Virus record (IMG/VR): IMGVR_UViG_3300024180_000003
Coordinates: 40,849-104,848 of that record
Reading direction: 5' to 3' (one strand)
Origin: a virus
Length of the DNA: 64,000 bases
Below are positions 1 through 64,000 of this stretch, piece by piece. Within the stretch, counting starts at the first letter, position 1, and every line of letters begins with the position of its first letter. A program made the position numbers and the translations under genes. The notes under the pieces were generated by a model, which did not search any database, had not been told where the DNA came from, and worked only from the letters and a program-made list of their open reading frames with translations.

Positions 1-933
1 ATGGTGAATCATTTCGTGAGCAAAAGATCTAACGATATCTTTATCGTGTCTTCCTTCTGCGAAAAGTACTATCTCTTTTAATGATGGACTGTAATATGCA
101 GTTCTGCCGAAAAAGTTACTTGCTTCTATTGGGTCCCTTTTAATTTTTATTTCCGGTAAAGGTAATATGTTCATTTTACGGTCTAACATATATTCAGTCA
201 AAGATGTTATATAATCTTTTAATTCTAGTTTCTTACCTGCTTCTTCATTTATTTCTACCTCTAATTGTTCTACTTCGTTATTTTCGTTAAGAGCAAAATA
301 TTCATCTATAATTCCGCTGAGACTTGAGCTTATTACTTCTGCTACTATTTTATCTTTCAAACCTGTAAGTATTGATAGTATTTCTTCTCTAGATAACTCT
401 TTAGGGAAAAAATCTAAAATCTTATCTAAGTTACCCGATAGTATATTGTTTCTAAAATCTGTTGCTCTAATTGTTGACCCAGGTTTTGCTGCGAGTGCTA
501 ATCCTTTAACATTGGGAGCGTTTTTATAAGTAGTAACTCTCCTTAAATCTACAAAATCTTTCTCACCTCTTATTCCTGTTACTGATGCGAATTCTTGTTC
601 AGGGTTAGCTTGTGCATAATCTTTGGCTGCAAACATTGGGTTGCTCCCTCCGTCTTTTATCTCAACATTACCTAAGTATTTAGCATAAGTATTCCATATA
701 GACATTGATTCATCTTTAGATATACCGTTTCTCTCACCTGCTCCTACGAAAACTATAACCTTGTCTATATTCGGTTTTTCACCGTTGCTGCCACCTAGAA
801 GTGAAGCACCAGTTTCTTTGTAATTATCTTTATTATATATTGAACCGTTATATGAGCCGTCTAATAATGACTTTACTACGTTGTAATGTCCTCTATGAGG
901 AGGTTTATATGCGCCTGGGTATAATGCTATCAT
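1..933 (-). CDS. Nucleotidyltransferase fused to HExxH-type domain (partial)
   Basis: I read this by translating the minus strand from the ATG at 933. The frame stays open for all 311 codons to the window edge, so the C-terminus is missing. The N-terminus has the cytidylyltransferase-like signature PPHRGH (HxGH, residues 13-16), and a later STIRATDFR resembles the second nucleotide-binding motif of NadM/PPAT-type enzymes. The end of the visible part has HEMIH (306-310), a zinc metallopeptidase-like HExxH. The start overlaps the stop of the upstream gene as ATGA, so the two are translationally coupled. NMN adenylyltransferase-like activity is possible but the substrate cannot be read from sequence. 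Confidence 0.75.
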   Translation of the reverse strand, partial: MIALYPGAYKPPHRGHYNVVKSLLDGSYNGSIYNKDNYKETGASLLGGSNGEKPNIDKVIVFVGAGERNGISKDESMSIWNTYAKYLGNVEIKDGGSNPMFAAKDYAQANPEQEFASVTGIRGEKDFVDLRRVTTYKNAPNVKGLALAAKPGSTIRATDFRNNILSGNLDKILDFFPKELSREEILSILTGLKDKIVAEVISSSLSGIIDEYFALNENNEVEQLEVEINEEAGKKLELKDYITSLTEYMLDRKMNILPLPEIKIKRDPIEASNFFGRTAYYSPSLKEIVLFAEGRHDKDIVRSFAHEMIHH

Positions 934-1871
934 GCTAAAAATGATTGTACTTTAGAGTCTATTTCTCCTACTGAGGAGTGATTTAATTTTTCTTGAAATG
1001 TTGGATTGTATATCATATCTACAATATTATCTAGAACTTCATCTGCTTTTCCTTTTCTTTTTATATTGCTGTCTCTATACTTTTGAACTGCTGCTTTAAG
1101 CTTATCCTGTCCTGGGCCTGCTCCGTTCTTTCTGTAAGCTTTTAGAAATGCAGTTTTAATTGCTTTGTCTTCTGATCTATTTTCTTTATCCCAATCTATA
1201 CTACCAACATCTTTTATAAATTGTTGCTCTTCTTCAGGTGTCATCTCTACTGGTACAAAGAAGGAAGAGCCGCCGACATTATTATCTTGATTAAATTTCT
1301 CTAAATAATCTTTTACTCCACTTAAGCCACTTTTAGCAGCTTTATCAAATCCTTCAACTTCTTTTTTATATTTACCGCCTCTATCACTTACAAAGATAGA
1401 TAAGTTACCTTTTAACTGTCTGTTAAAGTCTTCTATTTTAGTATACACATTTCTCCAGGTAGCAAATACAGAATCGCCAGGAATATTTCTTTCCCTAGCC
1501 ATAAAGTTAGAAACGTAAGAAATCATAGGGTGAGCATACACCATAACCATATAGACCTGGTAGCCTGTTGCAAGTAATTTATCTAGATTTTTTTGGAAGC
1601 CTGCTCCGGATGCAGTAGTATCCCAAACAAAGCTAGTTTTTTCTTCTGCTGCTGCCATTGCGTCTTTGGACGTTTGATTGGCTGCTGGTCCTAGTTTGTT
1701 GTAATACGGGTGGTCTTTGTCCTCCACGTACTTGTCTGGGTTGAATTGTACTAGGCTGTCTAGTCCTAATTGGTTGAGTAGGTACGTTTTCCCTGATCCT
1801 GCTCCTCCCGCCATTATTATTGCTTTGGGTGCGGATCTGTCCTCTAGTATTAGTGTTGATAATTTTATCAT
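930..1871 (-). CDS. P-loop kinase, polynucleotide-kinase/zeta-toxin-like
   Basis: Residues 21-29 form a Walker A motif (AGGAGSGKT) right after a short N-terminal segment. The stretch FVWDTTASG followed by a long helix is typical of the AAA_33/zeta-toxin kinase group, which phosphorylates nucleotides, polynucleotides or small molecules. The protein is 313 residues. It starts MIKLSTLILED, the same tag seen on several other proteins in this window (possible head-targeting signal, inference). The first 239 bases overlap the end of the upstream lipoprotein gene in another frame. A start at Met20 would shorten but not remove this overlap. The substrate is unknown. Confidence 0.75.
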   Translation of the reverse strand: MIKLSTLILEDRSAPKAIIMAGGAGSGKTYLLNQLGLDSLVQFNPDKYVEDKDHPYYNKLGPAANQTSKDAMAAAEEKTSFVWDTTASGAGFQKNLDKLLATGYQVYMVMVYAHPMISYVSNFMARERNIPGDSVFATWRNVYTKIEDFNRQLKGNLSIFVSDRGGKYKKEVEGFDKAAKSGLSGVKDYLEKFNQDNNVGGSSFFVPVEMTPEEEQQFIKDVGSIDWDKENRSEDKAIKTAFLKAYRKNGAGPGQDKLKAAVQKYRDSNIKRKGKADEVLDNIVDMIYNPTFQEKLNHSSVGEIDSKVQSFLA

Positions 1872-2469
1872 CTGTCGTGTTATTTGTTCTTCGGTTTCTT
1901 ACTTCTAGTTTAATTATATCTGCAATCTCGTCTACTGTTTGAGTTCTTCTTGTAGTTTGTCTTAATCTTCTACCTGAAGGAACTATATTAACACTTCTTC
2001 TACCGTACATGTATGTTGCATTCCATCCTCTATTATAATTAGGATAATAGTTCCAATTGTGCCATCCGTAGTAGTTATTCCAACCGTAGTTATTATACCC
2101 CCATCTGTCGTATCCAAATGGTGACCATCTATGAGGTGTGATACCCCATGCCCAATCGTTCCACATTTGAGTTCTGTTCCAATAGGGACTATAACCTAAC
2201 CCGTAGTATGGATTATACCTATTGTACCTGTTACCTAGAATACGATTATTCCAATCAAATGATATGGGTTGACTTAACGCATATTGAGCAAAGTCAAATC
2301 TAAAATTAAAATCTGTTCTTAATAGTCGTTGAAGTTCAAACTCATTATCTATTACTATTATTTCTGCATCTGATCCTTGTATGCTATAGTTAGGATCGTG
2401 ATTTAAGGTGCTTACCTGTAAAGAAGAGCATCCTGTTAATAATACTAGTAAAAATAATAACTTTTTCAT
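1633..2469 (-). CDS. Lipoprotein rich in Tyr, Asn, Trp and Gly
   Basis: The N-terminus is a lipoprotein signal peptide with lipobox LLTGC (Cys14). Residues about 75-155 are very rich in Tyr, Asn, Trp, Gly and Arg. The C-terminal 100 residues are basic and low-complexity (Arg, Gln, Ser, Thr, Asn). I recognise no family. It would sit in the inner or outer membrane of the host. The last 239 bases overlap the start of the kinase gene, so either the DNA is dual-coding or the C-terminal tail is a permissive, unconstrained extension. A TATAAATA box lies just upstream. Confidence 0.65.
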   Translation of the reverse strand: MKKLLFLLVLLTGCSSLQVSTLNHDPNYSIQGSDAEIIVIDNEFELQRLLRTDFNFRFDFAQYALSQPISFDWNNRILGNRYNRYNPYYGLGYSPYWNRTQMWNDWAWGITPHRWSPFGYDRWGYNNYGWNNYYGWHNWNYYPNYNRGWNATYMYGRRSVNIVPSGRRLRQTTRRTQTVDEIADIIKLEVRNRRTNNTTDDKIINTNTRGQIRTQSNNNGGRSRIRENVPTQPIRTRQPSTIQPRQVRGGQRPPVLQQTRTSSQSNVQRRNGSSRRKN

Positions 2470-2472
2470 ACA

Positions 2473-3255
2473 TTATAATTTTAGAGTTGTAGGGTAACTA
2501 TTATAAATAGGTTCTGTATTAGGGTTCTCTAATGAATATAGTTTATATATCATTTTAAACAATTCAAAATTTTCCTCTATTTCATCTATTTGTAATACTT
2601 TCCACCCTTTACCTTGTATTACGTTTTTCTGTTTTGATGGACCTCTAGAATGAGCTTTTAACCATATTATCCCTGTACGTTGTATTTTTATTCCTTTTGC
2701 TTCTTCTAAACCTTTTGCATAAGCTGAAAGCTGTAAATCAAAAGACTTGTGGACTGAATTGGATGTTTTAATATCCAGTAGCCATATTTCTCCGTGCATC
2801 TTTACTACCAAGTCTGCTGTTCCTGCATATTTGTGTTCATCTGACCATACAAAATCTTCAGCAGATATTAATTCCGGCTTATGTGTTCTCCAGAAATCAG
2901 CAAACTTTAATATCATTTCCCAAACTATTTGAGAGTATTTTGCATTGCCGTAATCATCCATCCAGGTAACTTCTTTACCTAGAACTAATTGTTCACATGC
3001 TTCATGTACCTGTGTTCCTTGTTTTCCTGCTCGTCTCATAATAAGATCGGCGTTATGCCCAACATCCTTGAGCCAAGACTCAAAAAATTTGTTTTTGGGC
3101 ATATACTGAAGTATGGTTGTTACGGACGGGTAATATACTCCTTCGCCTCTCTTATAAACTCTTCTATCTAAGAAATTAATCTGCTTTAGTTGGGGATTAA
3201 AATCTAATCTTTTCTTTTCATTCTGTTCAAGAATATTCATTCCTTGCTTTATCAT
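2473..3255 (-). CDS. PD-(D/E)XK nuclease, RecB/Cas4-like
   Basis: A nuclease core is visible in order: GTQVHEA (His84), AGTADLV (Asp148), LDIKTS (Asp161, Lys163) and QLSAYA (from 175), the classic PD-(D/E)XK RecB-family arrangement. It has 260 residues and no Fe-S cysteine set. It overlaps the primase stop by four bases (ATGA), so it is coupled to replication genes. A role in DNA processing or recombination during phage replication is likely. The T4 gp46/47 type is excluded by length and motifs. Confidence 0.8.
   Translation of the reverse strand: MIKQGMNILEQNEKKRLDFNPQLKQINFLDRRVYKRGEGVYYPSVTTILQYMPKNKFFESWLKDVGHNADLIMRRAGKQGTQVHEACEQLVLGKEVTWMDDYGNAKYSQIVWEMILKFADFWRTHKPELISAEDFVWSDEHKYAGTADLVVKMHGEIWLLDIKTSNSVHKSFDLQLSAYAKGLEEAKGIKIQRTGIIWLKAHSRGPSKQKNVIQGKGWKVLQIDEIEENFELFKMIYKLYSLENPNTEPIYNSYPTTLKL
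2498..2510 (-). promoter_or_regulatory. Candidate late promoter box
   Basis: The coding strand reads CTATTTATAATAG about 28 bases before the lipoprotein start. The same box recurs before several other probable late genes. Assignment to the gp55-like sigma factor is inference. Confidence 0.35.
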
Positions 3256-4175
3256 AGGTTTAATTTTTGCAGCATTATTTTAGAAAAGTCTAGTTCTGCT
3301 GCGTTCTGTACTAATTTAGTAAAGTTTTTAAACCCTAACTGTGATGGGTCTTTACCTTTTAGCTCTATTAAATAAACTTTAAATCCTGCTGCTATAAATT
3401 TTTCAGCTATTTTTAAAGCTGCGTCTTGAGCATCTTCGTCTAATGCGATATATATGTCTGTAAGACGGCTTGTTATTATTTTTTTATATAGTTCAGTTGA
3501 TACACTTTTACCAAGAAGCGGTATGGCGTTTCTTTTAATTGCCATTGCATCAAACACTCCTTCACATAGTATGATTGGAGCATTCCAGTTAATAAGGTTT
3601 TCGTAAAATATTATGTCTTTAGAAACTTCAGGATTTTTGTATTTAAAGAAGTTTCCATCATAGCTTCTTCCAACAAAATAGTTGAGCCTATTGGACTCAG
3701 TATAACTTGGCAAAATAACTCGTCCTCCATACTCACCAGTTGTGCAGTATCCAATACTATATTTAATAAAATCATTGTCGGTAAGTCCTCGTTCATATAG
3801 GTAGTTTTTAACTATATTAGCTACAACTGATGTGTTTGATGCTTTATATAGTAGTTGATACTCTTTTGGTAGCTCTACTATAGATAGCTGTTTATATTCT
3901 ATATTTGAACCTTTAGGTAGGTACTTTAGAACTAATGCTGCTTCTTCCTTTGGTGTTCTTAGCTGTTTTAGTAATGAGCGTATAGTACGGCCTCTTGTCT
4001 GACATACCCAGCACTCCCAAGGGTTATGTCCCTCCTCGTTAGTTTCCATGTTTATCTCTAACTTGGGTTTTCTATGGTTGCAAAATGGACAGTGAAAAGC
4101 GTGGTTTCCTCTAGCTCTCTTATGAGATTTACCCAAGAGGTTTTCAATAGAACCTAATAAAAAAGAATATTCCAT
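3252..4175 (-). CDS. DNA primase, DnaG/gp61 type
   Basis: The N-terminus has a zinc-binding domain (Cys29-x2-Cys32 and Cys55-x2-Cys58). The Toprim catalytic fold follows, with LCEGVFDA (Glu205) and the acidic triplet DED at 246-248. It would make RNA primers for lagging-strand synthesis with the phage helicase. At 307 residues it is a little shorter than T4 gp61. It is the first gene behind the promoter at 4200-4230 and is followed by a coupled nuclease gene. Confidence 0.88.
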   Translation of the reverse strand: MEYSFLLGSIENLLGKSHKRARGNHAFHCPFCNHRKPKLEINMETNEEGHNPWECWVCQTRGRTIRSLLKQLRTPKEEAALVLKYLPKGSNIEYKQLSIVELPKEYQLLYKASNTSVVANIVKNYLYERGLTDNDFIKYSIGYCTTGEYGGRVILPSYTESNRLNYFVGRSYDGNFFKYKNPEVSKDIIFYENLINWNAPIILCEGVFDAMAIKRNAIPLLGKSVSTELYKKIITSRLTDIYIALDEDAQDAALKIAEKFIAAGFKVYLIELKGKDPSQLGFKNFTKLVQNAAELDFSKIMLQKLNL

Positions 4176-4199
4176 GTAGTTGTCCGTAACTATTATCTT

Positions 4200-4230
4200 A
4201 TAATATAAGAAAAATAATTCTAAATATCAA
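4200..4230 (-). promoter_or_regulatory. Bacteroidota-type promoter before primase gene
   Basis: The coding strand reads TTG, 20 bases ending in TTCT, then TATATTAT, matching the other copies in spacing and in the TTCT just before the -7 box. It overlaps the last codons of the upstream gene. Confidence 0.7.
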
Positions 4231-4648
4231 CTAATTTCAGTTTATTTTTTTGATTTACCATTACATTTGATGGTCTTATATCTAGTTCTTCTGGGTCGAG
4301 TCCCATCCTTTGTGCTTCAGCTTCAGTTGCTTCAATCCATTCTTCAGGAATATCTCCTTTAAATTCTCCTAGCACTTCCATTTGAATTATTCCTAACTTT
4401 TCATTAATCTCTTCTACATCGTATATAAAAGCAAAGTTATTTGTTTTTTTACCTTTAAGTATATGTGCATGTTCTAACTCTATTGAATCAGTTGTTACTT
4501 TATAAACTCTACCGTTTAGAAGATATGCAGAGCCGTAATCTCCTGAGCCTAGATACTTCCCTCCAAGTTCTTTTACTTTCTCTACTTCTTTTTCAAACCC
4601 GGGATCGTAGTAAAGAATCTCTCCTAATATTACGTGTGATAGTCTCAT
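4220..4648 (-). CDS. Miniature protein-kinase-like protein
   Basis: In 142 residues nearly all landmarks of a protein kinase appear in the right order: glycine-rich loop GSGDYGSAY (34-42), VYK with Lys50, acidic residues Glu57/Glu59, a catalytic-loop-like LDIRPSN with Asp123-x4-Asn128, and KLVDI with Asp141 where the DFG Asp should be. The chain then stops one residue later, so there is no activation segment or C-terminal lobe beyond the metal-binding Asp. It starts MRLSHVILGE, the shared N-terminal tag. It may phosphorylate, bind nucleotide, or be a pseudokinase. Activity is not predictable. Confidence 0.6.
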   Translation of the reverse strand: MRLSHVILGEILYYDPGFEKEVEKVKELGGKYLGSGDYGSAYLLNGRVYKVTTDSIELEHAHILKGKKTNNFAFIYDVEEINEKLGIIQMEVLGEFKGDIPEEWIEATEAEAQRMGLDPEELDIRPSNVMVNQKNKLKLVDI

Positions 4649-4653
4649 ATCTT

Positions 4654-5085
4654 TTAATCTAATGAACCATGTTTACCGGAATGCATATCATCTCCAAATT
4701 TACGAGCTTGTTTTGTAAGTACACTTATGTAAATTGGATGGTCGTCAGATCCTTTAGGACCAGTTCCGTAATAGGAGTTAATTCTTATACCTTCTAAATC
4801 ATCTCCTTTATCCATATGGGCTTTTACTACTTTACCGACTGTTGTGATAACATCACTTTTCCAAGAACCTTCCGGTTTAATTGTTTGTGTATCTTTGCTG
4901 GTCTTAAAGATGGTTGTATTAGTAGGTATACTTATAGATTTTATAGTACTAGGCATTCTATCTATTGCTTTTTTAAAATCTTCTAAAGTATCAGCTGTGC
5001 CTAGCCAGTTAACAGAGTATTTTTTTCCGTTTATAGTTGAAGCGTCTTCTCTAAAGCCTTCGAATATGATATTAGTTAATTTCAT
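4654..5085 (-). CDS. Unknown tagged protein
   Basis: It has 143 residues, is soluble and matches no family I know. It begins MKLTNIIFEGFRE, one of the clearest copies of the N-terminal tag, with a possible cut after FE before Gly. The centre is Ser/Thr/Ile-rich and the end carries GTGPKGSDDHPIYISV. It overlaps the upstream cupin-like gene by four bases (ATGA). Confidence 0.6.
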   Translation of the reverse strand: MKLTNIIFEGFREDASTINGKKYSVNWLGTADTLEDFKKAIDRMPSTIKSISIPTNTTIFKTSKDTQTIKPEGSWKSDVITTVGKVVKAHMDKGDDLEGIRINSYYGTGPKGSDDHPIYISVLTKQARKFGDDMHSGKHGSLD

Positions 5086-5357
5086 TTGCGTTCTATTTTA
5101 AGGGTTAAGTCTCCTGTGCCTTTTATTAGCCGGTGGTACACTTCCTTTGGTATAAATAGCTTGTTATCATCTAAAGAAACGGGAAGGTTATTATCAAATT
5201 GAAATTGCCAGTCTGTTTTATGCATTGCTACAACATACCGATCCTCTCGGTCTTTGTGCCAAACAAATTCATCTTCATCTGTGTTTTGATTGAAGAATCT
5301 AATATCACCGTCATCTAAGTACGGTCTACCAATATCCTGAGAAGTTTCTTTTTCCAC
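5082..5357 (-). CDS. Small cupin-like protein
   Basis: The 91 residues fit a single small double-stranded beta-helix: VWHKDREDRYV, then WQFQFDNNLPV, then FIPKEVYHRLIKG, with His/Asp/Arg and YHR where cupins place metal or ligand residues. Similar short proteins are frequent in marine T4-like phages. The role is unknown. It overlaps both neighbours, 32 bases upstream and 4 downstream. Confidence 0.55.
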   Translation of the reverse strand: MEKETSQDIGRPYLDDGDIRFFNQNTDEDEFVWHKDREDRYVVAMHKTDWQFQFDNNLPVSLDDNKLFIPKEVYHRLIKGTGDLTLKIERK

Positions 5358-6495
5358 CTAATGATTTCCAATAACGTCCAATATTACAAGCCCAGTATCC
5401 TGGTTTTGTTTTGTCTTTTTTAGTTGCACATTTATGACGTGCAGCAAATGATGATCTTGCTCCAGGTTCATCTATCTTAACATTTAAACCTGTTGTACCT
5501 CCGAAAGATACTTTTACAACATTCCCTTTTTTATTCTTTGTGTATACGTAGAATTTTTTAGAACCTCCACGTTTTGGTTTATTTAGAGGTACATCTTTAC
5601 CTTTGTATTCTGCTTCATCTAATTGACCTTTTATAGGTAGTTTTCTTTTAGCTATGGCCAGCAAAGCGCTTCTTAACTGTCTTTTCATATTACCTGCTTC
5701 CCATTCCCAGTATCCTATGTCTCCTTCTTTCCAAAAAATCATGTAGTCCTGATCTCTACCTTGTCCAGCTATTTTAATTTTAAATTCACTGTTTCTTAGT
5801 TTATGGAAAGGGAATTTTGATTTACGGTGATCGTCTTTAGTTACAATATACTCAGGTATAGATTTAGCTTCTTTAACTGGTTCTTTTAGGTTTTTAAACC
5901 ATTTCATTAACTCATCATAAGACATATCGTATGCTGGGTGATTATCGGTGTCATCAAAGGCTTTTAATTCTGTAGGTTTTGCCTTTAGTAAGGATCGTAT
6001 AGCTTTGTACCTATTATTAGTTGCATTTATAGTTTTAGTTGCATTAAATAAATTGTCTTTAGGCAACTTCCATTTTACATCCCAATCTTTTTGAGAAAAT
6101 GATTCATCTAATGATTTTTCTAAATCTTTTATTTTTTGGGTTAAAAAAGGCACATTCCCTCCATCATTTGGGTCGGCTATTCTCGCTTTTAATCTATCAA
6201 TTGTTTGTTGAATAGTTTCTTCCTTATCATATTTAGATTCTTCTAACATAGGTAAATCTAATGGTACTTTTATTCCTTCATATACTCCATATAGCCCTAT
6301 ATCTGTTGTTTCTATTAACTTTAAATCTTCTTCGTTAAGTTGAATTTTACCGTCTCTATAAGCGTCTCTTGCTTCAGCAAATAATTGTATAAAGCTATCG
6401 CTAGAATAACGGTAGACATTCTCATATAAAGAGAGACTGTTATCTATATGGTACTTAAGTGATGGTTTTCCTATTATTTCAGTTAATCTAATCAT
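5326..6495 (-). CDS. Tagged virion-associated protein candidate, 389 aa
   Basis: It starts MIRLTEIIGKPS (tag-like). The middle is helical and charged. The C-terminal 60 residues contain ARSSFAARHKCATKKDKTKPGYWACNIGRYW, with two cysteines and conserved aromatics. This tail resembles one found in many phage structural or head-associated proteins, whose function I cannot name. It forms an operon with the small Cys-rich gene upstream. Confidence 0.55.
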   Translation of the reverse strand: MIRLTEIIGKPSLKYHIDNSLSLYENVYRYSSDSFIQLFAEARDAYRDGKIQLNEEDLKLIETTDIGLYGVYEGIKVPLDLPMLEESKYDKEETIQQTIDRLKARIADPNDGGNVPFLTQKIKDLEKSLDESFSQKDWDVKWKLPKDNLFNATKTINATNNRYKAIRSLLKAKPTELKAFDDTDNHPAYDMSYDELMKWFKNLKEPVKEAKSIPEYIVTKDDHRKSKFPFHKLRNSEFKIKIAGQGRDQDYMIFWKEGDIGYWEWEAGNMKRQLRSALLAIAKRKLPIKGQLDEAEYKGKDVPLNKPKRGGSKKFYVYTKNKKGNVVKVSFGGTTGLNVKIDEPGARSSFAARHKCATKKDKTKPGYWACNIGRYWKSLGGKRNFSGYW

Positions 6496-6501
6496 ATTAT
6501 A

Positions 6502-6918
6502 TTACTTTTTATTTCTTTCTTGCCACTCTTGTGATATTGAATCTTTTTCAATTGGACCTCCTTTAGCCCAAGTTCTACAGCTTCTTGCGGAATGACATTT
6601 AAAATGATGCATCCAACAGTAACCTAGTCTTCCATCCTCATCAGATGTAACTCCAGGCATACATTCATCCATCCTCTTGGAGATATCAAAAGCGACGCAG
6701 TTACTACAGTTAGTACCTTTTGCTGCTTTTTCTTCTGTATTCCAGTACTTTGCTATTTCTTTCCAGTAATTACCAGGTTCGTTTACATTTAACGGACCGT
6801 ATTGAATATGGGGTGCTTTTATTGCTGAGTCTCTATTTTTTGTGTTTAATATTAAATCTTGAGTTGCAGCAGGGCACGATTCATTACCCTCTTTAAGTAG
6901 AATATCTCTTAATTTCAT
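6502..6918 (-). CDS. Cysteine-rich small protein, possible metal or Fe-S site
   Basis: Of 138 residues, seven or more cysteines cluster in the C-terminal two thirds: CSNC, ECMPG, GYCWMHHFKCHSARSCRTW. Together with the His pair they could bind zinc or an Fe-S cluster. It starts MKLRDILLKEG, again the tag with Glu-Gly at the possible cut. Proteins of this shape occur in cyanophages and other marine T4-like phages without known role. It overlaps the upstream gene by four bases. Confidence 0.6.
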   Translation of the reverse strand: MKLRDILLKEGNESCPAATQDLILNTKNRDSAIKAPHIQYGPLNVNEPGNYWKEIAKYWNTEEKAAKGTNCSNCVAFDISKRMDECMPGVTSDEDGRLGYCWMHHFKCHSARSCRTWAKGGPIEKDSISQEWQERNKK

Positions 6919-7394
6919 AATGTAAAGTCTTTTCTGTAGAATTTTCCTAGGATATTATCATTAATATATGCATCCTGGTTCTCCAGTACTTCGTTTATAA
7001 ATAGGTATTTACATTCATAGTATGTAAGTAACTTCTTATTGGGTACAAAACATAGTATACGTCTTTCAAAGTCCATTGGGGAACCTTCTTTAACGTACTT
7101 TAAAATATCTTTATGTGATCCGTAATAAGTCTTCCAATCTGATTCTGTTATTATTTTTTGTTTTAACGGTGTTCTTCCTCCAATTCCTTTTGCTTTTCTT
7201 TCTTCTCTTAAGGCCTCTAAAGCTCTCTTCCCTAGTCTTTTATTACGTTCAAAGAATAGAACTTTTTTACCTAAGTACTTTTTACCCGAAGGTTTATGAA
7301 ATGTTTCGTAAATAAACCCATAAGAGCCTGTTGGCATTTCGCTTATGTCAGTAATGAGTTTTGAATTGTATGTCCAGCCTGGGGTTGTTACCAT
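6915..7394 (-). CDS. GIY-YIG-like endonuclease
   Basis: The N-terminus reads YGFIYETFHKPSGKKYLGKK, matching the GIY-x10-YIG core, and is followed by SDWKTYYGSHKDI, a conserved segment of Seg-like phage nucleases. It has 159 residues and no separate DNA-binding domain. It may be a free-standing homing-type endonuclease. The promoter at 7399-7429 lies only four bases before this ATG, so the message is leaderless or starts at Met20 (position 7337). Confidence 0.65.
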   Translation of the reverse strand: MVTTPGWTYNSKLITDISEMPTGSYGFIYETFHKPSGKKYLGKKVLFFERNKRLGKRALEALREERKAKGIGGRTPLKQKIITESDWKTYYGSHKDILKYVKEGSPMDFERRILCFVPNKKLLTYYECKYLFINEVLENQDAYINDNILGKFYRKDFTL

Positions 7395-7398
7395 TTGT

Positions 7399-7429
7399 TA
7401 AATATAAGAATAATTTTACAGAATTACAA
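7399..7429 (-). promoter_or_regulatory. Bacteroidota-type promoter before endonuclease gene
   Basis: The coding strand reads TTG, 20 bases ending in TTCT, then TATATTTA. It sits between the tail fibre stop and the endonuclease start, with only ACAA between box and ATG. Confidence 0.7.
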
Positions 7430-9151
7430 CTATCCAGTATACATAATATATGCTAAAGCAAAGTAAGGAGGTATGTTACTATCGGTTGTAATACTGTGGT
7501 TATGACTTCCTGCACCACCGGTGTAGTATGATACTCCGTTTCTATAGTATACGTACTGATTATCATTATCGCTATCTCCACTTCCTTTATAAGGTCCTCC
7601 GGCTATCGGTCCGTCTACTCCTGATATTGCTTTATGTTGACCTACTCCTGGGTCATTTATCTCAATATAGTATGAATCTTTATAATCATGTTTGTGAGAA
7701 GGTATTTGATTTGTTGTCAGTGTTGTATCTCCTGTGCTTCCTCCGTGATTATGAGTTATGCTTCCTCCTGTAGATTGAGCTCCGCTGCCTTGTACTGTTG
7801 TGGTTGGTGTACCTGTTGTATTATTAGACCCTATAACAAACTTATTCCTTAAATCCGGTGTTGTTATTGAGTTTTGAGTTTGTCCATTACATAAAGCCCA
7901 TCCTGAAGGAAGTGTCTGAACTACTCCAGACCACATTATAATTCCTCCTTGAGGTATTGGTGCTGCATTTACTTGTTTAGTTACTGCACCGTTTGACTCT
8001 CTAACTAAGTAATTATAGTTAGTAGCACTAGTAGCATTTGCGACACTGTTTAAAGTAAGTGTATCATCCAGTGTAGTACTTTGACTCACATATAAAGATC
8101 CAGATATTTCTGTATCGTCTTCTATTGTTGCGGTTCCTGTTACATCTATAAAAGATCCTGATATTCCTCCTGCAACTGTTAGTTTATACGTACCGCCTCC
8201 TACTGCATCTGTTCCTATCCCTACCTGTCCATTACCTTTAAACATTGCTACTAACTTGTTGTAAGTTACATCGAAGTTAGATGATGTAGGTGGTCCTGAT
8301 AGTATTGAGAATGTTTGTGATGTAGTAGCAGTACCGAATGATTTAAGTCCCACTATTACGTGTCCTTTATCTGGTCCGTCTAGCATAAACCCTCTTTGGT
8401 TACCTACGTTATTCATTGCGCTAGTAAAAGGAACTGTAGTATTGTTTGAATCAACATATGCAACTCTAAACTTTGCATTTATATTATTATTGTTACCATC
8501 CACAACCAATGAACCGGAAAGGTTATTATCACCGTGAGATGAATTAGCGTTTCTTGTACTAATTGATCCATCTCCGTTTATACTTAAAGCAGGGGTTGTT
8601 TTGTATCTGTTTACTATAAAATGTATACCTGCAGATTGAGGTGTTGCTGTTGGTGTTGAATGATGGTTAGTAATATTAAAACTACCGTCTCCTGTTTCAT
8701 TTAACTTAAAACTGCTGCTGTAGTTTGTACCTCCATCATCAAACTGTATTGTTAATTCTGGTTCGGATGCTGCGGAAGTTCTTTGAATTTTAATTCCTCC
8801 GTCTCTTATTGATAGTCTATTATCTGATTCTGGTTGAGCATTTGCACCTAGTAGAATTGTATTCGTACCTGCATTCCATCTAAAATCGTCATCTCCACCA
8901 AATGATCCACCGTTATTATACTGTACTGTGCTTGAGTTACCTCCTACTGGTGGGGTTGACCCAGTGTATGGATTCAATGGTATTTGTATCTGTGTTGCTG
9001 AAACCCCTAAACCACTACTTCCTGTGTAATGAAGGTTTAAATACTCTTGGTTACTACTCACTGATGCAGAATAAAAAAATGAGATAAAGTTATTATCTAC
9101 CTCCGAGTATGTTAGTGCTGTTGTTTTGTCTGCTCTTAATACTATAGCCAT
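7430..9151 (-). CDS. Tail fibre with phage tail-collar domain
   Basis: Residues 399-573 are a tail-collar domain: PQGGIIMWSG, LPSGWALCNGQ, TPDLRNKFVIGS and IPPYFALAYIM. His pairs at THNH (about 467), SHKH (about 487) and SHNH (about 551) match the metal-binding tip of T4 gp12-like fibres. The N-terminal 400 residues are Gly/Ser/Thr/Asn-rich beta structure with repeats typical of trimeric fibres. It probably contacts the host surface. No chaperone domain is seen. It is the last gene of the tail operon. Confidence 0.85.
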   Translation of the reverse strand: MAIVLRADKTTALTYSEVDNNFISFFYSASVSSNQEYLNLHYTGSSGLGVSATQIQIPLNPYTGSTPPVGGNSSTVQYNNGGSFGGDDDFRWNAGTNTILLGANAQPESDNRLSIRDGGIKIQRTSAASEPELTIQFDDGGTNYSSSFKLNETGDGSFNITNHHSTPTATPQSAGIHFIVNRYKTTPALSINGDGSISTRNANSSHGDNNLSGSLVVDGNNNNINAKFRVAYVDSNNTTVPFTSAMNNVGNQRGFMLDGPDKGHVIVGLKSFGTATTSQTFSILSGPPTSSNFDVTYNKLVAMFKGNGQVGIGTDAVGGGTYKLTVAGGISGSFIDVTGTATIEDDTEISGSLYVSQSTTLDDTLTLNSVANATSATNYNYLVRESNGAVTKQVNAAPIPQGGIIMWSGVVQTLPSGWALCNGQTQNSITTPDLRNKFVIGSNNTTGTPTTTVQGSGAQSTGGSITHNHGGSTGDTTLTTNQIPSHKHDYKDSYYIEINDPGVGQHKAISGVDGPIAGGPYKGSGDSDNDNQYVYYRNGVSYYTGGAGSHNHSITTDSNIPPYFALAYIMYTG

Positions 9152-9152
9152 G

Positions 9153-10211
9153 TTATATATCTAGTTTTACTACTACCGTCATTTCTGTATTCTCAGAAAC
9201 CGGTACAGGTTTGGCCATTTTAGCAATGGCGATTAATTCATTTGTCTCATTATATAGCCCTACTGATGTAAAATATGGTTGAAATTCACTTCCTGAAACA
9301 TTATCTGCTATTGACCCGGATGTGTCTTTTTTTGCAGATGGATGTTGTGAAAAGTTAAATTCATTCTCTTTTATATTACAGTGGTAGTTATGTGTATAAA
9401 TAGGGTGCGATGCCCTCCATGTTATACTTCCAGAGAAGTAAGTAGAGTAATAGTCTGCTATAGTCGGGTTAGTTAATATAATTAATCCGTGAGAATATAT
9501 TACATTTCCTACTACTCTTCTATAGTCTCCTGCTGATCCGCTTAATAATATGTTTCCATTCCCGTCATCAATTAATTCTACACCCCAAGGTATGTTGTAT
9601 GTTGATCCGGAAGATGTTAAATCAGTATCTGTACTATTTAGATACGTACCTTTATACTTTGTAGGATCTAGTGCAGCGTTTGAACTGTCACCTCCTTGGT
9701 AGGTTTCATCATTATCTTCAAAATAACCTTGGGCGTCACTACTCTGTGTTGATCCGGTAGCGTAATTATCCGTAGCATAATCGGGTATGTTTCCAGGTTG
9801 TAGTAGTATACTGCTGGGTTGTATATTAGTTCCTATAAGGTTTCTCGGTATAGAGATAACGGTAAATTGTCCTTCGTCTCTCCTTTGTTGAGAAGTATAG
9901 CTACTTTGTAAGTAATTTTCTACAGAAGATCCTGATATGTCGTAGCTACTGGTTGAAGGTTCTGCATTTTCAAATCCAGAGTAATATAGGTGTTTAATAC
10001 TTCTATAAACTAAATCTTCGTAATGTTCATAGTCGGTACCTACTAACCTCTTATTACTTCCTGTAATATTAAAAGCTGTTGATCCTGATATACCTACATA
10101 TGTTTCAACTCCAAGTTCGTCGTGTTGTGAACCAGATGCTAAAAATAGTTTATGCGCTGTATAGGATGTTATAAATGAATCCTGTTTGTTTAATTTCTTG
10201 TAGCCGCTCAT
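9153..10211 (-). CDS. Tail/baseplate structural protein, paralogue of next gene
   Basis: The 352 residues are rich in Ser, Thr, Tyr and Gly, without a recognised domain. The last 75 residues (EFNFSQHPSA.. to ..TSVGLYNETNELIAIAK..) match the end of the upstream protein, so the two share a domain by duplication. Its place between a collar fibre and other tail proteins suggests a baseplate or fibre-attachment role. The stop lies one base before the fibre ATG. Confidence 0.65.
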   Translation of the reverse strand: MSGYKKLNKQDSFITSYTAHKLFLASGSQHDELGVETYVGISGSTAFNITGSNKRLVGTDYEHYEDLVYRSIKHLYYSGFENAEPSTSSYDISGSSVENYLQSSYTSQQRRDEGQFTVISIPRNLIGTNIQPSSILLQPGNIPDYATDNYATGSTQSSDAQGYFEDNDETYQGGDSSNAALDPTKYKGTYLNSTDTDLTSSGSTYNIPWGVELIDDGNGNILLSGSAGDYRRVVGNVIYSHGLIILTNPTIADYYSTYFSGSITWRASHPIYTHNYHCNIKENEFNFSQHPSAKKDTSGSIADNVSGSEFQPYFTSVGLYNETNELIAIAKMAKPVPVSENTEMTVVVKLDI

Positions 10212-10214
10212 TCA

Positions 10215-11216
10215 TTAATAATCAAGTTTAATTCTAACCAATGCTTCTTTTGTAAAGTCTTTTAATAAAGGTTTAGAAAGTTTTGCTACTCCTAAACAAT
10301 CATTTGTATCGTTGTATAACCCTACTGTTGTAATATATGACTGAGGATTGTTTATCATAGAGTTATGTCTAAGTTCTCCTGAGCCGGATATATTAGAAGG
10401 GTTATTTGAATAGTTAAATTCACTGTTTCTAACTCTAACGAAAATGTAATTTGAAGAAACCGTTTCTTCCGCATTCATTTTAAAAGAACCACCAGCTCTA
10501 ATTGCTTCAAAAAGTATACCGTTATTTGCTCCATTGTTATCATTTGATCCTGTTAGAACTGCTAATGGAACTATTTCAGACTCAAGCACTTGTGCATTTA
10601 GTATTATTAATCCAACATCTGGTAAAAACTTACCGTAAGATCCTGCTGTTGGGATACCTGTTCCTCCATCGTGACTCACACCGTTAGATCCTGATATGAT
10701 TTCGTATTCTCTTCCTGCATCAGTATATGTTACTGTGGATATCATTCCGCTATTGTCTGTTAACACTCTAGTAGAAGATCCAGAAATTAAAGTAAGGTTA
10801 AATGTACCCGGTAGTAACTTTTCTTTGTATCTAGCTCTATCTAACGATATAGCGTATATACCTTTTTGTGAAACTTTTCCGTCAAATTTAAAGTCTAATT
10901 CTTCATCTCCTAGTACTAATGAGCGATATTGTCCGTAGACTGTTGCTGAAGGAGATTTTCCTGATACGTTTGAATTAAATAGTGATGCTCCTGCTCCATC
11001 TTTATGTCCATAAGCTATTGAGTACTGTACTTCTGCATTATTAAGGTCGGAGCCAGTTTGGTATACGTTTAAGTAGTAGTCCCCACTTGTAGAGGAGTCT
11101 TGGGTGGATGAAGTAAATGCTGCTGTTAGGTTGTAGGTTCCTGTTGACCATAACACTGATGAGATAGAATCTGCACTTACTACTATATCCTCGTTATCAA
11201 ATTTTTTAAATGACAT
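10215..11216 (-). CDS. Tail/baseplate structural protein, paralogue
   Basis: It has 333 residues. The C-terminal EFNYSNNPSN.. ..TTVGLYNDTNDCLGVAKLSKP aligns with the downstream protein, showing duplication of a roughly 75-residue domain. The rest is beta-rich. Three bases separate the two genes. No enzymatic motif is seen. Confidence 0.65.
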   Translation of the reverse strand: MSFKKFDNEDIVVSADSISSVLWSTGTYNLTAAFTSSTQDSSTSGDYYLNVYQTGSDLNNAEVQYSIAYGHKDGAGASLFNSNVSGKSPSATVYGQYRSLVLGDEELDFKFDGKVSQKGIYAISLDRARYKEKLLPGTFNLTLISGSSTRVLTDNSGMISTVTYTDAGREYEIISGSNGVSHDGGTGIPTAGSYGKFLPDVGLIILNAQVLESEIVPLAVLTGSNDNNGANNGILFEAIRAGGSFKMNAEETVSSNYIFVRVRNSEFNYSNNPSNISGSGELRHNSMINNPQSYITTVGLYNDTNDCLGVAKLSKPLLKDFTKEALVRIKLDY

Positions 11217-11222
11217 ATCTTA

Positions 11223-11882
11223 TTAGTTTGTTTTAGTAATTGTTATTGGAATAGTAATTCTAGCTCCACTGTCTCTTCCTATAATTGAAATAGTACTTGA
11301 AAGAGATGAATTGGATGTACCGAATAATGTGTTTATAGTTGTACCAGTTAAGTTAATCGATGTACCTACTACTGTTTTAGATACGTTAGTACCTAAAGTA
11401 GTACTCGCATTTAATCTATCTGCTTCTGCACTATTAATACCTACTCCTGTAAAGTTTGATAGAAGTCTAACATCTGCAATAGTAACAGTATAACCGCTAG
11501 ATTCGAATGCTTGTGATGCTCCAAGATAGTTAAGTGTTTGTGGAGTAATGGTTAATGCTGCTCCTTGTTTTAATGTTATAGAGGCAAAACCTGCTTCTAA
11601 TATCGGCAGTTTAGCAGTTCCTCTAGGTAGAGTGGCAAGTTTATATTTCATTACTTGAGTTTCATCTGCAAATGCTTCTAGTAGAGGCATATTTTCTACT
11701 GCTTCACCGTAGAATGCTGAGCCGGATGGATGAGAGGGATTATAAAGTGTGTAATCTATTTCATCATCAGCTAAAGCAAATTGTGTAATTTTAAAAGAGC
11801 CATCTCCTCTAGCTAGTAACTCTCTTCCTTTTTTTGTAAGTATTGCATCGACTGTTACGACACCGTTGTTTAAATATCCCAT
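11223..11882 (-). CDS. Structural protein in tail operon
   Basis: It has 219 residues and starts MGYLNNGVVTVDAILTKKGRELLARGDGSFKITQFALADDEIDY, a start typical of a structural protein family in large marine phages (recalled, not searched). The second half is Thr/Ser/Ile-rich beta. It lies seven bases before the paralogue pair and behind a TATAAATA box. Confidence 0.6.
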   Translation of the reverse strand: MGYLNNGVVTVDAILTKKGRELLARGDGSFKITQFALADDEIDYTLYNPSHPSGSAFYGEAVENMPLLEAFADETQVMKYKLATLPRGTAKLPILEAGFASITLKQGAALTITPQTLNYLGASQAFESSGYTVTIADVRLLSNFTGVGINSAEADRLNASTTLGTNVSKTVVGTSINLTGTTINTLFGTSNSSLSSTISIIGRDSGARITIPITITKTN

Positions 11883-11899
11883 TTGTTAATGTTGTTTAT

Positions 11900-11907
11900 T
11901 ATAAATA
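11900..11907 (-). promoter_or_regulatory. Candidate late promoter box
   Basis: The coding strand reads ATATTTATAATA about 17 bases before the ATG at 11882. Confidence 0.35.
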
Positions 11908-11941
11908 TATTAATTTAATCTTTTCTACCTAGTCTTAATGT

Positions 11942-13753
11942 TTAAAGTGTACCGTCTTGTGATCCTGATATGTATGTGTTAAATATAAACCCTTGGTTGT
12001 TAGTTTCTACTATAACCATATCATCAGGAGCATCTTTTACTTTATCTGGGTTTAGTACAAATATTGCATTAGAAAAAGGTATAACTCTATTCCCTTCTAT
12101 GTCTATTAACCTATCTCCTGATGCTAGTGAAATTATGTGGTTACCGTTTGCTACTTTTCCTGCGGTGTTATTTGCGTTTCCATCTGGTCCTCTACCTCTT
12201 AGCACCTGTACTGTTAATACTTCCCTTATTACTGTTCCGCCGGCATCGTACTTTGTAGCTACGGATACAATTTGCATATACTCTTTTATATCTGCTCCGG
12301 CTGAACTTTCGGAAACAAACGAAAGTAGATCTCCTGGTAGTATTTTTTGACCGTACCCTTCTTTCCATATATCAAAATGGTTTGTTGTAGACGATTCTAT
12401 TTCATAAGCGTTTCCACCAGTATAAAACTCACCTACGTTTCCAACTCTTGTTGCTGGTTTATCTCTAAGGCCTGTAAATGATATCTCTTCAATTGCATTT
12501 TCATACTCTTTTCTTAATCCGTCTGAACCTGATATCCCGTTTAATAACATGTTTATATTAAACCATGATCTACCGTAAGATGGTGTGTTATCAAAGGAAC
12601 TAGATATGGAACCTTCAGTTAACCTTAATACTTTAATAGTTTGGGCGTTTATAGCAGAATCTATTCCACTGAATTCTTCTTTGGAAGTTTTAGATCCTCT
12701 GTACCTTGCATTAGATATACCTGTTGATGTATAGTTAGAATCTTGAACTTCAGCGTGTTCTGCGTAAGGTGTAAACTCTGGTGTTGCATATCTTACTTCG
12801 GTGTAGTTTGTTGTTCTGTCTAACGATGTTAACGTTCCTATAATTTTTTTAGGTGGTGTTAGACCAGGGTAACTAAGTCCTGGATTGTTTATTACTTTTA
12901 TTCTGGTATGTACAAAATCACCGTAGCTACCAGATGGGATTACTTGTCTATAAGGAAAAACAGTCTTTAAATATCTACCGTCAATATACTCTACTTGTGC
13001 TAATGTATGTGCTACACCAACACCAGTAAAGTCACTTTCTGGGTTAATTTCAAGTTTAACTGCAAAAAGGTGGTTGTACTTATCCGTGGGGTCTTCTAAT
13101 ATTACTGCACCGTTTACGTTTCCTAGTGCGTTTACAATTGAGTCCCTAGTTACAGAGACTTCTATGTCTATATCGTTTCTAAATGGAGCTGGTGCTGTAA
13201 CGACAGTACCTGCGCCTCCACTTGTGCTAAATACTGTGTTATTAAGAAATGTGTTATGATCCTCGTCATTAAATCCGATCCTGTTAACTTCTATTCCGAC
13301 TGCAGCGTTAAAGTTAGAAGGGTGTACAGTGCCTGCAGATCTATTTAACTTATACCTTTTAGTACCTGTTCGAATCTCTTCTGAATTACTTATTAATACG
13401 TTGTAATCATTGTTATAGAAGTTTTCTGACATAAATGGGTCAAATGTAACAGATGATGATAAGCTTGAAGATATATCAGCAAACGTAAGATCTACGTTAT
13501 CAATGAAGAAGTAATTGCCTTTTTTTGTTGCTGATATCTTTTTAAATGAGCTGAAATCTCCTGAGCTTGTTATTCTCATTTTTAAACTCTGTAGGTTTTG
13601 TAGTGTAGGCACTACGTCAATCCCTCCAATAGCATTTTCATGTACCGTAAGAGCTCGTACTATATGGTCTCCAGACAATGAATCTACATTATAGAATGCT
13701 CTAATTTCTCCATTATTTGGGTTTGTGTTTGCAAATTGTGTTATGTTAGCCAT
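11942..13753 (-). CDS. Large tail structural protein, 603 aa
   Basis: It is beta-rich, acidic and Ser/Asn/Thr-rich throughout, with no transmembrane segment or recognised domain. It sits directly after the 1925-residue protein in the tail operon, so a baseplate or tail-fibre component is likely. The start follows a short AT-rich leader of about 24 bases. Confidence 0.6.
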   Translation of the reverse strand: MANITQFANTNPNNGEIRAFYNVDSLSGDHIVRALTVHENAIGGIDVVPTLQNLQSLKMRITSSGDFSSFKKISATKKGNYFFIDNVDLTFADISSSLSSSVTFDPFMSENFYNNDYNVLISNSEEIRTGTKRYKLNRSAGTVHPSNFNAAVGIEVNRIGFNDEDHNTFLNNTVFSTSGGAGTVVTAPAPFRNDIDIEVSVTRDSIVNALGNVNGAVILEDPTDKYNHLFAVKLEINPESDFTGVGVAHTLAQVEYIDGRYLKTVFPYRQVIPSGSYGDFVHTRIKVINNPGLSYPGLTPPKKIIGTLTSLDRTTNYTEVRYATPEFTPYAEHAEVQDSNYTSTGISNARYRGSKTSKEEFSGIDSAINAQTIKVLRLTEGSISSSFDNTPSYGRSWFNINMLLNGISGSDGLRKEYENAIEEISFTGLRDKPATRVGNVGEFYTGGNAYEIESSTTNHFDIWKEGYGQKILPGDLLSFVSESSAGADIKEYMQIVSVATKYDAGGTVIREVLTVQVLRGRGPDGNANNTAGKVANGNHIISLASGDRLIDIEGNRVIPFSNAIFVLNPDKVKDAPDDMVIVETNNQGFIFNTYISGSQDGTL

Positions 13754-13777
13754 ATTACTATTCTATATTATTTATCT

Positions 13778-16700
13778 TTACTTTGTATTATGAGATAGTA
13801 TACCGTTACTTATATATGTACGACATTTTTCTACTGTTAGGCTTACTACCTTTTGTTTCGCCCCTTCTTTTATACTTCTTATTATCTTTCCTGATGCTTT
13901 TTGTTCTACTTTTATATCCCTTAAGGCAATAAATTTATTTTCTTCTTCTATATATACCCTATGTCCTGGAGTGGCTATAAGTACTGTCCCATCTTCAAAT
14001 TCAATTTCTAATGTTTCTTTTTCTGCTGATGAGATTTCCTTACGTATAATTATATCTTCAAACCATTCTAATGTATCTTCATGTTGAGTTCTAATAATAT
14101 CTCCGACCTGTAATTCTTCAGCTAGTTTTTGTTTACCGGTTTTCATTAGAATATTGGTGTCCATACTAACACAGAGTTCATCCTGTGACCAGCCTTGGCT
14201 AGGACCCATTATGTAAGTGTATCCGTCTTTAACAATTTTTTTCCTGTAGGCTCCATATCGTGTGTTAGTTCCAGAATTTTCTGTAACGATAGCTGTGAAA
14301 ACATTACTATTTCCTTTACCGTAAGTTCTATTTCCCAAATACGAATAGTATGGGTTATATGCTTGAAGAAAGTTACCAGGTGACAGCGATTGCATTTCGT
14401 AGTCAGTATTTCCTACGTATCCTCCGTTCTGTTTTGCTCTTACATAGGTTGAACCTGTTTGTGCGTAACCGGTTAGATTAATATAAGTTGGTGGGGTTCC
14501 TGCGCCAGTTGCGTTTTCCCAATCATAATCATATTCTGGTTTATGTGTTACAGATGCTGTGTGGTATGCTCCTACGTTACCGAAGGTGTCAGTAAGGTAT
14601 ACATATCCATAGACAGTATTACCGTAAGTAGGGCTTGAGAAATCTTGACTTGCAAAGTCGTTTATAAAGACACTTGATGTTCCTGGAGTTGCTGATGAAG
14701 CACTTATATATGTTGAGGTTGCTGTTCGTTGAGTTGCTCCAGTGTGGTTTCCGTCAAAAATTACTGAGACTGTACCGTTAAAGTCTACAGAGTGATGCAC
14801 TTGTACTTTGTATGCAGCAGTGTAGTTTATAGACTGTGTTAGAAGTAACATAGCGCTTTCTTTAACTGCAAAGTATCCTGAGTACCCTGAAGGAACTGCT
14901 ACTTGTTTAGGAATCACTTTCCCATGGTGGTGTGCTGCTGTGTGTACTGTTGATTCTGGTGATACATTACCTACTGCGTCTCTTAGTTTAACACTTAGTG
15001 TGATATCGTCTCCATCTGATAAGGTAGAACAGTTTATACTTCCAAAAACGGATGTATTAACAACGCCAAGGCTAGAATAAGCTTCATTACTACTTTCATC
15101 TGATGCAGTTACTATCATTGTAGTACCTACTTCACAGTTATATGCTCTGAAGGGAACGGCAGAAACGTTATTAGATGTTATCGAAGAATTATACCATGCT
15201 GATGAAGGAGCAAGAGGAGCGGTACTGTCTAGTGTACCACAGTTCGTTATACTAAGGATAGTTCCATCTGTCTCTATCTCCATTGCAAATTTTTCAACTG
15301 TATTACCTGTTTGTATTGCTGTACTATAGAAATCTCCTGTTCCATTTCCTGCAAAAACTGTAGCACCGTTGATATCTAAATAAACTTTATCACTTCCGTT
15401 TGCTAAAGGTGGAGATGTAGTCCCATCATGGTAGAATTGATATGCATCTGATATTAATGTAAAAGCACCACACGCAGCAATATTAGTGTTATACTCCGTA
15501 GGATTACTGCTGTCCATTATGAATAGTGATTCTAATACATCAGCACTACTTTGCTCTACTGGGGTTATATTAAATTTTGTTACTGGGTGAGATAAGTATT
15601 TAAATGGGTTATTAACATTTAATTCTCCGTCTGTTATAGTAATAGTAGAGCCTGATAGCTCTCCATTATACTTCGGAGATTCATCTGCTATGTTTTTTGT
15701 AACAGAACCACTTATAGTCTTCACTTCCTCGTTATAGAACGTAGTAGCATTATGTCTTATATTAGTTCTTGACTTATTCTTTCCTCCACTCCAGTTAGGT
15801 ATTGGATATGAATTACTATTTAACATGTAGGTCGGCATAACCGAGTTAAGTGTAGAAGGGTTAGAGGCTATGTTTCCTGATGTTCCTAGCTGTTTTTGTG
15901 ATATTCTTAACGTATCTCCTTCTTCAAATTTAGTTACTATATCTAAGTTAAATCTAAACTTCTGTCCATTAGGGCTATCTATAGCTTCTTTAAATGCTAA
16001 TGCTTTTGTTGCTGCTGAACTACTGTATGGTATTATTACTCCAACTTGACTACTGTAAATATCCCCAGGTGTTCCTGAGCGTCGTACTACGTAGTGTTTT
16101 GTTAAAAGAGGTAGTACATTAGATGTAAGAATTAAACTAGTTGTAGCCTGTGTAGGAGAGTAGTCAGAGTATTTAAATGTAATGTCTACAAATGCTGCTG
16201 TAGGTTCTTCAATAATAAAACCGTTTAACGGGGTGTAAAATTTATGTATTTCTTTCTTAACACCTATAGAACCTGATTGTTCAAATGCTGATAGAATTAC
16301 ATCGTTCGGTAGTGGATCAAAAGAGTGGTAATCGCTACTGTCATTAAATCTAGCAGACCATCTGCTACTTGAGTTCTGTAGGTTGTAAGCTATACATACT
16401 AAATTCGGGTGGTGTATATCGGCATCAAATGAAGTATTCCCTGGGAACCTATTGTCTATTGATTCAGAACTAAACATTATGTAGAAGTCTTGATGTAGAC
16501 TTGCAATAGAACCTGTAGGGTGTATTTCGTAGGGTGTGCCTACAAACTTATCTTTTATAACTGGATCTACTCCTATTACATTACCTGGTTTATATACTTC
16601 TTCTATATTGTACTCAGTTCCATCTGGATGGTAAAATACTGTACCCTGTGGGACTATTTCACCAAAGTCTGCTGATCCAGTAGCAAAATTTATATGAAAA

Positions 16701-19555
16701 TTAATATCTGAATGTCCCCCTACCTTACCTGGGCTGAAATTAACAGGTAGCCCTTTTAGGTGTTTATTTTCCGGTAATACCTTATCATTGTACGCTCCTG
16801 CTGAAGAACCTGTTACAAAAGCTGTATCTATACTTGCTGAGTAAGTATTATCAGTTCCTTCGACTGAGGGTGATTTAATTTTGGATCGTTCTAAACTATG
16901 TGGCTGTATGATAATACCTACATCTAAATTTGCATTAGAGGGTACAAAATCTTTAATCATTTTAAAGAGTACGTTATCGTAGAATTTAAAAATACGTACA
17001 AAATCTTTTAGATTGTAATTTAAATACTCTTTTCCTAAATCCGGAAAAATATTGTACTTCAGTCTCTCTAGCGTATACTTAAACTTATAATCAGGTGATT
17101 CATAAACATCTTTATTAAGATCTCTAGGATCTCCAATCCAATGATCTAGACTAAACTGTGCTTGTGTGTAGTTTGCTCTTATTAAGTCTGCTTGTTCATT
17201 AATGTACTTATTTAACACTGTTGAAGGTGAAAACCCTACTTCTACTTTTCTTGACTTATATATGTTAGTAGATTGTCTATTTCCTTGTGGATTTTCTAAT
17301 GTTATTGATCTATTACCAGTTAGTACTTTTCCATCTTCTGGGATGGATGGTATTACTGTTACGCTGTTTAAAGAAGATGTATAGGCATTTTCCGGTCCAA
17401 AATATATCGAGTCTTCATGCTGCCCGAATGTTTTAATTGTTAAAAAGTCTTTAGGTATACCAAAGCAGTTTATAAGTGCTCTTAGTCCCCGTTCTGTACC
17501 TTTTGATTTAAGTAAAAGTGGTATGTTGTGGTAGAGTCTTTTATATACACTTGCTTCATAATCTTTTGTAGATATAGATTTGCCGGTAGAAGTGGTGCCA
17601 CCTGTAAATGCAGTTGACATTCCTCCGGATAGTTGACCTGCTCCATAAAAGCTAGAACCTGTTATCCATGCTATATTTCCTTGCGGTCCTGCTATTGTTT
17701 GTTTTATTACTATCTCTCCAGCTATAGATGTTGATTCATAAGTAAATTCTCCACCGTGTCCATTACTACTTTTTATAGCATTATTAAATCGATACTCTCT
17801 TGCAACTGCTCCAGTGTAAACACCTGCATTTCCTATATAAAATAATGTATTACCTGTTGCTGCATCTATAGTAGATGTTTTTGATACATCGTTAGTAGCT
17901 TGGTATGTAATTGTTGTTCCTTGTACAGAAGTTAAAGTAATTGTCATATTACTATCTGCAGTATTTGAATCACTTCTAAATCTTATAAAGCCACTTGCAA
18001 ATTCTGCTTCAGTAAAAGGACCTGCGTAGTGATTTATTACTTCGCTTTGACTACCGCTATCGTATGTATCCTGTATAATGTAACTGAATAAGTCGTTTGT
18101 GCCTTCAACAGAATTATACAGTTTTATTCCCATACTCTTTACTGCCTCCTGTACTAAGTCTTTAGATATACCGTAATCTAACCTGTTATCTGTATCGTAC
18201 TTATCTGTTAGAGCTTTAGTGTATATCCATAAGTTATCGTAATGCTGACCGAGCATATGAGTAAATGTAATAGCTGCTTTATTATTATCATCGTCTGCTA
18301 TATATTCTGGTAGAAATCCGGTCAATACATCTAGATTTCTTGCATCATAAGAAGATGCAGATGTTATCTGTTCGTCAAACCACGCTACCGATGCTGTATT
18401 ACTTATCTCTAAATTTACATAAGGTTTATCATCATTAGACTTAGGCCACGACTTAGATCCACTTTCATAGTATAGGAACCTTTCATAGTGATCAAAATTA
18501 TTTACTATACCATCTATTAGGTTCCTTGTTGCTACTATACTTCCGCTTGCTGCTACTGTGTTAGGATTGTTAATTCCTTGTTCTGTAAGTAGGTCACTCT
18601 CATATGCTTCTAGTAGACTTACTTTATATTTAAAGTTTCTAAGTCTTTCTTCAGCAGAAGAAAAGTGAATAAAGTTTTCATACTCTCTATGGTCTATGCC
18701 GATGTTGGCACTCTTTTCATTTATGAGTGAAAATAATTCTTTATTAGAGTTATTAGATTCATAACTAAATAAATCATTTAATTTAAAGTACTCTGTAGGT
18801 GTACTGTCTTGAGTCTCTAATTCTACAGAAAAGTTTGCTTGTCTTAGCTTTGGAGCCTGTCTTTCTTCTTCCTCTATATCAGGTATAACTAAAGTAGCTA
18901 TTGAATCTGATACTTTTTCTACTAGTTGAACATCACTCTTAATATCATATTTATCAGGTAATGGTTCATACAGTCTAAGTGCAACTGTGTATTTGTTATC
19001 TAGTTGGAATGTATCTATATTTGTTACTATCAGAAGATCATTATCTCCCATGTTAAGGGAAAGTTCTTCAAAGTAACTCTTACTCTTTATCTTTTCTTTT
19101 AGTTCGTCTGTTCTATTAATTAACTCGTTAACTTTTATCTTATCGGAATAAAGTAAAACTTCTTTACGGTCTGTTGATATACTGTGTATGTATAAATCTT
19201 GCTTACCGTTACCTATTGTGAATACATCGTTTAAAAAGTGAAATAGTACCTTTACTTTAGTACGTGCAAATCCTTGCTGTATGGCTAGTTCAGCAGGTTT
19301 TAATTCTATTTCTGTTGATTTTTGATCTTCTGTGGGTATACTTAGGTTTGGAACCGGAAGTGAGTAGTTATACGAAGAGTACAGTCTATAATTATTTACC
19401 GTATAGAAGTGAGTCTCAATATAATGCTTATTAAAGTCAAACTCCTTGTTAACTTTAAAATTGTCTATTAAATTAAGATCCTTACTTGAGTATTTCTCTA
19501 CATCAGGTAAGCTATTAGCAATAATATCTTGTGAAGTGTATGTTACTTTAGCCAT
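13778..19555 (-). CDS. Giant tail protein ending in Hint/intein-like domain
   Basis: At 1925 residues it is the largest gene here. Most of it is beta-rich virion-type sequence, and its place next to baseplate genes suggests a large tail or baseplate protein. Residues 1795-1923 form a complete Hint domain: CVSMDTNI at the N-terminal splice junction, TPGH (TxxH) in block B, and final ILSHN. Only Thr-Lys follows before the stop. All classic splicing residues (Cys1, block B His, penultimate His, terminal Asn, Thr +1) are present. Splicing would leave ..QDEL-TK; cleavage without splicing would release the domain or make a reactive thioester. Confidence 0.8.
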   Translation of the reverse strand: MAKVTYTSQDIIANSLPDVEKYSSKDLNLIDNFKVNKEFDFNKHYIETHFYTVNNYRLYSSYNYSLPVPNLSIPTEDQKSTEIELKPAELAIQQGFARTKVKVLFHFLNDVFTIGNGKQDLYIHSISTDRKEVLLYSDKIKVNELINRTDELKEKIKSKSYFEELSLNMGDNDLLIVTNIDTFQLDNKYTVALRLYEPLPDKYDIKSDVQLVEKVSDSIATLVIPDIEEEERQAPKLRQANFSVELETQDSTPTEYFKLNDLFSYESNNSNKELFSLINEKSANIGIDHREYENFIHFSSAEERLRNFKYKVSLLEAYESDLLTEQGINNPNTVAASGSIVATRNLIDGIVNNFDHYERFLYYESGSKSWPKSNDDKPYVNLEISNTASVAWFDEQITSASSYDARNLDVLTGFLPEYIADDDNNKAAITFTHMLGQHYDNLWIYTKALTDKYDTDNRLDYGISKDLVQEAVKSMGIKLYNSVEGTNDLFSYIIQDTYDSGSQSEVINHYAGPFTEAEFASGFIRFRSDSNTADSNMTITLTSVQGTTITYQATNDVSKTSTIDAATGNTLFYIGNAGVYTGAVAREYRFNNAIKSSNGHGGEFTYESTSIAGEIVIKQTIAGPQGNIAWITGSSFYGAGQLSGGMSTAFTGGTTSTGKSISTKDYEASVYKRLYHNIPLLLKSKGTERGLRALINCFGIPKDFLTIKTFGQHEDSIYFGPENAYTSSLNSVTVIPSIPEDGKVLTGNRSITLENPQGNRQSTNIYKSRKVEVGFSPSTVLNKYINEQADLIRANYTQAQFSLDHWIGDPRDLNKDVYESPDYKFKYTLERLKYNIFPDLGKEYLNYNLKDFVRIFKFYDNVLFKMIKDFVPSNANLDVGIIIQPHSLERSKIKSPSVEGTDNTYSASIDTAFVTGSSAGAYNDKVLPENKHLKGLPVNFSPGKVGGHSDINFHINFATGSADFGEIVPQGTVFYHPDGTEYNIEEVYKPGNVIGVDPVIKDKFVGTPYEIHPTGSIASLHQDFYIMFSSESIDNRFPGNTSFDADIHHPNLVCIAYNLQNSSSRWSARFNDSSDYHSFDPLPNDVILSAFEQSGSIGVKKEIHKFYTPLNGFIIEEPTAAFVDITFKYSDYSPTQATTSLILTSNVLPLLTKHYVVRRSGTPGDIYSSQVGVIIPYSSSAATKALAFKEAIDSPNGQKFRFNLDIVTKFEEGDTLRISQKQLGTSGNIASNPSTLNSVMPTYMLNSNSYPIPNWSGGKNKSRTNIRHNATTFYNEEVKTISGSVTKNIADESPKYNGELSGSTITITDGELNVNNPFKYLSHPVTKFNITPVEQSSADVLESLFIMDSSNPTEYNTNIAACGAFTLISDAYQFYHDGTTSPPLANGSDKVYLDINGATVFAGNGTGDFYSTAIQTGNTVEKFAMEIETDGTILSITNCGTLDSTAPLAPSSAWYNSSITSNNVSAVPFRAYNCEVGTTMIVTASDESSNEAYSSLGVVNTSVFGSINCSTLSDGDDITLSVKLRDAVGNVSPESTVHTAAHHHGKVIPKQVAVPSGYSGYFAVKESAMLLLTQSINYTAAYKVQVHHSVDFNGTVSVIFDGNHTGATQRTATSTYISASSATPGTSSVFINDFASQDFSSPTYGNTVYGYVYLTDTFGNVGAYHTASVTHKPEYDYDWENATGAGTPPTYINLTGYAQTGSTYVRAKQNGGYVGNTDYEMQSLSPGNFLQAYNPYYSYLGNRTYGKGNSNVFTAIVTENSGTNTRYGAYRKKIVKDGYTYIMGPSQGWSQDELCVSMDTNILMKTGKQKLAEELQVGDIIRTQHEDTLEWFEDIIIRKEISSAEKETLEIEFEDGTVLIATPGHRVYIEEENKFIALRDIKVEQKASGKIIRSIKEGAKQKVVSLTVEKCRTYISNGILSHNTK
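13787..14173 (-). other. Hint/mini-intein coding segment (129 aa)
   Basis: The segment runs from Cys1 (14171-14173) to Asn129 (13787-13789). It has no homing endonuclease insert, so it is a mini-intein or bacterial intein-like (BIL) domain. The C-terminal extein would be two residues, far shorter than in ordinary inteins. Confidence 0.75.
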
Positions 19556-19586
19556 TTACTTTTTTTATTTTAATCTATTTACTACT

Positions 19587-20576
19587 TTATAATAACCTAT
19601 ATCCAACTTCGTTTTCAGCATCAGGATCGTTAAATGTTATAAGCCTAAAAGATACTTTGTTATTCATACTTCCTGTTTTGTTTGCTGCTTCAACAATTGC
19701 ATCAGCTTTATACCCTGCTTGTTTTAACTCTTCTACAAAAAAGTCTAATGTCATTTCCTTTGATTCCCTCGGTGTTGCAGGTATAAAGTAGGAACTATCT
19801 CCGCCTCTTCTTGAATTCCAGTCTCCTTTATCTGATGAATCTTTTCCGAACATCCAGTAGAATTTATTTTTATAGTTATTTGCTATCGCTCTAACCCATG
19901 TAGGTCCTCTATGCCAGTGAAAAATATTAATGGTATTGTTATGTTTCATATAATTATATGCTCGACCTAATACCTGGTTACCGTCTTTGAATATACTAAT
20001 AAGTTCATCTACATCTGCTTGGGAAGATGCTGCTTGTGCTTCTGCTTCTGCTGCTTGTGCATCTGCTGTAGCTTGTGCTTCTGCTTGGGCGGCGTTTGCT
20101 TCTTGTGCTGCTTCTGCTGCACTGTTAGCTATTGTGTTTGCAGTTTCTAGTGCAACTATATTTGCATTTGCTGCTGCTAGATCTGCTTGTAATAAAGCAA
20201 CTTTTTCTACATCCTCGTAAGATATTTCGTTACCTGTTGCTAATTGTATTTCTAATTCAGCAATTCGTCTATTTCCATCTAATATCTGCTGTCGCAATTG
20301 TGCTACTTCATCAAGTAGTGGTTGAATTGATTCTAACTGCCTATCAATTTGGTACAGTTCTGAACTTTTTTCTACTAGGTACTGATGACTATCTCTTTCT
20401 CCTTCTACGGGTATTAGCAAATATAGTTTCGAGTACAGTCTAAAGAGCTCTTCTATTGTGTCAGGGTCTACAATAGGTTCGGGTTCTTTAAAAAAAGTAA
20501 ACTTACTATCGATAGTGTTCCTAAATGAACTCTTATCAAATACTGTTTTTGATATTTTTACTTTTTTACTATCCAT
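19587..20576 (-). CDS. Coiled-coil, Ala/Gln-rich tail protein
   Basis: It has 329 residues. Positions about 70-205 form a long coiled coil, first Leu/Gln/Glu heptads (QLESIQPLLDEVAQLRQQI) and then an Ala/Glu/Gln run (AAEAAQEANAAQAEA). A compact C-terminal domain (from about 215) is rich in Trp, Tyr, His and Asn. This shape suits a trimeric fibre or connector between baseplate and the giant protein downstream. It overlaps the upstream gene by eight bases. Confidence 0.65.
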   Translation of the reverse strand: MDSKKVKISKTVFDKSSFRNTIDSKFTFFKEPEPIVDPDTIEELFRLYSKLYLLIPVEGERDSHQYLVEKSSELYQIDRQLESIQPLLDEVAQLRQQILDGNRRIAELEIQLATGNEISYEDVEKVALLQADLAAANANIVALETANTIANSAAEAAQEANAAQAEAQATADAQAAEAEAQAASSQADVDELISIFKDGNQVLGRAYNYMKHNNTINIFHWHRGPTWVRAIANNYKNKFYWMFGKDSSDKGDWNSRRGGDSSYFIPATPRESKEMTLDFFVEELKQAGYKADAIVEAANKTGSMNNKVSFRLITFNDPDAENEVGYRLL

Positions 20577-21627
20577 TTCTTACAATCTTAAAGATTTGGT
20601 CATTATCTATTACTACATCTGTTCCGTCTATTTCTGATTTTATTAATACCTTATAAAATCTCTCTGGTTGAAGACCGTCTAAGTATATATCAAAATAGTT
20701 AGATTTACTATCACAGCTTAGTTTAGTAAACGTAGTATCAAAGTCAACTATCATTTCCTCTGTAAACTCATCTCTAAGTCCCCAGTACGATGCAGTTGGT
20801 AGAGCATAATTAACAGTATATGCAGACGATGTAGTAAAGGTTCTAGTTGGATAGTTTGGTCTTGAATTTACTCTAAACCTTACCTTTCCTTCATCTGCGT
20901 ATTTACCTTTATTATTTTTTAAAGTAATAACTGCATCTGCATCTGTTAATGTTGGTAGTGAACCAGAATTATGACTAAAATCATCCCATTTTATTTCTAA
21001 ATATGGTGGGTAGATTGTGTTGGTGTCGCTGGAATAGTATTTTAATCTTATAGATGCTGATGTAAAGTTTTCGTAAGCATCTTCTACTTTGAGTAGTAAC
21101 CCATTGTTAGCTAGTGGACTGACATCTTTAGTCCATTCATTAACTGCGTTAGTTATATTTAAATCCAAGTCATAAGGTGTAGTTTTATCTAATGACTTAG
21201 ATGCACTAACAATAACACCACTATTTGTACCTACATAATCTCCTCCTGCAGATGACCAGTTAGTACCTGAGTCACTTGCTGTCCAAGAGCATCCACCTTT
21301 GCTTTCTGGGTTATCTCCAAGCTTACCTAATCCTTCTCCCCATGCTCTTGTAATTACATGACTTTCTACTTTAAAGCTACTAGGTATTTCAGATGCAAAG
21401 TTTAAGAAACATTTTAAGCTAGCAGAAAAGTCTGAGCCTCCTGCTTTATCTGTTAATACTTCTTGTATATCTTCTGTTTTAAACTCAATTAATGCTCTAG
21501 CAGTAAACCCTGTTCCAGAAGATGGAAATCCACCTATTTCTAGTAACTCATCTCTACCGGTATTCTTATACGGGTATTGAGAGTATATTGTTGAGTCTTG
21601 AGTAGGAAAAATTCTGTATAGTGCCAT
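20569..21627 (-). CDS. Tail protein with DNRLRE-like domain
   Basis: The N-terminus reads FPTQDSTIYSQYPYKNTGRDELLEIG followed by ARALIEF, the pattern of DNRLRE-type beta-sandwich domains found in surface proteins and some fibres. It has 352 residues. A C-terminal part with FYKVLIKSEIDGTDVVID may be a second beta domain. It is three bases after the gp6-like gene. Carbohydrate binding or structural attachment is a reasonable guess. Confidence 0.6.
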   Translation of the reverse strand: MALYRIFPTQDSTIYSQYPYKNTGRDELLEIGGFPSSGTGFTARALIEFKTEDIQEVLTDKAGGSDFSASLKCFLNFASEIPSSFKVESHVITRAWGEGLGKLGDNPESKGGCSWTASDSGTNWSSAGGDYVGTNSGVIVSASKSLDKTTPYDLDLNITNAVNEWTKDVSPLANNGLLLKVEDAYENFTSASIRLKYYSSDTNTIYPPYLEIKWDDFSHNSGSLPTLTDADAVITLKNNKGKYADEGKVRFRVNSRPNYPTRTFTTSSAYTVNYALPTASYWGLRDEFTEEMIVDFDTTFTKLSCDSKSNYFDIYLDGLQPERFYKVLIKSEIDGTDVVIDNDQIFKIVRNG

Positions 21628-21629
21628 TT

Positions 21630-23423
21630 TTATAATGTTGTTATTCTACCTTGAATATCGTTGTCTGGGTATTTTAATTCAAATATCATAGGATCTAATG
21701 AAGGGAAAATAATATTGTCTTTCATTGCTCCCGGTATATCGTAATCGTACTCAGAATAGCTACCTCCGGTTTTAGTTGTTATCTTAATATTCTGTATTGT
21801 TTGAACTCCTTTTATTCTATCTAATAATGTATATACTGTTGATAAGTTTATCGGTTGATTAATTAATCGATTCGATGTTCTAAAGTAATTCTTTAATGCT
21901 AAAGAGCAGTTGAATAGAACTTCTCTAGAATTGTAATTAGGTAGTGATATTATATCATAATTAATACCTATGTTTATAATGTAAGCATCTTTAATATCAA
22001 GAGAATCGGTTAACATCATATACGGTGCAAGGTATTCTTTTAGATTATTTTTAAGTTGTGTTGAACCTTCTGTTAGTTTATAATCCTTATCATACGCTAA
22101 AACATACAAACATACATTAGTACTGTCAATTCTATCATAGCTTTTGGCATTACTTGTTGTAACTATGTCTGGTGTTGTCACAAATGATTTAGCTATTGCT
22201 CCTAGATTAGGTGTCATAGTCAAGGCTCTAAATGCATAATCTTGCTTAGTTACTAGTCTACCTTGCTCTGCAAAAGCTTTAAGAGAGTTTTGTCTTACTT
22301 CTTCTGCTGAATCTCCGTCTTTACCTCCCGTTGCAGGTTTTGGATTATTATAAGTTAACGTACCTGAATAGGTATTATCTATTGCTGTATATGTAGCATT
22401 TGTTGAAGTTGTAAGTGTGTTTGCTTCTACATTTGATGCAACTCCTCCACCTCGTAGATACCTAACTGTCAGTACGGTGCTAGATGGTGCTATACCGTAA
22501 CTGTCTGTATATAAGAAGTTAGAAGGATCATATGCATAATCTAGTCTACTTATACCTCCAGTGAATGGAGAACCAATATTTGTCGGGTTAGGTACAACAG
22601 CTGTATTCTCTGTTGTTGGTGCTCCTGATCCGAATTGAACTTGCATTTGGTTGTTAGACCTTAATCTTGTTACAAATCTTCTCGGAACATTGATTAATGT
22701 TAATAGGTCTTCTGACCCTGTGATGTTTGTAGTTTCATATACTGTTTCTTGACCTAAGTACGGTACTTCGTACCATTTATCTCCATTGCTGTCTACTATA
22801 TCAAGTACTCCTATTATATTAATGTCATCTATTTCAAAAGTAAAGTTTTGCTGGTGTCCTATTACTTCTACTGTTTTAGTAGCTATCTCTCCTGCTGATG
22901 CTGTTGCCTTTTTTGTAAGTATGAATTCCGAAGGATTATCTCCCATTAATGAAAAAATTGTAACATCTGTAGGGTCATAAGAACTGGAAAATTTAAAATC
23001 AACTGGTTGATTAATTACAAATTTTTGTTTACCGTATTCTAATTGAACATTGCCGTTTACAGATAAGGCTTGATCCCAATCTGGTGTATAGGATGCTCCT
23101 GATGCGGCTACACGTTGTGATACTTCGATTTCTACTGATGATGCTCTTGTTGCTCTTGGTCGATATCCCATCATGTAAGCTAATGTATATAGGTTACTTG
23201 GGTTTTGAGCGTACTGTAGGTATGTTTCTTGAAGTTGTGAGTCTTGGTAGAAAGATAATATGTCTCCTACATAAGCAGACATTTCCATAAACATCATACC
23301 TGGTGATGTTGCAGAGAAGTCGTTATAGCTATCTGGGAAGTAGTTCTTAGACATCTCTATTAACTGCTGTCTTAAGCTGTTAAAGTCTTTGTCTGTATAT
23401 TTTATACTAATATTTTGAGCCAT
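21630..23423 (-). CDS. Baseplate wedge protein, T4 gp6-like (J family)
   Basis: The N-terminus carries the family hallmark: YTDKDFNSLRQQLIEMSKNYFPD, then TSPGMMFMEMSAYVGDILSFYQD and YMMGYRPRAT. The middle contains EVRQNSLKAFAEQGRLVTKQDY, also typical of J/gp6 proteins. It is 597 residues, close to T4 gp6. It would form the wedge dimer ring of the contractile-tail baseplate. It lies directly beside the gp25-like gene, as in other T4-like phages. Confidence 0.9.
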   Translation of the reverse strand: MAQNISIKYTDKDFNSLRQQLIEMSKNYFPDSYNDFSATSPGMMFMEMSAYVGDILSFYQDSQLQETYLQYAQNPSNLYTLAYMMGYRPRATRASSVEIEVSQRVAASGASYTPDWDQALSVNGNVQLEYGKQKFVINQPVDFKFSSSYDPTDVTIFSLMGDNPSEFILTKKATASAGEIATKTVEVIGHQQNFTFEIDDINIIGVLDIVDSNGDKWYEVPYLGQETVYETTNITGSEDLLTLINVPRRFVTRLRSNNQMQVQFGSGAPTTENTAVVPNPTNIGSPFTGGISRLDYAYDPSNFLYTDSYGIAPSSTVLTVRYLRGGGVASNVEANTLTTSTNATYTAIDNTYSGTLTYNNPKPATGGKDGDSAEEVRQNSLKAFAEQGRLVTKQDYAFRALTMTPNLGAIAKSFVTTPDIVTTSNAKSYDRIDSTNVCLYVLAYDKDYKLTEGSTQLKNNLKEYLAPYMMLTDSLDIKDAYIINIGINYDIISLPNYNSREVLFNCSLALKNYFRTSNRLINQPINLSTVYTLLDRIKGVQTIQNIKITTKTGGSYSEYDYDIPGAMKDNIIFPSLDPMIFELKYPDNDIQGRITTL

Positions 23424-23425
23424 TT

Positions 23426-23833
23426 TTATACTATGTTAATTAAGATTTCATCCTCTAAGTCTGTTCCTACTATGGCAAACTTTAAGCCAAACTCTATTGT
23501 GTTATATTCTGTTTTATTTTCTAGAAATAAGTCTATAATATTAAGTTCAGGGAAATAGTTTACTAATGCTTCTCTTATTAGTACTTCAATATCTTCTAAG
23601 TTTTCAACAGTAGCGTTTTCAAAAAGCATACTTCTAAGTCCTGAACCAAACGTAGGTCTAAGATATCTTTCACCTTTTCCTGTTAGTAGGTAATTTATTA
23701 AATTTGCTTTGATCGCATCAATAGATTGATATGTAGAATTAAATACAGCATTACCTGAGAAAGGTATCGCTACACCTATTGCTTTTCTAGGTTGTAAATC
23801 TAACGGATTAATCTTTTTTGCTTCAAATGCCAT
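23426..23833 (-). CDS. Baseplate wedge protein, T4 gp25-like
   Basis: Its 135 residues match the gp25/GPW family: INYLLTGKGERYLRPTFGSGLRSMLFE, then LEDIEVLIREALVNYFPEL. This protein nucleates sheath assembly on the baseplate. The gene is two bases before the gp6-like gene. Confidence 0.9.
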   Translation of the reverse strand: MAFEAKKINPLDLQPRKAIGVAIPFSGNAVFNSTYQSIDAIKANLINYLLTGKGERYLRPTFGSGLRSMLFENATVENLEDIEVLIREALVNYFPELNIIDLFLENKTEYNTIEFGLKFAIVGTDLEDEILINIV

Positions 23834-23838
23834 TTACT

Positions 23839-24270
23839 CTATATTAATTGTTTTGCTGCATCTACATTGTTAGATGCTTTAAATACTTCTCCTGCTTTTT
23901 TAACAAAGTCTAGAGAACTTATATCTATTCCGGGTGCTGGTCCTCCTTGCAGTCCCATTTGAGATGCCATGCTAGTAGCCATATTAGTGCCTCCTTGTAC
24001 CATGTTAGATGTTCCAGAGAATACGTTTTTGTATTCTTGATTAGTCATCGTAGACTTAGTCATTCTTAACATCTCATCTAGAGATGTTTTACCTGTTTTT
24101 GGTGCTACTATTGGTTTCTTAACAGGTACTCTCTGAGTATTTACTGTTGCCTGTGGTGCACTAGGGTTGCTTGCGATCTTAATTGCCTCATTCATTACTT
24201 CTTGTAATTCTGATTTAACTGCAGATCGTACTTCTTCCCTGATTATTTTTCTTAGTTGATCTAGTTTCAT
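23839..24270 (-). CDS. Small tail-module protein with tag-like start
   Basis: It has 143 residues. The start MKLDQLRKIIREEVRS is a charged helix that resembles the N-terminal tag but is longer. The rest is Gln/Thr/Met/Gly-rich. No family is recognised. It sits between the gp25-like and a hub-like gene. The ATG is directly next to a TATAAATA box, so its message would have almost no leader. Confidence 0.55.
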   Translation of the reverse strand: MKLDQLRKIIREEVRSAVKSELQEVMNEAIKIASNPSAPQATVNTQRVPVKKPIVAPKTGKTSLDEMLRMTKSTMTNQEYKNVFSGTSNMVQGGTNMATSMASQMGLQGGPAPGIDISSLDFVKKAGEVFKASNNVDAAKQLI

Positions 24271-24273
24271 ATA

Positions 24274-24282
24274 TATAAATAG
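24274..24282 (-). promoter_or_regulatory. Candidate late promoter box
   Basis: The coding strand reads CTATTTATATAT immediately before the ATG at 24270. Confidence 0.35.
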
Positions 24283-24287
24283 TTATG

Positions 24288-25136
24288 TTATGGAAGTTGG
24301 TTATTAATTCTAAATTTTATTTCGTCTATCAACACTCTTGTTGAAGAACTAAAGGATTTAGGACCTTTTAGTACTGCTATATTAAAAGAATCGTAGACTA
24401 CAGCGTAACGACGTTTTGCGTAACTAGGTGAATCTTTATCCTCTTCAATTTTTATTGTATATTCTTTACCTGACGATGGTTTAGTGTAACCGTAGACTGT
24501 TCCGCCTGCATCATCTATGGATTTCTCGTCAAGTAAACCTACATTTGACGGTAGGTTTTCTATTACAGACATAATATGGTCTTTTTGATCCTGGGGTAAT
24601 TTATCTACACATGTAAATAATTTAAAATCTAAGCTCATTAGCTTTGCTTTGACTGGTGTCATTGTTGCTAGTGCTGAGTTTGTTACATATTTGATAGCTT
24701 TCTGATCTTGCTCTAGCATCTCTACTATCTTACATGCTATGTTTAACAGTTGAGCTAGTCTGTTTTGTTTCCCTACTGAAATAGAGTATATTACACCCCC
24801 ACCTGGTCCAGGAGGTAAACCGATAGTACCTGGCACTGGTAGCATCTCTAATAACGTTATAATTATTTTTGCTGCTTTTATCGGAGGATCTAATTTATCA
24901 GCAAATGCTGCTATAGGTTCAATCTTCTTTTCGACTAATGTAATCTTATTAATTAGAGAATCTCTTGTCTTAAGTATATTTTCCAGTATAGATAAATCTG
25001 GGCAGAAATTACCTAGTAGTTCCTGAAGTACCTTAGCTATTAACTTAGTTACTTGTGCCATAATAAGCCCTTCTAGTTTACCTATTAATTTACCTATAAA
25101 AAGGCCTAGTTGCGATGGAGGGATAGTACACGGCAT
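24288..25136 (-). CDS. Tail/baseplate protein, probable hub region
   Basis: It has 282 residues. The N-terminal 130 residues are helical and hydrophobic (LGLFIGKLIGKLEGLIMAQVTKLIAKVLQELLG) with a Pro/Gly-rich linker PGTIGLPPGPGGG. The C-terminal part is mixed. It lies between the spike protein and gp25, so a hub or tape-associated role is possible. No catalytic motif is seen. Confidence 0.5.
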   Translation of the reverse strand: MPCTIPPSQLGLFIGKLIGKLEGLIMAQVTKLIAKVLQELLGNFCPDLSILENILKTRDSLINKITLVEKKIEPIAAFADKLDPPIKAAKIIITLLEMLPVPGTIGLPPGPGGGVIYSISVGKQNRLAQLLNIACKIVEMLEQDQKAIKYVTNSALATMTPVKAKLMSLDFKLFTCVDKLPQDQKDHIMSVIENLPSNVGLLDEKSIDDAGGTVYGYTKPSSGKEYTIKIEEDKDSPSYAKRRYAVVYDSFNIAVLKGPKSFSSSTRVLIDEIKFRINNQLP

Positions 25137-26296
25137 TATTCTACGAAGGTTTTAGTTGATTTAAGATTTGACTTTCCGCTTGGATTTATAAGAGCCTGTT
25201 GTTGCTGTAATCTTGCTAAAGCAGATGCTCCCTCTTTTACTAAACTTACTACTGGTCCTCCTCCGTTTGAAGCTGCTTGCATAGCGTTACACATTGATTT
25301 AAGTATATCTATAGTATCGCTAAGAAATTGCTCAACCTCGTGACCTTTCATTACTGGTTGTTTCTTTTCATTATTATACTCACGTGCTTTAGATCCTAAA
25401 AAGATTTTAGGTGCATCTATACAGAGGTAATCGCTAGCGTCTACGTTAACTGTGTTTGCGTTTATTCCTGCTGATTTAGCGCTTGATATTAATATATCGT
25501 CTGTCTTAGCATTAAATGTTAATCTTCCTGCGTTTAGTACTACCTGTTCTCCTTGGTACTTAGTTGGTAAGTCCGGTACATCGTCGTAACTATCTCTTTT
25601 TTGATTAGCTAATGTAATTGGTACTATGTGGTTGGATGTTAAGTATATAGATGAAGGGTCCTTATCTATATTTTCTACTATATGGTATATACCGTTCTTG
25701 TTTAAGTTTACATTAGTCTGACCGTTGCTTATTAGAATAAACGGATCGTTAATGTTATCTTCATCTGTTAATGGATTAATTTCTGAAAAACCTCCTGACA
25801 TTCGTATCGATTGTGCCAACCTACCTTCTATTATAGTATCACCTGGGTACGGTTGTAAAGGGGCAATTTCTGGATTTAAGTTTAATCCGTCTTGAATATC
25901 TACCTCTGCGTCTGCGTCATCTTTTACTGGGTAGGCGTTAACATGGGGGTGGTTAAATATCTTATAAACTGTCTGATAATAATCTACATCGATGTCTCCG
26001 GAGTTACTTATTATCTTATTTGGACCTTTAACTAAGTATACTATTTCATTCTTTAGAGGAAGTGTGTTTATATTAGGGTTCAATGGATGTGCGAAACCTG
26101 TAAAGGCTTCTTCTCCGGATTCAGAATCATCATAGGACAGTCCTAACTCTCTATAGAATATACCACCTACACTTGCTGCTTTACCAGCGAGTTCATATCT
26201 AGGATGATCTTTATCTATTATTACATCTATAACCCTAACAGGTTTATTTAATGTATTAAATTCATCGTCTCTTAAGTCCGGTCCTTTTATACTCAT
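25136..26296 (-). CDS. Baseplate spike/needle protein, gp5-C-like
   Basis: It has 386 residues. An OB-like N-terminal region is followed by EGRLAQSIRMSGG and a repetitive beta stretch (QVVLNAGRLTFNAKTDDILISSAKSAGINANTVNVDA) typical of the triple-stranded beta-helix of membrane-piercing spikes. There is no lysozyme domain, unlike T4 gp5. It shares one base with the downstream gene start. Confidence 0.7.
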   Translation of the reverse strand: MSIKGPDLRDDEFNTLNKPVRVIDVIIDKDHPRYELAGKAASVGGIFYRELGLSYDDSESGEEAFTGFAHPLNPNINTLPLKNEIVYLVKGPNKIISNSGDIDVDYYQTVYKIFNHPHVNAYPVKDDADAEVDIQDGLNLNPEIAPLQPYPGDTIIEGRLAQSIRMSGGFSEINPLTDEDNINDPFILISNGQTNVNLNKNGIYHIVENIDKDPSSIYLTSNHIVPITLANQKRDSYDDVPDLPTKYQGEQVVLNAGRLTFNAKTDDILISSAKSAGINANTVNVDASDYLCIDAPKIFLGSKAREYNNEKKQPVMKGHEVEQFLSDTIDILKSMCNAMQAASNGGGPVVSLVKEGASALARLQQQQALINPSGKSNLKSTKTFVE

Positions 26297-26300
26297 GACT

Positions 26301-26672
26301 TTACTCTTCTTCTTTACCGTTATCCTCTTGTTTATCTACTAACTCTTCTTGTATATCTTCTGATTCTTCAAGTAGTGATTGAAGGTCTTCGAAGTTAAAC
26401 ATATCCTCACCGCCGCCTTTAGTTTGAGCTATTTCCATTCTCTGTATAATGGTAGCTAGTTTTACTAGTGCATCATCATTTTTAACACCTATTTCCATAT
26501 ACTCTTTAATCATAGGAACTATTAATGTTGCATCGCCAATGTTTTCTATTAGAGGTTTTAATTCTCCAATAAGGGATTTCACTTGAGATTTTGTCTCTTT
26601 TGAGTTATCGTAGATTTCACCAAAAAGATCAGATAATGATTTACCTTTAAAAATTTCTTTATCAGTACTCAT
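26301..26672 (-). CDS. Small acidic helical protein
   Basis: Its 123 residues are mainly helical with a very acidic tail (LLEESEDIQEELVDKQEDNGKEEE). No family is recognised. It lies between the late sigma factor and the spike gene, where T4-like phages keep tail chaperones or hub-assembly proteins. That role is only a guess from place. Confidence 0.5.
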   Translation of the reverse strand: MSTDKEIFKGKSLSDLFGEIYDNSKETKSQVKSLIGELKPLIENIGDATLIVPMIKEYMEIGVKNDDALVKLATIIQRMEIAQTKGGGEDMFNFEDLQSLLEESEDIQEELVDKQEDNGKEEE

Positions 26673-26683
26673 ACGTTTTTATA

Positions 26684-26692
26684 TATAAATAG
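26684..26692 (-). promoter_or_regulatory. Candidate late promoter box
   Basis: The coding strand reads CTATTTATATATAA about 11 bases before the ATG at 26672, in the short gap after the sigma gene. Confidence 0.35.
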
Positions 26693-26694
26693 AT

Positions 26695-27399
26695 TTAAAG
26701 TTCTTTTGTGCGAATTAAACCTACATCATTATATTTATCGAATAAAACATAGAAGTGTGTTTTTAACTTATTTACCACTTTAGTTAAGTGTGGAGTTTCA
26801 CAATCCGTCATTTCCCTTATGTATATATACAGAGCTTTCTTTTTAAATATATCTAAATCCTGTCTTGTTTTAAATATAGTTAAAATAGCATCCGCTATCT
26901 TTCTTTCACTTTCTTTAGTAAAATTACTTTCTAAATCTACATATGCTTCTTCTACGTATATATCTAGAAATTGGCTGAGTGATATAGAGTCTTCTTCGTT
27001 TTTCCAAAATGGAGTATCGTATGAATCTTCCATATCATCAAAACTTCCGATTTTCTTTAACTTCTTATAATTTTTATTATTATAATTTATTAACCACCTT
27101 TTTACTATAGTTCCGAAATATGAATAAGCTTTTGCTCCATTATCCTTATCAAACTTCATAATCTTTTCTTCTAAGAGCATAGAGACTATTTCGTGTTTAA
27201 GGTCTTCAATCTTATCAACATCTGTGTAGTAAAACTTAAATGTATGTATTATATTCTCTGCTAGCTTATAGAACGGGTAGTAGATGTGTTCTGTAAATAT
27301 CTTATTACGGTATTCGGTGTCTATTGAAGAGTTGTACTTGTTTATATATTCTTCTGTCTCTTTTGTAAAGTAATTAGCTTTTGATCTCTTTCTTGGCAT
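26695..27399 (-). CDS. Late sigma factor, T4 gp55-like
   Basis: It has 234 residues. Region-2-like segments are visible: DVDKIEDLKHEIVSMLLEEKIMKFDKDNGAKAYSYFGTIVKRWLINYNNKNYKK. There is no clear region 4, as in T4 gp55, which needs a sliding clamp and coactivator instead of a -35 element. It would redirect host RNA polymerase to late genes. It overlaps the upstream membrane-protein gene by 26 bases. Confidence 0.8.
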   Translation of the reverse strand: MPRKRSKANYFTKETEEYINKYNSSIDTEYRNKIFTEHIYYPFYKLAENIIHTFKFYYTDVDKIEDLKHEIVSMLLEEKIMKFDKDNGAKAYSYFGTIVKRWLINYNNKNYKKLKKIGSFDDMEDSYDTPFWKNEEDSISLSQFLDIYVEEAYVDLESNFTKESERKIADAILTIFKTRQDLDIFKKKALYIYIREMTDCETPHLTKVVNKLKTHFYVLFDKYNDVGLIRTKEL

Positions 27400-27694
27400 A
27401 GTTTTCGGGTAGTTGGTATTTGTCCAACTCTTTTTGTATCAGTTTTATATTTTCAAAAAAATAACCGACCTCATCATCAGACTTGAAAACCCCACGTTCG
27501 TCAAGATTGTTTAGGTGCTTTTGTGTATCTACTATCAAAGAAGAGACTTTTACCAGGTATTCTGATTGATTATTAGTAATATCTTGGTAATTCTCTACCT
27601 TTCTTAGTAGGTTATATGTAATATACGATAAAATTCCGGCAAAAGCAACTAAAATTGTTACTATTATGTATAGAGTGGTAGGATTAATGTTCAT
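27374..27694 (-). CDS. Small N-terminally anchored coiled-coil protein
   Basis: It has 106 residues. Residues 8-30 are one transmembrane segment. The rest is a cytoplasmic helical domain with LDERGVFKSDDEVGYFFENIKLIQKELDKY. Similar small proteins accompany gp55-like genes in marine phages (recalled). It is not obviously a gp33-type coactivator because of the membrane anchor. Confidence 0.55.
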   Translation of the reverse strand: MNINPTTLYIIVTILVAFAGILSYITYNLLRKVENYQDITNNQSEYLVKVSSLIVDTQKHLNNLDERGVFKSDDEVGYFFENIKLIQKELDKYQLPENYAKKEIKS

Positions 27695-27695
27695 A

Positions 27696-28427
27696 CTATA
27701 TATTTTTAAGTAAATTTGTTAAGCCCTGAGAAGAATTAACTCTTTTACCTGTGGTTGATTTAGTCTTCTGGGATTTAGGTTGTGAAGATCCTCCGTTTCT
27801 TTTCCACATATCGTACTCTACCTTAGAGGCTAAGAAGTCAGCAGTATGTAAAACGGATACTAAAGCTGTTTTTTGTCTAGATGATTCAACATTACTGAAA
27901 AAGTAAGCTTCATTAGCCTTATCAAACACTCCATCGTGGCATCTTATACCTAAAAACTCTTTTTGATCTACTTTAATACCGAACTTCTGTAAAATAAATA
28001 AAGATCTATCTGGAATTAACATAAATTGAAGGTCTGGATTATAAGTATACATTTCTGAAAGCTTATCTTGTCTCCATTTATCAGTCTGAGGTATATAGTT
28101 TGGTTGATCTCCATCTCCTATCTTACCTAAATCATGAAAGAGAGCGGCAAATACTAATTGCTCTTCAGTATAATCTAAAGTACCACCCATTTTTTCATAT
28201 AATCTAGACTGCTCTACAGCATATTGTACTACTCTATTAACATGATCTACATATCCTCCAGCAAAAGCATTATGATACCAAGTCTTTCCACTAGCAGGAG
28301 CCATTACATAGTTATCCTCCATGTGTTTTAACATCTCTTTACAAGCGATAGCACGTCCACCTAAATAGGTTTCAATGATTTTTAAGTGTTTTTCGTAGTT
28401 TTTAGCAATCTGTTCAGCATTTAACAT
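27696..28427 (-). CDS. HD-domain phosphohydrolase
   Basis: It has 243 residues with an HD metal site: His52, YVDH with His62, and LFHDLGK with His98-Asp99. Such enzymes hydrolyse phosphates of nucleotides or signalling molecules. The C-terminal tail is Ser/Lys/Thr-rich and probably disordered. It is the first gene after a 140-base AT-rich gap with a promoter variant. Confidence 0.8.
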   Translation of the reverse strand: MLNAEQIAKNYEKHLKIIETYLGGRAIACKEMLKHMEDNYVMAPASGKTWYHNAFAGGYVDHVNRVVQYAVEQSRLYEKMGGTLDYTEEQLVFAALFHDLGKIGDGDQPNYIPQTDKWRQDKLSEMYTYNPDLQFMLIPDRSLFILQKFGIKVDQKEFLGIRCHDGVFDKANEAYFFSNVESSRQKTALVSVLHTADFLASKVEYDMWKRNGGSSQPKSQKTKSTTGKRVNSSQGLTNLLKNI

Positions 28428-28540
28428 AGGTAACCTTTTTAAATTTATTCTTATTAATAGTTAATTAAATTATTATTAAATATTTTATTTATTTAAATAT
28501 ACTTTTTATTATACCTTATTAATTTTCTTATATAATATAT

Positions 28541-28571
28541 ACAAGGTATTAAAAATTTTGCAGAAAAGCAA
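28541..28571 (-). promoter_or_regulatory. Variant Bacteroidota-type promoter
   Basis: The coding strand reads TTG, 20 bases, then TACCTTGT, closer to the host consensus TAnnTTTG than the phage copies. The 110 bases between it and the HD gene are almost pure A/T. Confidence 0.45.
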
Positions 28572-29210
28572 CTATTCTATAATATATTTTTCTAAATATT
28601 CATCTTTTAACACGGAATACTCACCGGCATCCCAAAATACCCTCATATAAACCGATATAGTATCACCTATCATCACTTCTGGGACTGGACCAACTAACCT
28701 TTTTGTAGTAAATCTACCTTCTTCATTGTCTGCAAAGTAAATTCTAGTATCATTCTGGACTATAGGGAGTACCATTCCTTGAAACTGACTTAAATAAACC
28801 ACAGTATCCTGTACAGGTATTGGAAAACCATCGTAAGTCTCTAATCCAGTATAAGGGTTGTACAGTGGAATAGTGAAAGCAATACTATCTCCTAACACAT
28901 AGTAAGTATCTGTATCAAATTCAGCACTAACAACAGGTACATCGTTATAGTAATAAACAGGATTAGTACGAGATGCCTCTACATCTATAGCAAAATAAGG
29001 TAAATACTCTCTAGTCCAATCAAGGACAGCGTGTGTATAACCGTTACTGTCTTTGTAAAATTGAGTAGACATATATGCATTACAATCACCTCCTACACAA
29101 GTGTTAGGTATCAAAACATCTTGCTCACAAGAAAGGGCGAGGGCGAGTAAAAACAAAAGGGCCGCCGCGCGAAACGCGCGCAAGTTGCCGCGAAGATTTA
29201 TATCTAACAT
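28572..29210 (-). CDS. Lipoprotein, 212 aa, with GC-rich signal region
   Basis: A signal peptide (LLFLLALALSC, lipobox Cys about 28) is followed by a beta-rich domain of about 185 residues. No family is recognised. The region coding the signal peptide, around 29140-29195, is strikingly GC-rich compared with the rest of this AT-rich genome and contains a perfect CGCGCG-AAA-CGCGCG hairpin. A surface or periplasmic role in the host is likely, perhaps exclusion or envelope modification. Confidence 0.65.
   Translation of the reverse strand: MLDINLRGNLRAFRAAALLFLLALALSCEQDVLIPNTCVGGDCNAYMSTQFYKDSNGYTHAVLDWTREYLPYFAIDVEASRTNPVYYYNDVPVVSAEFDTDTYYVLGDSIAFTIPLYNPYTGLETYDGFPIPVQDTVVYLSQFQGMVLPIVQNDTRIYFADNEEGRFTTKRLVGPVPEVMIGDTISVYMRVFWDAGEYSVLKDEYLEKYIIE
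29166..29180. repeat. Perfect GC hairpin CGCGCG-AAA-CGCGCG
   Basis: A 6-bp perfect stem with a 3-base loop lies in the signal-peptide codons of the lipoprotein gene. It is an isolated GC-rich spot in AT-rich DNA. Confidence 0.7.
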
Positions 29211-29575
29211 ACCTCAAAGTGTTTAGCTACCCAACCGTACTTCTCAATATGATCTTCATAGAATTCATCATCACCGTACATAAAGTAAGCATCGGCTTGA
29301 TCTAACCATCTAAGAGCAGTCTCCTTATCATCAGCCCCTACAGACATTACATCCTTAATAGCTTTATTCTCCCAAGCCCTCTCATCTTCGACTTGCTTTG
29401 AGTTTACTAACATAAGGTCGGTAACGAAATCAGCAAGCTCCTGGAAAGACCAATTATGGAAGTTATACCCTCTAGGTCTGAAACCATTAACGTCTTTGTA
29501 GAGATCTGAGACCCACATAAGAGTTTCATCGAATTGACTTTGATTTGAAATTGTGTGTGTGTTTGAATTTGCCAT
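29204..29575 (-). CDS. Unknown 123-aa acidic protein
   Basis: It is soluble, acidic and rich in Trp, Asp and aromatic residues, with no family recognised. It has the canonical leader (..AAAGGTTATG) and the promoter at 29601-29631, so it is an early/middle gene. It overlaps the lipoprotein start by seven bases. Confidence 0.6.
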   Translation of the reverse strand: MANSNTHTISNQSQFDETLMWVSDLYKDVNGFRPRGYNFHNWSFQELADFVTDLMLVNSKQVEDERAWENKAIKDVMSVGADDKETALRWLDQADAYFMYGDDEFYEDHIEKYGWVAKHFEVC

Positions 29576-29600
29576 AACCTTTATCTTTTTATCTTATATC

Positions 29601-29631
29601 TAAATATACGAAAAATTAAGTTACTAGGCAA
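29601..29631 (-). promoter_or_regulatory. Bacteroidota-type promoter
   Basis: The coding strand reads TTG, 20 bases ending in TTCG, then TATATTTA and GATATAA, followed by the AAAGGTTATG leader. Confidence 0.75.
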
Positions 29632-29643
29632 CTAAAGTGACAG

Positions 29644-30084
29644 TTATTTATTAATTATTTGGTAAACTTCTTCTAAAATAAAGAGATCTTTGTATTGAAC
29701 GATTTTAGCGCATTTCTCATACTGCTCAACACTTATATAATGCTCTATTAGATCATCTAAAGCTAATTGTATCTCATCCTTTGAATAGCTTTTGCCTATA
29801 CGGAAAGCAGTCTCTATCTTTCTTAAATCCAATCTATTAAGATATCCATACATCTTATCGTAGTACTTACCTTTAATACCTGGTTCTGCTGCTTTAAACT
29901 GCTCTGGATACTTACGAGTATACATTAATACCATAAGCTTATAGTTCTCTAAACCTCTTAACACCATCCCCATAAGGACAAAAGGGTTATCTAAGACATC
30001 ATCGTGTCCATGCTCTCTATATACCTCTTCATCTCCTTGTTCGAAGATGCTAAATAACGTATGTGGGTCTAGTTTTTCCATCAT
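29644..30084 (-). CDS. Unknown 146-aa helical protein
   Basis: The sequence is all-helical and charged (DEVYREHGHDDVL, LALDDLIEHYISVEQYEKCAKIVQYKDLF). No family is recognised. The leader is AT-rich with CTATTTATTA before the ATG. It faces the plus-strand bS21 island and is divergent from it. Confidence 0.6.
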   Translation of the reverse strand: MMEKLDPHTLFSIFEQGDEEVYREHGHDDVLDNPFVLMGMVLRGLENYKLMVLMYTRKYPEQFKAAEPGIKGKYYDKMYGYLNRLDLRKIETAFRIGKSYSKDEIQLALDDLIEHYISVEQYEKCAKIVQYKDLFILEEVYQIINK

Positions 30085-30143
30085 TAATAAATAGCATGTT
30101 TGTATAGATCAAAAAATTTGCAAAAAAAAAATTTCAATATTAG

Positions 30144-30174
30144 TTGTTTTTTCCCCAAAAATTTCTTATATTAT
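30144..30174 (+). promoter_or_regulatory. Bacteroidota-type promoter for plus-strand island
   Basis: The plus strand reads TTG, 20 bases ending in TTTCT, then TATATTAT, 28 bases before the first ATG. It is the only copy on this strand. Confidence 0.7.
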
Positions 30175-30202
30175 TTAATATAATAAGGTATAGAAAATAT
30201 AG

Positions 30203-30385
30203 ATGAGTACTGGAGAAGATTTACTGTATATTGCATACGCTCAAGGTAAAAACGTAGAGCTACTTAAAAGGGTCGGAGAAATACGGTCGACCAAGCAAGG
30301 ACAACGTAAAGATATGAATGAACTCATAGATATGGCATATCAAGAGCTAGTCAAAGAAGGAACAATCCAGTTAGACAACTCATAG
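30203..30385 (+). CDS. Unknown 60-aa protein before bS21
   Basis: It is small, soluble and helical, and is the first gene behind the plus-strand promoter. Its ATG is well spaced from the promoter. No family is recognised. It is co-transcribed with bS21, 27 bases upstream, so a translation-related role is possible but only from context. Confidence 0.55.
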   Translation: MSTGEDLLYIAYAQGKNVELLKRVGEIRSTKQGQRKDMNELIDMAYQELVKEGTIQLDNS

Positions 30386-30412
30386 ATAGCCTATGTACTA
30401 TAAAACATATAA

Positions 30413-30613
30413 ATGTTAAGAATACTATTAAAGAAAGGTGAGGACATTGCAAGAGCATTAAAGAGGTATAAACGTAAGGTACGGGATACAAAGCTGTTGA
30501 AAGAACAGAGAGAACGTAAACACTATACAAAACCTTCGGATGCCAAGCGTAAGTCTAAACAAAAGACAATTAAGACCCGTGAGTATAGAGACAAACACGA
30601 AGATTTAAAGTAA
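30413..30613 (+). CDS. rpsU: Ribosomal protein bS21
   Basis: It has 66 residues with the bS21 signature: KKGEDIARALKRYKRKVRDTKLLKEQRERKHYTKPSDAKRK, matching host bS21 (GENIDRALKRYKRKF..LRxRxxFxKPS). The C-terminal tail is basic and has Tyr58. In Bacteroidota, bS21 with bS18 and bS6 covers the 16S anti-Shine-Dalgarno, and rpsU is known to be self-regulated through a strong Shine-Dalgarno. The phage gene has none (the leader is ATAAAACATATAA), so it should escape that control. It probably replaces host bS21 in ribosomes during infection. Confidence 0.88.
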   Translation: MLRILLKKGEDIARALKRYKRKVRDTKLLKEQRERKHYTKPSDAKRKSKQKTIKTREYRDKHEDLK

Positions 30614-30756
30614 TGAGCAATAGAGAAGAAAATAAACAACTAGGTAAACAAGTATTAGGTATGTTAGGAGATACCGTATTTGCTTTAATAGTAGGAATGC
30701 TATGTTTGTTTGTATTAGGTGGTGTTGTGAGTGCTATGTGGAGTTTAATAGCTTAA
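30613..30756 (+). CDS. 47-aa single-pass membrane protein
   Basis: The start overlaps the bS21 stop (TAATG). Residues 1-20 are polar and residues 22-46 form one transmembrane segment (VFALIVGMLCLFVLGGVVSAMW). No family is recognised. Translational coupling to bS21 is implied by the overlap. Confidence 0.6.
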   Translation: MSNREENKQLGKQVLGMLGDTVFALIVGMLCLFVLGGVVSAMWSLIA

Positions 30757-30945
30757 CATATATACATATATATTACTATATACCAAAATTCTATAGGAAG
30801 TATGCGATTAGGTATGGTAGAATCTTGCAGAGGACCAACCCTTTAGGGAACTTTACTGTCACTGTTCTATCACCATGATATCTACATGCCTTCACCCGAC
30901 CGGCAGGATACCGGACGAGTTAACGAAGGACTTAGGAAGGTAAGG
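30757..30945. ncRNA. Structured intergenic region between convergent genes
   Basis: The 190 bases hold no gene. After an AT-rich start, several stems appear: CCC-TTTA-GGG (about 30838-30847), an outer CTTC/GAAG with inner CG-A-CCGG / CCGG-A-CG (30890-30927), and AAGG-TTATA-CCTT (30943-30955, over the stop of the next minus gene). The GC content is far above the surroundings. It could be a bidirectional terminator or a small RNA; no strand can be assigned. Confidence 0.4.
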
Positions 30946-31152
30946 TTATACCTTGGAATTGTTTATACGTTTGATTACATACTCTATACCCGCCCATATG
31001 CCTAATATAGATAAGACTATAACACATGTACGCTCTGGATGTATAAAGATCTGATATAGTATACCATTAACCAGCTGTATAAAGGCATAACCTATACCAT
31101 ATACTATTATAATACCAGCTACTACCATTACGGCTCTTAATATATTAACCAT
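30946..31152 (-). CDS. 68-aa membrane protein, two transmembrane segments
   Basis: Two hydrophobic segments (residues 5-30 and 40-60) are separated by IFIHPERT. The basic C-terminus KRINNSK is probably cytoplasmic. No family is recognised. It overlaps the upstream gene by eight bases. Its stop lies inside an AAGG/CCTT hairpin. Confidence 0.6.
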   Translation of the reverse strand: MVNILRAVMVVAGIIIVYGIGYAFIQLVNGILYQIFIHPERTCVIVLSILGIWAGIEYVIKRINNSKV

Positions 31153-31333
31153 AGATCAATTTTTGTTTACTAACAAAGTATATAAGACTATCTAGTGCCT
31201 CATTCATACCATCGAAATCATTGTTACTCTTAGCCTCATCAAACTTTGCTTGCCAATGCTCAATCTTAGGCATATAGCCGTTGAGGTACTTCACATAATC
31301 AGTAGCAGGATTTAAATCTAACTTCTTCTTCAT
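31145..31333 (-). CDS. Unknown 62-aa helical protein
   Basis: It is small and charged with a helical hairpin pattern (PKIEHWQAKFDEAKSNNDFDGMNEALDSLIYFVSK). It has the canonical ..AAAGGTTATG leader but no full promoter directly upstream, so it is probably read from 31641. No family is recognised. Confidence 0.6.
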   Translation of the reverse strand: MKKKLDLNPATDYVKYLNGYMPKIEHWQAKFDEAKSNNDFDGMNEALDSLIYFVSKQKLIYG

Positions 31334-31359
31334 AACCTTTATTTAATTTAATTAATAAT

Positions 31360-31620
31360 TTATACTACACCTATTATACATCTCTCTAACTGAGCGATAG
31401 ACATTGTATTTAAACCCGGTGTAGGATGATACAACTTATCTGTTCTCTTACTACCATCAGCTCTTCTACCAGACACATTGGCATATTGACTATAACACTC
31501 CATGTAGTAGGCCTTATTCATATCCTCTTCCACTCTAATCAATAGACTGGTCCCGGTAGAACTAAAATTGTCACTAAACATCTTACCTACATAACTCTTT
31601 AAATACTCTATATTACTCAT
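31360..31620 (-). CDS. Unknown 86-aa protein (start corrected)
   Basis: I start at 31620 (MSNIEYLKSYVGKMF) because the AAAGGTTATG leader ends there. A longer frame from 31671 would translate the promoter itself. The protein is soluble with no family recognised. Confidence 0.65.
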   Translation of the reverse strand: MSNIEYLKSYVGKMFSDNFSSTGTSLLIRVEEDMNKAYYMECYSQYANVSGRRADGSKRTDKLYHPTPGLNTMSIAQLERCIIGVV

Positions 31621-31640
31621 AACCTTTATTGCTTTATACT

Positions 31641-31671
31641 TAAATATAAGAAAAATATCCTTAGGAGGCAA
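31641..31671 (-). promoter_or_regulatory. Bacteroidota-type promoter
   Basis: The coding strand reads TTG, 20 bases ending in TTCT, then TATATTTA, followed by the AAAGGTTATG leader. Confidence 0.75.
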
Positions 31672-31692
31672 CTAATACCCCATAGGATTTAT

Positions 31693-31998
31693 CTATCCTT
31701 CAACCATTATCATTTCATTTAACGGGAAGTTATATGTAGTTCTCTGAGACATCATATCAAATGTATAACACTTAACCGTAGTAGGACCCAAAGAAGATAC
31801 ATTCATACCATTAAAGTTATTCCAGATACTATAAGACGTTTTACCATCTATACCATCCTTATAACAATTGATCTTATATACCTCAGGCTCTCCTTTATAA
31901 CCTTTGCCGTAGGTAAACTTAATACTCTCTTCATCCTCCATGGACTTGATGATGTCTAACATTACTTTTGAACTCTTAACTTTGTCTGAATACGTCAT
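31693..31998 (-). CDS. Unknown 101-aa protein
   Basis: It has mixed alpha/beta character with a Tyr/Asn-rich middle (KINCYKDGIDGKTSYSIWNNF). No family is recognised. It is the first gene behind the promoter at 32027 and has the canonical leader. Confidence 0.6.
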   Translation of the reverse strand: MTYSDKVKSSKVMLDIIKSMEDEESIKFTYGKGYKGEPEVYKINCYKDGIDGKTSYSIWNNFNGMNVSSLGPTTVKCYTFDMMSQRTTYNFPLNEMIMVEG

Positions 31999-32026
31999 AA
32001 CCTTTATTTATCTTTATTAATATACC

Positions 32027-32057
32027 TTAATATAAGAAAATTTACGCATATAGACAA
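32027..32057 (-). promoter_or_regulatory. Bacteroidota-type promoter
   Basis: The coding strand reads TTG, 20 bases ending in TTCT, then TATATTAA. Confidence 0.75.
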
Positions 32058-32367
32058 CTGTTTGGTGGGTTATTTTCCTCTATATAGAAAAAAAATATTG
32101 GAGAGGGGTGCATGCCTGATATAATTTCCTTTCATTCCATACATCCTATAGGTATTATTCTATACAAACAATATATCTCAATATAAAACTATATGTATAT
32201 CAATATATTAATATATACGTTACACTTAATTGATATGCTTTAGGCTAACACTTGGTTGTTTACCCTCTATCTACCTTACTACCACGGTATCTCTCCATTG
32301 ATCTTATATCTAATGATATGTAGTATTGATCAAAGTCGTACACTCTCAGACACATGCTTTAGCATGC
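32058..32367. other. Gene-free stretch with short repeats
   Basis: I see no convincing gene in these 310 bases. They hold a purine-rich GGAGAGGGGTGCATGC near 32100, AT-rich runs, and the word ATATGCTTTAGG at 32233-32244, repeated at 32374-32385 just beyond the end. A palindrome, CATGC-TTTA-GCATG (32353-32366), follows the stop of the next minus-strand gene and may act as a terminator. Confidence 0.4.
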
Positions 32368-32565
32368 TTACATATATGCTTTAGGTGATGGCAGACCTCC
32401 GTAATGACACCATTCCTCTTCCTTTAGATTGTTGGGTTGGGTTGGATCATTTGAGACATTCGTCGAAAATGCGCGTGGCACCTTCGGTGGAGAGAGAAAC
32501 GCCCCCTCCCCCTTCAAAGCTTCTACGTCCATACCCCATCCTCTTAATTGTTCTTGTATTGTCAT
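32368..32565 (-). CDS. Small protein containing the GC-rich element
   Basis: It has 65 residues, starting MTIQEQLRGWG after an AAATAAGAGTTATG leader. The middle EALKGEGAFLSPPKVPRAF is encoded by the GC-rich repeat at 32471-32508 and resembles part of the small protein at 33864-34019. No family is recognised. It may be a carrier for the repeat rather than a conserved gene. Confidence 0.45.
   Translation of the reverse strand: MTIQEQLRGWGMDVEALKGEGAFLSPPKVPRAFSTNVSNDPTQPNNLKEEEWCHYGGLPSPKAYM
32471..32508. repeat. GC-rich hairpin element, copy 1
   Basis: GCGCGTGG-CACC-TTC-GGTG-..AAACGCCCCCTC. It shares flanks with copy 2 at 33880-33918, while the stem differs at two base pairs that both still pair. 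Confidence 0.65.
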
Positions 32566-32580
32566 AACTCTTATTTTACT

Positions 32581-32712
32581 TTAAAATAGTATTATATTAT
32601 CTGTCTCTATTGAAGTCCTTCTTATATAGTCCTTTATAAAGCCTTCCTCTATTACAAATGGTCTCCATAGTCCTATTGTTAAAGGTTTATACTCATATAC
32701 TTTAAACTCCAT
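32581..32712 (-). CDS. 43-aa small protein
   Basis: The frame runs from ATG at 32712 to TAA at 32581-32583 and starts MEFKVYEYKPLTIGLWRP. It lies at the end of a tight row of tiny genes with almost no spacing. No family is recognised. Confidence 0.45.
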   Translation of the reverse strand: MEFKVYEYKPLTIGLWRPFVIEEGFIKDYIRRTSIETDNIILF

Positions 32713-32713
32713 A

Positions 32714-32827
32714 TTAATCTTCTATACATGTAGGCGGTTTACTTCCTGTAGGTACTGAGACATAATCATCTATACCATCTTCTATTATATCATCTAACCA
32801 ATCCCATTCTCTTCCGCTATTGATCAT
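32714..32827 (-). CDS. 37-aa acidic small protein
   Basis: Frame from 32827; starts MINSGREWDWLDDIIEDGIDD. Its ATG overlaps the stop of the upstream tiny gene (ATGA), and its stop is one base before the next ATG. The coupled overlaps support it being real. Confidence 0.5.
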   Translation of the reverse strand: MINSGREWDWLDDIIEDGIDDYVSVPTGSKPPTCIED

Positions 32828-32916
32828 CTCTTTCGCATTTTATATATTAAGTACCCATTCCATAACATTAACACTACTATAGCTAATATCAAATCCGGTA
32901 TTGATTCTTTACTCAT
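32824..32916 (-). CDS. 30-aa single-pass membrane peptide
   Basis: Frame from 32916; MSKESIPDLILAIVVLMLWNG has one transmembrane segment and a KMRKR tail. It overlaps the downstream gene as ATGA. No family is recognised. Confidence 0.5.
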   Translation of the reverse strand: MSKESIPDLILAIVVLMLWNGYLIYKMRKR

Positions 32917-32921
32917 CTTTG

Positions 32922-33032
32922 TTATGGTTTGATTGCTAATGCTAATAGTGTTAAAAGTGTAACTAATCCAACAAAGGAACAGCATATGAATACTACTTTT
33001 GCGCTAACTTCATATTGTTCTTCGTTACTCAT
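32922..33032 (-). CDS. 36-aa single-pass membrane peptide
   Basis: Frame from 33032; a short polar start (MSNEEQYEVSAK) is followed by one transmembrane segment (VVFICCSFVGLVTLLTLLALAI). It is similar in layout to its neighbour, so this may be a pair of tiny membrane proteins. Confidence 0.5.
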   Translation of the reverse strand: MSNEEQYEVSAKVVFICCSFVGLVTLLTLLALAIKP

Positions 33033-33034
33033 CT

Positions 33035-33136
33035 TTAGAATTTACCTTGATTAGTCTTACCATTAAGATAGTTCTCATTTGCTATCTTTATACCCATCCA
33101 CATATCTCTTAATATTCTTTTTATTGCCTTTATCAT
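33035..33136 (-). CDS. 33-aa basic small protein
   Basis: Frame from 33136; MIKAIKRILRDMWMGIKIAN is a basic amphipathic helix. It overlaps the MazG stop as ATGA. Confidence 0.5.
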   Translation of the reverse strand: MIKAIKRILRDMWMGIKIANENYLNGKTNQGKF

Positions 33137-33363
33137 AGCTTATACTTTTTAATCTTACCCTTTATTCTTTTATCGATATACTCTTTGTCATAGCGTTTCT
33201 CTACAATGTTCAACCAAAGCTTAACATCTGCTATTTCATCTTGTATCTCTATTGTATGTTCCTTCTTAGGCTTATTATAGTTCTGAAGTAATACTGTAGC
33301 TAATTCATTTAACTCCTCTATTAACTTCAACGTTGTTTTATCTTTGGTCATTTTATATGCCAT
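33133..33363 (-). CDS. MazG-like nucleotide pyrophosphohydrolase
   Basis: In 76 residues, LIEELNELATVLLQ and EIQDEIADVKLWLNI form the EExxE..ExxD metal motif of MazG/dUTPase-like enzymes. MazG-type proteins in phages are thought to hydrolyse (d)NTPs or ppGpp. It overlaps the upstream gene by 11 bases. Confidence 0.75.
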   Translation of the reverse strand: MAYKMTKDKTTLKLIEELNELATVLLQNYNKPKKEHTIEIQDEIADVKLWLNIVEKRYDKEYIDKRIKGKIKKYKL

Positions 33364-33862
33364 GATTCATCTCTTTAATATGTTTTTGATAGTCTACTTC
33401 GTTGACCATATACCCCCAATGTAGTAATGATTGTTGTATCCTTGGACTTACTTTCCAATCACCTGTCTCTTCTATCCTGTTATAGATTCTTTTACGCCAT
33501 CTACCATTCACTCCACAAAACTCTCTCCATCGTTGAATCTGTCTTGCATCATCTGAATGCCTTCTACCGTTGTGATATTTTAAGTACCATTCAAACCAAC
33601 CATATGGATCATCATTATGTATCCAACCCTTCTCTTTCCAATAGTCATAAGGCATGCCGCTCTTAATCTTAAACATATTCTTCTTCACTTGATACTTATC
33701 TCCTAAGTACTTTTCCGGAGATACTTCTGCTAATGTCTCTTGAAATAGAGATTGGTAATCATAATCACCTTCTAAGTCTTTTGTACCGAAGTATGATCCT
33801 CCAAAGGCACCACAATTAAGAATTCCTTTAGGAGTTAGTATGGGTTTAAATTCTTCTATCAT
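33353..33862 (-). CDS. Conserved protein with GRR-DD-RQI-RW motif
   Basis: Its 169 residues contain CGAFGGSYFGT near the start and GWFEWYLKYHNGRRHSDDARQIQRWREFCGVNGRWR in the middle. This combination looks like an uncharacterised family I have seen in bacteria, but I cannot name a function. Its charged, aromatic core could bind nucleic acid. It is followed by MazG with an overlap. Confidence 0.55.
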   Translation of the reverse strand: MIEEFKPILTPKGILNCGAFGGSYFGTKDLEGDYDYQSLFQETLAEVSPEKYLGDKYQVKKNMFKIKSGMPYDYWKEKGWIHNDDPYGWFEWYLKYHNGRRHSDDARQIQRWREFCGVNGRWRKRIYNRIEETGDWKVSPRIQQSLLHWGYMVNEVDYQKHIKEMNHGI

Positions 33863-33863
33863 A

Positions 33864-34019
33864 TTACTTATTTAAATTCGCGCGTGGCGACTTCGTCGAG
33901 GAAGAAAAACGCCCCCTCTTCTTAAATGCCTCACTTACAAACTTCTTCTTATTATTATTCATCTCATTGTAAACCTCCCAATAAAGGCTTGATGTCTCTT
34001 CACAATATGATCTAGGCAT
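33864..34019 (-). CDS. 51-aa small protein containing GC-rich element
   Basis: The frame runs from ATG 34019 (MPRSYCEETSSLYWEVYNE) and overlaps the upstream stop by eight bases. Its C-terminus EAFKKRGRFSSSTKSPRAN is encoded by the GC-rich repeat at 33880-33918 and resembles the copy at 32471. It is too short for a domain call. Confidence 0.5.
   Translation of the reverse strand: MPRSYCEETSSLYWEVYNEMNNNKKKFVSEAFKKRGRFSSSTKSPRANLNK
33880..33918. repeat. GC-rich hairpin element, copy 2
   Basis: GCGCGTGG-CGAC-TTC-GTCG-..AAACGCCCCCTC. It matches copy 1 at both flanks. Stem bases change in pairs (A-T to G-C, C-G to A-T), so the hairpin is kept. Confidence 0.65.
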
Positions 34020-34557
34020 TTTCTTCTTCTTCTATATTACGATCCGATTCACTTGCATGAGCAGTACAGGGTGATGCTGCCCTATTAATTATACCACCTA
34101 TAATTTCAGTCTCTGCTAGATGATCAAACTCTCCATATGTTTGTATCTCATATGCTTTCTTATCTTTATTCCAATGAAAGCTTCTAACACATAACCCTTT
34201 TAACTCTTCACCAAACATAGCTCCTAATTCACTATGCTCTTTAATAAAAGGTCCTCCTGAAGGGTCAACCATATTAATACTATCAGTATCTGAGAATACC
34301 ATCGGTCCGTAATCTTCTGTTATAGGTCCTTTTCTAAGCCAGTTACCATCTTGATCATATATCTGCTCATGTACCTTCTCTTCGAATTCATACTGGTTTA
34401 ATTGTCCTCCATCTTTACGAAACTGTTGATAAGCTACTTTATATACGTTTGGAAAGCCTACTCTAACATGCTCAAAAGGTCCTTCCCATAATATACTTTC
34501 GTCTTCTTGCTTAGTAAACGTATAAACGTCTCCGTATCTATTCTTATATTCTACCAT
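34012..34557 (-). CDS. Unknown 181-aa acidic protein
   Basis: It has a soluble beta-rich N-terminus (YKNRYGDVYTFTKQEDES) and a very acidic end (SESDRNIEEEENA). No family is recognised. It overlaps the tiny membrane-protein gene upstream and the 51-aa gene downstream. Confidence 0.6.
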   Translation of the reverse strand: MVEYKNRYGDVYTFTKQEDESILWEGPFEHVRVGFPNVYKVAYQQFRKDGGQLNQYEFEEKVHEQIYDQDGNWLRKGPITEDYGPMVFSDTDSINMVDPSGGPFIKEHSELGAMFGEELKGLCVRSFHWNKDKKAYEIQTYGEFDHLAETEIIGGIINRAASPCTAHASESDRNIEEEENA

Positions 34558-34700
34558 ATTGATAATGCTTTACCTATTGAATAAAGGACTCCTAATGCTA
34601 TAGCTGATAGGAAGGTCCATTCCATAATCTTATATGAATTCTCTACTTGACGAAGAGTTCTTCCTTGGTACTCAAACTTCTGTTTCTTTTTATTTTCCAT
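34551..34700 (-). CDS. 49-aa single-pass membrane protein
   Basis: Frame from 34700; a basic N-terminus (MENKKKQKFEYQGRTLRQ) is followed by one transmembrane segment (WTFLSAIALGVLYSIG). It overlaps the downstream start by seven bases. Confidence 0.5.
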   Translation of the reverse strand: MENKKKQKFEYQGRTLRQVENSYKIMEWTFLSAIALGVLYSIGKALSIW

Positions 34701-34701
34701 G

Positions 34702-35103
34702 TTAGTCTAGTATTTTATTATTTGGTAGCTTCCCTTTAACTCTACTTGAAATAGGTATTGCATCTCCCATCTCATCTATCCTTACGAATGTTATATTCGT
34801 TTTTAAAATTAGATTCTGTTTACCATTATAGACATTATGAGAGCGAGCTTCCAATTTTAATGTTATTGATGAACCTCCTACGGATACAACTTCACCATAT
34901 ATCTTTAGTAGTTGACCTTCTTTAGCTGGTTTATTGAATATACATTTATCAATTGCTTTAGTTACCATTCTTGGAGTATCACAAAACTCACAAGCGAATG
35001 ATGCTGCTGCTGCGTCTAACCATGCTAATAGCTTACCGCCGAATAAGTTTCCGTGAAATCCTAAATCAGATTTCTTTATAGGGTGTTGTGTAATGTATTT
35101 CAT
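34702..35103 (-). CDS. Hotdog-fold acyl-CoA thioesterase
   Basis: Its 133 residues match the YciA/acyl-CoA hydrolase type: HGNLFGGKLLAWLDAAAASFA, with the helix that carries the acidic catalytic residue, then a beta sheet. Such enzymes hydrolyse acyl-CoA thioesters; in a phage it may change lipid or fatty-acid flow. It overlaps the upstream gene by four bases. Confidence 0.75.
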   Translation of the reverse strand: MKYITQHPIKKSDLGFHGNLFGGKLLAWLDAAAASFACEFCDTPRMVTKAIDKCIFNKPAKEGQLLKIYGEVVSVGGSSITLKLEARSHNVYNGKQNLILKTNITFVRIDEMGDAIPISSRVKGKLPNNKILD

Positions 35104-35309
35104 TTTACTTTATATTTTTTCTTATAAATTTCAGCATAATCTTTACCAACACCTATCTCTAATATATCTGTGTTAGGAGGAAGTAGCTTACTTTTAATCT
35201 CTATAATAGGATCTACACAAGCTAAGTCTGTGAATACCTTTACATATACTTTTCGCCCTTTAGTCTTCTTATAGGCTACAGCTATTGTTGGTTTTGGTCT
35301 TGCTGCCAT
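35100..35309 (-). CDS. Unknown 69-aa basic protein
   Basis: It is small and basic with beta character (TIAVAYKKTKGRKVYVKVFTD). Start and stop overlap both neighbours. No family is recognised. Confidence 0.55.
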   Translation of the reverse strand: MAARPKPTIAVAYKKTKGRKVYVKVFTDLACVDPIIEIKSKLLPPNTDILEIGVGKDYAEIYKKKYKVK

Positions 35310-35503
35310 TATTCAGACATTTCATTACGTTCCTCTAATTCCGTATCTTGCGCAATAACATCCCATGTAAATGGATCTCTATTACGTTGATATTGCTCCA
35401 TGCTCCATTCTAAGTTATCAGTAGTAATATCTAATTCACTAGTTGCTCCAGTACCTACGTCGGTAAGAGTAACAATGTACTTTATCATATTTTTTCTATG
35501 CAT
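35309..35503 (-). CDS. Unknown 64-aa protein
   Basis: It may really start at Met6 (position 35488, MIKYIVTLTDVG). It is beta then helix and acidic at the end. It shares one base with the downstream gene. No family is recognised. Confidence 0.5.
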   Translation of the reverse strand: MHRKNMIKYIVTLTDVGTGATSELDITTDNLEWSMEQYQRNRDPFTWDVIAQDTELEERNEMSE

Positions 35504-35699
35504 TCCCTAAATATTCTTTTCTATCTCTCAGTTGAGATGTTAATAATCGAGCGTACTCGCTTCCGAAGGTTTCATCTCCAAACATAGTAGCGTAGTTCTT
35601 AATGTAATTAGCAGCTGCATTAAAATGCTCTATCTTAACACAGCTATTAATTATTCGGATGCCTTTCATAAACCCTTCTGTTCTTAAATTTCTTGTCAT
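35496..35699 (-). CDS. Unknown 67-aa protein
   Basis: The likely conserved core begins at Met11 (MKGIRIINSCVKIEHFNAAANYIKNY), so the start could be 35669. It is helical and soluble. One base separates it from the upstream papain-like gene. Confidence 0.5.
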   Translation of the reverse strand: MTRNLRTEGFMKGIRIINSCVKIEHFNAAANYIKNYATMFGDETFGSEYARLLTSQLRDRKEYLGNA

Positions 35700-35700
35700 C

Positions 35701-36219
35701 TTAAAATAAACTTAATTGGTTAGTAGTAAACTCAGGAGTAATTTTAAAAGCTGAATCTACCTTTCTAGTAGGTCTAAATTCTTCTCCTGCGTTATCAATT
35801 AGTAAGCCATCTTGAACTGTAAAAGCATGATTGCTTACTCCAACTATATAAGTACCTTTAGGGTAAGTTTGCATAAAAGACTTAACTGTCTTCTTTCTAT
35901 TAATAACCTCTCCTTTAAGTTTATACTGATTAGTAATCTTTTTAGTAGAAAGAACTTCTACGTTAAAGTTTTTACCTTCTAAATTAAATCCTTCGTCTTC
36001 TAATTTCATCATAATGACAGAAGTAAATTGAGTACCTTTTTTATTTTCTCTATGAAAATTAGTCTTAACAAATTCATGAGCATTGTCATAATTCGAACCA
36101 GTAGCAGAAGCTACCGCTCTTACAAAACAATCGTTTGTTTCGTTTTTAGCAATTTGAGAATTTTTGTATCCTCTTATTTCATTTGATGCGTAGCTGTAAT
36201 CTAAAATTTTGTTTGTCAT
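35701..36219 (-). CDS. Papain-like cysteine peptidase-fold protein
   Basis: Its 172 residues show NETNDCFVRAVASATG (Cys31), VSNHAFTVQDGLLIDN (His131 and Asp142/Asn143), the order of a papain-like Cys-His-Asn triad. Related phage proteins begin with the same NDC..RA motif. Peptidase, deubiquitinase-like or non-enzymatic roles are all possible. It is the first gene behind the promoter at 36264 with the canonical leader. Confidence 0.6.
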   Translation of the reverse strand: MTNKILDYSYASNEIRGYKNSQIAKNETNDCFVRAVASATGSNYDNAHEFVKTNFHRENKKGTQFTSVIMMKLEDEGFNLEGKNFNVEVLSTKKITNQYKLKGEVINRKKTVKSFMQTYPKGTYIVGVSNHAFTVQDGLLIDNAGEEFRPTRKVDSAFKITPEFTTNQLSLF

Positions 36220-36263
36220 AACCTTTATTTATTTAATTAATATTAACTTCCTAACTCTATATC

Positions 36264-36294
36264 TAAATATAAGAAGAATTAAGTTCCTAGGCAA
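36264..36294 (-). promoter_or_regulatory. Bacteroidota-type promoter
   Basis: The coding strand reads TTG, 20 bases ending in TTCT, then TATATTTAGATATA. Confidence 0.75.
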
Positions 36295-36298
36295 CTAT

Positions 36299-36688
36299 TT
36301 AGTTAAAAAGTTTCCAGTTAATTTCTTCTGCATATGCTGCAACTTCATACGGATGATCATTATAGTTATACCCCATGTTATAGTAACGTTTAAACCATGA
36401 TGGAGATTGCAAGTAATGCTGATATTCATGAACTAAAGTCTCGATGATATGTTTTCTGCTTTTCATGTTAGGCCAGTATATTACAATACTGTTATCAGTT
36501 CTATCATACTCAGCTTGACATCCATCCTCTTCACCTTCCGCTTCCGGCTCTCCACTATGTCTAGCATAGATATTGTAATGAGTTTCAACGTAAGGAGTCT
36601 CTTCCGGAAGGAATTTAGAAAAACCATAATGCTTTTCAATCTTGGGATAAATCTCTTTAATAATTTTTTGAACTTGCTGTAATGTCAT
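36299..36688 (-). CDS. Zinc metallopeptidase-like protein (start corrected)
   Basis: I start at 36688 (MTLQQVQKIIKE) where the AAAGGTTATG leader ends. A longer frame from 36745 reads through the promoter. The 129 residues carry LVHEYQHYLQ (HEYQH, 87-91) and downstream Glu115/Glu121, a minimal zincin motif. The substrate is unknown. Confidence 0.7.
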   Translation of the reverse strand: MTLQQVQKIIKEIYPKIEKHYGFSKFLPEETPYVETHYNIYARHSGEPEAEGEEDGCQAEYDRTDNSIVIYWPNMKSRKHIIETLVHEYQHYLQSPSWFKRYYNMGYNYNDHPYEVAAYAEEINWKLFN

Positions 36689-36714
36689 AACCTTTATTGC
36701 TTTCTTATTATACC

Positions 36715-36745
36715 TTAATATACGAATAATTAAGTTCCTAGACAA
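36715..36745 (-). promoter_or_regulatory. Bacteroidota-type promoter
   Basis: The coding strand reads TTG, 20 bases ending in TTCG, then TATATTAA. Its TTG directly follows the stop of the 53-aa gene. Confidence 0.75.
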
Positions 36746-36907
36746 CTATTTCTTGCAGTTTTTCTTATGCTTGAACCATCCTCCGCAGCAACTCTTTATG
36801 TAGTGGTAAGTAGTTAGGATCAATGGAGAGCCGGCTAACAAGGTTATGACGTTTGGGTGCCAGTGCTCTCCACAGATTCCTAATGTATGCTTTATTACTT
36901 CAATCAT
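36746..36907 (-). CDS. 53-aa membrane protein with Cys/His-rich ends
   Basis: Frame from 36907; MIEVIKHTLGICGEHWHPN, then one transmembrane segment (VITLLAGSPLILTTYHYI) and the Cys/Lys-rich end SCCGGWFKHKKNCKK. It overlaps the SWIM gene stop by eight bases. Confidence 0.5.
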   Translation of the reverse strand: MIEVIKHTLGICGEHWHPNVITLLAGSPLILTTYHYIKSCCGGWFKHKKNCKK

Positions 36908-37220
36908 TTATTTCTTCTTTTACTTGTTTAATATGTTTGCACTTCTTATGAGCTATATACCCCCAGCAACTGCAGCTAAGCTCTTTTCTTATATTATACC
37001 TTACTATATATTCTTCGCCGGATCTTGCGGAGGTAAACTTCCATTGCTTATCTTCCTCTTTAAATAGCTCGGCAAAAGGTTTTTCTTCAAACTTTATATC
37101 GTCAAAAGTTGTATCCTCTTCTACTTCAATCCAAGTAGGCCCATGATACCTTTTACCTCCTATATGAAAAAATCCTCCTTTGCCTACATTAGTTCTAGGG
37201 ATAGTATACGTTTTGCTCAT
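36900..37220 (-). CDS. SWIM zinc-finger protein
   Basis: It has 106 residues. CSCWGYIAHKKCKHIKQV is the CxCxnCxH SWIM motif, often used for DNA or protein binding. The N-terminal half is beta-rich (GGFFHIGGKRYHGPTWIEVEE). It lies three bases after the RadA-like ATPase gene, so it may work with it in recombination. Confidence 0.7.
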   Translation of the reverse strand: MSKTYTIPRTNVGKGGFFHIGGKRYHGPTWIEVEEDTTFDDIKFEEKPFAELFKEEDKQWKFTSARSGEEYIVRYNIRKELSCSCWGYIAHKKCKHIKQVKEEIND

Positions 37221-37223
37221 TTA

Positions 37224-37964
37224 TTAATCCTGGTCAACATAAGTACCCATCCATCCAATACGGTTATGAGTGCTAAGGTTAAACATACGTTTTGACATAT
37301 CTCCTCCTCGACGATTCTTACTTAAGTAAAACATTCGATCACCTTCCTTAGTCCATTTCATATGAGCCATTCCAGTCATCATATGCTTGAATCGATTACT
37401 ACCAGCAAACTCTCCTTGCTTAGTAACTTGTTGAATAACTAAGAATGAAGTATTAATCTTAGAATCATTGTCTCCCATATTATGAGTTTCAAATAAGTTT
37501 AAGATATCAGTCTCAGCTTTCTTTGAAGAGTAGTAACCTTTAGCAGTATCCACAACTCCATTAACTATCTCTGCCATAGAATCAATTAGTACAGTATCGT
37601 ATCCTTCTGATAAAACATTCTTGATTACATCTAAGCAATTTTCTTCGCAGTAGTCTCCCATGAATAGAATATCTAAACTACCAAACTTAGGGTAACGCTT
37701 AACGTATCCGTACATATCTATCTGATTCATCTCACCAGATATAAATAATACTTTTTGACCTTTCGTTTTTAAGTCTGCTAACATATCTAACATTACCGTA
37801 GTCTTACCAATTCCTGGATCTCCTACAATAGCGTAATTAGTACCTTTCATAAGCCCTCCTTCAGAAGAGAAGTGAGCATCAATAACTCGTCCAGATTTCA
37901 TAGGACGGAATAGTTGAGAATCAAACTTTAGATCCTCCATTTTTACTGTCTTTACATTTGTCAT
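37224..37964 (-). CDS. RecA-superfamily ATPase, RadA/DnaB-like
   Basis: It has 246 residues. Walker A GDPGIGKT (48-55), LFISGEMN (Glu78) and Walker B TVLIDSM (124-130) match RadA/Sms and DnaB-type cores. No zinc finger, DnaB N-domain or Lon domain is present. A recombination mediator or helicase role is likely. It has the canonical leader. Confidence 0.75.
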   Translation of the reverse strand: MTNVKTVKMEDLKFDSQLFRPMKSGRVIDAHFSSEGGLMKGTNYAIVGDPGIGKTTVMLDMLADLKTKGQKVLFISGEMNQIDMYGYVKRYPKFGSLDILFMGDYCEENCLDVIKNVLSEGYDTVLIDSMAEIVNGVVDTAKGYYSSKKAETDILNLFETHNMGDNDSKINTSFLVIQQVTKQGEFAGSNRFKHMMTGMAHMKWTKEGDRMFYLSKNRRGGDMSKRMFNLSTHNRIGWMGTYVDQD

Positions 37965-37997
37965 AACCTTTATTTTAATTACCTAATCATTTATATC

Positions 37998-38028
37998 TAA
38001 ATATACGAAATATTTACATACGAACCAA
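37998..38028 (-). promoter_or_regulatory. Bacteroidota-type promoter
   Basis: The coding strand reads TTG, 20 bases ending in TTTCG, then TATATTTAGATATAA. The TTG lies in a hairpin stem. Confidence 0.75.
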
Positions 38029-38042
38029 CCATTATGTTGGTT
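38023..38042 (-). terminator. Hairpin after tagged gene, overlapping promoter
   Basis: AACCAAC-6-GTTGGTT starts about 10 bases after the stop at 38052. There is no clear T-run on the coding strand, so it is a candidate terminator or boundary only. Confidence 0.4.
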
Positions 38043-38051
38043 ATTTTAGGT

Positions 38052-38588
38052 TTATTTAGGCTTCCCCATTAGCACTTTTCGATGTTTCTGTCCACCTATT
38101 ATTCTGGTGTATGTCCCATCATAGTGCCAAACTATGCTTTTACCTTTGAGTACGCTAGTTACCATTTCTTCATCATCAACTATCTCTACTCCTTTTGCTT
38201 TTAGTATATCTAGTATTTTTCCGGAAACCTCTATATAGTGACCTTGTTTTTTTAAATCATCAGCTGTCTTATTAACTACAGAAGACTTAGCTGATTTACC
38301 TCCATCATGTCCCATTGCTACGTGCTTTGTTCCGCCTGTTCTATTTTTAGTAACAGCTACTGCATCTGCTTCTGGATCAGCATCCACATCGATAACAGAT
38401 AACGTATCCCCTATATTGGGAATATCATCTGGTCCTTTTAAGTTTGGATGTCCACCTATTGGTGCATAAGCATTATTAATTAAATCGTATAGCTCTTCTT
38501 TCGATTGTGCTAGTTCTGGAGCAGTTAATGGCCTCCAGGTATTTTTTTTGAAAGCAGATAGCTCGCTTATTATTTTAAATAGTTTCAT
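38052..38588 (-). CDS. Tagged unknown protein, 178 aa
   Basis: It starts MKLFKIISELSAFKK, a tag copy with SEL before Ser. Later segments ELYDLINNAYAPIGGHPN, VDVDADPEADAV and KGKSIVWHYDGTYTRIIGG recall phage proteins sometimes annotated as GNAT-like; I am not sure of that fold. It overlaps the hydrolase gene by 14 bases. A TATAAATA box precedes it. Confidence 0.6.
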   Translation of the reverse strand: MKLFKIISELSAFKKNTWRPLTAPELAQSKEELYDLINNAYAPIGGHPNLKGPDDIPNIGDTLSVIDVDADPEADAVAVTKNRTGGTKHVAMGHDGGKSAKSSVVNKTADDLKKQGHYIEVSGKILDILKAKGVEIVDDEEMVTSVLKGKSIVWHYDGTYTRIIGGQKHRKVLMGKPK

Positions 38589-39057
38589 TTAATATCAATT
38601 TATTATAAATATCTTTAAAAACATTTAACGAGGTTCTATGCCCCATTCCTTTTATCTCAGTCCATGTATGAACTATTCCTTTAAGCACTTTAGTCATTGC
38701 AGGAGGAATAACTTTATCTTCAGATCCAACAACGATATTTCTTTTCCAATTACTTTCACCGTAACTAACGCCTTCTGGTTCAAATATTCTACTATGAAGA
38801 GCAGGATTAAAAAGCAAAACTTCTACATCAAGATGACTACCTAATGCATCAGCAAAGTATCCTCCCATAGAAGAACCTATAATCAAGTCTGGTTTGTTGT
38901 GCTTAGCCATTTTAAGTAGACTACTGAACATCTCAGGATGATTATAATCCATTTTAGGAGCATAAACTCTAGTAGCTTTATTATATAAAAAGTCTACTTT
39001 AGGGCCTCCTTGCTCACTCTCTAAACCGTGTAAATACCAAACATTCATTTCTCTCAT
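38575..39057 (-). CDS. Alpha/beta hydrolase, YqiA-like esterase
   Basis: It has 160 residues: YLHGLESEQGG (oxyanion loop), IIGSSMGGYFA with nucleophile Ser63, GSEDKVIPP with Asp114, and GMGHRT with His140. This is a full catalytic triad of the short YqiA/UPF0227 type. The start could be Met4 (39048), since the -7 box ends only nine bases before the first ATG. Confidence 0.8.
   Translation of the reverse strand: MREMNVWYLHGLESEQGGPKVDFLYNKATRVYAPKMDYNHPEMFSSLLKMAKHNKPDLIIGSSMGGYFADALGSHLDVEVLLFNPALHSRIFEPEGVSYGESNWKRNIVVGSEDKVIPPAMTKVLKGIVHTWTEIKGMGHRTSLNVFKDIYNKLILNETI
38604..38611 (-). promoter_or_regulatory. Candidate late promoter box
   Basis: The coding strand reads ATATTTATAATAAA about 15 bases before the ATG at 38588, inside the hydrolase 3' end. 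Confidence 0.35.
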
Positions 39058-39066
39058 CTTTATATC

Positions 39067-39097
39067 TAAATATAAGAAAAAAACTGCAGACTAGCAA
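39067..39097 (-). promoter_or_regulatory. Bacteroidota-type promoter
   Basis: The coding strand reads TTG, 20 bases ending in TTCT, then TATATTTAGATATAA, just downstream of the tRNA-Met gene. Confidence 0.75.
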
Positions 39098-39108
39098 CTT
39101 TTTCCCGG

Positions 39109-39182
39109 TGGACCTTGATGGACTCGAACCATCGACCTACGCATTATGAGTGCGGTGCTCTAACCAACTGAGCTAAAAGTCC
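39109..39182 (-). tRNA. tRNA-Met (CAT)
   Basis: A cloverleaf folds by eye: acceptor GGACTTT/AAGGTCC, D stem GCTC/GAGC, anticodon loop CTCATAA, T arm GATGG-TTCGAGT-CCATC. A G1-C72 pair argues against an initiator. It could also be an Ile2 tRNA with modified C34. The 3' CCA is not fully encoded. Confidence 0.88.
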
Positions 39183-39193
39183 AAAATATTTGA

Positions 39194-39291
39194 GGGGCTT
39201 CACTCTTTAGCCGGCTTTCACACTCAGAGTCCCAACCTAAAGCTTCGTGCAATCCGTCGATTACACTTTAGGATTTTACGTTTTTCTCCCC
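39194..39291 (-). ncRNA. Structured RNA of about 98 nt between two tRNAs
   Basis: On the coding strand GGGG pairs with the final CCCC. Inside, CCTAAAG/CTTTAGG (7 bp) encloses TGTAATC-GACG-GATTGCA (7 bp with one G-U). A second arm has ACTCT/AGAGT around the self-complementary AGCCGGCT. It is not a tRNA and I do not recognise it. It is probably cut from the same transcript as the tRNAs. Check with Rfam. Confidence 0.55.
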
Positions 39292-39298
39292 TACATTG

Positions 39299-39372
39299 TG
39301 AACCAGGTAGGATTCGAACCTACGACCGTCGCCTTAGAAGGGCGATGCTCTATCCAGCTGAGCTACTGATCC
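39299..39372 (-). tRNA. tRNA-Arg (TCT)
   Basis: Acceptor GGATCAG/CTGGTTC (two G-U pairs), D stem GCTC/GAGC, anticodon stem TCGCC/GGCGA with loop CTTCTAA, T arm GTAGG-TTCGAAT-CCTAC. It reads AGA, a codon AT-rich phages use heavily. CCA is not encoded. Confidence 0.9.
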
Positions 39373-39382
39373 TCCTTCTTCA

Positions 39383-40162
39383 TTATGCGTTAATTGCATA
39401 GTTTCTATATTGCCATAGTAATGCTTCTACATTACTCATACGAACCTTTTCGTATACTACTGGTTCATAATCATAAGCTTGAATCTCTATATTACAAGAC
39501 TTACCTGAAGCAGTTTTACTTAGTATCTTAGCAGAGTTAATACTTCTTATAGTCCAGTCCCATTTAATATCTATAGCACCTTTCTTACCTTCTCCAAATA
39601 CTAGTCCTTCACCTTCAAGCTTCTCAGTAGCCTCATCAAGATATATAGTATTAATCTCAGACTTTAAGTTAGTAATAGAAACCTCTATTTTATAAATCTC
39701 AGTTCTAGCAGCATCAATCTCCTTTTTGTTAGTCAATCTAACAACATTCATTTCAGCTAATATATCATCTCCGTGATCTAATAATACTTTAGCTATTTCA
39801 CCATTAGTAAAGATTCGTTCTAATTCCCATTGAGAGTTATCTGTAGTAGAGTAAAGACTAGTATTTATACTATCTATCTCGTTAGTTCTCCAATCCTCAT
39901 TAAACCTAATAGTCATTAACTCCTTATCGTATTTATACTCTTTGTTAGGTCTCTTAACTTCATAAGTAGTACCAGAGTACCCACCTGTTGGCTTCTTAAT
40001 ATAGACATCGTCTAGAGTAAACTCTCCTCCAAAGTATTTCTCCATTACGTCGAACATAACATCTACTTTAGCTTGTTCTAGCTTCTTACCAATAGCATTA
40101 GCTTTTTTTAATTCCTCTTGCTTTTTAACGATAATCTCTTCAATGATTTCAATTTTTGTCAT
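39383..40162 (-). CDS. Unknown 259-aa coiled-coil protein
   Basis: The N-terminus is a Lys/Glu-rich helix (EEIIVKKQEELKKANAIGKKLEQ), and a second coiled coil lies near 150-175 (EIDAARTEIYKIEVSITNLKSEI). Beta domains flank it. No family is recognised. It has the promoter at 40205 and canonical leader, and lies next to the tRNAs. Confidence 0.6.
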   Translation of the reverse strand: MTKIEIIEEIIVKKQEELKKANAIGKKLEQAKVDVMFDVMEKYFGGEFTLDDVYIKKPTGGYSGTTYEVKRPNKEYKYDKELMTIRFNEDWRTNEIDSINTSLYSTTDNSQWELERIFTNGEIAKVLLDHGDDILAEMNVVRLTNKKEIDAARTEIYKIEVSITNLKSEINTIYLDEATEKLEGEGLVFGEGKKGAIDIKWDWTIRSINSAKILSKTASGKSCNIEIQAYDYEPVVYEKVRMSNVEALLWQYRNYAINA

Positions 40163-40204
40163 AACCTTTATTTTAATTAATAATTAACTTCCTAACTTTA
40201 TATC

Positions 40205-40235
40205 TAAATATAAGAAAAATAATTGTAACTAGCAA
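40205..40235 (-). promoter_or_regulatory. Bacteroidota-type promoter
   Basis: The coding strand reads TTG, 20 bases ending in TTCT, then TATATTTAGATATAA. Confidence 0.75.
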
Positions 40236-40240
40236 CTATA

Positions 40241-40471
40241 TTACATGTTATCTCTTACTGAATTTTGTACTATCATCTGACTAGTAGGAGCAATTCCGAA
40301 AGAAACCCAACATTCCTTTACATTAAATTGAGCTCTACAAAAATCCATAATATCTTCTGACCACATTAACTGCTTTCCGGAAGCATCTGTTACTGGGTGC
40401 CATATCTTTTCAAATCCATCTCCTAGGAAAGTAACCCAGGCCATTTCTCTATCTAAATCTATTCTAAACAT
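40241..40471 (-). CDS. Unknown 76-aa protein (start corrected)
   Basis: I start at 40471 (MFRIDLDREMAWVTF) because a longer frame from 40528 translates the promoter and its leader. No family is recognised. Confidence 0.6.
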   Translation of the reverse strand: MFRIDLDREMAWVTFLGDGFEKIWHPVTDASGKQLMWSEDIMDFCRAQFNVKECWVSFGIAPTSQMIVQNSVRDNM

Positions 40472-40497
40472 AACTTTTATTGCTTTATTAATATACC

Positions 40498-40528
40498 TTA
40501 ATATACGAAAAATAATTGTAAGAACCAA
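40498..40528 (-). promoter_or_regulatory. Bacteroidota-type promoter
   Basis: The coding strand reads TTG, 20 bases ending in TTCG, then TATATTAA, followed by an ..AAAAGTTATG leader. Confidence 0.75.
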
Positions 40529-40531
40529 CTT

Positions 40532-40771
40532 TTAAAAGGGTAGAGGTGCTTCAGACTTATCCTTAGGTGTAAAGGTAGGATCATCTAACTTACGATAATC
40601 AAAACTAGCAAATGGTTGCTCACCTATCTCTTTAACAGTTACATCTTGAGAATGTCGTCTGTTCTCTAATGATAATCTTAAATCATTAGCTCGTTTCTTA
40701 GCCATATAATCATTATCAGCATAAACGTACATTTCCATTTGCACTACGTACCTTTTGTTTTCCTTATCCAT
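40532..40771 (-). CDS. Unknown 79-aa protein
   Basis: It has a beta strand then helix (YVVQMEMYVYADNDYMAKKRANDLRLSL), with a Pro/Asp-rich tail. No family is recognised. It is one base after the upstream gene, so they form an operon. Confidence 0.55.
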   Translation of the reverse strand: MDKENKRYVVQMEMYVYADNDYMAKKRANDLRLSLENRRHSQDVTVKEIGEQPFASFDYRKLDDPTFTPKDKSEAPLPF

Positions 40772-40772
40772 C

Positions 40773-41063
40773 TTATGAGTGAATTTGAATTAATTTATCA
40801 ATATCTTCTCTTGATTGCCATCCTAAAACTAAGTCATTATCGGCACCAATAAAATTTCCATCTTGATCAAATACAGCTACCTCAAATGAAGAAGCATCTT
40901 CAACTTTATCAATTGCTTCTCTAACACCACCTTTTCCTGTGCTGTACATACCTTTACCTGCTACAACTGAAAATTCAATACCGTTGGATAGTTTAAGTAG
41001 TCCTTGAATGTGACCTTTACCTAATTTATGTTGTTTAAACTTAATGTCTTTGAATGTTTTCAT
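40773..41063 (-). CDS. Unknown 96-aa beta-rich protein
   Basis: It is Gly/Lys-rich with regular beta strands (GIEFSVVAGKGMYSTGKGGVRE, SFEVAVFDQDGNFIG). It has promoter 41098 and canonical leader. No family is recognised. Confidence 0.6.
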   Translation of the reverse strand: MKTFKDIKFKQHKLGKGHIQGLLKLSNGIEFSVVAGKGMYSTGKGGVREAIDKVEDASSFEVAVFDQDGNFIGADNDLVLGWQSREDIDKLIQIHS

Positions 41064-41097
41064 AACCTTTATTTTTAATTACCTAATCATTTATATC

Positions 41098-41128
41098 TAA
41101 ATATATGAAATATAACAATAGCCTCCAA
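41098..41128 (-). promoter_or_regulatory. Bacteroidota-type promoter
   Basis: The coding strand reads TTG, 20 bases ending in TTTCA, then TATATTTAGATATAA. Confidence 0.7.
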
Positions 41129-41181
41129 CTACTTACTAAGTTATTTTTACGTATAGTACTAAATAATCTTTAAGTTAGTAA

Positions 41182-41373
41182 CTACTTTAAACAGTCTCTA
41201 CCTATATTAAAAATGAAGACTCCAAGTGAAACTGGCCATAAGCAGCTGTGAAATATTCTTTCTTTTAGAGTGAAATCCACATTATATGGTTCTTCTAAGT
41301 AACTTGTACAGTACCACTCTAACCAGCCTGCCCATAGCAGTCCTAATCCTATATATGCTAATATATAATTCAT
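41182..41373 (-). CDS. 63-aa membrane protein, two transmembrane segments
   Basis: Two hydrophobic helices (residues 2-20 and 42-58) flank a polar acidic loop. The ATG overlaps the upstream stop (ATGA). No family is recognised. Confidence 0.55.
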   Translation of the reverse strand: MNYILAYIGLGLLWAGWLEWYCTSYLEEPYNVDFTLKERIFHSCLWPVSLGVFIFNIGRDCLK

Positions 41374-41498
41374 TTTTTATTATAAAACTGTTCTAATTTT
41401 TGTTGAAGCTTTTGTATCTTTAACTTTTCTGCTATAGATCTAACTCCTTTTTTGACTTTAAGTTCTAAAATCTTTGCTATAATTTCTGATTTTTTCAT
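41370..41498 (-). CDS. 42-aa basic helical peptide
   Basis: Frame from 41498; MKKSEIIAKILELKVKKGVR then a Gln/Lys helix. It overlaps the downstream gene as ATGA, which supports it. A TATAAATA box precedes it. Confidence 0.5.
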   Translation of the reverse strand: MKKSEIIAKILELKVKKGVRSIAEKLKIQKLQQKLEQFYNKK

Positions 41499-41510
41499 TC
41501 TTATCTTTTA

Positions 41511-41518
41511 TATAAATA
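41511..41518 (-). promoter_or_regulatory. Candidate late promoter box
   Basis: The coding strand reads ATATTTATATAAAA about 12 bases before the ATG at 41498. Confidence 0.3.
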
Positions 41519-41520
41519 TT

Positions 41521-41877
41521 CTACTTCCACAATACCTGTATACAAATTAATAGTAACGCTAACGCTAAACTAACTGCTGTCTTTGGAGTTATGCCTTCAT
41601 TAAAGTGATAGTTAACTAATATAGCGTATATGATCATACCAACTCCAAACCCCATAAACCGTGCTGGCCATAATAATCCATCCATTCCGGAAACAGTATA
41701 CTTCGTTCCCCAAATGTAGAAGAAGGAGAGGATTATTCCTGCTGCAGCTACGAGTGTTACATTGTTTTTAAACCAATCAGTAGACTTTAAAAACTGACCA
41801 TTAAGCTGGTAAAATGTAAGTATGTGAGCTATGCTGAATAATCCTGCTCCTATTAGTAAATCCTTAACTACTACCAT
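41521..41877 (-). CDS. 118-aa membrane protein, four transmembrane segments
   Basis: Four hydrophobic helices lie near residues 5-22, 40-58, 68-90 and 97-116. There are no charged motifs suggesting transport. No family is recognised. It shares one base with the upstream gene. Confidence 0.6.
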   Translation of the reverse strand: MVVVKDLLIGAGLFSIAHILTFYQLNGQFLKSTDWFKNNVTLVAAAGIILSFFYIWGTKYTVSGMDGLLWPARFMGFGVGMIIYAILVNYHFNEGITPKTAVSLALALLLICIQVLWK

Positions 41878-42065
41878 TACCCGTAAATTACAAAACGCTC
41901 GTTAGTATTGGTATTGAAAAGCTTTCTTGCTATTGATCTACCTCTTGGTTTTTTAGTTAACCTCTCATAGATATATCCTGCAATTTCTATGTGATGTCCT
42001 GAGTCGATTATTTCTGCTATCTTAGCATTTACTTTAATCGCTGGAAAATAATATGATTCTGTCAT
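41877..42065 (-). CDS. Unknown 62-aa protein
   Basis: It is small, with GHHIEIAGYIYERLTKKPRGRSIARKLF; the basic end could bind nucleic acid. No family is recognised. Confidence 0.5.
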   Translation of the reverse strand: MTESYYFPAIKVNAKIAEIIDSGHHIEIAGYIYERLTKKPRGRSIARKLFNTNTNERFVIYG

Positions 42066-42083
42066 TTTAATTAGTTTTGGTTA

Positions 42084-42929
42084 TTAATTTATTAGTGCAG
42101 TAGCTAGTTGAAATAACTGCTTATTTACTTTTAACTCTTTTTCAAAAGATTTAATCTTTCTTACCTTACGGACTTTAGCACCTTTTAAAGCTGCACTAAA
42201 CTCTCCTTGAGTAATTTTCTCTTGAATAACATTAAAGACTCTCCATAAATCATCACCCTTATCTTCATCTCTTTTAGGATCAAGGATATCTTCAATAGTT
42301 TCATCATCGTAGTTAAACTTCTTTGCTTGAGGGGAATCAATTTTAATTCCTGCTCTAATTAACATAGCATGTAAAGCTAAAGTATCTTTCTCTTCTTTTG
42401 AAAGTACTCTGTTTTTCATTTGATTTAAAACTTCAACTTTATTAGGTAAATCTTCTACAGCTTGATTTACTACTCCTCTAAGCTCTTCAAAGGTATATCC
42501 TTTATGTTTAATTTTGAAATCACTAAACTCTTCATCAGCGACAACTAAACCGTTTGAACAAACTAATCTATAAATACCTACACTAAACTTAAAAGCTTGC
42601 ATACCGTCGTGAGAGTTTGTCATAATAATTCTAGGAAAAGAATCGTCTCCGTTTTCTCCTTTTATCATAATATCTGGGTTCTGAAATGCAACCATATGCT
42701 TACTGAAAATAGTAGAACCTCCTCTACCTTTTCTTTGAGCAGCTTGGACTGGTTTCCAACCTAATTTATCTAGGTCATCAACAATTGTTTCTGTATTGAC
42801 GAATAGATACTTACCACTAACTTTAGGGTTAGTAGCTTCTTTTGCGAATGCCAATGGGCAAACTTCTTTTAATTGATCTTTAGTCATGTATGACTGATCT
42901 CCTTTAAAACTTAACATTACATCTGACAT
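42084..42929 (-). CDS. DUF932 (phage/plasmid-like) protein
   Basis: Its 281 residues show the DUF932 signature: IIMTNSHDGMQAFKFSVGIYRLVCSNGLVVADEEF. Such proteins are frequent in phages and plasmids; function unknown, sometimes near recombination genes. It is the first gene behind promoter 42961 with a long AT-rich leader. Confidence 0.75.
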   Translation of the reverse strand: MSDVMLSFKGDQSYMTKDQLKEVCPLAFAKEATNPKVSGKYLFVNTETIVDDLDKLGWKPVQAAQRKGRGGSTIFSKHMVAFQNPDIMIKGENGDDSFPRIIMTNSHDGMQAFKFSVGIYRLVCSNGLVVADEEFSDFKIKHKGYTFEELRGVVNQAVEDLPNKVEVLNQMKNRVLSKEEKDTLALHAMLIRAGIKIDSPQAKKFNYDDETIEDILDPKRDEDKGDDLWRVFNVIQEKITQGEFSAALKGAKVRKVRKIKSFEKELKVNKQLFQLATALIN

Positions 42930-42960
42930 AATATTCTTTTTTTAGATTAATAATTATACT

Positions 42961-42991
42961 TAAATATACGAAATTTATCTTTGTGAGGCAA
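42961..42991 (-). promoter_or_regulatory. Bacteroidota-type promoter
   Basis: The coding strand reads TTG, 20 bases ending in TTTCG, then TATATTTA. Confidence 0.75.
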
Positions 42992-43009
42992 CTAACTCAC
43001 TAACTATTT

Positions 43010-43207
43010 TTATAGAGTTTCATACTCTATATCCTCTACAAACCTAACCATTAGGAATTCTTCTCCTGCTCTTAAGACATGGTCACAATGTAACATATCT
43101 CTCCATGCTTTAAGTCCCTCCATATTTCCATTAACTTGAGATACTTTAATCCTTCTAATTAATTGAAACATTTCTCCATTAAATTCTACTACTTTATAGT
43201 TAGCCAT
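43010..43207 (-). CDS. Unknown 65-aa protein
   Basis: It starts MANYKVVEFNGEMFQLIRRI and has an acidic C-terminus. It overlaps the upstream gene by 19 bases. No family is recognised. Confidence 0.5.
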   Translation of the reverse strand: MANYKVVEFNGEMFQLIRRIKVSQVNGNMEGLKAWRDMLHCDHVLRAGEEFLMVRFVEDIEYETL

Positions 43208-43503
43208 TCCTTAACTTTTTTAATTAGTAGGTATGTGTCTATAATTTCATCGCTCATATCCCAAGACTCGTAATTCTTTAAACATTGCTCTAATGCAATC
43301 ACCCATTGAGTAGAAGGTAAAGTAACTTCAAAAGTATATTCATCTTCATCTTCAAAACCTATCGTAAATAGTTGTGCTGATTTCTTTTTGTTATTAAATG
43401 CTTCAGTAATACCTTCAACCATCAGGTTAGTAATATCGTTATTATTTTTCTTAAAAGCCTGTGAGAATTCTTCTTGGTTTTTATATAGTAATTTCCTTTT
43501 CAT
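43189..43503 (-). CDS. Unknown 104-aa protein
   Basis: A basic helix at the start is followed by a mixed domain (LFTIGFEDEDEYTFEVTLPSTQWVIALEQC). No family is recognised. It lies five bases after the upstream gene. Confidence 0.5.
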   Translation of the reverse strand: MKRKLLYKNQEEFSQAFKKNNNDITNLMVEGITEAFNNKKKSAQLFTIGFEDEDEYTFEVTLPSTQWVIALEQCLKNYESWDMSDEIIDTYLLIKKVKEWLTIK

Positions 43504-43507
43504 TTAC

Positions 43508-43822
43508 CTATTGTCTTAACATTGATTGTTTATTCCTCTTATTTAATTCCTCACTTGGTACTATTTTACCATCATTTGTAAACGGCACCATGTAGTTAGT
43601 TCCCCAAGCGTAAATAGGGCCTTCATACTCATACGTTGTAAGAGGTACTTTAACGTTCCCATGTTCTACATAATCTGGAAGTGTTATCCTTCTCGGACCA
43701 TTGAAAGATCTAAAATCGCTTGAAGTAACTCTATACCATTTCTCATTTAAGAATATTTCTAACACACCTGCGGTATCAAAATCATACCTAATCTTTTCTG
43801 TTCTTCCTCTTTTCTCACCCAT
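43508..43822 (-). CDS. Unknown 104-aa beta-rich protein
   Basis: It has Tyr/Thr/Asp-rich strands (WYRVTSSDFRSFNGPRRITLPDYVE) ending in a basic tail. No family is recognised. It overlaps the upstream gene by eight bases. Confidence 0.5.
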   Translation of the reverse strand: MGEKRGRTEKIRYDFDTAGVLEIFLNEKWYRVTSSDFRSFNGPRRITLPDYVEHGNVKVPLTTYEYEGPIYAWGTNYMVPFTNDGKIVPSEELNKRNKQSMLRQ

Positions 43823-44042
43823 TCCAATGTAGTATGTTTTGTTCTAAATTCCATTTAACTAAATTGTTAAACTCTTCTGGGTATCCGAAGCCTTCATAAG
43901 CATCGTTCCATTCAAACAAAATAGAGTCTGCTATTGCTTCAATTCTATCATTTGATAATTCCGGAAGTTCTTCTCCCATAAGCTGCTTTTCAGCGATAAG
44001 GTCTATAACCTTTTGCACTGTTTTCATTTTATTTAATACCAT
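43815..44042 (-). CDS. Unknown 75-aa helical protein
   Basis: It is helical and charged (MKTVQKVIDLIAEKQLMGEELPELSNDRIEAIADSIL). It may start at Met6 (44027). No family is recognised. Confidence 0.5.
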   Translation of the reverse strand: MVLNKMKTVQKVIDLIAEKQLMGEELPELSNDRIEAIADSILFEWNDAYEGFGYPEEFNNLVKWNLEQNILHWNG

Positions 44043-44048
44043 AACCTT

Positions 44049-44330
44049 TTACTTATTTAAATAAACTTGGATTTCTTTATTAACAGCCTCTTCTAACACT
44101 AAAGCAGCATCTCTAACAGCATACTCTTCATCACTAAATCCAGGACCCATTCTCATAGCATCATTAAACATAACGTCAAAATCTCTACGCATTAATGATC
44201 CTTCAAAATCTCCAATATTAAATGTGAAATAGCTTCCTTGATCATTGTCAAAGTTTTCAGCTTTAAATTTACTTTCTAGTAAGTTAATAACTTCTTTTGT
44301 CTGTAATCTTTTTAACTCTGTTTTTGTCAT
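44049..44330 (-). CDS. Unknown 93-aa acidic protein
   Basis: It is soluble (KTELKRLQTKEVINLLESKFKAENF). It is the first gene behind promoter 44364 with the canonical AAAGGTTATG leader. No family is recognised. Confidence 0.6.
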   Translation of the reverse strand: MTKTELKRLQTKEVINLLESKFKAENFDNDQGSYFTFNIGDFEGSLMRRDFDVMFNDAMRMGPGFSDEEYAVRDAALVLEEAVNKEIQVYLNK

Positions 44331-44363
44331 AACCTTTATTTTAATTACCTAATCATTTATATC

Positions 44364-44394
44364 TAAATATACGAAATATTTAGTTAAGAAGCAA
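44364..44394 (-). promoter_or_regulatory. Bacteroidota-type promoter
   Basis: The coding strand reads TTG, 20 bases ending in TTTCG, then TATATTTAGATATAA. It overlaps the last codons of the transglycosylase gene. Confidence 0.75.
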
Positions 44395-44961
44395 CTTATA
44401 CCCACTAAACTTTTCCATATATAAAGTTATAGAAGTCCCAAATCCATCTTGAAATTCAAATCCAGATTTAAAAAACTTACGAACGTTTCCCTGTCCTCCT
44501 AAATGTGCTGCTGCTAGAATTCCAGATTCTGTTATAAGTACTCCGTGTATAACTTGTCCTTCATATTTACGAATATACCTCTTAAGTTTCTTTTTGTTGT
44601 GTCTGAGTAGAGCATCCATAGCTTGTTCTTGTATCTTTGGATTATTTAAAAATTCTTCTTTTGTAACTTTAAATCCCAACCCTTTAAGTGTTGCCATTCC
44701 AAATTGATATCTACCCATGTACCCGTAACTGTTAACAATTGTGTATTTATTTCCGGACTCTTTAAAACCTAAGTCATTTAGGAAAGCGTAATGATCTTTA
44801 GCTTTAGGCAGTTCTTTAATTTCTATACTTTTAATCTCTAAAGGTTGTATAGGTTTAGATTTTAATACTGTAACTCTTTGTACTTTAGTTGCTTTATAGG
44901 TTAAAGCTGTGAGTGTACAGAATAGAATTGAACATAGTAATAACATTAACATTCTTTTCAT
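44380..44961 (-). CDS. Lytic transglycosylase-like endolysin
   Basis: It has 193 residues. An N-terminal signal or anchor (residues 4-21) precedes a lysozyme-like domain: FKESGNKYTIVNSYGYMGRYQFGMATL, with catalytic Glu68, and ITESGILAAAHLGGQGNVRKFF. It would cut peptidoglycan. It is isolated from the envelope module at 56-64 kb. Confidence 0.75.
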   Translation of the reverse strand: MKRMLMLLLCSILFCTLTALTYKATKVQRVTVLKSKPIQPLEIKSIEIKELPKAKDHYAFLNDLGFKESGNKYTIVNSYGYMGRYQFGMATLKGLGFKVTKEEFLNNPKIQEQAMDALLRHNKKKLKRYIRKYEGQVIHGVLITESGILAAAHLGGQGNVRKFFKSGFEFQDGFGTSITLYMEKFSGYKLLLN

Positions 44962-44975
44962 AATAGTGTTTTTAG

Positions 44976-45125
44976 TTAAAATAAATCTAAGAAAGAGGTA
45001 TTGATATTTTTCTCACGTAACTTTTCATTACGTTCATGTTGCCTTACTAGATCATCAGCAACTTTTCTTTCGAGAGGTTTCTTTTTTTTAAAAGTAGAAA
45101 GTTTGTTTTTTTTCTTCTTAGCCAT
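44976..45125 (-). CDS. 49-aa very basic small protein
   Basis: Frame from 45125; MAKKKKNKLSTFKKKKPLERKVADDLVRQHERNEK. The Lys-rich N-terminus suggests nucleic acid binding. No family is recognised. Confidence 0.45.
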   Translation of the reverse strand: MAKKKKNKLSTFKKKKPLERKVADDLVRQHERNEKLREKNINTSFLDLF

Positions 45126-45129
45126 ATTT

Positions 45130-45189
45130 TTATAATTTATGCCAAGGTTTAATCCAATACTCCCAAATTATTTGTTTTACTTTTTTCAT
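45130..45189 (-). CDS. Possible 19-aa microprotein
   Basis: Frame from 45189: MKKVKQIIWEYWIKPWHKL, basic, Trp-rich and amphipathic. It lies in the gap between two genes with about 30 bases to its neighbour. It may be chance. Confidence 0.25.
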   Translation of the reverse strand: MKKVKQIIWEYWIKPWHKL

Positions 45190-45220
45190 TTTGTAATTAT
45201 ACATTTACTAATAAATATTA

Positions 45221-45850
45221 TTATTGTCTAGATATAAACTCTTCTCCGGGTTTTTCTTCTTCATATAGTCCTAGTTCTTTTAAATGCTCTATATGATGCT
45301 CGTCTAACTCCCAATCAGGTTCGTCTACTTTGGTTTTAACGTAATCTTCCATTGCCTCTGCTTGTTTCTCTTCAATTGGATCTACCGCATAAAGAAAAGA
45401 ACAATTATAGCAGAGGAACTCTAAATTGTCTAAATGATAGTTTTTCTTGTTACCGTCCTTAAAACTTAGTATTACTGGAACTTTTGTGTCTGTTACTCTT
45501 CTCTCTGTAAATCCACAATTGGCACAGATCTCTTCAATCATTCCTTCGAAGATTAATCTCTGTTTAATTTTTTTAGCATCAAAGTGTTCTACTGGGATTC
45601 TACCTTCTATGAGATCAATGAGGGGAGGTTCTTTCCCTCCGTTTGTTAAGAACTTTGGTATGCCCTTCCCCTCTTGATTCATATGAGCCTCTAATAAAGT
45701 CTGACCTTCATCGTTCTTGTACATCTTTGCGTACTTCTTATAGTGGTTATATGACACATGCAGGTACCTAGCTGCTGCCATATTCGAACGAGTCATCTTC
45801 TGAGCTCTTAGCATTGCTTCTTTGCTAATTATTTTAGACGGTCTTGCCAT
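45221..45850 (-). CDS. HNH-like zinc protein with helix-turn-helix-like N-terminus
   Basis: It has 209 residues. Residues 1-45 resemble a helix-turn-helix (MARPSKIISKEAMLRAQKM..MAAARYLHVSYNHYKKY). CANCGF (Cys109, Cys112), YHLDNLEFLCYNC (His139, Asn142, Cys147, Cys150) form a zinc-bound HNH-like core. It may cut or recognise DNA. One base separates it from the zinc-ribbon gene. Confidence 0.65.
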   Translation of the reverse strand: MARPSKIISKEAMLRAQKMTRSNMAAARYLHVSYNHYKKYAKMYKNDEGQTLLEAHMNQEGKGIPKFLTNGGKEPPLIDLIEGRIPVEHFDAKKIKQRLIFEGMIEEICANCGFTERRVTDTKVPVILSFKDGNKKNYHLDNLEFLCYNCSFLYAVDPIEEKQAEAMEDYVKTKVDEPDWELDEHHIEHLKELGLYEEEKPGEEFISRQ

Positions 45851-46264
45851 TTAGTAGTCAATTCCTTTTATCATACCTGTAATGTCTGTATCAGGATCTT
45901 TATGTTGATCATCAGTTACAATATTATCACCATTCAAATCCTCATCCATTATCTCAGTAACTTTATCTCTTATTACTTGTTCCTGTTTATCATCATCTCT
46001 ATCTAAATCTAAAAGTTCTAATGCAGAATGAGACGACCTACCGGATAACTCTGCTTCTTTTTTAGCAATTGCTACTGCTCTTTTACGAGGCATTATTATA
46101 ATATCGTTGTATGTATGGTCTCCTGTTCCTTCAATAGTTGTAATACCTACTACAGCTTCTTCAGTAGAGCAATTAACACAGGTATGGTAACCAAATTTAG
46201 TTTTTCTTAGTTCAGGAAAGTCTTCGCCACATACCGGGCATGGTATCATTTTTAAGTTTTGCAT
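45851..46264 (-). CDS. Zinc-ribbon protein with acidic tail
   Basis: It has 137 residues. CPVCGEDFPELRKTKFGYHTCVNC is a zinc ribbon, followed by an acidic region (VTEIMDEDLNGDNIVTDDQHKDPDTD). A transcription-related role is plausible but unproven. It is the first gene behind promoter 46293. Confidence 0.6.
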   Translation of the reverse strand: MQNLKMIPCPVCGEDFPELRKTKFGYHTCVNCSTEEAVVGITTIEGTGDHTYNDIIIMPRKRAVAIAKKEAELSGRSSHSALELLDLDRDDDKQEQVIRDKVTEIMDEDLNGDNIVTDDQHKDPDTDITGMIKGIDY

Positions 46265-46292
46265 ATATAACCGTTTTTAAATTATTAATATA

Positions 46293-46323
46293 TAAATATA
46301 CGAATTTAAAATTGAATAAGCAA
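46293..46323 (-). promoter_or_regulatory. Bacteroidota-type promoter
   Basis: The coding strand reads TTG, 20 bases ending in TTCG, then TATATTTA. Confidence 0.75.
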
Positions 46324-46325
46324 CT

Positions 46326-46724
46326 TTATTTAAATAAGTTTATAACTTCCCATACATCTTTAGGTTCTTTAAATTCGACTATTTTTGTATCGTCTTTTAT
46401 CTGTAACTCAATTGTTCCGTCCCACTGTTTATCTGGGAATAGCTCATAGAGGTATAGTTGAATTAGGGAAAGTTGCTCTTGATTGAAGTGTAATCTGAAT
46501 AGGTTTTCTATAACTCTGAAGTATGCATCTTCGAATGCTACTGTATCTATTCCTATCTCTGTTGCAAGGAACTGACTTCTATCCTGTATCTCTGTCATAC
46601 CTTTCATGGTATCAATAAACAAACTTTTATTTATTTGCTCAGGGGTAGGTGTCAGCGATTTTATATTAAACCGTAGATTCAGTGACTTCTTTAGAATTTT
46701 TCTTATTTGCTTTTTATCCTTCAT
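46326..46724 (-). CDS. Unknown 132-aa helical protein
   Basis: A basic start (MKDKKQIRKILKKSLNLRF) is followed by helices and a C-terminal beta part. No family is recognised. It overlaps the upstream gene by 11 bases. Confidence 0.55.
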   Translation of the reverse strand: MKDKKQIRKILKKSLNLRFNIKSLTPTPEQINKSLFIDTMKGMTEIQDRSQFLATEIGIDTVAFEDAYFRVIENLFRLHFNQEQLSLIQLYLYELFPDKQWDGTIELQIKDDTKIVEFKEPKDVWEVINLFK

Positions 46725-47076
46725 CTGATAAACTAGTTGGGTTTTGACCTGAAAGAGCCTTCCTAACTATTTTATCGAAGTATTCTATATAGACGAAGAA
46801 TCCTATGATTGTTTTATCCTTTAAGTTTCTGTCTCTCTCAACTCTTAATTCATAATCCGTTAAGCCATCTTCTAGTCTTTTTTCTAGTTCAATTGCTATA
46901 TCGTTCTGTTCCGTAGGTGTTATGCCGCCAAAACTAGTAGGTAAGAATTGTATCTTTAATCCTTTTTTCTGAGGATCTTCGTTTACATCTACTTTAAGGA
47001 GAAACTTATGCCCAGCAAAATTGATTTTAGCAGCTTCACTTAATACATCTTTTATTAATGTTTCTATTTTATTCAT
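46714..47076 (-). CDS. Unknown 120-aa protein with tag-like start
   Basis: The N-terminus MNKIETLIKDVLSEA resembles the tag loosely, ending LSE-A. The rest is alpha/beta (KFLLKVDVNEDPQKKGLKIQFLP). A TATAAATA box lies 24 bases upstream, suggesting late expression. No family is recognised. Confidence 0.55.
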   Translation of the reverse strand: MNKIETLIKDVLSEAAKINFAGHKFLLKVDVNEDPQKKGLKIQFLPTSFGGITPTEQNDIAIELEKRLEDGLTDYELRVERDRNLKDKTIIGFFVYIEYFDKIVRKALSGQNPTSLSDEG

Positions 47077-47099
47077 AGGTTTTGTATTTTTTGTACTAT

Positions 47100-47108
47100 T
47101 ATAAATAG
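47100..47108 (-). promoter_or_regulatory. Candidate late promoter box
   Basis: The coding strand reads CTATTTATAATAG about 20 bases before the ATG at 47076. Confidence 0.35.
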
Positions 47109-47118
47109 TAGTGTTTAT

Positions 47119-48000
47119 TTAAAATGTTTCGTGTTCGATGTCAATTTGTGAGAAGCCCCATGTGTCAGGGTTTGTAGATTCTTGCTGGAGAGTTACTGCT
47201 CTGTTTATGTCGTTTGACTTCTTATTAACTCCGTCAGCAATTCCTCCGCCTCCCCAACCTTTTGAACCGTGATTGATATGAAACAACGGTGGAGAATATG
47301 CTCCAGTTAATCTATGTCCTTTGAGTGCTGCTTTCTTCTGCACGTTAGTATCAGCAAAAAGTGGGTATATTAACTCTTCTTCAAAACCTTTGATATCATC
47401 CCATACTTGAGCAGGAGCTAATTGAAAGTCTCCACAGCAGTTTATAATGCTGTATTCATCTCCTGGTGTTGTTTTTTCTTGCATGTTACGGGGAGTTGAA
47501 TTAACATATGCATAGTCTCTAAATGCACTCCAATTAGAGAAGTTATAATCTCCTCCTTGGAAGTTTTTAATTTCTTCCCATTCTAATGGTCTCCTACTAA
47601 CAGTTGTAAAAAATCCTTCTGTACCTTTATCCTGTATCAACTTAATAATATCTTCTCTTTTAGGTTGTATAATATCTATGTTTGTTGATACAATATAATC
47701 TCCGGTTGCTCTTCTAATACCTATATTACGAGCTAACACTTCACAGCATTTTTGTGCATGTGGATCACTATTAGTAAGCTGTGCTGCTACGTCGGGAGGT
47801 ATGACTATATGTTTTAGATTACCTTTAACATCTAGGTTATCTTCTATATCGTAAAGTAAACTACCTTTATCAGAGTTCCAATCTACGTAAATTACTTCGT
47901 CGTAAGTATGTATAGCTGAGTTTATTGCGTATGTAGCTCTTTCATTTAAATGTCCTCCGTAGTTATCATTACGGGATACTATTATTGCTGATAGTTTCAT
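47119..48000 (-). CDS. Glycosyltransferase family 2-like
   Basis: I start at 48000 (MKLSAIIVSRNDNYGG), which gives an ATGA overlap with the upstream gene. A longer frame from 48042 is possible. It has 293 residues. MKLSAIIVSRND is a GT-A start, DYIVSTNIDIIQP carries the DxD-like metal site, and LFHINHGSKGWGGG is a conserved loop. It probably transfers a sugar. Confidence 0.75.
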   Translation of the reverse strand: MKLSAIIVSRNDNYGGHLNERATYAINSAIHTYDEVIYVDWNSDKGSLLYDIEDNLDVKGNLKHIVIPPDVAAQLTNSDPHAQKCCEVLARNIGIRRATGDYIVSTNIDIIQPKREDIIKLIQDKGTEGFFTTVSRRPLEWEEIKNFQGGDYNFSNWSAFRDYAYVNSTPRNMQEKTTPGDEYSIINCCGDFQLAPAQVWDDIKGFEEELIYPLFADTNVQKKAALKGHRLTGAYSPPLFHINHGSKGWGGGGIADGVNKKSNDINRAVTLQQESTNPDTWGFSQIDIEHETF

Positions 48001-48947
48001 ATTTCTATATCTTTTACAAATTGATTTCTCCAAACATCCCAAAACTTTTGACTCTTTTGAGGAAGGTAGTTATAGTAGTTACTTAGATCGTTTATTAGTT
48101 TCAAAGTATTTCTATACCCAATAACTTCATTTTCTAAATTAGTTACTAGGTCTTGTTCGTTTCTATCTTGATACACAGAAGCTTTGTTATATACTACTGA
48201 ACGTGGAAAATAGAGTTGAACTATATAAGCACCCCATATGTCGTCCATTCTACCTGCATGTGGAAGTACTGAGTAGTACGGTATAACATCTCTATGTAAA
48301 AAAGTATTTTGAGAATTAAAAGGTGCTATTTGATTAGATCCAAATGGTTTAAATTTAGTAAACTTACAGACTGGCATTTTACTTAACCTGCAGAGAGCAT
48401 CTATATCAGGATCACCATCCCAAAAATCAGCTTGTATAAGCACTTTTCTTTCTGTCTTACCTTTATACTCTATTTCATTTTTACTAGGTACACACTCTAT
48501 TGGATACCCTCTATGCCATAAGTCATTATGGTTAGTAGGAGAAATAGGATCAAACACATTATAAATCTTATGGTCATATAAATCTATTTCTCTATATTGA
48601 CCTACCATAACATCATCTCCCCAAGTGTCATATGGTATATTATCATCATCAACAGTAGCTATAATTTCTGCTCCTCTATCATATGCAAGAAGTAAACCTA
48701 TATTTCTCCTTTGAATACTCTTCCATCCAATAGCTTGACTTAAAGCAGGGTATAATTGCTCCTGTTCCTCTGGAGTAATATATTCGAAGTTATCATAGTT
48801 CTCTTGTAACTTAAAATACTGACTGTGAGGTGTTTTTGTATCTCCTATGATTATAAATTTCCAACCTTTCTTATCTGCTAACTTACAAAACTTCCTTGTA
48901 GCTATTGTTGGAGGATTAATTGTTGTTGTTACTATATATCTATTCAT
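47997..48947 (-). CDS. STELLO/DUF288-type glycosyltransferase
   Basis: It has 316 residues. VTTTINPPTIATRKF, WKFIIIGDTKTP and IIATVDDDNIP (metal-binding DDD) match the STELLO/reversible-glycosylation-like family. It may make or transfer nucleotide-sugar-derived residues. Coupled to the upstream and downstream sugar genes. Confidence 0.7.
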   Translation of the reverse strand: MNRYIVTTTINPPTIATRKFCKLADKKGWKFIIIGDTKTPHSQYFKLQENYDNFEYITPEEQEQLYPALSQAIGWKSIQRRNIGLLLAYDRGAEIIATVDDDNIPYDTWGDDVMVGQYREIDLYDHKIYNVFDPISPTNHNDLWHRGYPIECVPSKNEIEYKGKTERKVLIQADFWDGDPDIDALCRLSKMPVCKFTKFKPFGSNQIAPFNSQNTFLHRDVIPYYSVLPHAGRMDDIWGAYIVQLYFPRSVVYNKASVYQDRNEQDLVTNLENEVIGYRNTLKLINDLSNYYNYLPQKSQKFWDVWRNQFVKDIEI

Positions 48948-50015
48948 TTATTTTTGTGTGTTAATCCATTTAAAAGTTTCTTTCATTCCTTCAACTAATG
49001 ATTGAGAAGGTTCCCATCCCATCTTCTCTTTAAACAATTTATTATCAGAGTTTCTTCCTCTTACTCCGACAGGGCAAGGGAAACCGTACTTATCAATAAA
49101 GTCTTGACCTTGTATGTTATTGATTATAATATCTTTTCCGGAACAATTAATAGCTATATTAGCAAGCTCATTTATTGTAACCATTTCCTCTGAACCTATA
49201 TTGACTGGGCCAGCAAATTCTTCTTGTCTCATAAACCTTAACATAGCTTCTATACATTCATCAACATATAAAAAGGATCTAGTCTGTAACCCATCACCCC
49301 ATACTTCCATTTCAGTATCTGCTTCTGCAGCTTTACGGCACATAGCAGCAGGTGCTTTTTCTTTTCCGCCAGTCCAAGTTCCTTGAGGTCCAAATATATT
49401 ATGAAACCTTGCAACTCTAACACTTAATTTATAATTCCTAGCAAAAGCTAAAAATAATCTTTCACTAAATAGTTTTTCCCATCCGTATTCTGAATCTGGG
49501 TCAGCTGGATAAGCAGAGCTTTCCTCACAGTTAGGGTTATCAGGATCTAATTGATTATGTTCTGGGTACATACAAGCTGAAGAGGAGTAGAATATTCTTT
49601 TTACTCTTGTCTTGCTTGCCTCTAGTACTGTATTAAGGTTTACTAATGCTGAATTATGCATAATATTTGCATCATTCTCTCCTGTAAAGATGTAACCAGC
49701 ACCTCCCATATCAGCTGCTAATTGGTAAACTTCATCAAAAGAGTCTATAACCGTGAAAGGTTGTTTCTGTAAACTGTAATCGTAAATTACATCTGTATGA
49801 TTTGGGTCACGTTCTACTCTGAATGCTGCTGCAACAATTGAAGCTTCTCTTAAGTCACCAGAAACATAATTATCGCATATAAGTCCATGGTTCCAAAATT
49901 CATGTTTTGATTTAATATCTACAACTCGTACATAGTAGTCTTCTTCTTTTAATCGTTTTGCTAAGTGACCTCCTATAAAACCACCACCACCTAGTACTAA
50001 TGCTGTTTTTCTCAT
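48948..50015 (-). CDS. GDP-mannose 3,5-epimerase
   Basis: It has 355 residues. The Rossmann loop GGGGFIGG (9-16), YQLAADMGGAGYI, SSSACMYPE with Cys148, Tyr177-x3-Lys181, FHNIFGPQGTW, GKEKAPAAMCRKA and GDGLQTRSFLYVDECIEAML match plant/bacterial GME, which turns GDP-D-mannose into GDP-L-galactose and GDP-L-gulose. It is a signature enzyme of this cluster. Confidence 0.85.
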   Translation of the reverse strand: MRKTALVLGGGGFIGGHLAKRLKEEDYYVRVVDIKSKHEFWNHGLICDNYVSGDLREASIVAAAFRVERDPNHTDVIYDYSLQKQPFTVIDSFDEVYQLAADMGGAGYIFTGENDANIMHNSALVNLNTVLEASKTRVKRIFYSSSACMYPEHNQLDPDNPNCEESSAYPADPDSEYGWEKLFSERLFLAFARNYKLSVRVARFHNIFGPQGTWTGGKEKAPAAMCRKAAEADTEMEVWGDGLQTRSFLYVDECIEAMLRFMRQEEFAGPVNIGSEEMVTINELANIAINCSGKDIIINNIQGQDFIDKYGFPCPVGVRGRNSDNKLFKEKMGWEPSQSLVEGMKETFKWINTQK

Positions 50016-50030
50016 AACTTTGTTTGTTTT

Positions 50031-50684
50031 TTAAAATGTACTTTTAATTATATTTTCATTACTTTTTTTCCTTAATACTATCTGGTAACCTGTTGCGATA
50101 GTATCGTATATGTTTTGATACATTGTTGCAAATGTTCTAATACCAAACTCAGGAGAAGATACTAGTTCTGGTTGTGCAGGGTCTTTCCAGCCAAAATCAT
50201 CAAATATTAATAAGCCACCATCTTTTAACATTTTATTAGCATAGTATGCATCTACAAATGTATCATCTGCTCTATGAGAAGCATCTACATATACAAAATC
50301 GTACTGTCTCTCTTTATCCACAAGGGTTGGTAGAATTTGCTGAGATATACCTCTGTGTATATTAAAGTTAATATCCTTGAAAAATGATATGTTATGTTTA
50401 AAGTTATCGTAGATTATATTATTATTTTTATCTAACCTATTCATTGTTTCTTTCATACCGGACTCCGCTTCTGATCCTCCAAATGTATCTACTACATCGT
50501 AATTAGCATTAGCTTTAAGAACCTTTTCACAAAGGTACACTGTTGCTCTTCCTTCATAACAACCTATCTCTAAGACATTTTCTATATTAATATCGTCTTT
50601 AAATTTGTCAAAGACTTGATTCCATAGTTCAATTGAATTATCAAACCATGTTTCATTAAATTTATATTTAGTATCGTACATCAT
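50031..50684 (-). CDS. Class I SAM methyltransferase
   Basis: It has 217 residues. VLEIGCYEGRATVYL binds SAM, YDFVYVDASHRADDTFVDAYYANKMLKDGGLLIFDDFGW is the Methyltransf_24-type core. It probably methylates a sugar in this cluster. It lies 15 bases before the epimerase gene. Confidence 0.8.
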   Translation of the reverse strand: MMYDTKYKFNETWFDNSIELWNQVFDKFKDDINIENVLEIGCYEGRATVYLCEKVLKANANYDVVDTFGGSEAESGMKETMNRLDKNNNIIYDNFKHNISFFKDINFNIHRGISQQILPTLVDKERQYDFVYVDASHRADDTFVDAYYANKMLKDGGLLIFDDFGWKDPAQPELVSSPEFGIRTFATMYQNIYDTIATGYQIVLRKKSNENIIKSTF

Positions 50685-50687
50685 ATC

Positions 50688-51308
50688 TTAAAGGGTATCA
50701 TAATAGTTATTTTGAGCTTCCTGTCGGTTAATATCTTTTTTATGTTCTAATGAATACTGTTCTAAAAGCGGTAACTTTACAAAAGTATTAAAACCTTCTA
50801 ACACTTCGTGTACCTTATTAACCCATTTAATCTCAGGTATATTTTTCCAAATCCTCATTTGATAATCTGGCCAATTAACCCAACCTTTTTCATTTACATT
50901 CCATCTCCACTTTTGGATATGCTCATCAGTTAAACCTTCAACTGTATTGACTCTTGGGACTAGTATAGTCTCTACAGCATTACTTTCTAGTACCTGAGGG
51001 AATGTTTTTAGTAAAAACTCTGAAGGAATTTCATCTGCATCAATCTGGAATATATAATCTCCAGTACAAAAAGAACTAAGTAAATTCTTCCAGTCTGCAA
51101 AATGCCCTTTAAAAGATTTTGGATATGCTTTTATTAAATCTTGGCTCTGTAGACCTACTAAGTACTCCCATACTTCTGCAGTTCCTTTTTGTTTATCAAA
51201 TAAGACTATTACCTCATCTTCTTCTCTGATATTGAGCATAAGTGTGGATATTAGTTTTTGAATCTCCTCATACTCATTACATACTGTTATTGCATAACTT
51301 ATTTTCAT
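50688..51308 (-). CDS. Glycosyltransferase family 2
   Basis: It has 206 residues. ISYAITVCNEYEEIQKL starts the GT-A fold, and YIFQIDADEIP has the DxD motif. It is short for the family (catalytic domain only). It is followed three bases later by the methyltransferase gene. Confidence 0.8.
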   Translation of the reverse strand: MKISYAITVCNEYEEIQKLISTLMLNIREEDEVIVLFDKQKGTAEVWEYLVGLQSQDLIKAYPKSFKGHFADWKNLLSSFCTGDYIFQIDADEIPSEFLLKTFPQVLESNAVETILVPRVNTVEGLTDEHIQKWRWNVNEKGWVNWPDYQMRIWKNIPEIKWVNKVHEVLEGFNTFVKLPLLEQYSLEHKKDINRQEAQNNYYDTL

Positions 51309-51310
51309 GC

Positions 51311-51760
51311 TTACTCTTTTGGTATTTCGTAAAATCCTATCATTTCTAAAGCGTCCATAAAGTCACTGCGCTTAAACTCTTTTCCGTTTCTCATATCCAT
51401 TCTATGAGTTTGACCAGATGGATACTTACCTAAATCTTCTTTTGGAATCTCTATTGCATTTACTGCTTTCCATTTCCAATCCTCTTTACTTACTCCATCT
51501 AAGAAAACCATTCCTTTTTCTGGTAGAGTAATTGTAGCTGGAAACCATACTCTTTTTTCATTATCAATATGCAATAAATCTTTATATAGCTCAGGTGCTG
51601 TTTCTAATAAATCTTTTACTGATTTTGATCCTTCAGTCATTAATGTTGATGTTGTAAATCCGCTACCGAAACATAGCCACGTTTTAATCTCTTGTCCATC
51701 TTGTTCGAAACTTTGTTCGTAGCAGGCATTACTTCCAAACGGTCCTTGTACTAAATTCAT
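51311..51760 (-). CDS. Unknown 149-aa protein in sugar cluster
   Basis: It is soluble, with YEQSFEQDGQEIKTWLCFGSGFTTSTLM at the start. Similar short proteins occur in marine T4-like phages (recalled). Function unknown. It lies between two glycosyltransferases. Confidence 0.6.
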   Translation of the reverse strand: MNLVQGPFGSNACYEQSFEQDGQEIKTWLCFGSGFTTSTLMTEGSKSVKDLLETAPELYKDLLHIDNEKRVWFPATITLPEKGMVFLDGVSKEDWKWKAVNAIEIPKEDLGKYPSGQTHRMDMRNGKEFKRSDFMDALEMIGFYEIPKE

Positions 51761-51765
51761 ATTTA

Positions 51766-53082
51766 CTATTTTACTTTTGTTAATTTTCTTTTTGGTAATC
51801 TTATCTCTTTTGGTAACTCTAACTTAGGAGGGGTAAACTCTTGTTCTACTGAGAATTTAGGAGTATATTTATCTAAATAGTTTTTTAGTAACTCCTCCAT
51901 CTTCTCAAGGGAATAGTGCTCTCTTGTTATTCTTTTCTGAGTTCTACTTTTAATGATATTCTGTTTATAGTTTTTATATACCGATTTAAATGCTTTACTA
52001 GCTTCTTTATCATCAAAAGTAAACCATTTTGATTCAGGTATAATCATTTTTTGAACTACCGCCGATGGGTGTACCGTTTCTAATTTACCTCCTACAAGTA
52101 GATTTAAATCACTTCTAAGAAAGTCCGTATGTCCTGACCATCCTGATGCAATAATAGGTTTCCCTGTGGTTGTAAATTCTAGTAACGGTCTTCCAAAGCC
52201 TTCACCTCTTGTTAGGTTAACCATTGCTTTAACTTTACTGTGATTATATAGGTTATTAATGTCTCTATCCGATAGTTCTCCATGTAGTAAGTATACATTA
52301 GGTATTCTTCCTTTAACTTTCTTTCTAACAAAATCTATCTTTTCAAGTATCGCTTGCTGATCCATTATAGAACTATTTGCTGATTGAGTTTTTATAATCA
52401 AAGCAGGTTGAGTGTGTTGAGTTTTAAATGTTTCAAGGAAGCTTTCTATCATTCCTCCTATATTTTTTCTATCCTGTGTATGTTCACCTTGTAGCCAATG
52501 CCCAACGAATAAGAAGCAGAAATTTTCTTTAATACTATCTAACGAATTAATTAACTCTGTGTTTTTATATTCACTTTTAGGATCATATGTTTTAGAGTCA
52601 ACTCCTTCAAATAATACTTCTACTGGTTTGGTAATTCTTAGTCTACTCTTTTCTTTAGTTTCGTTATTTTCTACATCGAACATACTGTTGATAAGAGAAT
52701 TTTTACCGTGCTCTGAAGAAGTAAATACGATATCCATATTATTTGCTCCAGTCACCCAAGTATCATGACATAGTGTAGTCTCCATAGCTGCAGTAACACC
52801 TATGTTAAAATCCCCTACTGCTTGAAATTCATTAGGTACTGTTATTTGTACCCATACATTTGGTTTCTTTTCTAGCTTACCTATAACCATAGGAGTAAAA
52901 AAACTATCTCCATGCTCTTTTAAGTAACCTGCTTTCGTATTTCCCCATACTTGAGGTAGTATCTTTATATCCCATTCATTTCCTTTTGCATTTGATAATG
53001 CTCTTACAAAATCTCTTGCTCTCGCTCCATATCCTGAGTATGTATCTATCGGGCATGATATAACTGCTAGTGGTTTGTTCAT
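51766..53082 (-). CDS. Glycosyltransferase, GT-B (group 1) type
   Basis: It has 438 residues. A GT4-like C-terminal half shows CFLFVGHWLQGEHTQDRKN, YLLHGELSDRDINNLYNHSKVKAMVNLTRGEGFGRPLLEFTTTGKPIIASGWSGH, including the E-x7-E-like motif. It would use a nucleotide sugar to extend a glycan. It lies in the sugar operon next to a second GT-B gene. Confidence 0.8.
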   Translation of the reverse strand: MNKPLAVISCPIDTYSGYGARARDFVRALSNAKGNEWDIKILPQVWGNTKAGYLKEHGDSFFTPMVIGKLEKKPNVWVQITVPNEFQAVGDFNIGVTAAMETTLCHDTWVTGANNMDIVFTSSEHGKNSLINSMFDVENNETKEKSRLRITKPVEVLFEGVDSKTYDPKSEYKNTELINSLDSIKENFCFLFVGHWLQGEHTQDRKNIGGMIESFLETFKTQHTQPALIIKTQSANSSIMDQQAILEKIDFVRKKVKGRIPNVYLLHGELSDRDINNLYNHSKVKAMVNLTRGEGFGRPLLEFTTTGKPIIASGWSGHTDFLRSDLNLLVGGKLETVHPSAVVQKMIIPESKWFTFDDKEASKAFKSVYKNYKQNIIKSRTQKRITREHYSLEKMEELLKNYLDKYTPKFSVEQEFTPPKLELPKEIRLPKRKLTKVK

Positions 53083-53099
53083 AGTATAACCTGTAATAT

Positions 53100-54548
53100 T
53101 TAGTAAATTAATTTATGTTCTGTGTATTTAGGTGCAAGGTCTTCTACCTTTATAAAGTCAAATTTAGGTCTTGGTATGAAGTTTTCAAAACATTCATCAA
53201 TACAGTTACCAATATTCTTTGACATATTTTTAGAAGACATCTGTGCTTCTTCTGATGTTACCCATTCTCTACCTTTCTTACCTTTCTTTAAACGATCTTC
53301 AGGTGTCATACTAAAAGACTTAAATATTGCTTCTGCTATATCTTCTGCTGAACATCTATCGTCAAATATATAAGGTGTGGGAACTGACCCAACTAATGAG
53401 ATGTTACTTGGAAAGATCGGTATAGACCATTCACCATGTTCTTTATAAGTACCTCTATGATTAGAAGGTATATCCTTACTCGGTGTAAACCATTCTCCTT
53501 TATCATCAGTAAATCTCATTTGGTCTTGCATACCTCCTGTTACGTTAGCTGCAATCATAGTTTCTGACATCATTGCTTCTGTCAATGCTAATCCCCATCC
53601 TTCGTTAGAAGAAGGTAAAACAACTAAGTCTGCTAAATTATATAACCAATTCATTTGAGGTGTTGTTAATTTACCTTCCGAGAAATATACATTAACATAT
53701 TCTGGATCACATAGGTTCTCTCTAACTGCTCTTAAGTCTGTACCGTTTTGATCTACACTTTGAGTATGGAGTATTAAAGCACATTTTTTAGCTTCTTCCT
53801 TTCCTATCTTATCGCAGAATAGTCTATAAGCAAAAATTAGATCTGGTACGCTCTTTCTTCTTATGTTACGTGAATTAAACATAACTACGTATTCTATATC
53901 TGTACGGTTCTCAAATACTGAGTTTTTAAATTCCTGGAAACCTTTAAACTGCTCATCATCTTTATGAATCTTAAAGAACATATTCTCATCTATACCGTGA
54001 GGTACGTATCTGATGATCTTACTTTTAGCATCTTCTCCTAATACCAATTTATTAATGTTAACAGTTTGTTTTGATATACCCATTAATAAATCACAGGAAT
54101 TGTAGTATACTTTATTGTAAAGTGGTGCAGGGTAATCATCCCATATGTTTAGGTACATAATAGGTATATGCGATCTAATTTCTCTTTCAATATCAAATAA
54201 CCATGTCCAATATCTAGGGTCAGTAAAAATCATTATAGCATCAGGTTTCTCTTGAGCTATAAGACTCCTAACTAAACCAACGTCTCCATATCCATTATAA
54301 GGAATCAGTTTAACGTCTGAGTCAGTCATGTTGGTAAGTTTATTTACTTCATTAGATACATCTTGCCCTTTTCCAGCATCTGGATGTTTTAATGCTCCTG
54401 CTACATGTACCCAGTTAAACTTATGAGCTAACCCAAATACAAACTCTTTACCCATAGTTGCGATACCTGAGTGCATTCTAATATCATCACAAAGTAGAAG
54501 AATCTTTTTTCTATCTTCTTTCTTTATATAACCTTCTCTATTTGTCAT
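53100..54548 (-). CDS. Glycosyltransferase, GT-B (group 1) type
   Basis: It has 482 residues. NSRNIRRKSVPDLIFAYRLF and WLYNLADLVVLPSSNEGWGLALTEAMMSETMIAANVTGG are GT4-like acceptor/donor motifs. It overlaps the ribbon-helix-helix gene by 11 bases. Confidence 0.8.
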   Translation of the reverse strand: MTNREGYIKKEDRKKILLLCDDIRMHSGIATMGKEFVFGLAHKFNWVHVAGALKHPDAGKGQDVSNEVNKLTNMTDSDVKLIPYNGYGDVGLVRSLIAQEKPDAIMIFTDPRYWTWLFDIEREIRSHIPIMYLNIWDDYPAPLYNKVYYNSCDLLMGISKQTVNINKLVLGEDAKSKIIRYVPHGIDENMFFKIHKDDEQFKGFQEFKNSVFENRTDIEYVVMFNSRNIRRKSVPDLIFAYRLFCDKIGKEEAKKCALILHTQSVDQNGTDLRAVRENLCDPEYVNVYFSEGKLTTPQMNWLYNLADLVVLPSSNEGWGLALTEAMMSETMIAANVTGGMQDQMRFTDDKGEWFTPSKDIPSNHRGTYKEHGEWSIPIFPSNISLVGSVPTPYIFDDRCSAEDIAEAIFKSFSMTPEDRLKKGKKGREWVTSEEAQMSSKNMSKNIGNCIDECFENFIPRPKFDFIKVEDLAPKYTEHKLIY

Positions 54549-54741
54549 CTAATTGTTCTATATTAATATTACTTATTTTATGTATACCTTCTCTAAACTC
54601 CTTATCTGTAAGATAAAGAAAAATACTACGGGAGGCAAGCTTTTGAAAAGAAAATTTATTTTTTATGCATTGGTATTTAAACTCTTGGAATAAATCATCT
54701 TCAATACGAACGGTCGTTAACCTTTTTTCAGAATTTTTCAT
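54538..54741 (-). CDS. Ribbon-helix-helix-like DNA-binding protein
   Basis: Its 67 residues (LTTVRIEDDLFQEFKYQCIKNKFSFQKLASRSIFLYL) fit a ribbon-helix-helix fold as in Arc/MetJ. It could repress its own sugar operon, since it is the first gene. Confidence 0.6.
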   Translation of the reverse strand: MKNSEKRLTTVRIEDDLFQEFKYQCIKNKFSFQKLASRSIFLYLTDKEFREGIHKISNINIEQLDDK

Positions 54742-54765
54742 AACATATATACTTATATATTTATA

Positions 54766-54774
54766 TATAAATAG
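54766..54774 (-). promoter_or_regulatory. Candidate late promoter box
   Basis: The coding strand reads CTATTTATATATAAATA about 25 bases before the ATG at 54741. Confidence 0.35.
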
Positions 54775-54779
54775 GCCCT

Positions 54780-55745
54780 TTATCCATTAATAGCATCAGG
54801 ACATATTCTCATATCTTTGAAAGCACAAAAATTGCAACCCCACTTACTAGGGTTAGTTGGATACTCTTTATCAACATACTCTCCATTTTTATCTACTGCT
54901 GTTTCTACAAATGTATTCATAAGAGAAACTGCTTGACCTACTTTTATTTTACCAGCTGTTGGGCTAAATTCCTGTACTCTTCGTTGCATTGCTGCATAAT
55001 CTGCATCTACTGGTACTTTACGTTTAACTATAAAATACTCTACATCAATTTTTTCAATTGGAATATCAAACTGTTCTGAAAAGAACTTTTTATATAGTAG
55101 TATTTGAGCTAACTTTTTATCATCTGATTTAGCAAATTTATTCCACCCTGATGTTGATGTTTTAATATCTACTATTTTCCATCTATCAACTCTTGCATCA
55201 TAAAATACTAGATCTATAAACCCTTTAAACATTACTCCAGGGCGTAATTCTTGATAAAGCAATGTCTCTACTCCTGCTAAATATATCCCCTTAGTACCAA
55301 AGTAAGCGCTTCTCTTCTTTTTAAGGTAGTTAAGTATATGCTTACCGTCTATCCAGAACATAGTTAATTCATCTGTATTAGAAAAATGCTGATGACTATT
55401 TTGAGCTTTCTGTCCTTTATATGCTTTTATCATATTCTCATATAACAAAGCGTCTAGATCTATTTCATTAGCAGTCTTAACTTTATCGTGGTACATTACC
55501 TCCAACCATGTTTGCATAGTTTCATGCATTGCAGTTCCAAAGGTTGCATGTATGGATGGTTGGTAAGGAGCTAATTTCCTAACGTATTGAAGGTACCATT
55601 GTCTCTGACAAGAGGAAAAACTGCTTAGTTGAGAGTACGAAATATGCTTATTTGATTTAGGAGATTGTTTTATCTTACTCTCCCATACCTCTTTTACTAA
55701 AGGATCAGCTTTTAAAACCTTTCTATCTGGATAGATTTTTTTCAA
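54780..55745 (-). CDS. Fe-S PD-(D/E)XK nuclease, Cas4/AddB-like
   Basis: It has 321 residues. SSCQRQWYLQY has Cys46, and the end has Cys304-x2-Cys307-x7-Cys315, a likely 4Fe-4S set. GFIDLVFYD and KIVDIKTST give the nuclease core. Such enzymes process DNA ends. A second, Fe-S-free nuclease of this superfamily is at 2473. Confidence 0.82.
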   Translation of the reverse strand: MKKIYPDRKVLKADPLVKEVWESKIKQSPKSNKHISYSQLSSFSSCQRQWYLQYVRKLAPYQPSIHATFGTAMHETMQTWLEVMYHDKVKTANEIDLDALLYENMIKAYKGQKAQNSHQHFSNTDELTMFWIDGKHILNYLKKKRSAYFGTKGIYLAGVETLLYQELRPGVMFKGFIDLVFYDARVDRWKIVDIKTSTSGWNKFAKSDDKKLAQILLYKKFFSEQFDIPIEKIDVEYFIVKRKVPVDADYAAMQRRVQEFSPTAGKIKVGQAVSLMNTFVETAVDKNGEYVDKEYPTNPSKWGCNFCAFKDMRICPDAING

Positions 55746-55749
55746 ACTA

Positions 55750-56175
55750 TTAATCGTTTTTCCATAGACCTTTAGACACTAACTGAGCAATTATCCCATA
55801 GTTAGTTATATCTTGAAAGGTATCTAATAATGTTTCATTTTGTGCCTTACGCCCTGATATAATCATATTCTTCCATCTGTTAACTTTATCTGAAAGTCTA
55901 TACCATAACCCTGTCATAGCAAACTCCATTTCGTCTGCTGTTTCTAGATTGGTTCCTGCACTAACATTATGCATACCGTAATCTAAATGTTTCTTAGCAA
56001 ATAAGTCAAACTGTTCATACATTATCTGTTCGTAAGCGTCATGTATTGTTGGGTACTCTTCTCTTAGGATTTCTCTTGCTGAAGGAGGATTCTTAGCATT
56101 GCTGATTTCTCTACTGCTCATTTCTGTAACTTTTATTTTTAATTTATTTTCGTACTCTTTCACTTGCTTACTCAT
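55750..56175 (-). CDS. DUF1599 / nucleotide-modification-associated protein
   Basis: Its 141 residues match DUF1599: FAKKHLDYGMHNVSAG, GLWYRLSDKVNRWKNMI, ETLLDTFQDITNYGIIAQLV. Such proteins are linked to modified-nucleotide pathways in phages. The link here is inference. Two bases separate it from the upstream gene. Confidence 0.7.
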   Translation of the reverse strand: MSKQVKEYENKLKIKVTEMSSREISNAKNPPSAREILREEYPTIHDAYEQIMYEQFDLFAKKHLDYGMHNVSAGTNLETADEMEFAMTGLWYRLSDKVNRWKNMIISGRKAQNETLLDTFQDITNYGIIAQLVSKGLWKND

Positions 56176-56177
56176 AA

Positions 56178-56417
56178 CTAACCATTTATAACCTTAGATG
56201 GATTATCTTCTGGGAAGTATGTTGCTATTGCTGAAAGTTTATCATCAGCATCTACTAAGAGTTCTAAAGACTCATTAGCATCTTTTAAGAAATCATTAGC
56301 TGTATGATCTCCTATACCAGCTGCGTGGGTTGTTAGTAGCTCTAACGACATAAGGGCTTTTGCTTTATCTGCTTTTGCTTGAGCTTTAAGTGCTTCAATA
56401 ACTTTGAATTGTGACAT
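56178..56417 (-). CDS. Small 79-aa helical protein
   Basis: It is all-helical and Ala/Lys/Asp-rich (ALKAQAKADKAKALMSLELLTTHAAGIGDHTANDFLKDANESLELL). I recall similar proteins in many T4-like phages. Function unknown. It is the first gene behind promoter 56440. Confidence 0.6.
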   Translation of the reverse strand: MSQFKVIEALKAQAKADKAKALMSLELLTTHAAGIGDHTANDFLKDANESLELLVDADDKLSAIATYFPEDNPSKVING

Positions 56418-56439
56418 GTTTTAGTATTTTTATATTTAT

Positions 56440-56470
56440 ATAATATAAGAAATAATACTCAAACAAGCAA
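56440..56470 (-). promoter_or_regulatory. Bacteroidota-type promoter
   Basis: The coding strand reads TTG, 20 bases ending in TTCT, then TATATTAT. Confidence 0.75.
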
Positions 56471-56473
56471 CTA

Positions 56474-57646
56474 TTACATATAACTTTTTGTACTATCTTT
56501 ATCTTTTGTTAATGCCGCTTGTGCTGCTTTTTTAGGCACGGTAACTGTTTCACCTGATTTTAGATTTACTGTCCAGTATCTAGGGCTTTTATGTTTAACA
56601 TTGAGTATGTTATTTTCTAATACGTACCCCGATTTTGAGTCGTAATGTTCACCATCGTTTCCGTTTTGACCAATTATATCCATTCGGCTAGAATAAGGAC
56701 TCTTTTGTTTAACCTCTTCAGGGTCTTTAACTTCAAATTCCATAGCAACTTTTTTACTATCTACCTCTGCCTCGTAAGTCTCTTCTCTAATAAACTCGTC
56801 CCATTCTTCTTCATCCTCGTTATATAAGTTCTTTTTAGGTCTAGCTTGATCAAAGGCAAAGTTTGCTGCTACTACTAAAGATATAGCTAAAGGATCAAAT
56901 ACAAATATAATTACTAATAATAATATATTAATAATTTTATCCATAGGAGTACCTGTCAGTCCGGAAAGGTATTGTAATGGTCCTAACTCTCCAGCTACCT
57001 CTGTATTATTATCTAATTCTAGTATTGCCAGTTGGTACTTCTGTAAACTATCAGCTACTATTTCTCTTTTCCTTTGAATGTTGTTACGATTCTCCTCTTC
57101 AACTTCAATACGTTTTGCTGCCATCCTAAGCTCTGAAGTAGAGACGGTTGTTCTAACGCCCCCAGCCACCGAGGTGTCTCGTACTTGGATTGATTGAGAT
57201 TTCGCATTAGAAAGAGTACTAATGTTATTACTAATTCTTTTAAGTTCTTCATCATACCTAAAAACATCGTTTTCATAAAATTGTTTCTTTTGTTCTAAAA
57301 ATGCTGTTTGGTTTTCTTTTACAGTCAACTGTCTATAAGTATCTTGATAAGCTGCACTTAAAAATCCATATATACCCATACTAGTAATAAGTACTAAAAC
57401 TACAGTAGCTACAGTCAGATATGTTCTAAGATACTTATTTAATGTGTCCCAATACTGGTAAAGTAATGATGCTATAACTAGTTTTGATACCTCTAAGGAT
57501 CCAGCCATAATAATGACTTCAAGAGATGCTCCAGCAAACAACTTACTTAGCCCACTAACCGAATAAAATGCTGCAGAAATTGATACTGATAATGCAGAAA
57601 TCGTTATAATGAAGGGGAATAAATTCCTCTTAAGTTTTTTATACAT
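56474..57646 (-). CDS. Polytopic membrane protein with central coiled coil
   Basis: It has 390 residues. Three transmembrane helices near 11-105, a charged coiled-coil region about 110-215, then one more helix (INILLLVIIFVFDPLAISLVVAANFAF) and an acidic soluble C-terminal tail. No enzyme motif is seen. It could sense or open the inner membrane (holin-like), but it is large for a holin. Confidence 0.6.
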   Translation of the reverse strand: MYKKLKRNLFPFIITISALSVSISAAFYSVSGLSKLFAGASLEVIIMAGSLEVSKLVIASLLYQYWDTLNKYLRTYLTVATVVLVLITSMGIYGFLSAAYQDTYRQLTVKENQTAFLEQKKQFYENDVFRYDEELKRISNNISTLSNAKSQSIQVRDTSVAGGVRTTVSTSELRMAAKRIEVEEENRNNIQRKREIVADSLQKYQLAILELDNNTEVAGELGPLQYLSGLTGTPMDKIINILLLVIIFVFDPLAISLVVAANFAFDQARPKKNLYNEDEEEWDEFIREETYEAEVDSKKVAMEFEVKDPEEVKQKSPYSSRMDIIGQNGNDGEHYDSKSGYVLENNILNVKHKSPRYWTVNLKSGETVTVPKKAAQAALTKDKDSTKSYM

Positions 57647-57656
57647 AATTCAAATA

Positions 57657-58088
57657 TTACTTAACAAGTAGTAGTAACGTTGCAACTGCTCCAACTGTTG
57701 TTCCTATTTTATAAATAGTAGTCATCGCTTTTTGTCGCTTAAGTGACCTTTCTAAATCCTCAGATAGACGTTGTTGCACACTGTATTTAGTGTTAAGTTC
57801 AGTAAATATGTTATCGTAGTTACTTACTTGACTTTCTAGATTAGTAACTAAAATAGATTGCGTGTTTAGTTTTAAATTAGTCTCCTTAAGTAGTTTATTA
57901 GTGGTACTAAGTTGTAGGGTGATTTGATCAAAAGATACAAGATCCTTTACTACTAACTTTGCTACTGGTTTACTTAATACTATCTTTGTACTGTCTTTGG
58001 TAACGTTTTGAGAAAAACTCTTGAAGCTGAGAGCCACCAAAAGTATCAATAGCGTTAAGCTTCTGTTCAGTTTCTTTTTTAATAACAT
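57657..58088 (-). CDS. Spanin-like secreted coiled-coil protein
   Basis: It has 143 residues. A signal peptide ending FSQ at the start, a long coiled coil (LKETNLKLNTQSILVTNLESQVSNYDNIFTEL), and a C-terminal hydrophobic segment (TTVGAVATLLLLV). It lacks a lipobox Cys. It starts inside the gene upstream by 119 bases, as Rz1-type genes do in Rz. Confidence 0.5.
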   Translation of the reverse strand: MLLKKKLNRSLTLLILLVALSFKSFSQNVTKDSTKIVLSKPVAKLVVKDLVSFDQITLQLSTTNKLLKETNLKLNTQSILVTNLESQVSNYDNIFTELNTKYSVQQRLSEDLERSLKRQKAMTTIYKIGTTVGAVATLLLLVK

Positions 58089-58341
58089 ATATCTTTGTAT
58101 TTAATAAGTTTATTTTATTGCTAAACTTATCCAACTCAGTATTTAACGAATCTGCTTCTACTTGTAGATAGCTATTTTTAGTTTGTATTGAATCTATTCT
58201 ACTCTGTAAAATATTTATTTGAGTTTGGTAAGCTTTTATATCTACATCAATTGAAGGATTATTCCATATCATATATGCTACAAATCCTCCTAAGATTGCG
58301 CATAATAAATACCTGCTTGTATAGCTTTGTTGTGTGCCCAT
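57970..58341 (-). CDS. Inner-membrane spanin-like protein (i-spanin candidate)
   Basis: It has 123 residues. One N-terminal transmembrane segment (LLCAILGGFVAYMIW) is followed by a periplasmic coiled coil (QTQINILQSRIDSIQTKNSYLQVEADSLNTEL). Layout and overlap match i-spanins. The promoter at 58345 lies three bases before the ATG. Confidence 0.55.
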   Translation of the reverse strand: MGTQQSYTSRYLLCAILGGFVAYMIWNNPSIDVDIKAYQTQINILQSRIDSIQTKNSYLQVEADSLNTELDKFSNKINLLNTKIYVIKKETEQKLNAIDTFGGSQLQEFFSKRYQRQYKDSIK

Positions 58342-58344
58342 ACT

Positions 58345-58375
58345 TTAATATAAGAATAATAATTCAATTAAGCAA
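58345..58375 (-). promoter_or_regulatory. Bacteroidota-type promoter, leaderless
   Basis: The coding strand reads TTG, 20 bases ending in TTCT, then TATATTAA, with only AGT before the ATG. Confidence 0.7.
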
Positions 58376-58976
58376 CTATATCTTTACTTTCTAAAAGAGT
58401 GTAGGAAAAAGAGTTACCGTACTTATCTGATGCTTTATGCATAATTGCCATAAATTCATTAAAATCAGATTCTTTAGAAAATACTTGACAACCTGCTGAC
58501 CATTTATCAATCTGAGTTGAACCATTCACAAACTTTCCAGCTTTATGAATATTGATTCCAAATATACCTTCATGTACATTCTCTTCAATCATATCGTATT
58601 TACCGTCTTTATTATTATCTCTGTAGACTTTTACAGGTGACTTCTGTCTTAGTGCTTCGTATTTACCTTGGTGTAATCCTATTTTATGAGAACCTCTATA
58701 TTGACCTGGTTTTAGTATTGCTACTCCGTCTTTATTTAATAAATTCCTTTCCCAATGTGAACCTGGGTCTGTTGTGCTTTTATAACATTTAAATTTCCAC
58801 TCTCCATTATCTTTATAAGATAGTGTTATACAGTCGTCAAATTTATTTGTAACTTCGTTATTAGTGTTAGAGTTTCTTACTCCTATTATATTTACGTCAT
58901 AATCTCCTCCAGTAAAGTACTTGTAACCTTTACTCTTCATCGTCTCTTCTATTTCTTCTCTCGTGTAACAGTTCAT
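58368..58976 (-). CDS. L,D-transpeptidase-like envelope enzyme
   Basis: I start at Met5 of the longest frame (58976), two bases after the upstream stop; 58988 would overlap it. GIFGINIHKAG (His148 in the longest frame) and DKWSAGCQVF (Ser164, Cys167) match the H..SxGC catalytic motif of YkuD-type enzymes. It could cross-link or cut peptidoglycan in lysis. Confidence 0.65.
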   Translation of the reverse strand: MNCYTREEIEETMKSKGYKYFTGGDYDVNIIGVRNSNTNNEVTNKFDDCITLSYKDNGEWKFKCYKSTTDPGSHWERNLLNKDGVAILKPGQYRGSHKIGLHQGKYEALRQKSPVKVYRDNNKDGKYDMIEENVHEGIFGINIHKAGKFVNGSTQIDKWSAGCQVFSKESDFNEFMAIMHKASDKYGNSFSYTLLESKDIVA

Positions 58977-58978
58977 AT

Positions 58979-59215
58979 TTATCTGCATTTATTTTTAATT
59001 TCATTATATAGTTCCTCAGCATACCCTGCTGGGTCTTCAATGTGTTCTTTAGTTGATTCTATTTTACCTATTAAGCAATTTTTGAAATGCTTACCGCTTT
59101 TACCTTTCAATAAAGTTTCTATTGCGCATGCTTTCATCCAGGTTCTAGGATCATTTCCTTGAACTGAGGATTTAACATCATTTATTGCAATCATACAAGC
59201 TACTGCGTTTGCCAT
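58979..59215 (-). CDS. Unknown 78-aa Cys-containing protein
   Basis: It is helical with four cysteines (ACMIAIN, KACAIETLL, FKNCLIGK, NKCR). No family is recognised. It precedes the transpeptidase-like gene by two bases. Confidence 0.55.
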   Translation of the reverse strand: MANAVACMIAINDVKSSVQGNDPRTWMKACAIETLLKGKSGKHFKNCLIGKIESTKEHIEDPAGYAEELYNEIKNKCR

Positions 59216-59221
59216 ATTATT

Positions 59222-59302
59222 TTAAATATTATCGCTTTCTTGATGTAGAATGATAAACTCTTCTATAAGCTCTTCACTCTCTAAATTTATACCGTATGTC
59301 AT
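59222..59302 (-). CDS. Possible 26-aa acidic peptide
   Basis: Frame from 59302: MTYGINLESEELIEEFIILH. It fills the gap between two genes. May be chance. Confidence 0.25.
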   Translation of the reverse strand: MTYGINLESEELIEEFIILHQESDNI

Positions 59303-59327
59303 AGTTCTATTACTTTTATAGTAGTAT

Positions 59328-59729
59328 CTAAAATTTACTTTCCTTTTTCAATTCATCAATCTCTTTTTGTATATCTTCTAGTGATTGTGAGATTGTGAAA
59401 TCTAAACCTGCTTTAAAATGTATTTCGTCAAAACCGTCTTTAAATATTATGATGTGTGGGATTGTTCTGACTTTATGTTTCTTTTTAGCTTTTGGTGCTT
59501 TAGCGATATCGCATCTATAGTATTTAACTCCTTCTATTTTATCCCAATGTTCAAAAGAATTGTCATCATTAAAGGATGCCCAAAATTCTACGACGACTAT
59601 CGAAATGTTATCATCTTGAAAAGCCGATCTACCTTCTACAGCTTGTTCAAAATTATCATCAGTTAAAATCTGTTGACCGTAAATTGAGCTTGTAATAAGC
59701 ACCAGTGCTATAACTATAAACTTTTTCAT
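59328..59729 (-). CDS. Secreted thioredoxin-fold protein lacking CxxC
   Basis: I start at 59729 (MKKFIVIALVLITSSIYGQ), which gives a clean signal peptide; a longer frame to 59768 overlaps the upstream gene. The 133 residues have VVVEFWASFNDDN where thioredoxins have WCxxC, and TIPHIIIFKDG with the cis-Pro. Redox activity is lost, so a binding role is likely. Confidence 0.65.
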   Translation of the reverse strand: MKKFIVIALVLITSSIYGQQILTDDNFEQAVEGRSAFQDDNISIVVVEFWASFNDDNSFEHWDKIEGVKYYRCDIAKAPKAKKKHKVRTIPHIIIFKDGFDEIHFKAGLDFTISQSLEDIQKEIDELKKESKF

Positions 59730-59730
59730 A

Positions 59731-60015
59731 TTAGTTTCTTTTTTGTAAATCAAAGAGTCTCTCATCAATCTTATTAAGCTGATTCTTAATTTCTTCTACA
59801 TCATCCTGAGTATTAATGATAGCATCTCTAATTGCTTCATCTTTCATTTGAAACTCTATCCTTTGAATTTCAGGTTCCGGAAGTTCTTTTGCTTCTTCTA
59901 TATCTGCTTGAAGTGAAAACCACATTCCGATAACAGTTGCAAGACCGAATAAAACTATACCTATTGTTTTGAGGTCTAAAGTAATTTTAGTTTCCTCTCC
60001 TATTTGTTTTGCCAT
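59731..60015 (-). CDS. Small membrane protein with coiled coil
   Basis: It has 94 residues. One transmembrane segment (IGIVLFGLATVIGMWFSL) then a helical charged tail (EEIKNQLNKIDERLFDLQKRN). Possibly holin-like or spanin-like; no family is certain. Confidence 0.55.
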   Translation of the reverse strand: MAKQIGEETKITLDLKTIGIVLFGLATVIGMWFSLQADIEEAKELPEPEIQRIEFQMKDEAIRDAIINTQDDVEEIKNQLNKIDERLFDLQKRN

Positions 60016-60021
60016 TTTATA

Positions 60022-61227
60022 TTATTTAAAAGAGTAATTTAAACCAAATGTTGTTTGATATAATTTACTGTCCCACATTTTAGAATATTCACCTTGTATA
60101 AATATACCTAAGTTCTTCCCTATTTTAGTACCTAATGATGCTCCAAATGAATAATCAGACCATTGCTCTAATTCTGCATCTTGTCTCAATCCACCTTTAC
60201 CCCAATTGTTTCTATTTAAGTACGATGCTTCTTCATCACCTTTTATGTATCTATGGTAAGGTAGAATGTAGTTAGCATATCCATGGAACCAAAAATCTCT
60301 TTTGTAGTGGTAGAAATCTAATCCTACTATAGGTGCTACTTCTACCCATGAATCTAATTCATCCCAAGCTAATCCATTAAATTCATTCATAAGTGATGGC
60401 ATTATTCTTTCTCTGAAGTCTAAGTCTGATGATGCGACTTGTGTTCCTTCTTCATCTATCCAATACCAATCCTGTGTAGTTATTTCTTCACCTGTGGTTG
60501 GGTCAGTGCTTGTTTGAGTGTAAAAAACATCTTGGTATCCATTTTCATATCCTAATTGATACCATTGATTAACTGGATTGCCATCTGCATCTGTTTCATT
60601 TAACCAAATCTCTATTGGATTATATCCATATGCTCTTTCATGTCCTCTAGCTATAGCACCTGCTGATATAGAAAACTTCTTACCTATTGGTAATCTAGCT
60701 CTAAGTTCAGCTGAGTTAAATTTTAAGTTAATTTTCTCTACTGATCTAGATTGTACTTTTAGTATATGGTACTTTCCAGTGTGTTTTAAAAAGAAATTAT
60801 AATTAGTGAAATCCTGCCCTCTCCATCTTTCTTTCTCAAAATGAAATAAATATTCGAGTCCCTGTACAGCTGATGTTGGTGCTGAAAATACTAACTGCTC
60901 TTCAGTACCATCATAAAAGTTCTTAGGTTTTCTTTCGTAATCAAATCTAGCTAATTTTCTTATTCCGAATCCATATCTATAATCAAAAGGAAATACTTCT
61001 GTATTGTTAACTACATCCGGTATAGAATATAAACTTCCATCAGGATTAGTTCTAAGGAAATATGTTTGTTCTTCTGCTTCAACAGAATTGGATATATCTC
61101 CTGCTCCGTATACTGTACCGTATTTTAAGAAATCTGTATATATAGATTTAAAGAAGCCCGGCTTTTCTTCCTGTGCCCATACTTGTGTTGAAAGTAATAC
61201 TGTAAATAATACTAATAATTTTTTCAT
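60022..61227 (-). CDS. Outer-membrane beta-barrel protein
   Basis: It has 401 residues. Signal peptide ending WAQ, then beta-rich sequence of alternating aromatic/polar residues ending YSFK with terminal aromatic, as in outer-membrane barrels. It probably inserts in the host outer membrane. No specific family is recognised. Confidence 0.65.
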   Translation of the reverse strand: MKKLLVLFTVLLSTQVWAQEEKPGFFKSIYTDFLKYGTVYGAGDISNSVEAEEQTYFLRTNPDGSLYSIPDVVNNTEVFPFDYRYGFGIRKLARFDYERKPKNFYDGTEEQLVFSAPTSAVQGLEYLFHFEKERWRGQDFTNYNFFLKHTGKYHILKVQSRSVEKINLKFNSAELRARLPIGKKFSISAGAIARGHERAYGYNPIEIWLNETDADGNPVNQWYQLGYENGYQDVFYTQTSTDPTTGEEITTQDWYWIDEEGTQVASSDLDFRERIMPSLMNEFNGLAWDELDSWVEVAPIVGLDFYHYKRDFWFHGYANYILPYHRYIKGDEEASYLNRNNWGKGGLRQDAELEQWSDYSFGASLGTKIGKNLGIFIQGEYSKMWDSKLYQTTFGLNYSFK

Positions 61228-61246
61228 CTCTTTAGTTTTAATTTAT

Positions 61247-61255
61247 TATAAATAG
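61247..61255 (-). promoter_or_regulatory. Candidate late promoter box
   Basis: The coding strand reads CTATTTATAATAA about 19 bases before the ATG at 61227. Confidence 0.35.
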
Positions 61256-61693
61256 TTATAAAGTATCTTCCAATGCTTTTTTTACTGCTGAAGCAAATAC
61301 AGTTTTACTAAAAGGAAGATTTTCATTATTTAAATCTAAGAATGTTGCTTGAACAGTTGATTTTGCTATTCCGATTCCTTCTATTACTTCTCCTCTTATT
61401 ATAATAACTAATTTTACCTGAGTTACTTTCTTCTTTCTTTCCCATGGTCCTATCTTAAACCCTGTAGATGGAGCTTTGATTGATGTAATCTCTATAAAGA
61501 TAGGGGTACCGTTAAGACATAAGTCGTACTTTTCTGATAGTATTTCTTCTGCCATCTGCTTTATACCGAATATAATTCTCTTTTGACTTATATCTTCTGT
61601 TTCTACTCTTGATACAACTCTACCTACTTCGTAGCAATTTTGTGAAAATAGTAGTGTAGGTAAAAGTAATAGTAATAATGTTAAATGTTTCAT
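61256..61693 (-). CDS. Secreted CsgG-related or accessory protein
   Basis: It has 145 residues. Signal peptide ending FSQ. The end LPFSKTVFASAVKKALEDTL resembles the CsgG C-terminal segment FNKSTIGIATKKALESA in the gene at 63036. It may share a fold or be a partner. Exact family unknown. Confidence 0.45.
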   Translation of the reverse strand: MKHLTLLLLLLPTLLFSQNCYEVGRVVSRVETEDISQKRIIFGIKQMAEEILSEKYDLCLNGTPIFIEITSIKAPSTGFKIGPWERKKKVTQVKLVIIIRGEVIEGIGIAKSTVQATFLDLNNENLPFSKTVFASAVKKALEDTL

Positions 61694-61696
61694 AGT

Positions 61697-63055
61697 TTAA
61701 AAGTTTATTTTTCCTCCTGTTAATATTTGATAGTTTAAAGCACTGCCAGATGTCTGCCATACTCCGGTAAAGCTTATATTGTACTTAAATGTTTTTGTTA
61801 TTTTAATATCCCATGAACTAAAAGGTACAACTAATAATCCTGCATTAAACCATTTACCTTCATAATATTGAGTAAAAGGTGAGTACACTCCTAGCATAAG
61901 AAAACTTGTTGATATTCTGGGACTAACCTTAAAGTTTCTATGTACTCCAGCAACTGATGATAAGTTCTGTAGACTTCTTTCACCGAGCTTACCGTAAGTG
62001 TAGTTTATTCCAGCCATACCTGTATACTTCTTTTGCTTACCGAATCGGAAAGATTCTAATGCTGTTGTAGTGTTGGTTACGTCTGTTTTAAAATTAGTTA
62101 GTGTTGTGTTAGCTAATACTAAGTTAAAAGTCTTTTTTGGATTTATCCACGATTTATATAAGGTTATACTAGCATCATTGGTAACTGATGTATATGTAAA
62201 TAATGCTCCTTTTATTCTACTATTATCTGTGTTGGAATGTGTAATACTTCCAACAAATCTAAATTGCTCTCCATTTGAATTATCTTGATTAGATATTACG
62301 ACTATATCTCCTGAAGCTATTAAGCTACCTGAGTTTTTTCCTGATTCATTTGATTGTTCGTTATCTCCTCCATCTATAGCATTAGCTAAGGAGTTAGCTA
62401 CAGCTTGTGTTGATGCCCCTTCGTTATCTTCTACAGGCGATTCAGTCTTTTGTTCTCCTGTTTTAGCTGATTTATCTGTATTGCTAGACCCTCCAGTTGT
62501 ATTTGAATTAGATCCTCCGCTTGGTTTAGTAGAGGATTGATTTCCTTTGGCTTCTTGATTGCCTTTATCTGTTTGAGTAATGTTTGTGCTTCCTTTTTTA
62601 TCTGTATTGCTTCCATTTGTTTTAGTGTTTTTCTCATCTGCTTCTTCATCAGAATCATTTCCATTAGATGAGTTGTTAATACTTTCTGCTGGTGGTAACA
62701 TATTGCCTCCCATTACGGACATTATATTAGTCACAACAGTTAATGTAGTCGCTACAACCGTACTATTTGCATTGTTAACTATTACCTGTGTAATGCTTTC
62801 ACATGGTGATGATGAATTAATTTGAGTTACAGAATTAATCCAGTTATCAAATACACCATTAGTAAAATCACTTTCTGTAAAGCTCTGTACATTCCCAAAG
62901 TAATTTAAAGCAATGGATTGACCTATAGTGTTTGTTACTGTTTGTTGATTAAGGGTACAGGGATCGGTAAACGTATAGTTCCATGTTTGAGAGAAACCAA
63001 ACATAGGTATAACGTTCAATAGTAATAGTATTATTTTATTCTTTAAAGATGCCAC
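61697..63055 (-). CDS. Secreted protein with low-complexity linker and barrel end
   Basis: It has 452 residues. Signal peptide ending FSQ, N-terminal Cys-containing beta domain, Ser/Asn/Lys/Gly-rich linker (about 130-225), then a beta-barrel-like C-terminal domain ending GGKINF. It overlaps the CsgG-like gene by 20 bases, so they are coupled. Confidence 0.6.
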   Translation of the reverse strand: MASLKNKIILLLLNVIPMFGFSQTWNYTFTDPCTLNQQTVTNTIGQSIALNYFGNVQSFTESDFTNGVFDNWINSVTQINSSSPCESITQVIVNNANSTVVATTLTVVTNIMSVMGGNMLPPAESINNSSNGNDSDEEADEKNTKTNGSNTDKKGSTNITQTDKGNQEAKGNQSSTKPSGGSNSNTTGGSSNTDKSAKTGEQKTESPVEDNEGASTQAVANSLANAIDGGDNEQSNESGKNSGSLIASGDIVVISNQDNSNGEQFRFVGSITHSNTDNSRIKGALFTYTSVTNDASITLYKSWINPKKTFNLVLANTTLTNFKTDVTNTTTALESFRFGKQKKYTGMAGINYTYGKLGERSLQNLSSVAGVHRNFKVSPRISTSFLMLGVYSPFTQYYEGKWFNAGLLVVPFSSWDIKITKTFKYNISFTGVWQTSGSALNYQILTGGKINF

Positions 63056-63743
63056 GCTTAATCATTTTTTTCACGATCCTTGCTGAAGCTGATTCAAGAG
63101 CTTTTTTGGTTGCTATTCCAATTGTAGATTTATTGAACTTAACTTCATCCAAACCTTCTAATAAATTAGATCTTTTTATTGTAACTGCTTCTCCACTTCC
63201 GGAACCTGTTAGTATGGAACCAGTCTCGGCATTTACAAATCTCACTTGCATACCGATAATAGTTTTTAGAACAATCTTTATACCGTCTTTAGTTATTTCT
63301 TCTTCTTCAGATACTGAGTAGTCATAAATCTCAACATAGGTAAAGTATTCTGCTAATATTACATTACCGACAACTTTAATCTCATTTGAAGATATACCTT
63401 TAGCTGAAGCTTTATGTTGTTTTACCATTCTTTGTTTAATATCTTCTTTATCTTCTGTAAATATAAACCTGTCAGTCCATTCTAGATAAGATAGAGTAAT
63501 ATTACTCACACCCAATCCCACTCTATTCTCTCTTAATTCAGGATAAAATTCATACAGTTCTGGTGTAAAGCCAATGTTCAGTACTTGAATTGGTAATTGA
63601 TAATCTAACATATAATCAGATACTTCATCTATATCTGCATCTTGTTCAAATTTACCCTTATAGTTTTCTGTCTCCGTTTTACCTAATTGAGCATTAGCAG
63701 TAAAACTTAGTAACATCGATATAATTAAAAATATTCTTACCAT
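63036..63743 (-). CDS. CsgG-family outer-membrane secretion pore homologue
   Basis: It has 235 residues. Signal peptide ending NAQ. The core GVGVSN-like NRVGLGVSNITLSYLEWTDRFIFTE, AEYFTYVEIYDYSV, GMQVRFVNAETGSILTGSGSGEA and FNKSTIGIATKKALESASARIVKKM follow the CsgG order. CsgG forms a nonameric curli secretion pore; phage copies have been noted before in marine T4-like phages (recalled). No lipobox Cys, unlike E. coli CsgG. Confidence 0.75.
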   Translation of the reverse strand: MVRIFLIISMLLSFTANAQLGKTETENYKGKFEQDADIDEVSDYMLDYQLPIQVLNIGFTPELYEFYPELRENRVGLGVSNITLSYLEWTDRFIFTEDKEDIKQRMVKQHKASAKGISSNEIKVVGNVILAEYFTYVEIYDYSVSEEEEITKDGIKIVLKTIIGMQVRFVNAETGSILTGSGSGEAVTIKRSNLLEGLDEVKFNKSTIGIATKKALESASARIVKKMIKRGIFKE

Positions 63744-63994
63744 GATATTTCTTCTTCTTTCTTAGTCTTGACTGGTTGTACTTTTATAGTCTTAGTTATT
63801 ACTAAAGTATCTTTAACTCCTTCTGGAATGCTAATTGTTTGTTCTATCATTGGTGGTTGTTGAACTTCTTCTTTAGGTTCAAATATAGATTGCATATTAG
63901 CTATTAATAATCCAAATCCTGCTGTTATTACTAATCCAATTCCTGTTACTATTTGGTTTTTAATTTCCGAAAAAAATGTTTTCTTTTTACCCAT
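63737..63994 (-). CDS. 85-aa single-pass membrane protein
   Basis: One transmembrane segment (IVTGIGLVITAGFGLLIANM) with a Pro/Gln/Glu-rich and Lys-rich periplasmic or cytoplasmic tail. It overlaps the CsgG-like gene by seven bases. It could be a partner of the pore or a lysis protein. Confidence 0.55.
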   Translation of the reverse strand: MGKKKTFFSEIKNQIVTGIGLVITAGFGLLIANMQSIFEPKEEVQQPPMIEQTISIPEGVKDTLVITKTIKVQPVKTKKEEEISW

Positions 63995-64000
63995 TTTTAA

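Follow-up and report, generated by a model that had tools for sequence, protein, structure and literature searches.

A C-terminal Hint domain on a marine phage tail protein belongs to a family with a conserved lysine after its His-Asn end

Introduction

A thioester formed at the first residue of a Hint domain (Cys1) needs an acceptor, which inteins supply as the Cys, Ser or Thr directly after the domain (position +1). The Hog domain of Hedgehog is a C-terminal Hint that removes itself, using cholesterol and a sterol recognition region located after the Hint, and in the PT-HINTs of polymorphic toxins the Hint is followed by a toxin domain. Type A BILs lack the +1 Cys, Ser or Thr, and a free amine is proposed as their acceptor (PMC4031507). 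The BIL2 domain of Tetrahymena BUBL1 is described as splicing by an unusual route, in which an isopeptide bond is formed with a lysine side chain, and as conjugating its neighbour to other substrates (PMC8616854). Among the papers listed in searches of the open-access literature, we recognised none that describes phage tail proteins ending in a Hint. Here we analyse such a domain, encoded in a 64,000-nt stretch of DNA from a marine phage (hereafter the window, meaning the full stretch), and compare it with these systems.

Results

A complete Hint domain at the end of a tail protein

The Hint (Cys1795 to Asn1923) and a terminal Thr-Lys make up the last 131 residues of the tail protein, and a stop codon follows directly (Table 1). 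The sequence reads ...SQGWSQDEL up to the domain, which begins with CVSMDT at Cys1795, continues through ATPGHRVY and ends TYISNGILSHN at Asn1923. Two NCBIfam models recognised the domain, TIGR01445 (intein N-terminal region, 27.4 bits against a cut-off of 24.5) and TIGR01443 (intein C-terminal region, 18.1 bits against 15.6). The Pfam families Intein_splicing (E 4.8e-4) and Hint (E 7.7e-4) also matched, both under their curated cut-offs. An AlphaFold2 model of the last 151 residues reached a mean pLDDT of 91.4, with the N-terminal flank and the final Lys poorly placed, and fitted solved Hint structures, the best being 6y75 (Z 20.8, rmsd 1.6 over 134 residues). Frame, NCBIfam models and AlphaFold2 model thus agree on what the initial annotation had proposed, a complete Hint at the end of the tail protein followed only by Thr-Lys, and the splice residues it had listed (Cys1, TPGH, His-Asn, Thr+1) are all present in the window copy.

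Table 1. Features of the window, with the Hint-bearing tail protein and its surrounding genes
Feature	Position	Strand	Evidence
Tail/baseplate-region protein, 1925 aa, Hint at C-terminus	13778..19555	-	Open frame, ATG start; homologues in Flavobacterium phage immuto and many viral contigs
Hint domain, residues 1795-1923 (129 residues)	13787..14173	-	TIGR01445 and TIGR01443 over cut-off, model and PDB matches, low dN/dS
Cys1795 (Cys1), predicted thioester residue	14171..14173	-	Invariant in 37/37 representatives
His1865, block-B His of TPGH	13961..13963	-	Invariant in 37/37 representatives
His1922-Asn1923, predicted Asn cyclisation site	13787..13792	-	37/37 representatives; 55/55 loci in search with pattern ending before His-Asn
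Thr1924-Lys1925, entire C-terminal flank, of which Lys is conserved	13781..13786	-	Lys at +1/+2/+3 in 37/37 representatives
Downstream neighbour, 603 aa	11942..13753	-	Same family in 10/10 Hint-bearing and 41/48 Hint-less homologues
Tail collar fibre gene, same cluster, downstream	7430..9151	-	Pfam Collar over cut-off; phrog_5795 E 1.4e-27
Baseplate wedge gene (gp6-like), upstream, two ORFs between	21630..23423	-	phrog_219 E 1.2e-12
Second wedge-type gene, after gp6-like gene	23426-23833		phrog_261 E 5.7e-13
Glycosyltransferase-like gene	53100-54548	-	phrog_2170 E 1.9e-18

TAA follows directly after the Thr-Lys codons, with a further in-frame stop two codons on, and a longer C-extein was absent from every frame downstream of the Hint. 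Frameshifting or read-through into a longer C-extein was ruled out: two frames stop soon, and in the third the ATG of a separate downstream gene (13753) is reached only past two in-frame stops. With a C-extein of two residues and none longer in any frame, ordinary splicing is hardly the point of the domain, as the initial annotation had supposed. No second Hint was found in the window's record (104,848 bases, possibly incomplete) using two queries. For the 1925-aa protein as a whole there was no PHROG family at E 0.1; the AlphaFold2 model of its body (residues 1-932) was poor (pLDDT 47.5), and a profile of the body against the PDB gave four matches at E up to 1, the best at E 0.18 and none convincing.

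Close relatives of the C-terminal part of the tail protein occur on six viral contigs, five of them identical to the window across the whole protein and one (L004) 88.5% identical with the same end. L004 is the sole divergent near relative, and the dN/dS comparison rests on this pair: the Hint showed dN 0.013 and dS 0.345 (dN/dS about 0.04), against dN 0.182 and dS 0.463 (dN/dS 0.39) for the 194 residues directly before it and dN/dS of about 0.14 and 0.17 for the other two parts of the protein. The window Hint is under strong purifying selection, and because dN is far lower in the Hint than in the preceding 194 residues, the domain is more than a chance occurrence.

Comparison with described Hint systems

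A sequence-profile search of the PDB placed Tetrahymena BIL2 first (E 4.4e-9; 4.2e-13 in a second run), with the Clostridium BIL as the second BIL in the list (E 1.1e-10), so the comparison with BILs made at the outset was apt. BIL2 (6y75, 6tmm) was the top match by both sequence profile and fold, although the fold scores of BIL2 (Z 20.8) and the Ssp DnaB intein (Z 20.7) are a tie. It differs from the phage domain in being located between ubiquitin-like domains in a ciliate, in having Met at +1, where the profile match ends with no Lys seen at +2, and in its reactive Lys, which reportedly belongs to the domain that follows. Type A BILs, for example that of Clostridium thermocellum (2lwy, fold Z 19.4), share Cys1 and the His-Asn end, and the phage Hint family, like them, is mostly without a +1 nucleophile; the phage domains differ in capping tail proteins, with 2-12 residues after them and a near-invariant Lys. 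Type A BILs have no Cys, Ser or Thr at +1, which holds for 35 of 37 family representatives, whereas the window copy has Thr1924, and we therefore call it BIL-like rather than filing it as a type A BIL.

Class 1 mini-inteins share the fold, and the window copy has their Cys1, block-B His, His-Asn and +1 Thr. They differ, however, in that here there is no in-frame second extein part and a C-extein of two residues, while the phage +1 position is not conserved and the module is common to different tail proteins. The Hog domain is alike in fold (1at0, Z 19.5), but the window Hint has no sterol recognition region, only two residues being present after it. PT-HINTs differ for a similar reason, as only Thr-Lys follows the window Hint, and a search of the window's record with PF07591 gave no match.

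A family of Hint domains on phage tail proteins

Searches with seven Hints detected 62 loci in viral contigs and two in genomes. Three of these 64 loci (L083, L084, L085) were set aside as no Cys1 or no His-Asn was found; the remaining 61 comprise 55 distinct Hints, with 37 representatives at <75% identity, among which L048, identical to the window Hint, represents the window type. Identity to the window Hint ranged from 21 to 45%, near-identical representatives excluded, and all 37 keep Thr-Tyr, Gly and Ser-His-Asn in addition to Cys1 and the block-B His. The Asn is followed by 12 or fewer residues in 31 of the 36 representatives with a closed end, the other five Hints being internal; L066 has a one-residue tail at its contig end. 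The window Hint is thus a member of a family widespread in uncultured phages and not a stray intein.

The module is carried by N-terminal parts without mutual similarity (threshold E 1e-8 over 60 residues). These include the window type (19 distinct sequences), tail-fibre/J-like proteins (16 distinct sequences; L087, a prophage copy with an IK tail and the same Hint as L059, matched phrog_5616 at E 3.5e-61 and J at E 1.8e-16), short tail proteins (six distinct sequences; L054, phrog_376 at E 5.3e-30), phrog_358 proteins (L029 and L032 tested, five more assigned by Hint similarity) and a J protein (L067, phrog_31 at E 6e-100). The host protein of L068 resembles lambda tail protein I, only under Pfam's cut-off, and those of L012 and L017 had no convincing family match. 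In a tree of the Hints the window type forms one group (support 100/99), while J-like and short-tail Hints are interleaved, with well-supported forks forcing at least two changes of the short-tail label. We infer from these sequences that the module has probably moved between tail genes.

Searched against isolated phages, the window Hint gave 13 matching records, annotated as helicase, RecA-like/DNA repair, NTPase and one hypothetical protein (SCTP-2), with the fecal MT835519 unannotated. Two of these records were read: the isolated phage SCTP-2 has two inteins with HN followed by Ser, and the MT835519 protein ends HN then IKQQEQLQ, which is the capped architecture. The Hint of L012 matched 11 records and that of L045 nine Corynebacterium terminases, and 17 of the 18 records found with the Hint of L087 were 33-residue matches in Gordonia portal proteins. 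Plasmids searched with the C-terminal part of L087 gave no match, and in the Sphingomonad family three of 298 genomes matched.

The residue kept after His-Asn is a lysine

All 37 representatives carry a Lys shortly after the Asn, at +1 in six, +2 in 30 and +3 in one. A mean Lys content of 4.2% would place Lys in the first three positions in about 12% of proteins, an expectation that carries no probability as the sequences are related by descent. The +1 residue itself varies widely (Ile in 10; Lys, Val and Leu in six each; Asn in four; Thr and Ala in two each; Gly in one), and relatives in the window-type tail family end GK, NK, IK or VK. The initial annotation had counted Thr+1 as a meaningful splice residue, a reading that did not hold up across the family: Cys, Ser or Thr is found at +1 in only two of the 37 representatives and is absent from 35, and it is Lys that is kept instead. 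The position of the Lys differs with context, being +1 in nine of 10 distinct internal Hints and +2 in 41 of 43 C-terminal ones.

Two further searches were made with truncated queries. One was blind to the tail, with an alignment ending at the Asn and a pattern ending before His-Asn; each of its 55 loci had both His-Asn and Cys1 (in four, the Cys lay just before the matched part), and Lys was present at +1 or +2 in all 54 readable tails. The other used only the N-terminal 75 residues and gave 54 loci, of which 30 were read, two of them cut off, and 24 were not re-read, lying on contigs already found before. Lys stood at +1 or +2 from the His-Asn place in 26 of the 28 uncut loci, 17 with HN and nine with RT in place of HN yet still followed by x-Lys. 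The exceptions were one locus without Cys1 and with RR after HN, and L198, with Lys at +4. The three search sets share many contigs and are therefore not independent. Judging by these sequences, the residue kept after the Asn is Lys, and Thr+1 is incidental.

A Hint profile was also run against genomes of the class (385) and phylum (398) of the L087 host, giving 29 rows, two of which were the known Sphingomonas copy; the other 27 were read by eye. His-Asn with a readable flank was present in 17 of the 27 bacterial rows. Nine of these have Lys at +1 or +2 (L148, L149, L150, L152, L159, L160, L161, L167, L169), five of them ending five or fewer residues after the Asn, and eight do not (L153, L154, L156, L163, L170, L171, L172, L174). 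Beyond the phage tail family, many but not all BIL-like Hints thus have Lys after His-Asn. In L150 (1450-2682, - strand), L159 (1252-3141, - strand), L160 (479-1450, + strand), L161 and L169 the Hint is terminal, with HN-Lys and up to four more residues, and some of these five proteins have N-termini that look exported by eye.

Natural variants in multi-Hint proteins

The nine RT loci and the RR locus all come from a single type of phage protein, in which four Hints stand in tandem, separated by proline-rich linkers (L181 4345-7824, L189 4345-7863, L184-L187, L191, L192, L194 and L196; six distinct sequences among the 10 loci). Copy 1 has Cys1, RT in place of HN, and VK; copy 2 lacks Cys1 and has HN followed by RR; copies 3 and 4 have Cys1 and HN, followed by LK and K, respectively. 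Homologues lacking the catalytic Cys and Asn had been named in the initial annotation as evidence that would count against processing; what occurs is copies lacking one of the two, in this single kind of protein, with intact copies beside them. In a separate arrangement, L198 (4258-7020) has two Hints six residues apart, the first with its Lys at +4 and the second with HN followed by Lys.

Scanning the retrieved viral loci with a profile yielded 95 distinct Hint rows; six were incomplete and were dropped, leaving 89. Cys1, HN and Lys occur together in 76 of the 89, and Cys1 and Lys without HN in two. HN without Cys1 or Lys was seen in seven, comprising the two RR copies and five intein-like rows or halves with Ser, Cys or Thr at +1, and Cys1 and HN without Lys in two, namely L198 and an intein-like row with Ser at +1. 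The last two are first halves of interrupted intein-like rows. Intein-like rows with Ser, Cys or Thr at +1 were without a downstream Lys. Where the catalytic ends have come apart, Lys tracks Cys1 and not the Asn, in what is one lineage and not a set of independent cases.

Gene neighbourhood and homologues of the tail protein

Homologues of the tail protein also occur without the Hint, for example in the isolated Flavobacterium phage immuto (L024; 1,265 residues, no terminal Hint) and likewise in Microcystis phage Mel-JY01. The N-terminal 932 residues as a query detected at least 491 related stretches, 80 of which were kept; among these 80 listed, 62 have a closed end and 10 of the 62 bear a Hint, three being the window type or L004 again. 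In L257, a more distant homologue and one of these 10, the C-terminal part is longer and encloses a differently worded Hint with HN followed by Lys, which may have been gained separately.

The gene directly downstream was considered as a Hint-specific ligation partner and rejected. A neighbour was readable in 58 of the 62 closed-end homologues, and its family accompanies every Hint-bearing and most Hint-less ones (Table 1), hence it is a general neighbour of the tail protein. The neighbour is 558-635 aa long in nine of the 10 Hint-bearing phages (377 in L257), compared with 110-498 aa in the Hint-less ones read.

Discussion

We propose that the domain caps the C-terminus of the tail protein as a BIL-like module able to excise itself, with the conserved downstream Lys as putative acyl acceptor, a reading for which we consider the balance to be even. 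Its two parts differ in strength: on sequence grounds, self-processing of the tail protein by the Hint is likely, while the role of the Lys as acyl acceptor is tentative. The acyl group of Leu1794 would pass to Cys1795 to form a thioester, and the amine of the conserved Lys (Lys1925 in the window) would stand in for the +1 Cys, Ser or Thr of inteins, giving a side-chain amide; the freed alpha-amine may be an alternative acceptor. Cyclisation of Asn1923 would then free the Hint, and the mature tail protein would end ...SQDEL bearing a short TK peptide. The purpose might be, as a guess, a temporary cap or folding aid, by analogy with the self-removed chaperone domains of tail fibres.

As Lys is tolerated at +1 or +2, a side-chain acceptor would fit better than a backbone role. 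Several points count against the Lys reading: the window Thr+1 could splice normally, Lys is at +1 or +2 in only nine of the 17 readable bacterial BIL-like Hints, Lys lies at +4 in L198 and is missing from the RR copies, the joint loss of Cys1 and Lys comes from one lineage, and the structural model leaves the final Lys ill-placed. Extended to a whole class of phage-borne Hints, the proposal is more speculative still: the side-chain amine of a Lys at +1 or +2 might take the place of the nucleophile that inteins have at +1. Proteins of the tail tip, fibres and baseplate region would then self-excise the Hint and be left with an isopeptide-capped C-terminus, a process equivalent to protein splicing but dependent on lysine, and widespread among uncultured phages.

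Plain type A BIL behaviour, in which hydrolysis and Asn cyclisation cut both ends, sometimes with alpha-amine ligation, and the Lys helps only by its charge or position, is rather unlikely to be the full account. Such behaviour is known for type A BILs (PMC4031507) and agrees with the 35 of 37 representatives that have no nucleophile at +1, but it leaves unexplained both the retention of Lys, at +1 or +2, in flanks that otherwise differ greatly and the joint loss of Lys and Cys1. Covalent attachment in trans, in which an amine on the host surface or on a different virion protein would take over the thioester and the Lys would serve as a fall-back acceptor, is improbable. A flexible stretch often precedes Cys1 (Gly, Pro and Ser make up 52% of the preceding 12 residues against 22% overall), the proteins carrying the module are tail proteins, and BIL2 is described as conjugating its neighbour to other substrates (PMC8616854). 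However, no partner was found, the downstream family occurring with and without the Hint, and any partner would face competition from the acceptor built in beside the active site.

Ordinary class 1 mini-intein splicing through Thr+1, yielding ...QDEL-TK, is slightly more improbable again. Despite the full set of class 1 residues in the window copy and both NCBI intein-end models over cut-off, the extein would be two residues long, Thr+1 is not kept even within the same tail family (GK, NK, IK, VK), and other tail proteins are capped by the same module. That the Hint is a retained structural domain without activity, as the loss of one catalytic end in copies of one multi-Hint protein kind might suggest, is scarcely credible, since all 37 divergent representatives retain Cys1, the block-B His and His-Asn.

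If the Lys-dependent self-excision proposed here is true, these phages would provide a natural set of domains for a lysine-based splicing chemistry that, in the literature consulted, is described for Tetrahymena BIL2 alone. Dissecting this chemistry is made easy by the two-residue tail and by the natural variants, of which one type keeps Cys1 and Lys but has lost His-Asn and the other keeps His-Asn but has lost Cys1 and Lys. Such domains might also serve for attaching proteins to amines. For the phages themselves, it would mean an extra maturation step in tail assembly, one missed by family annotation, PHROGs having assigned this tail protein no family.
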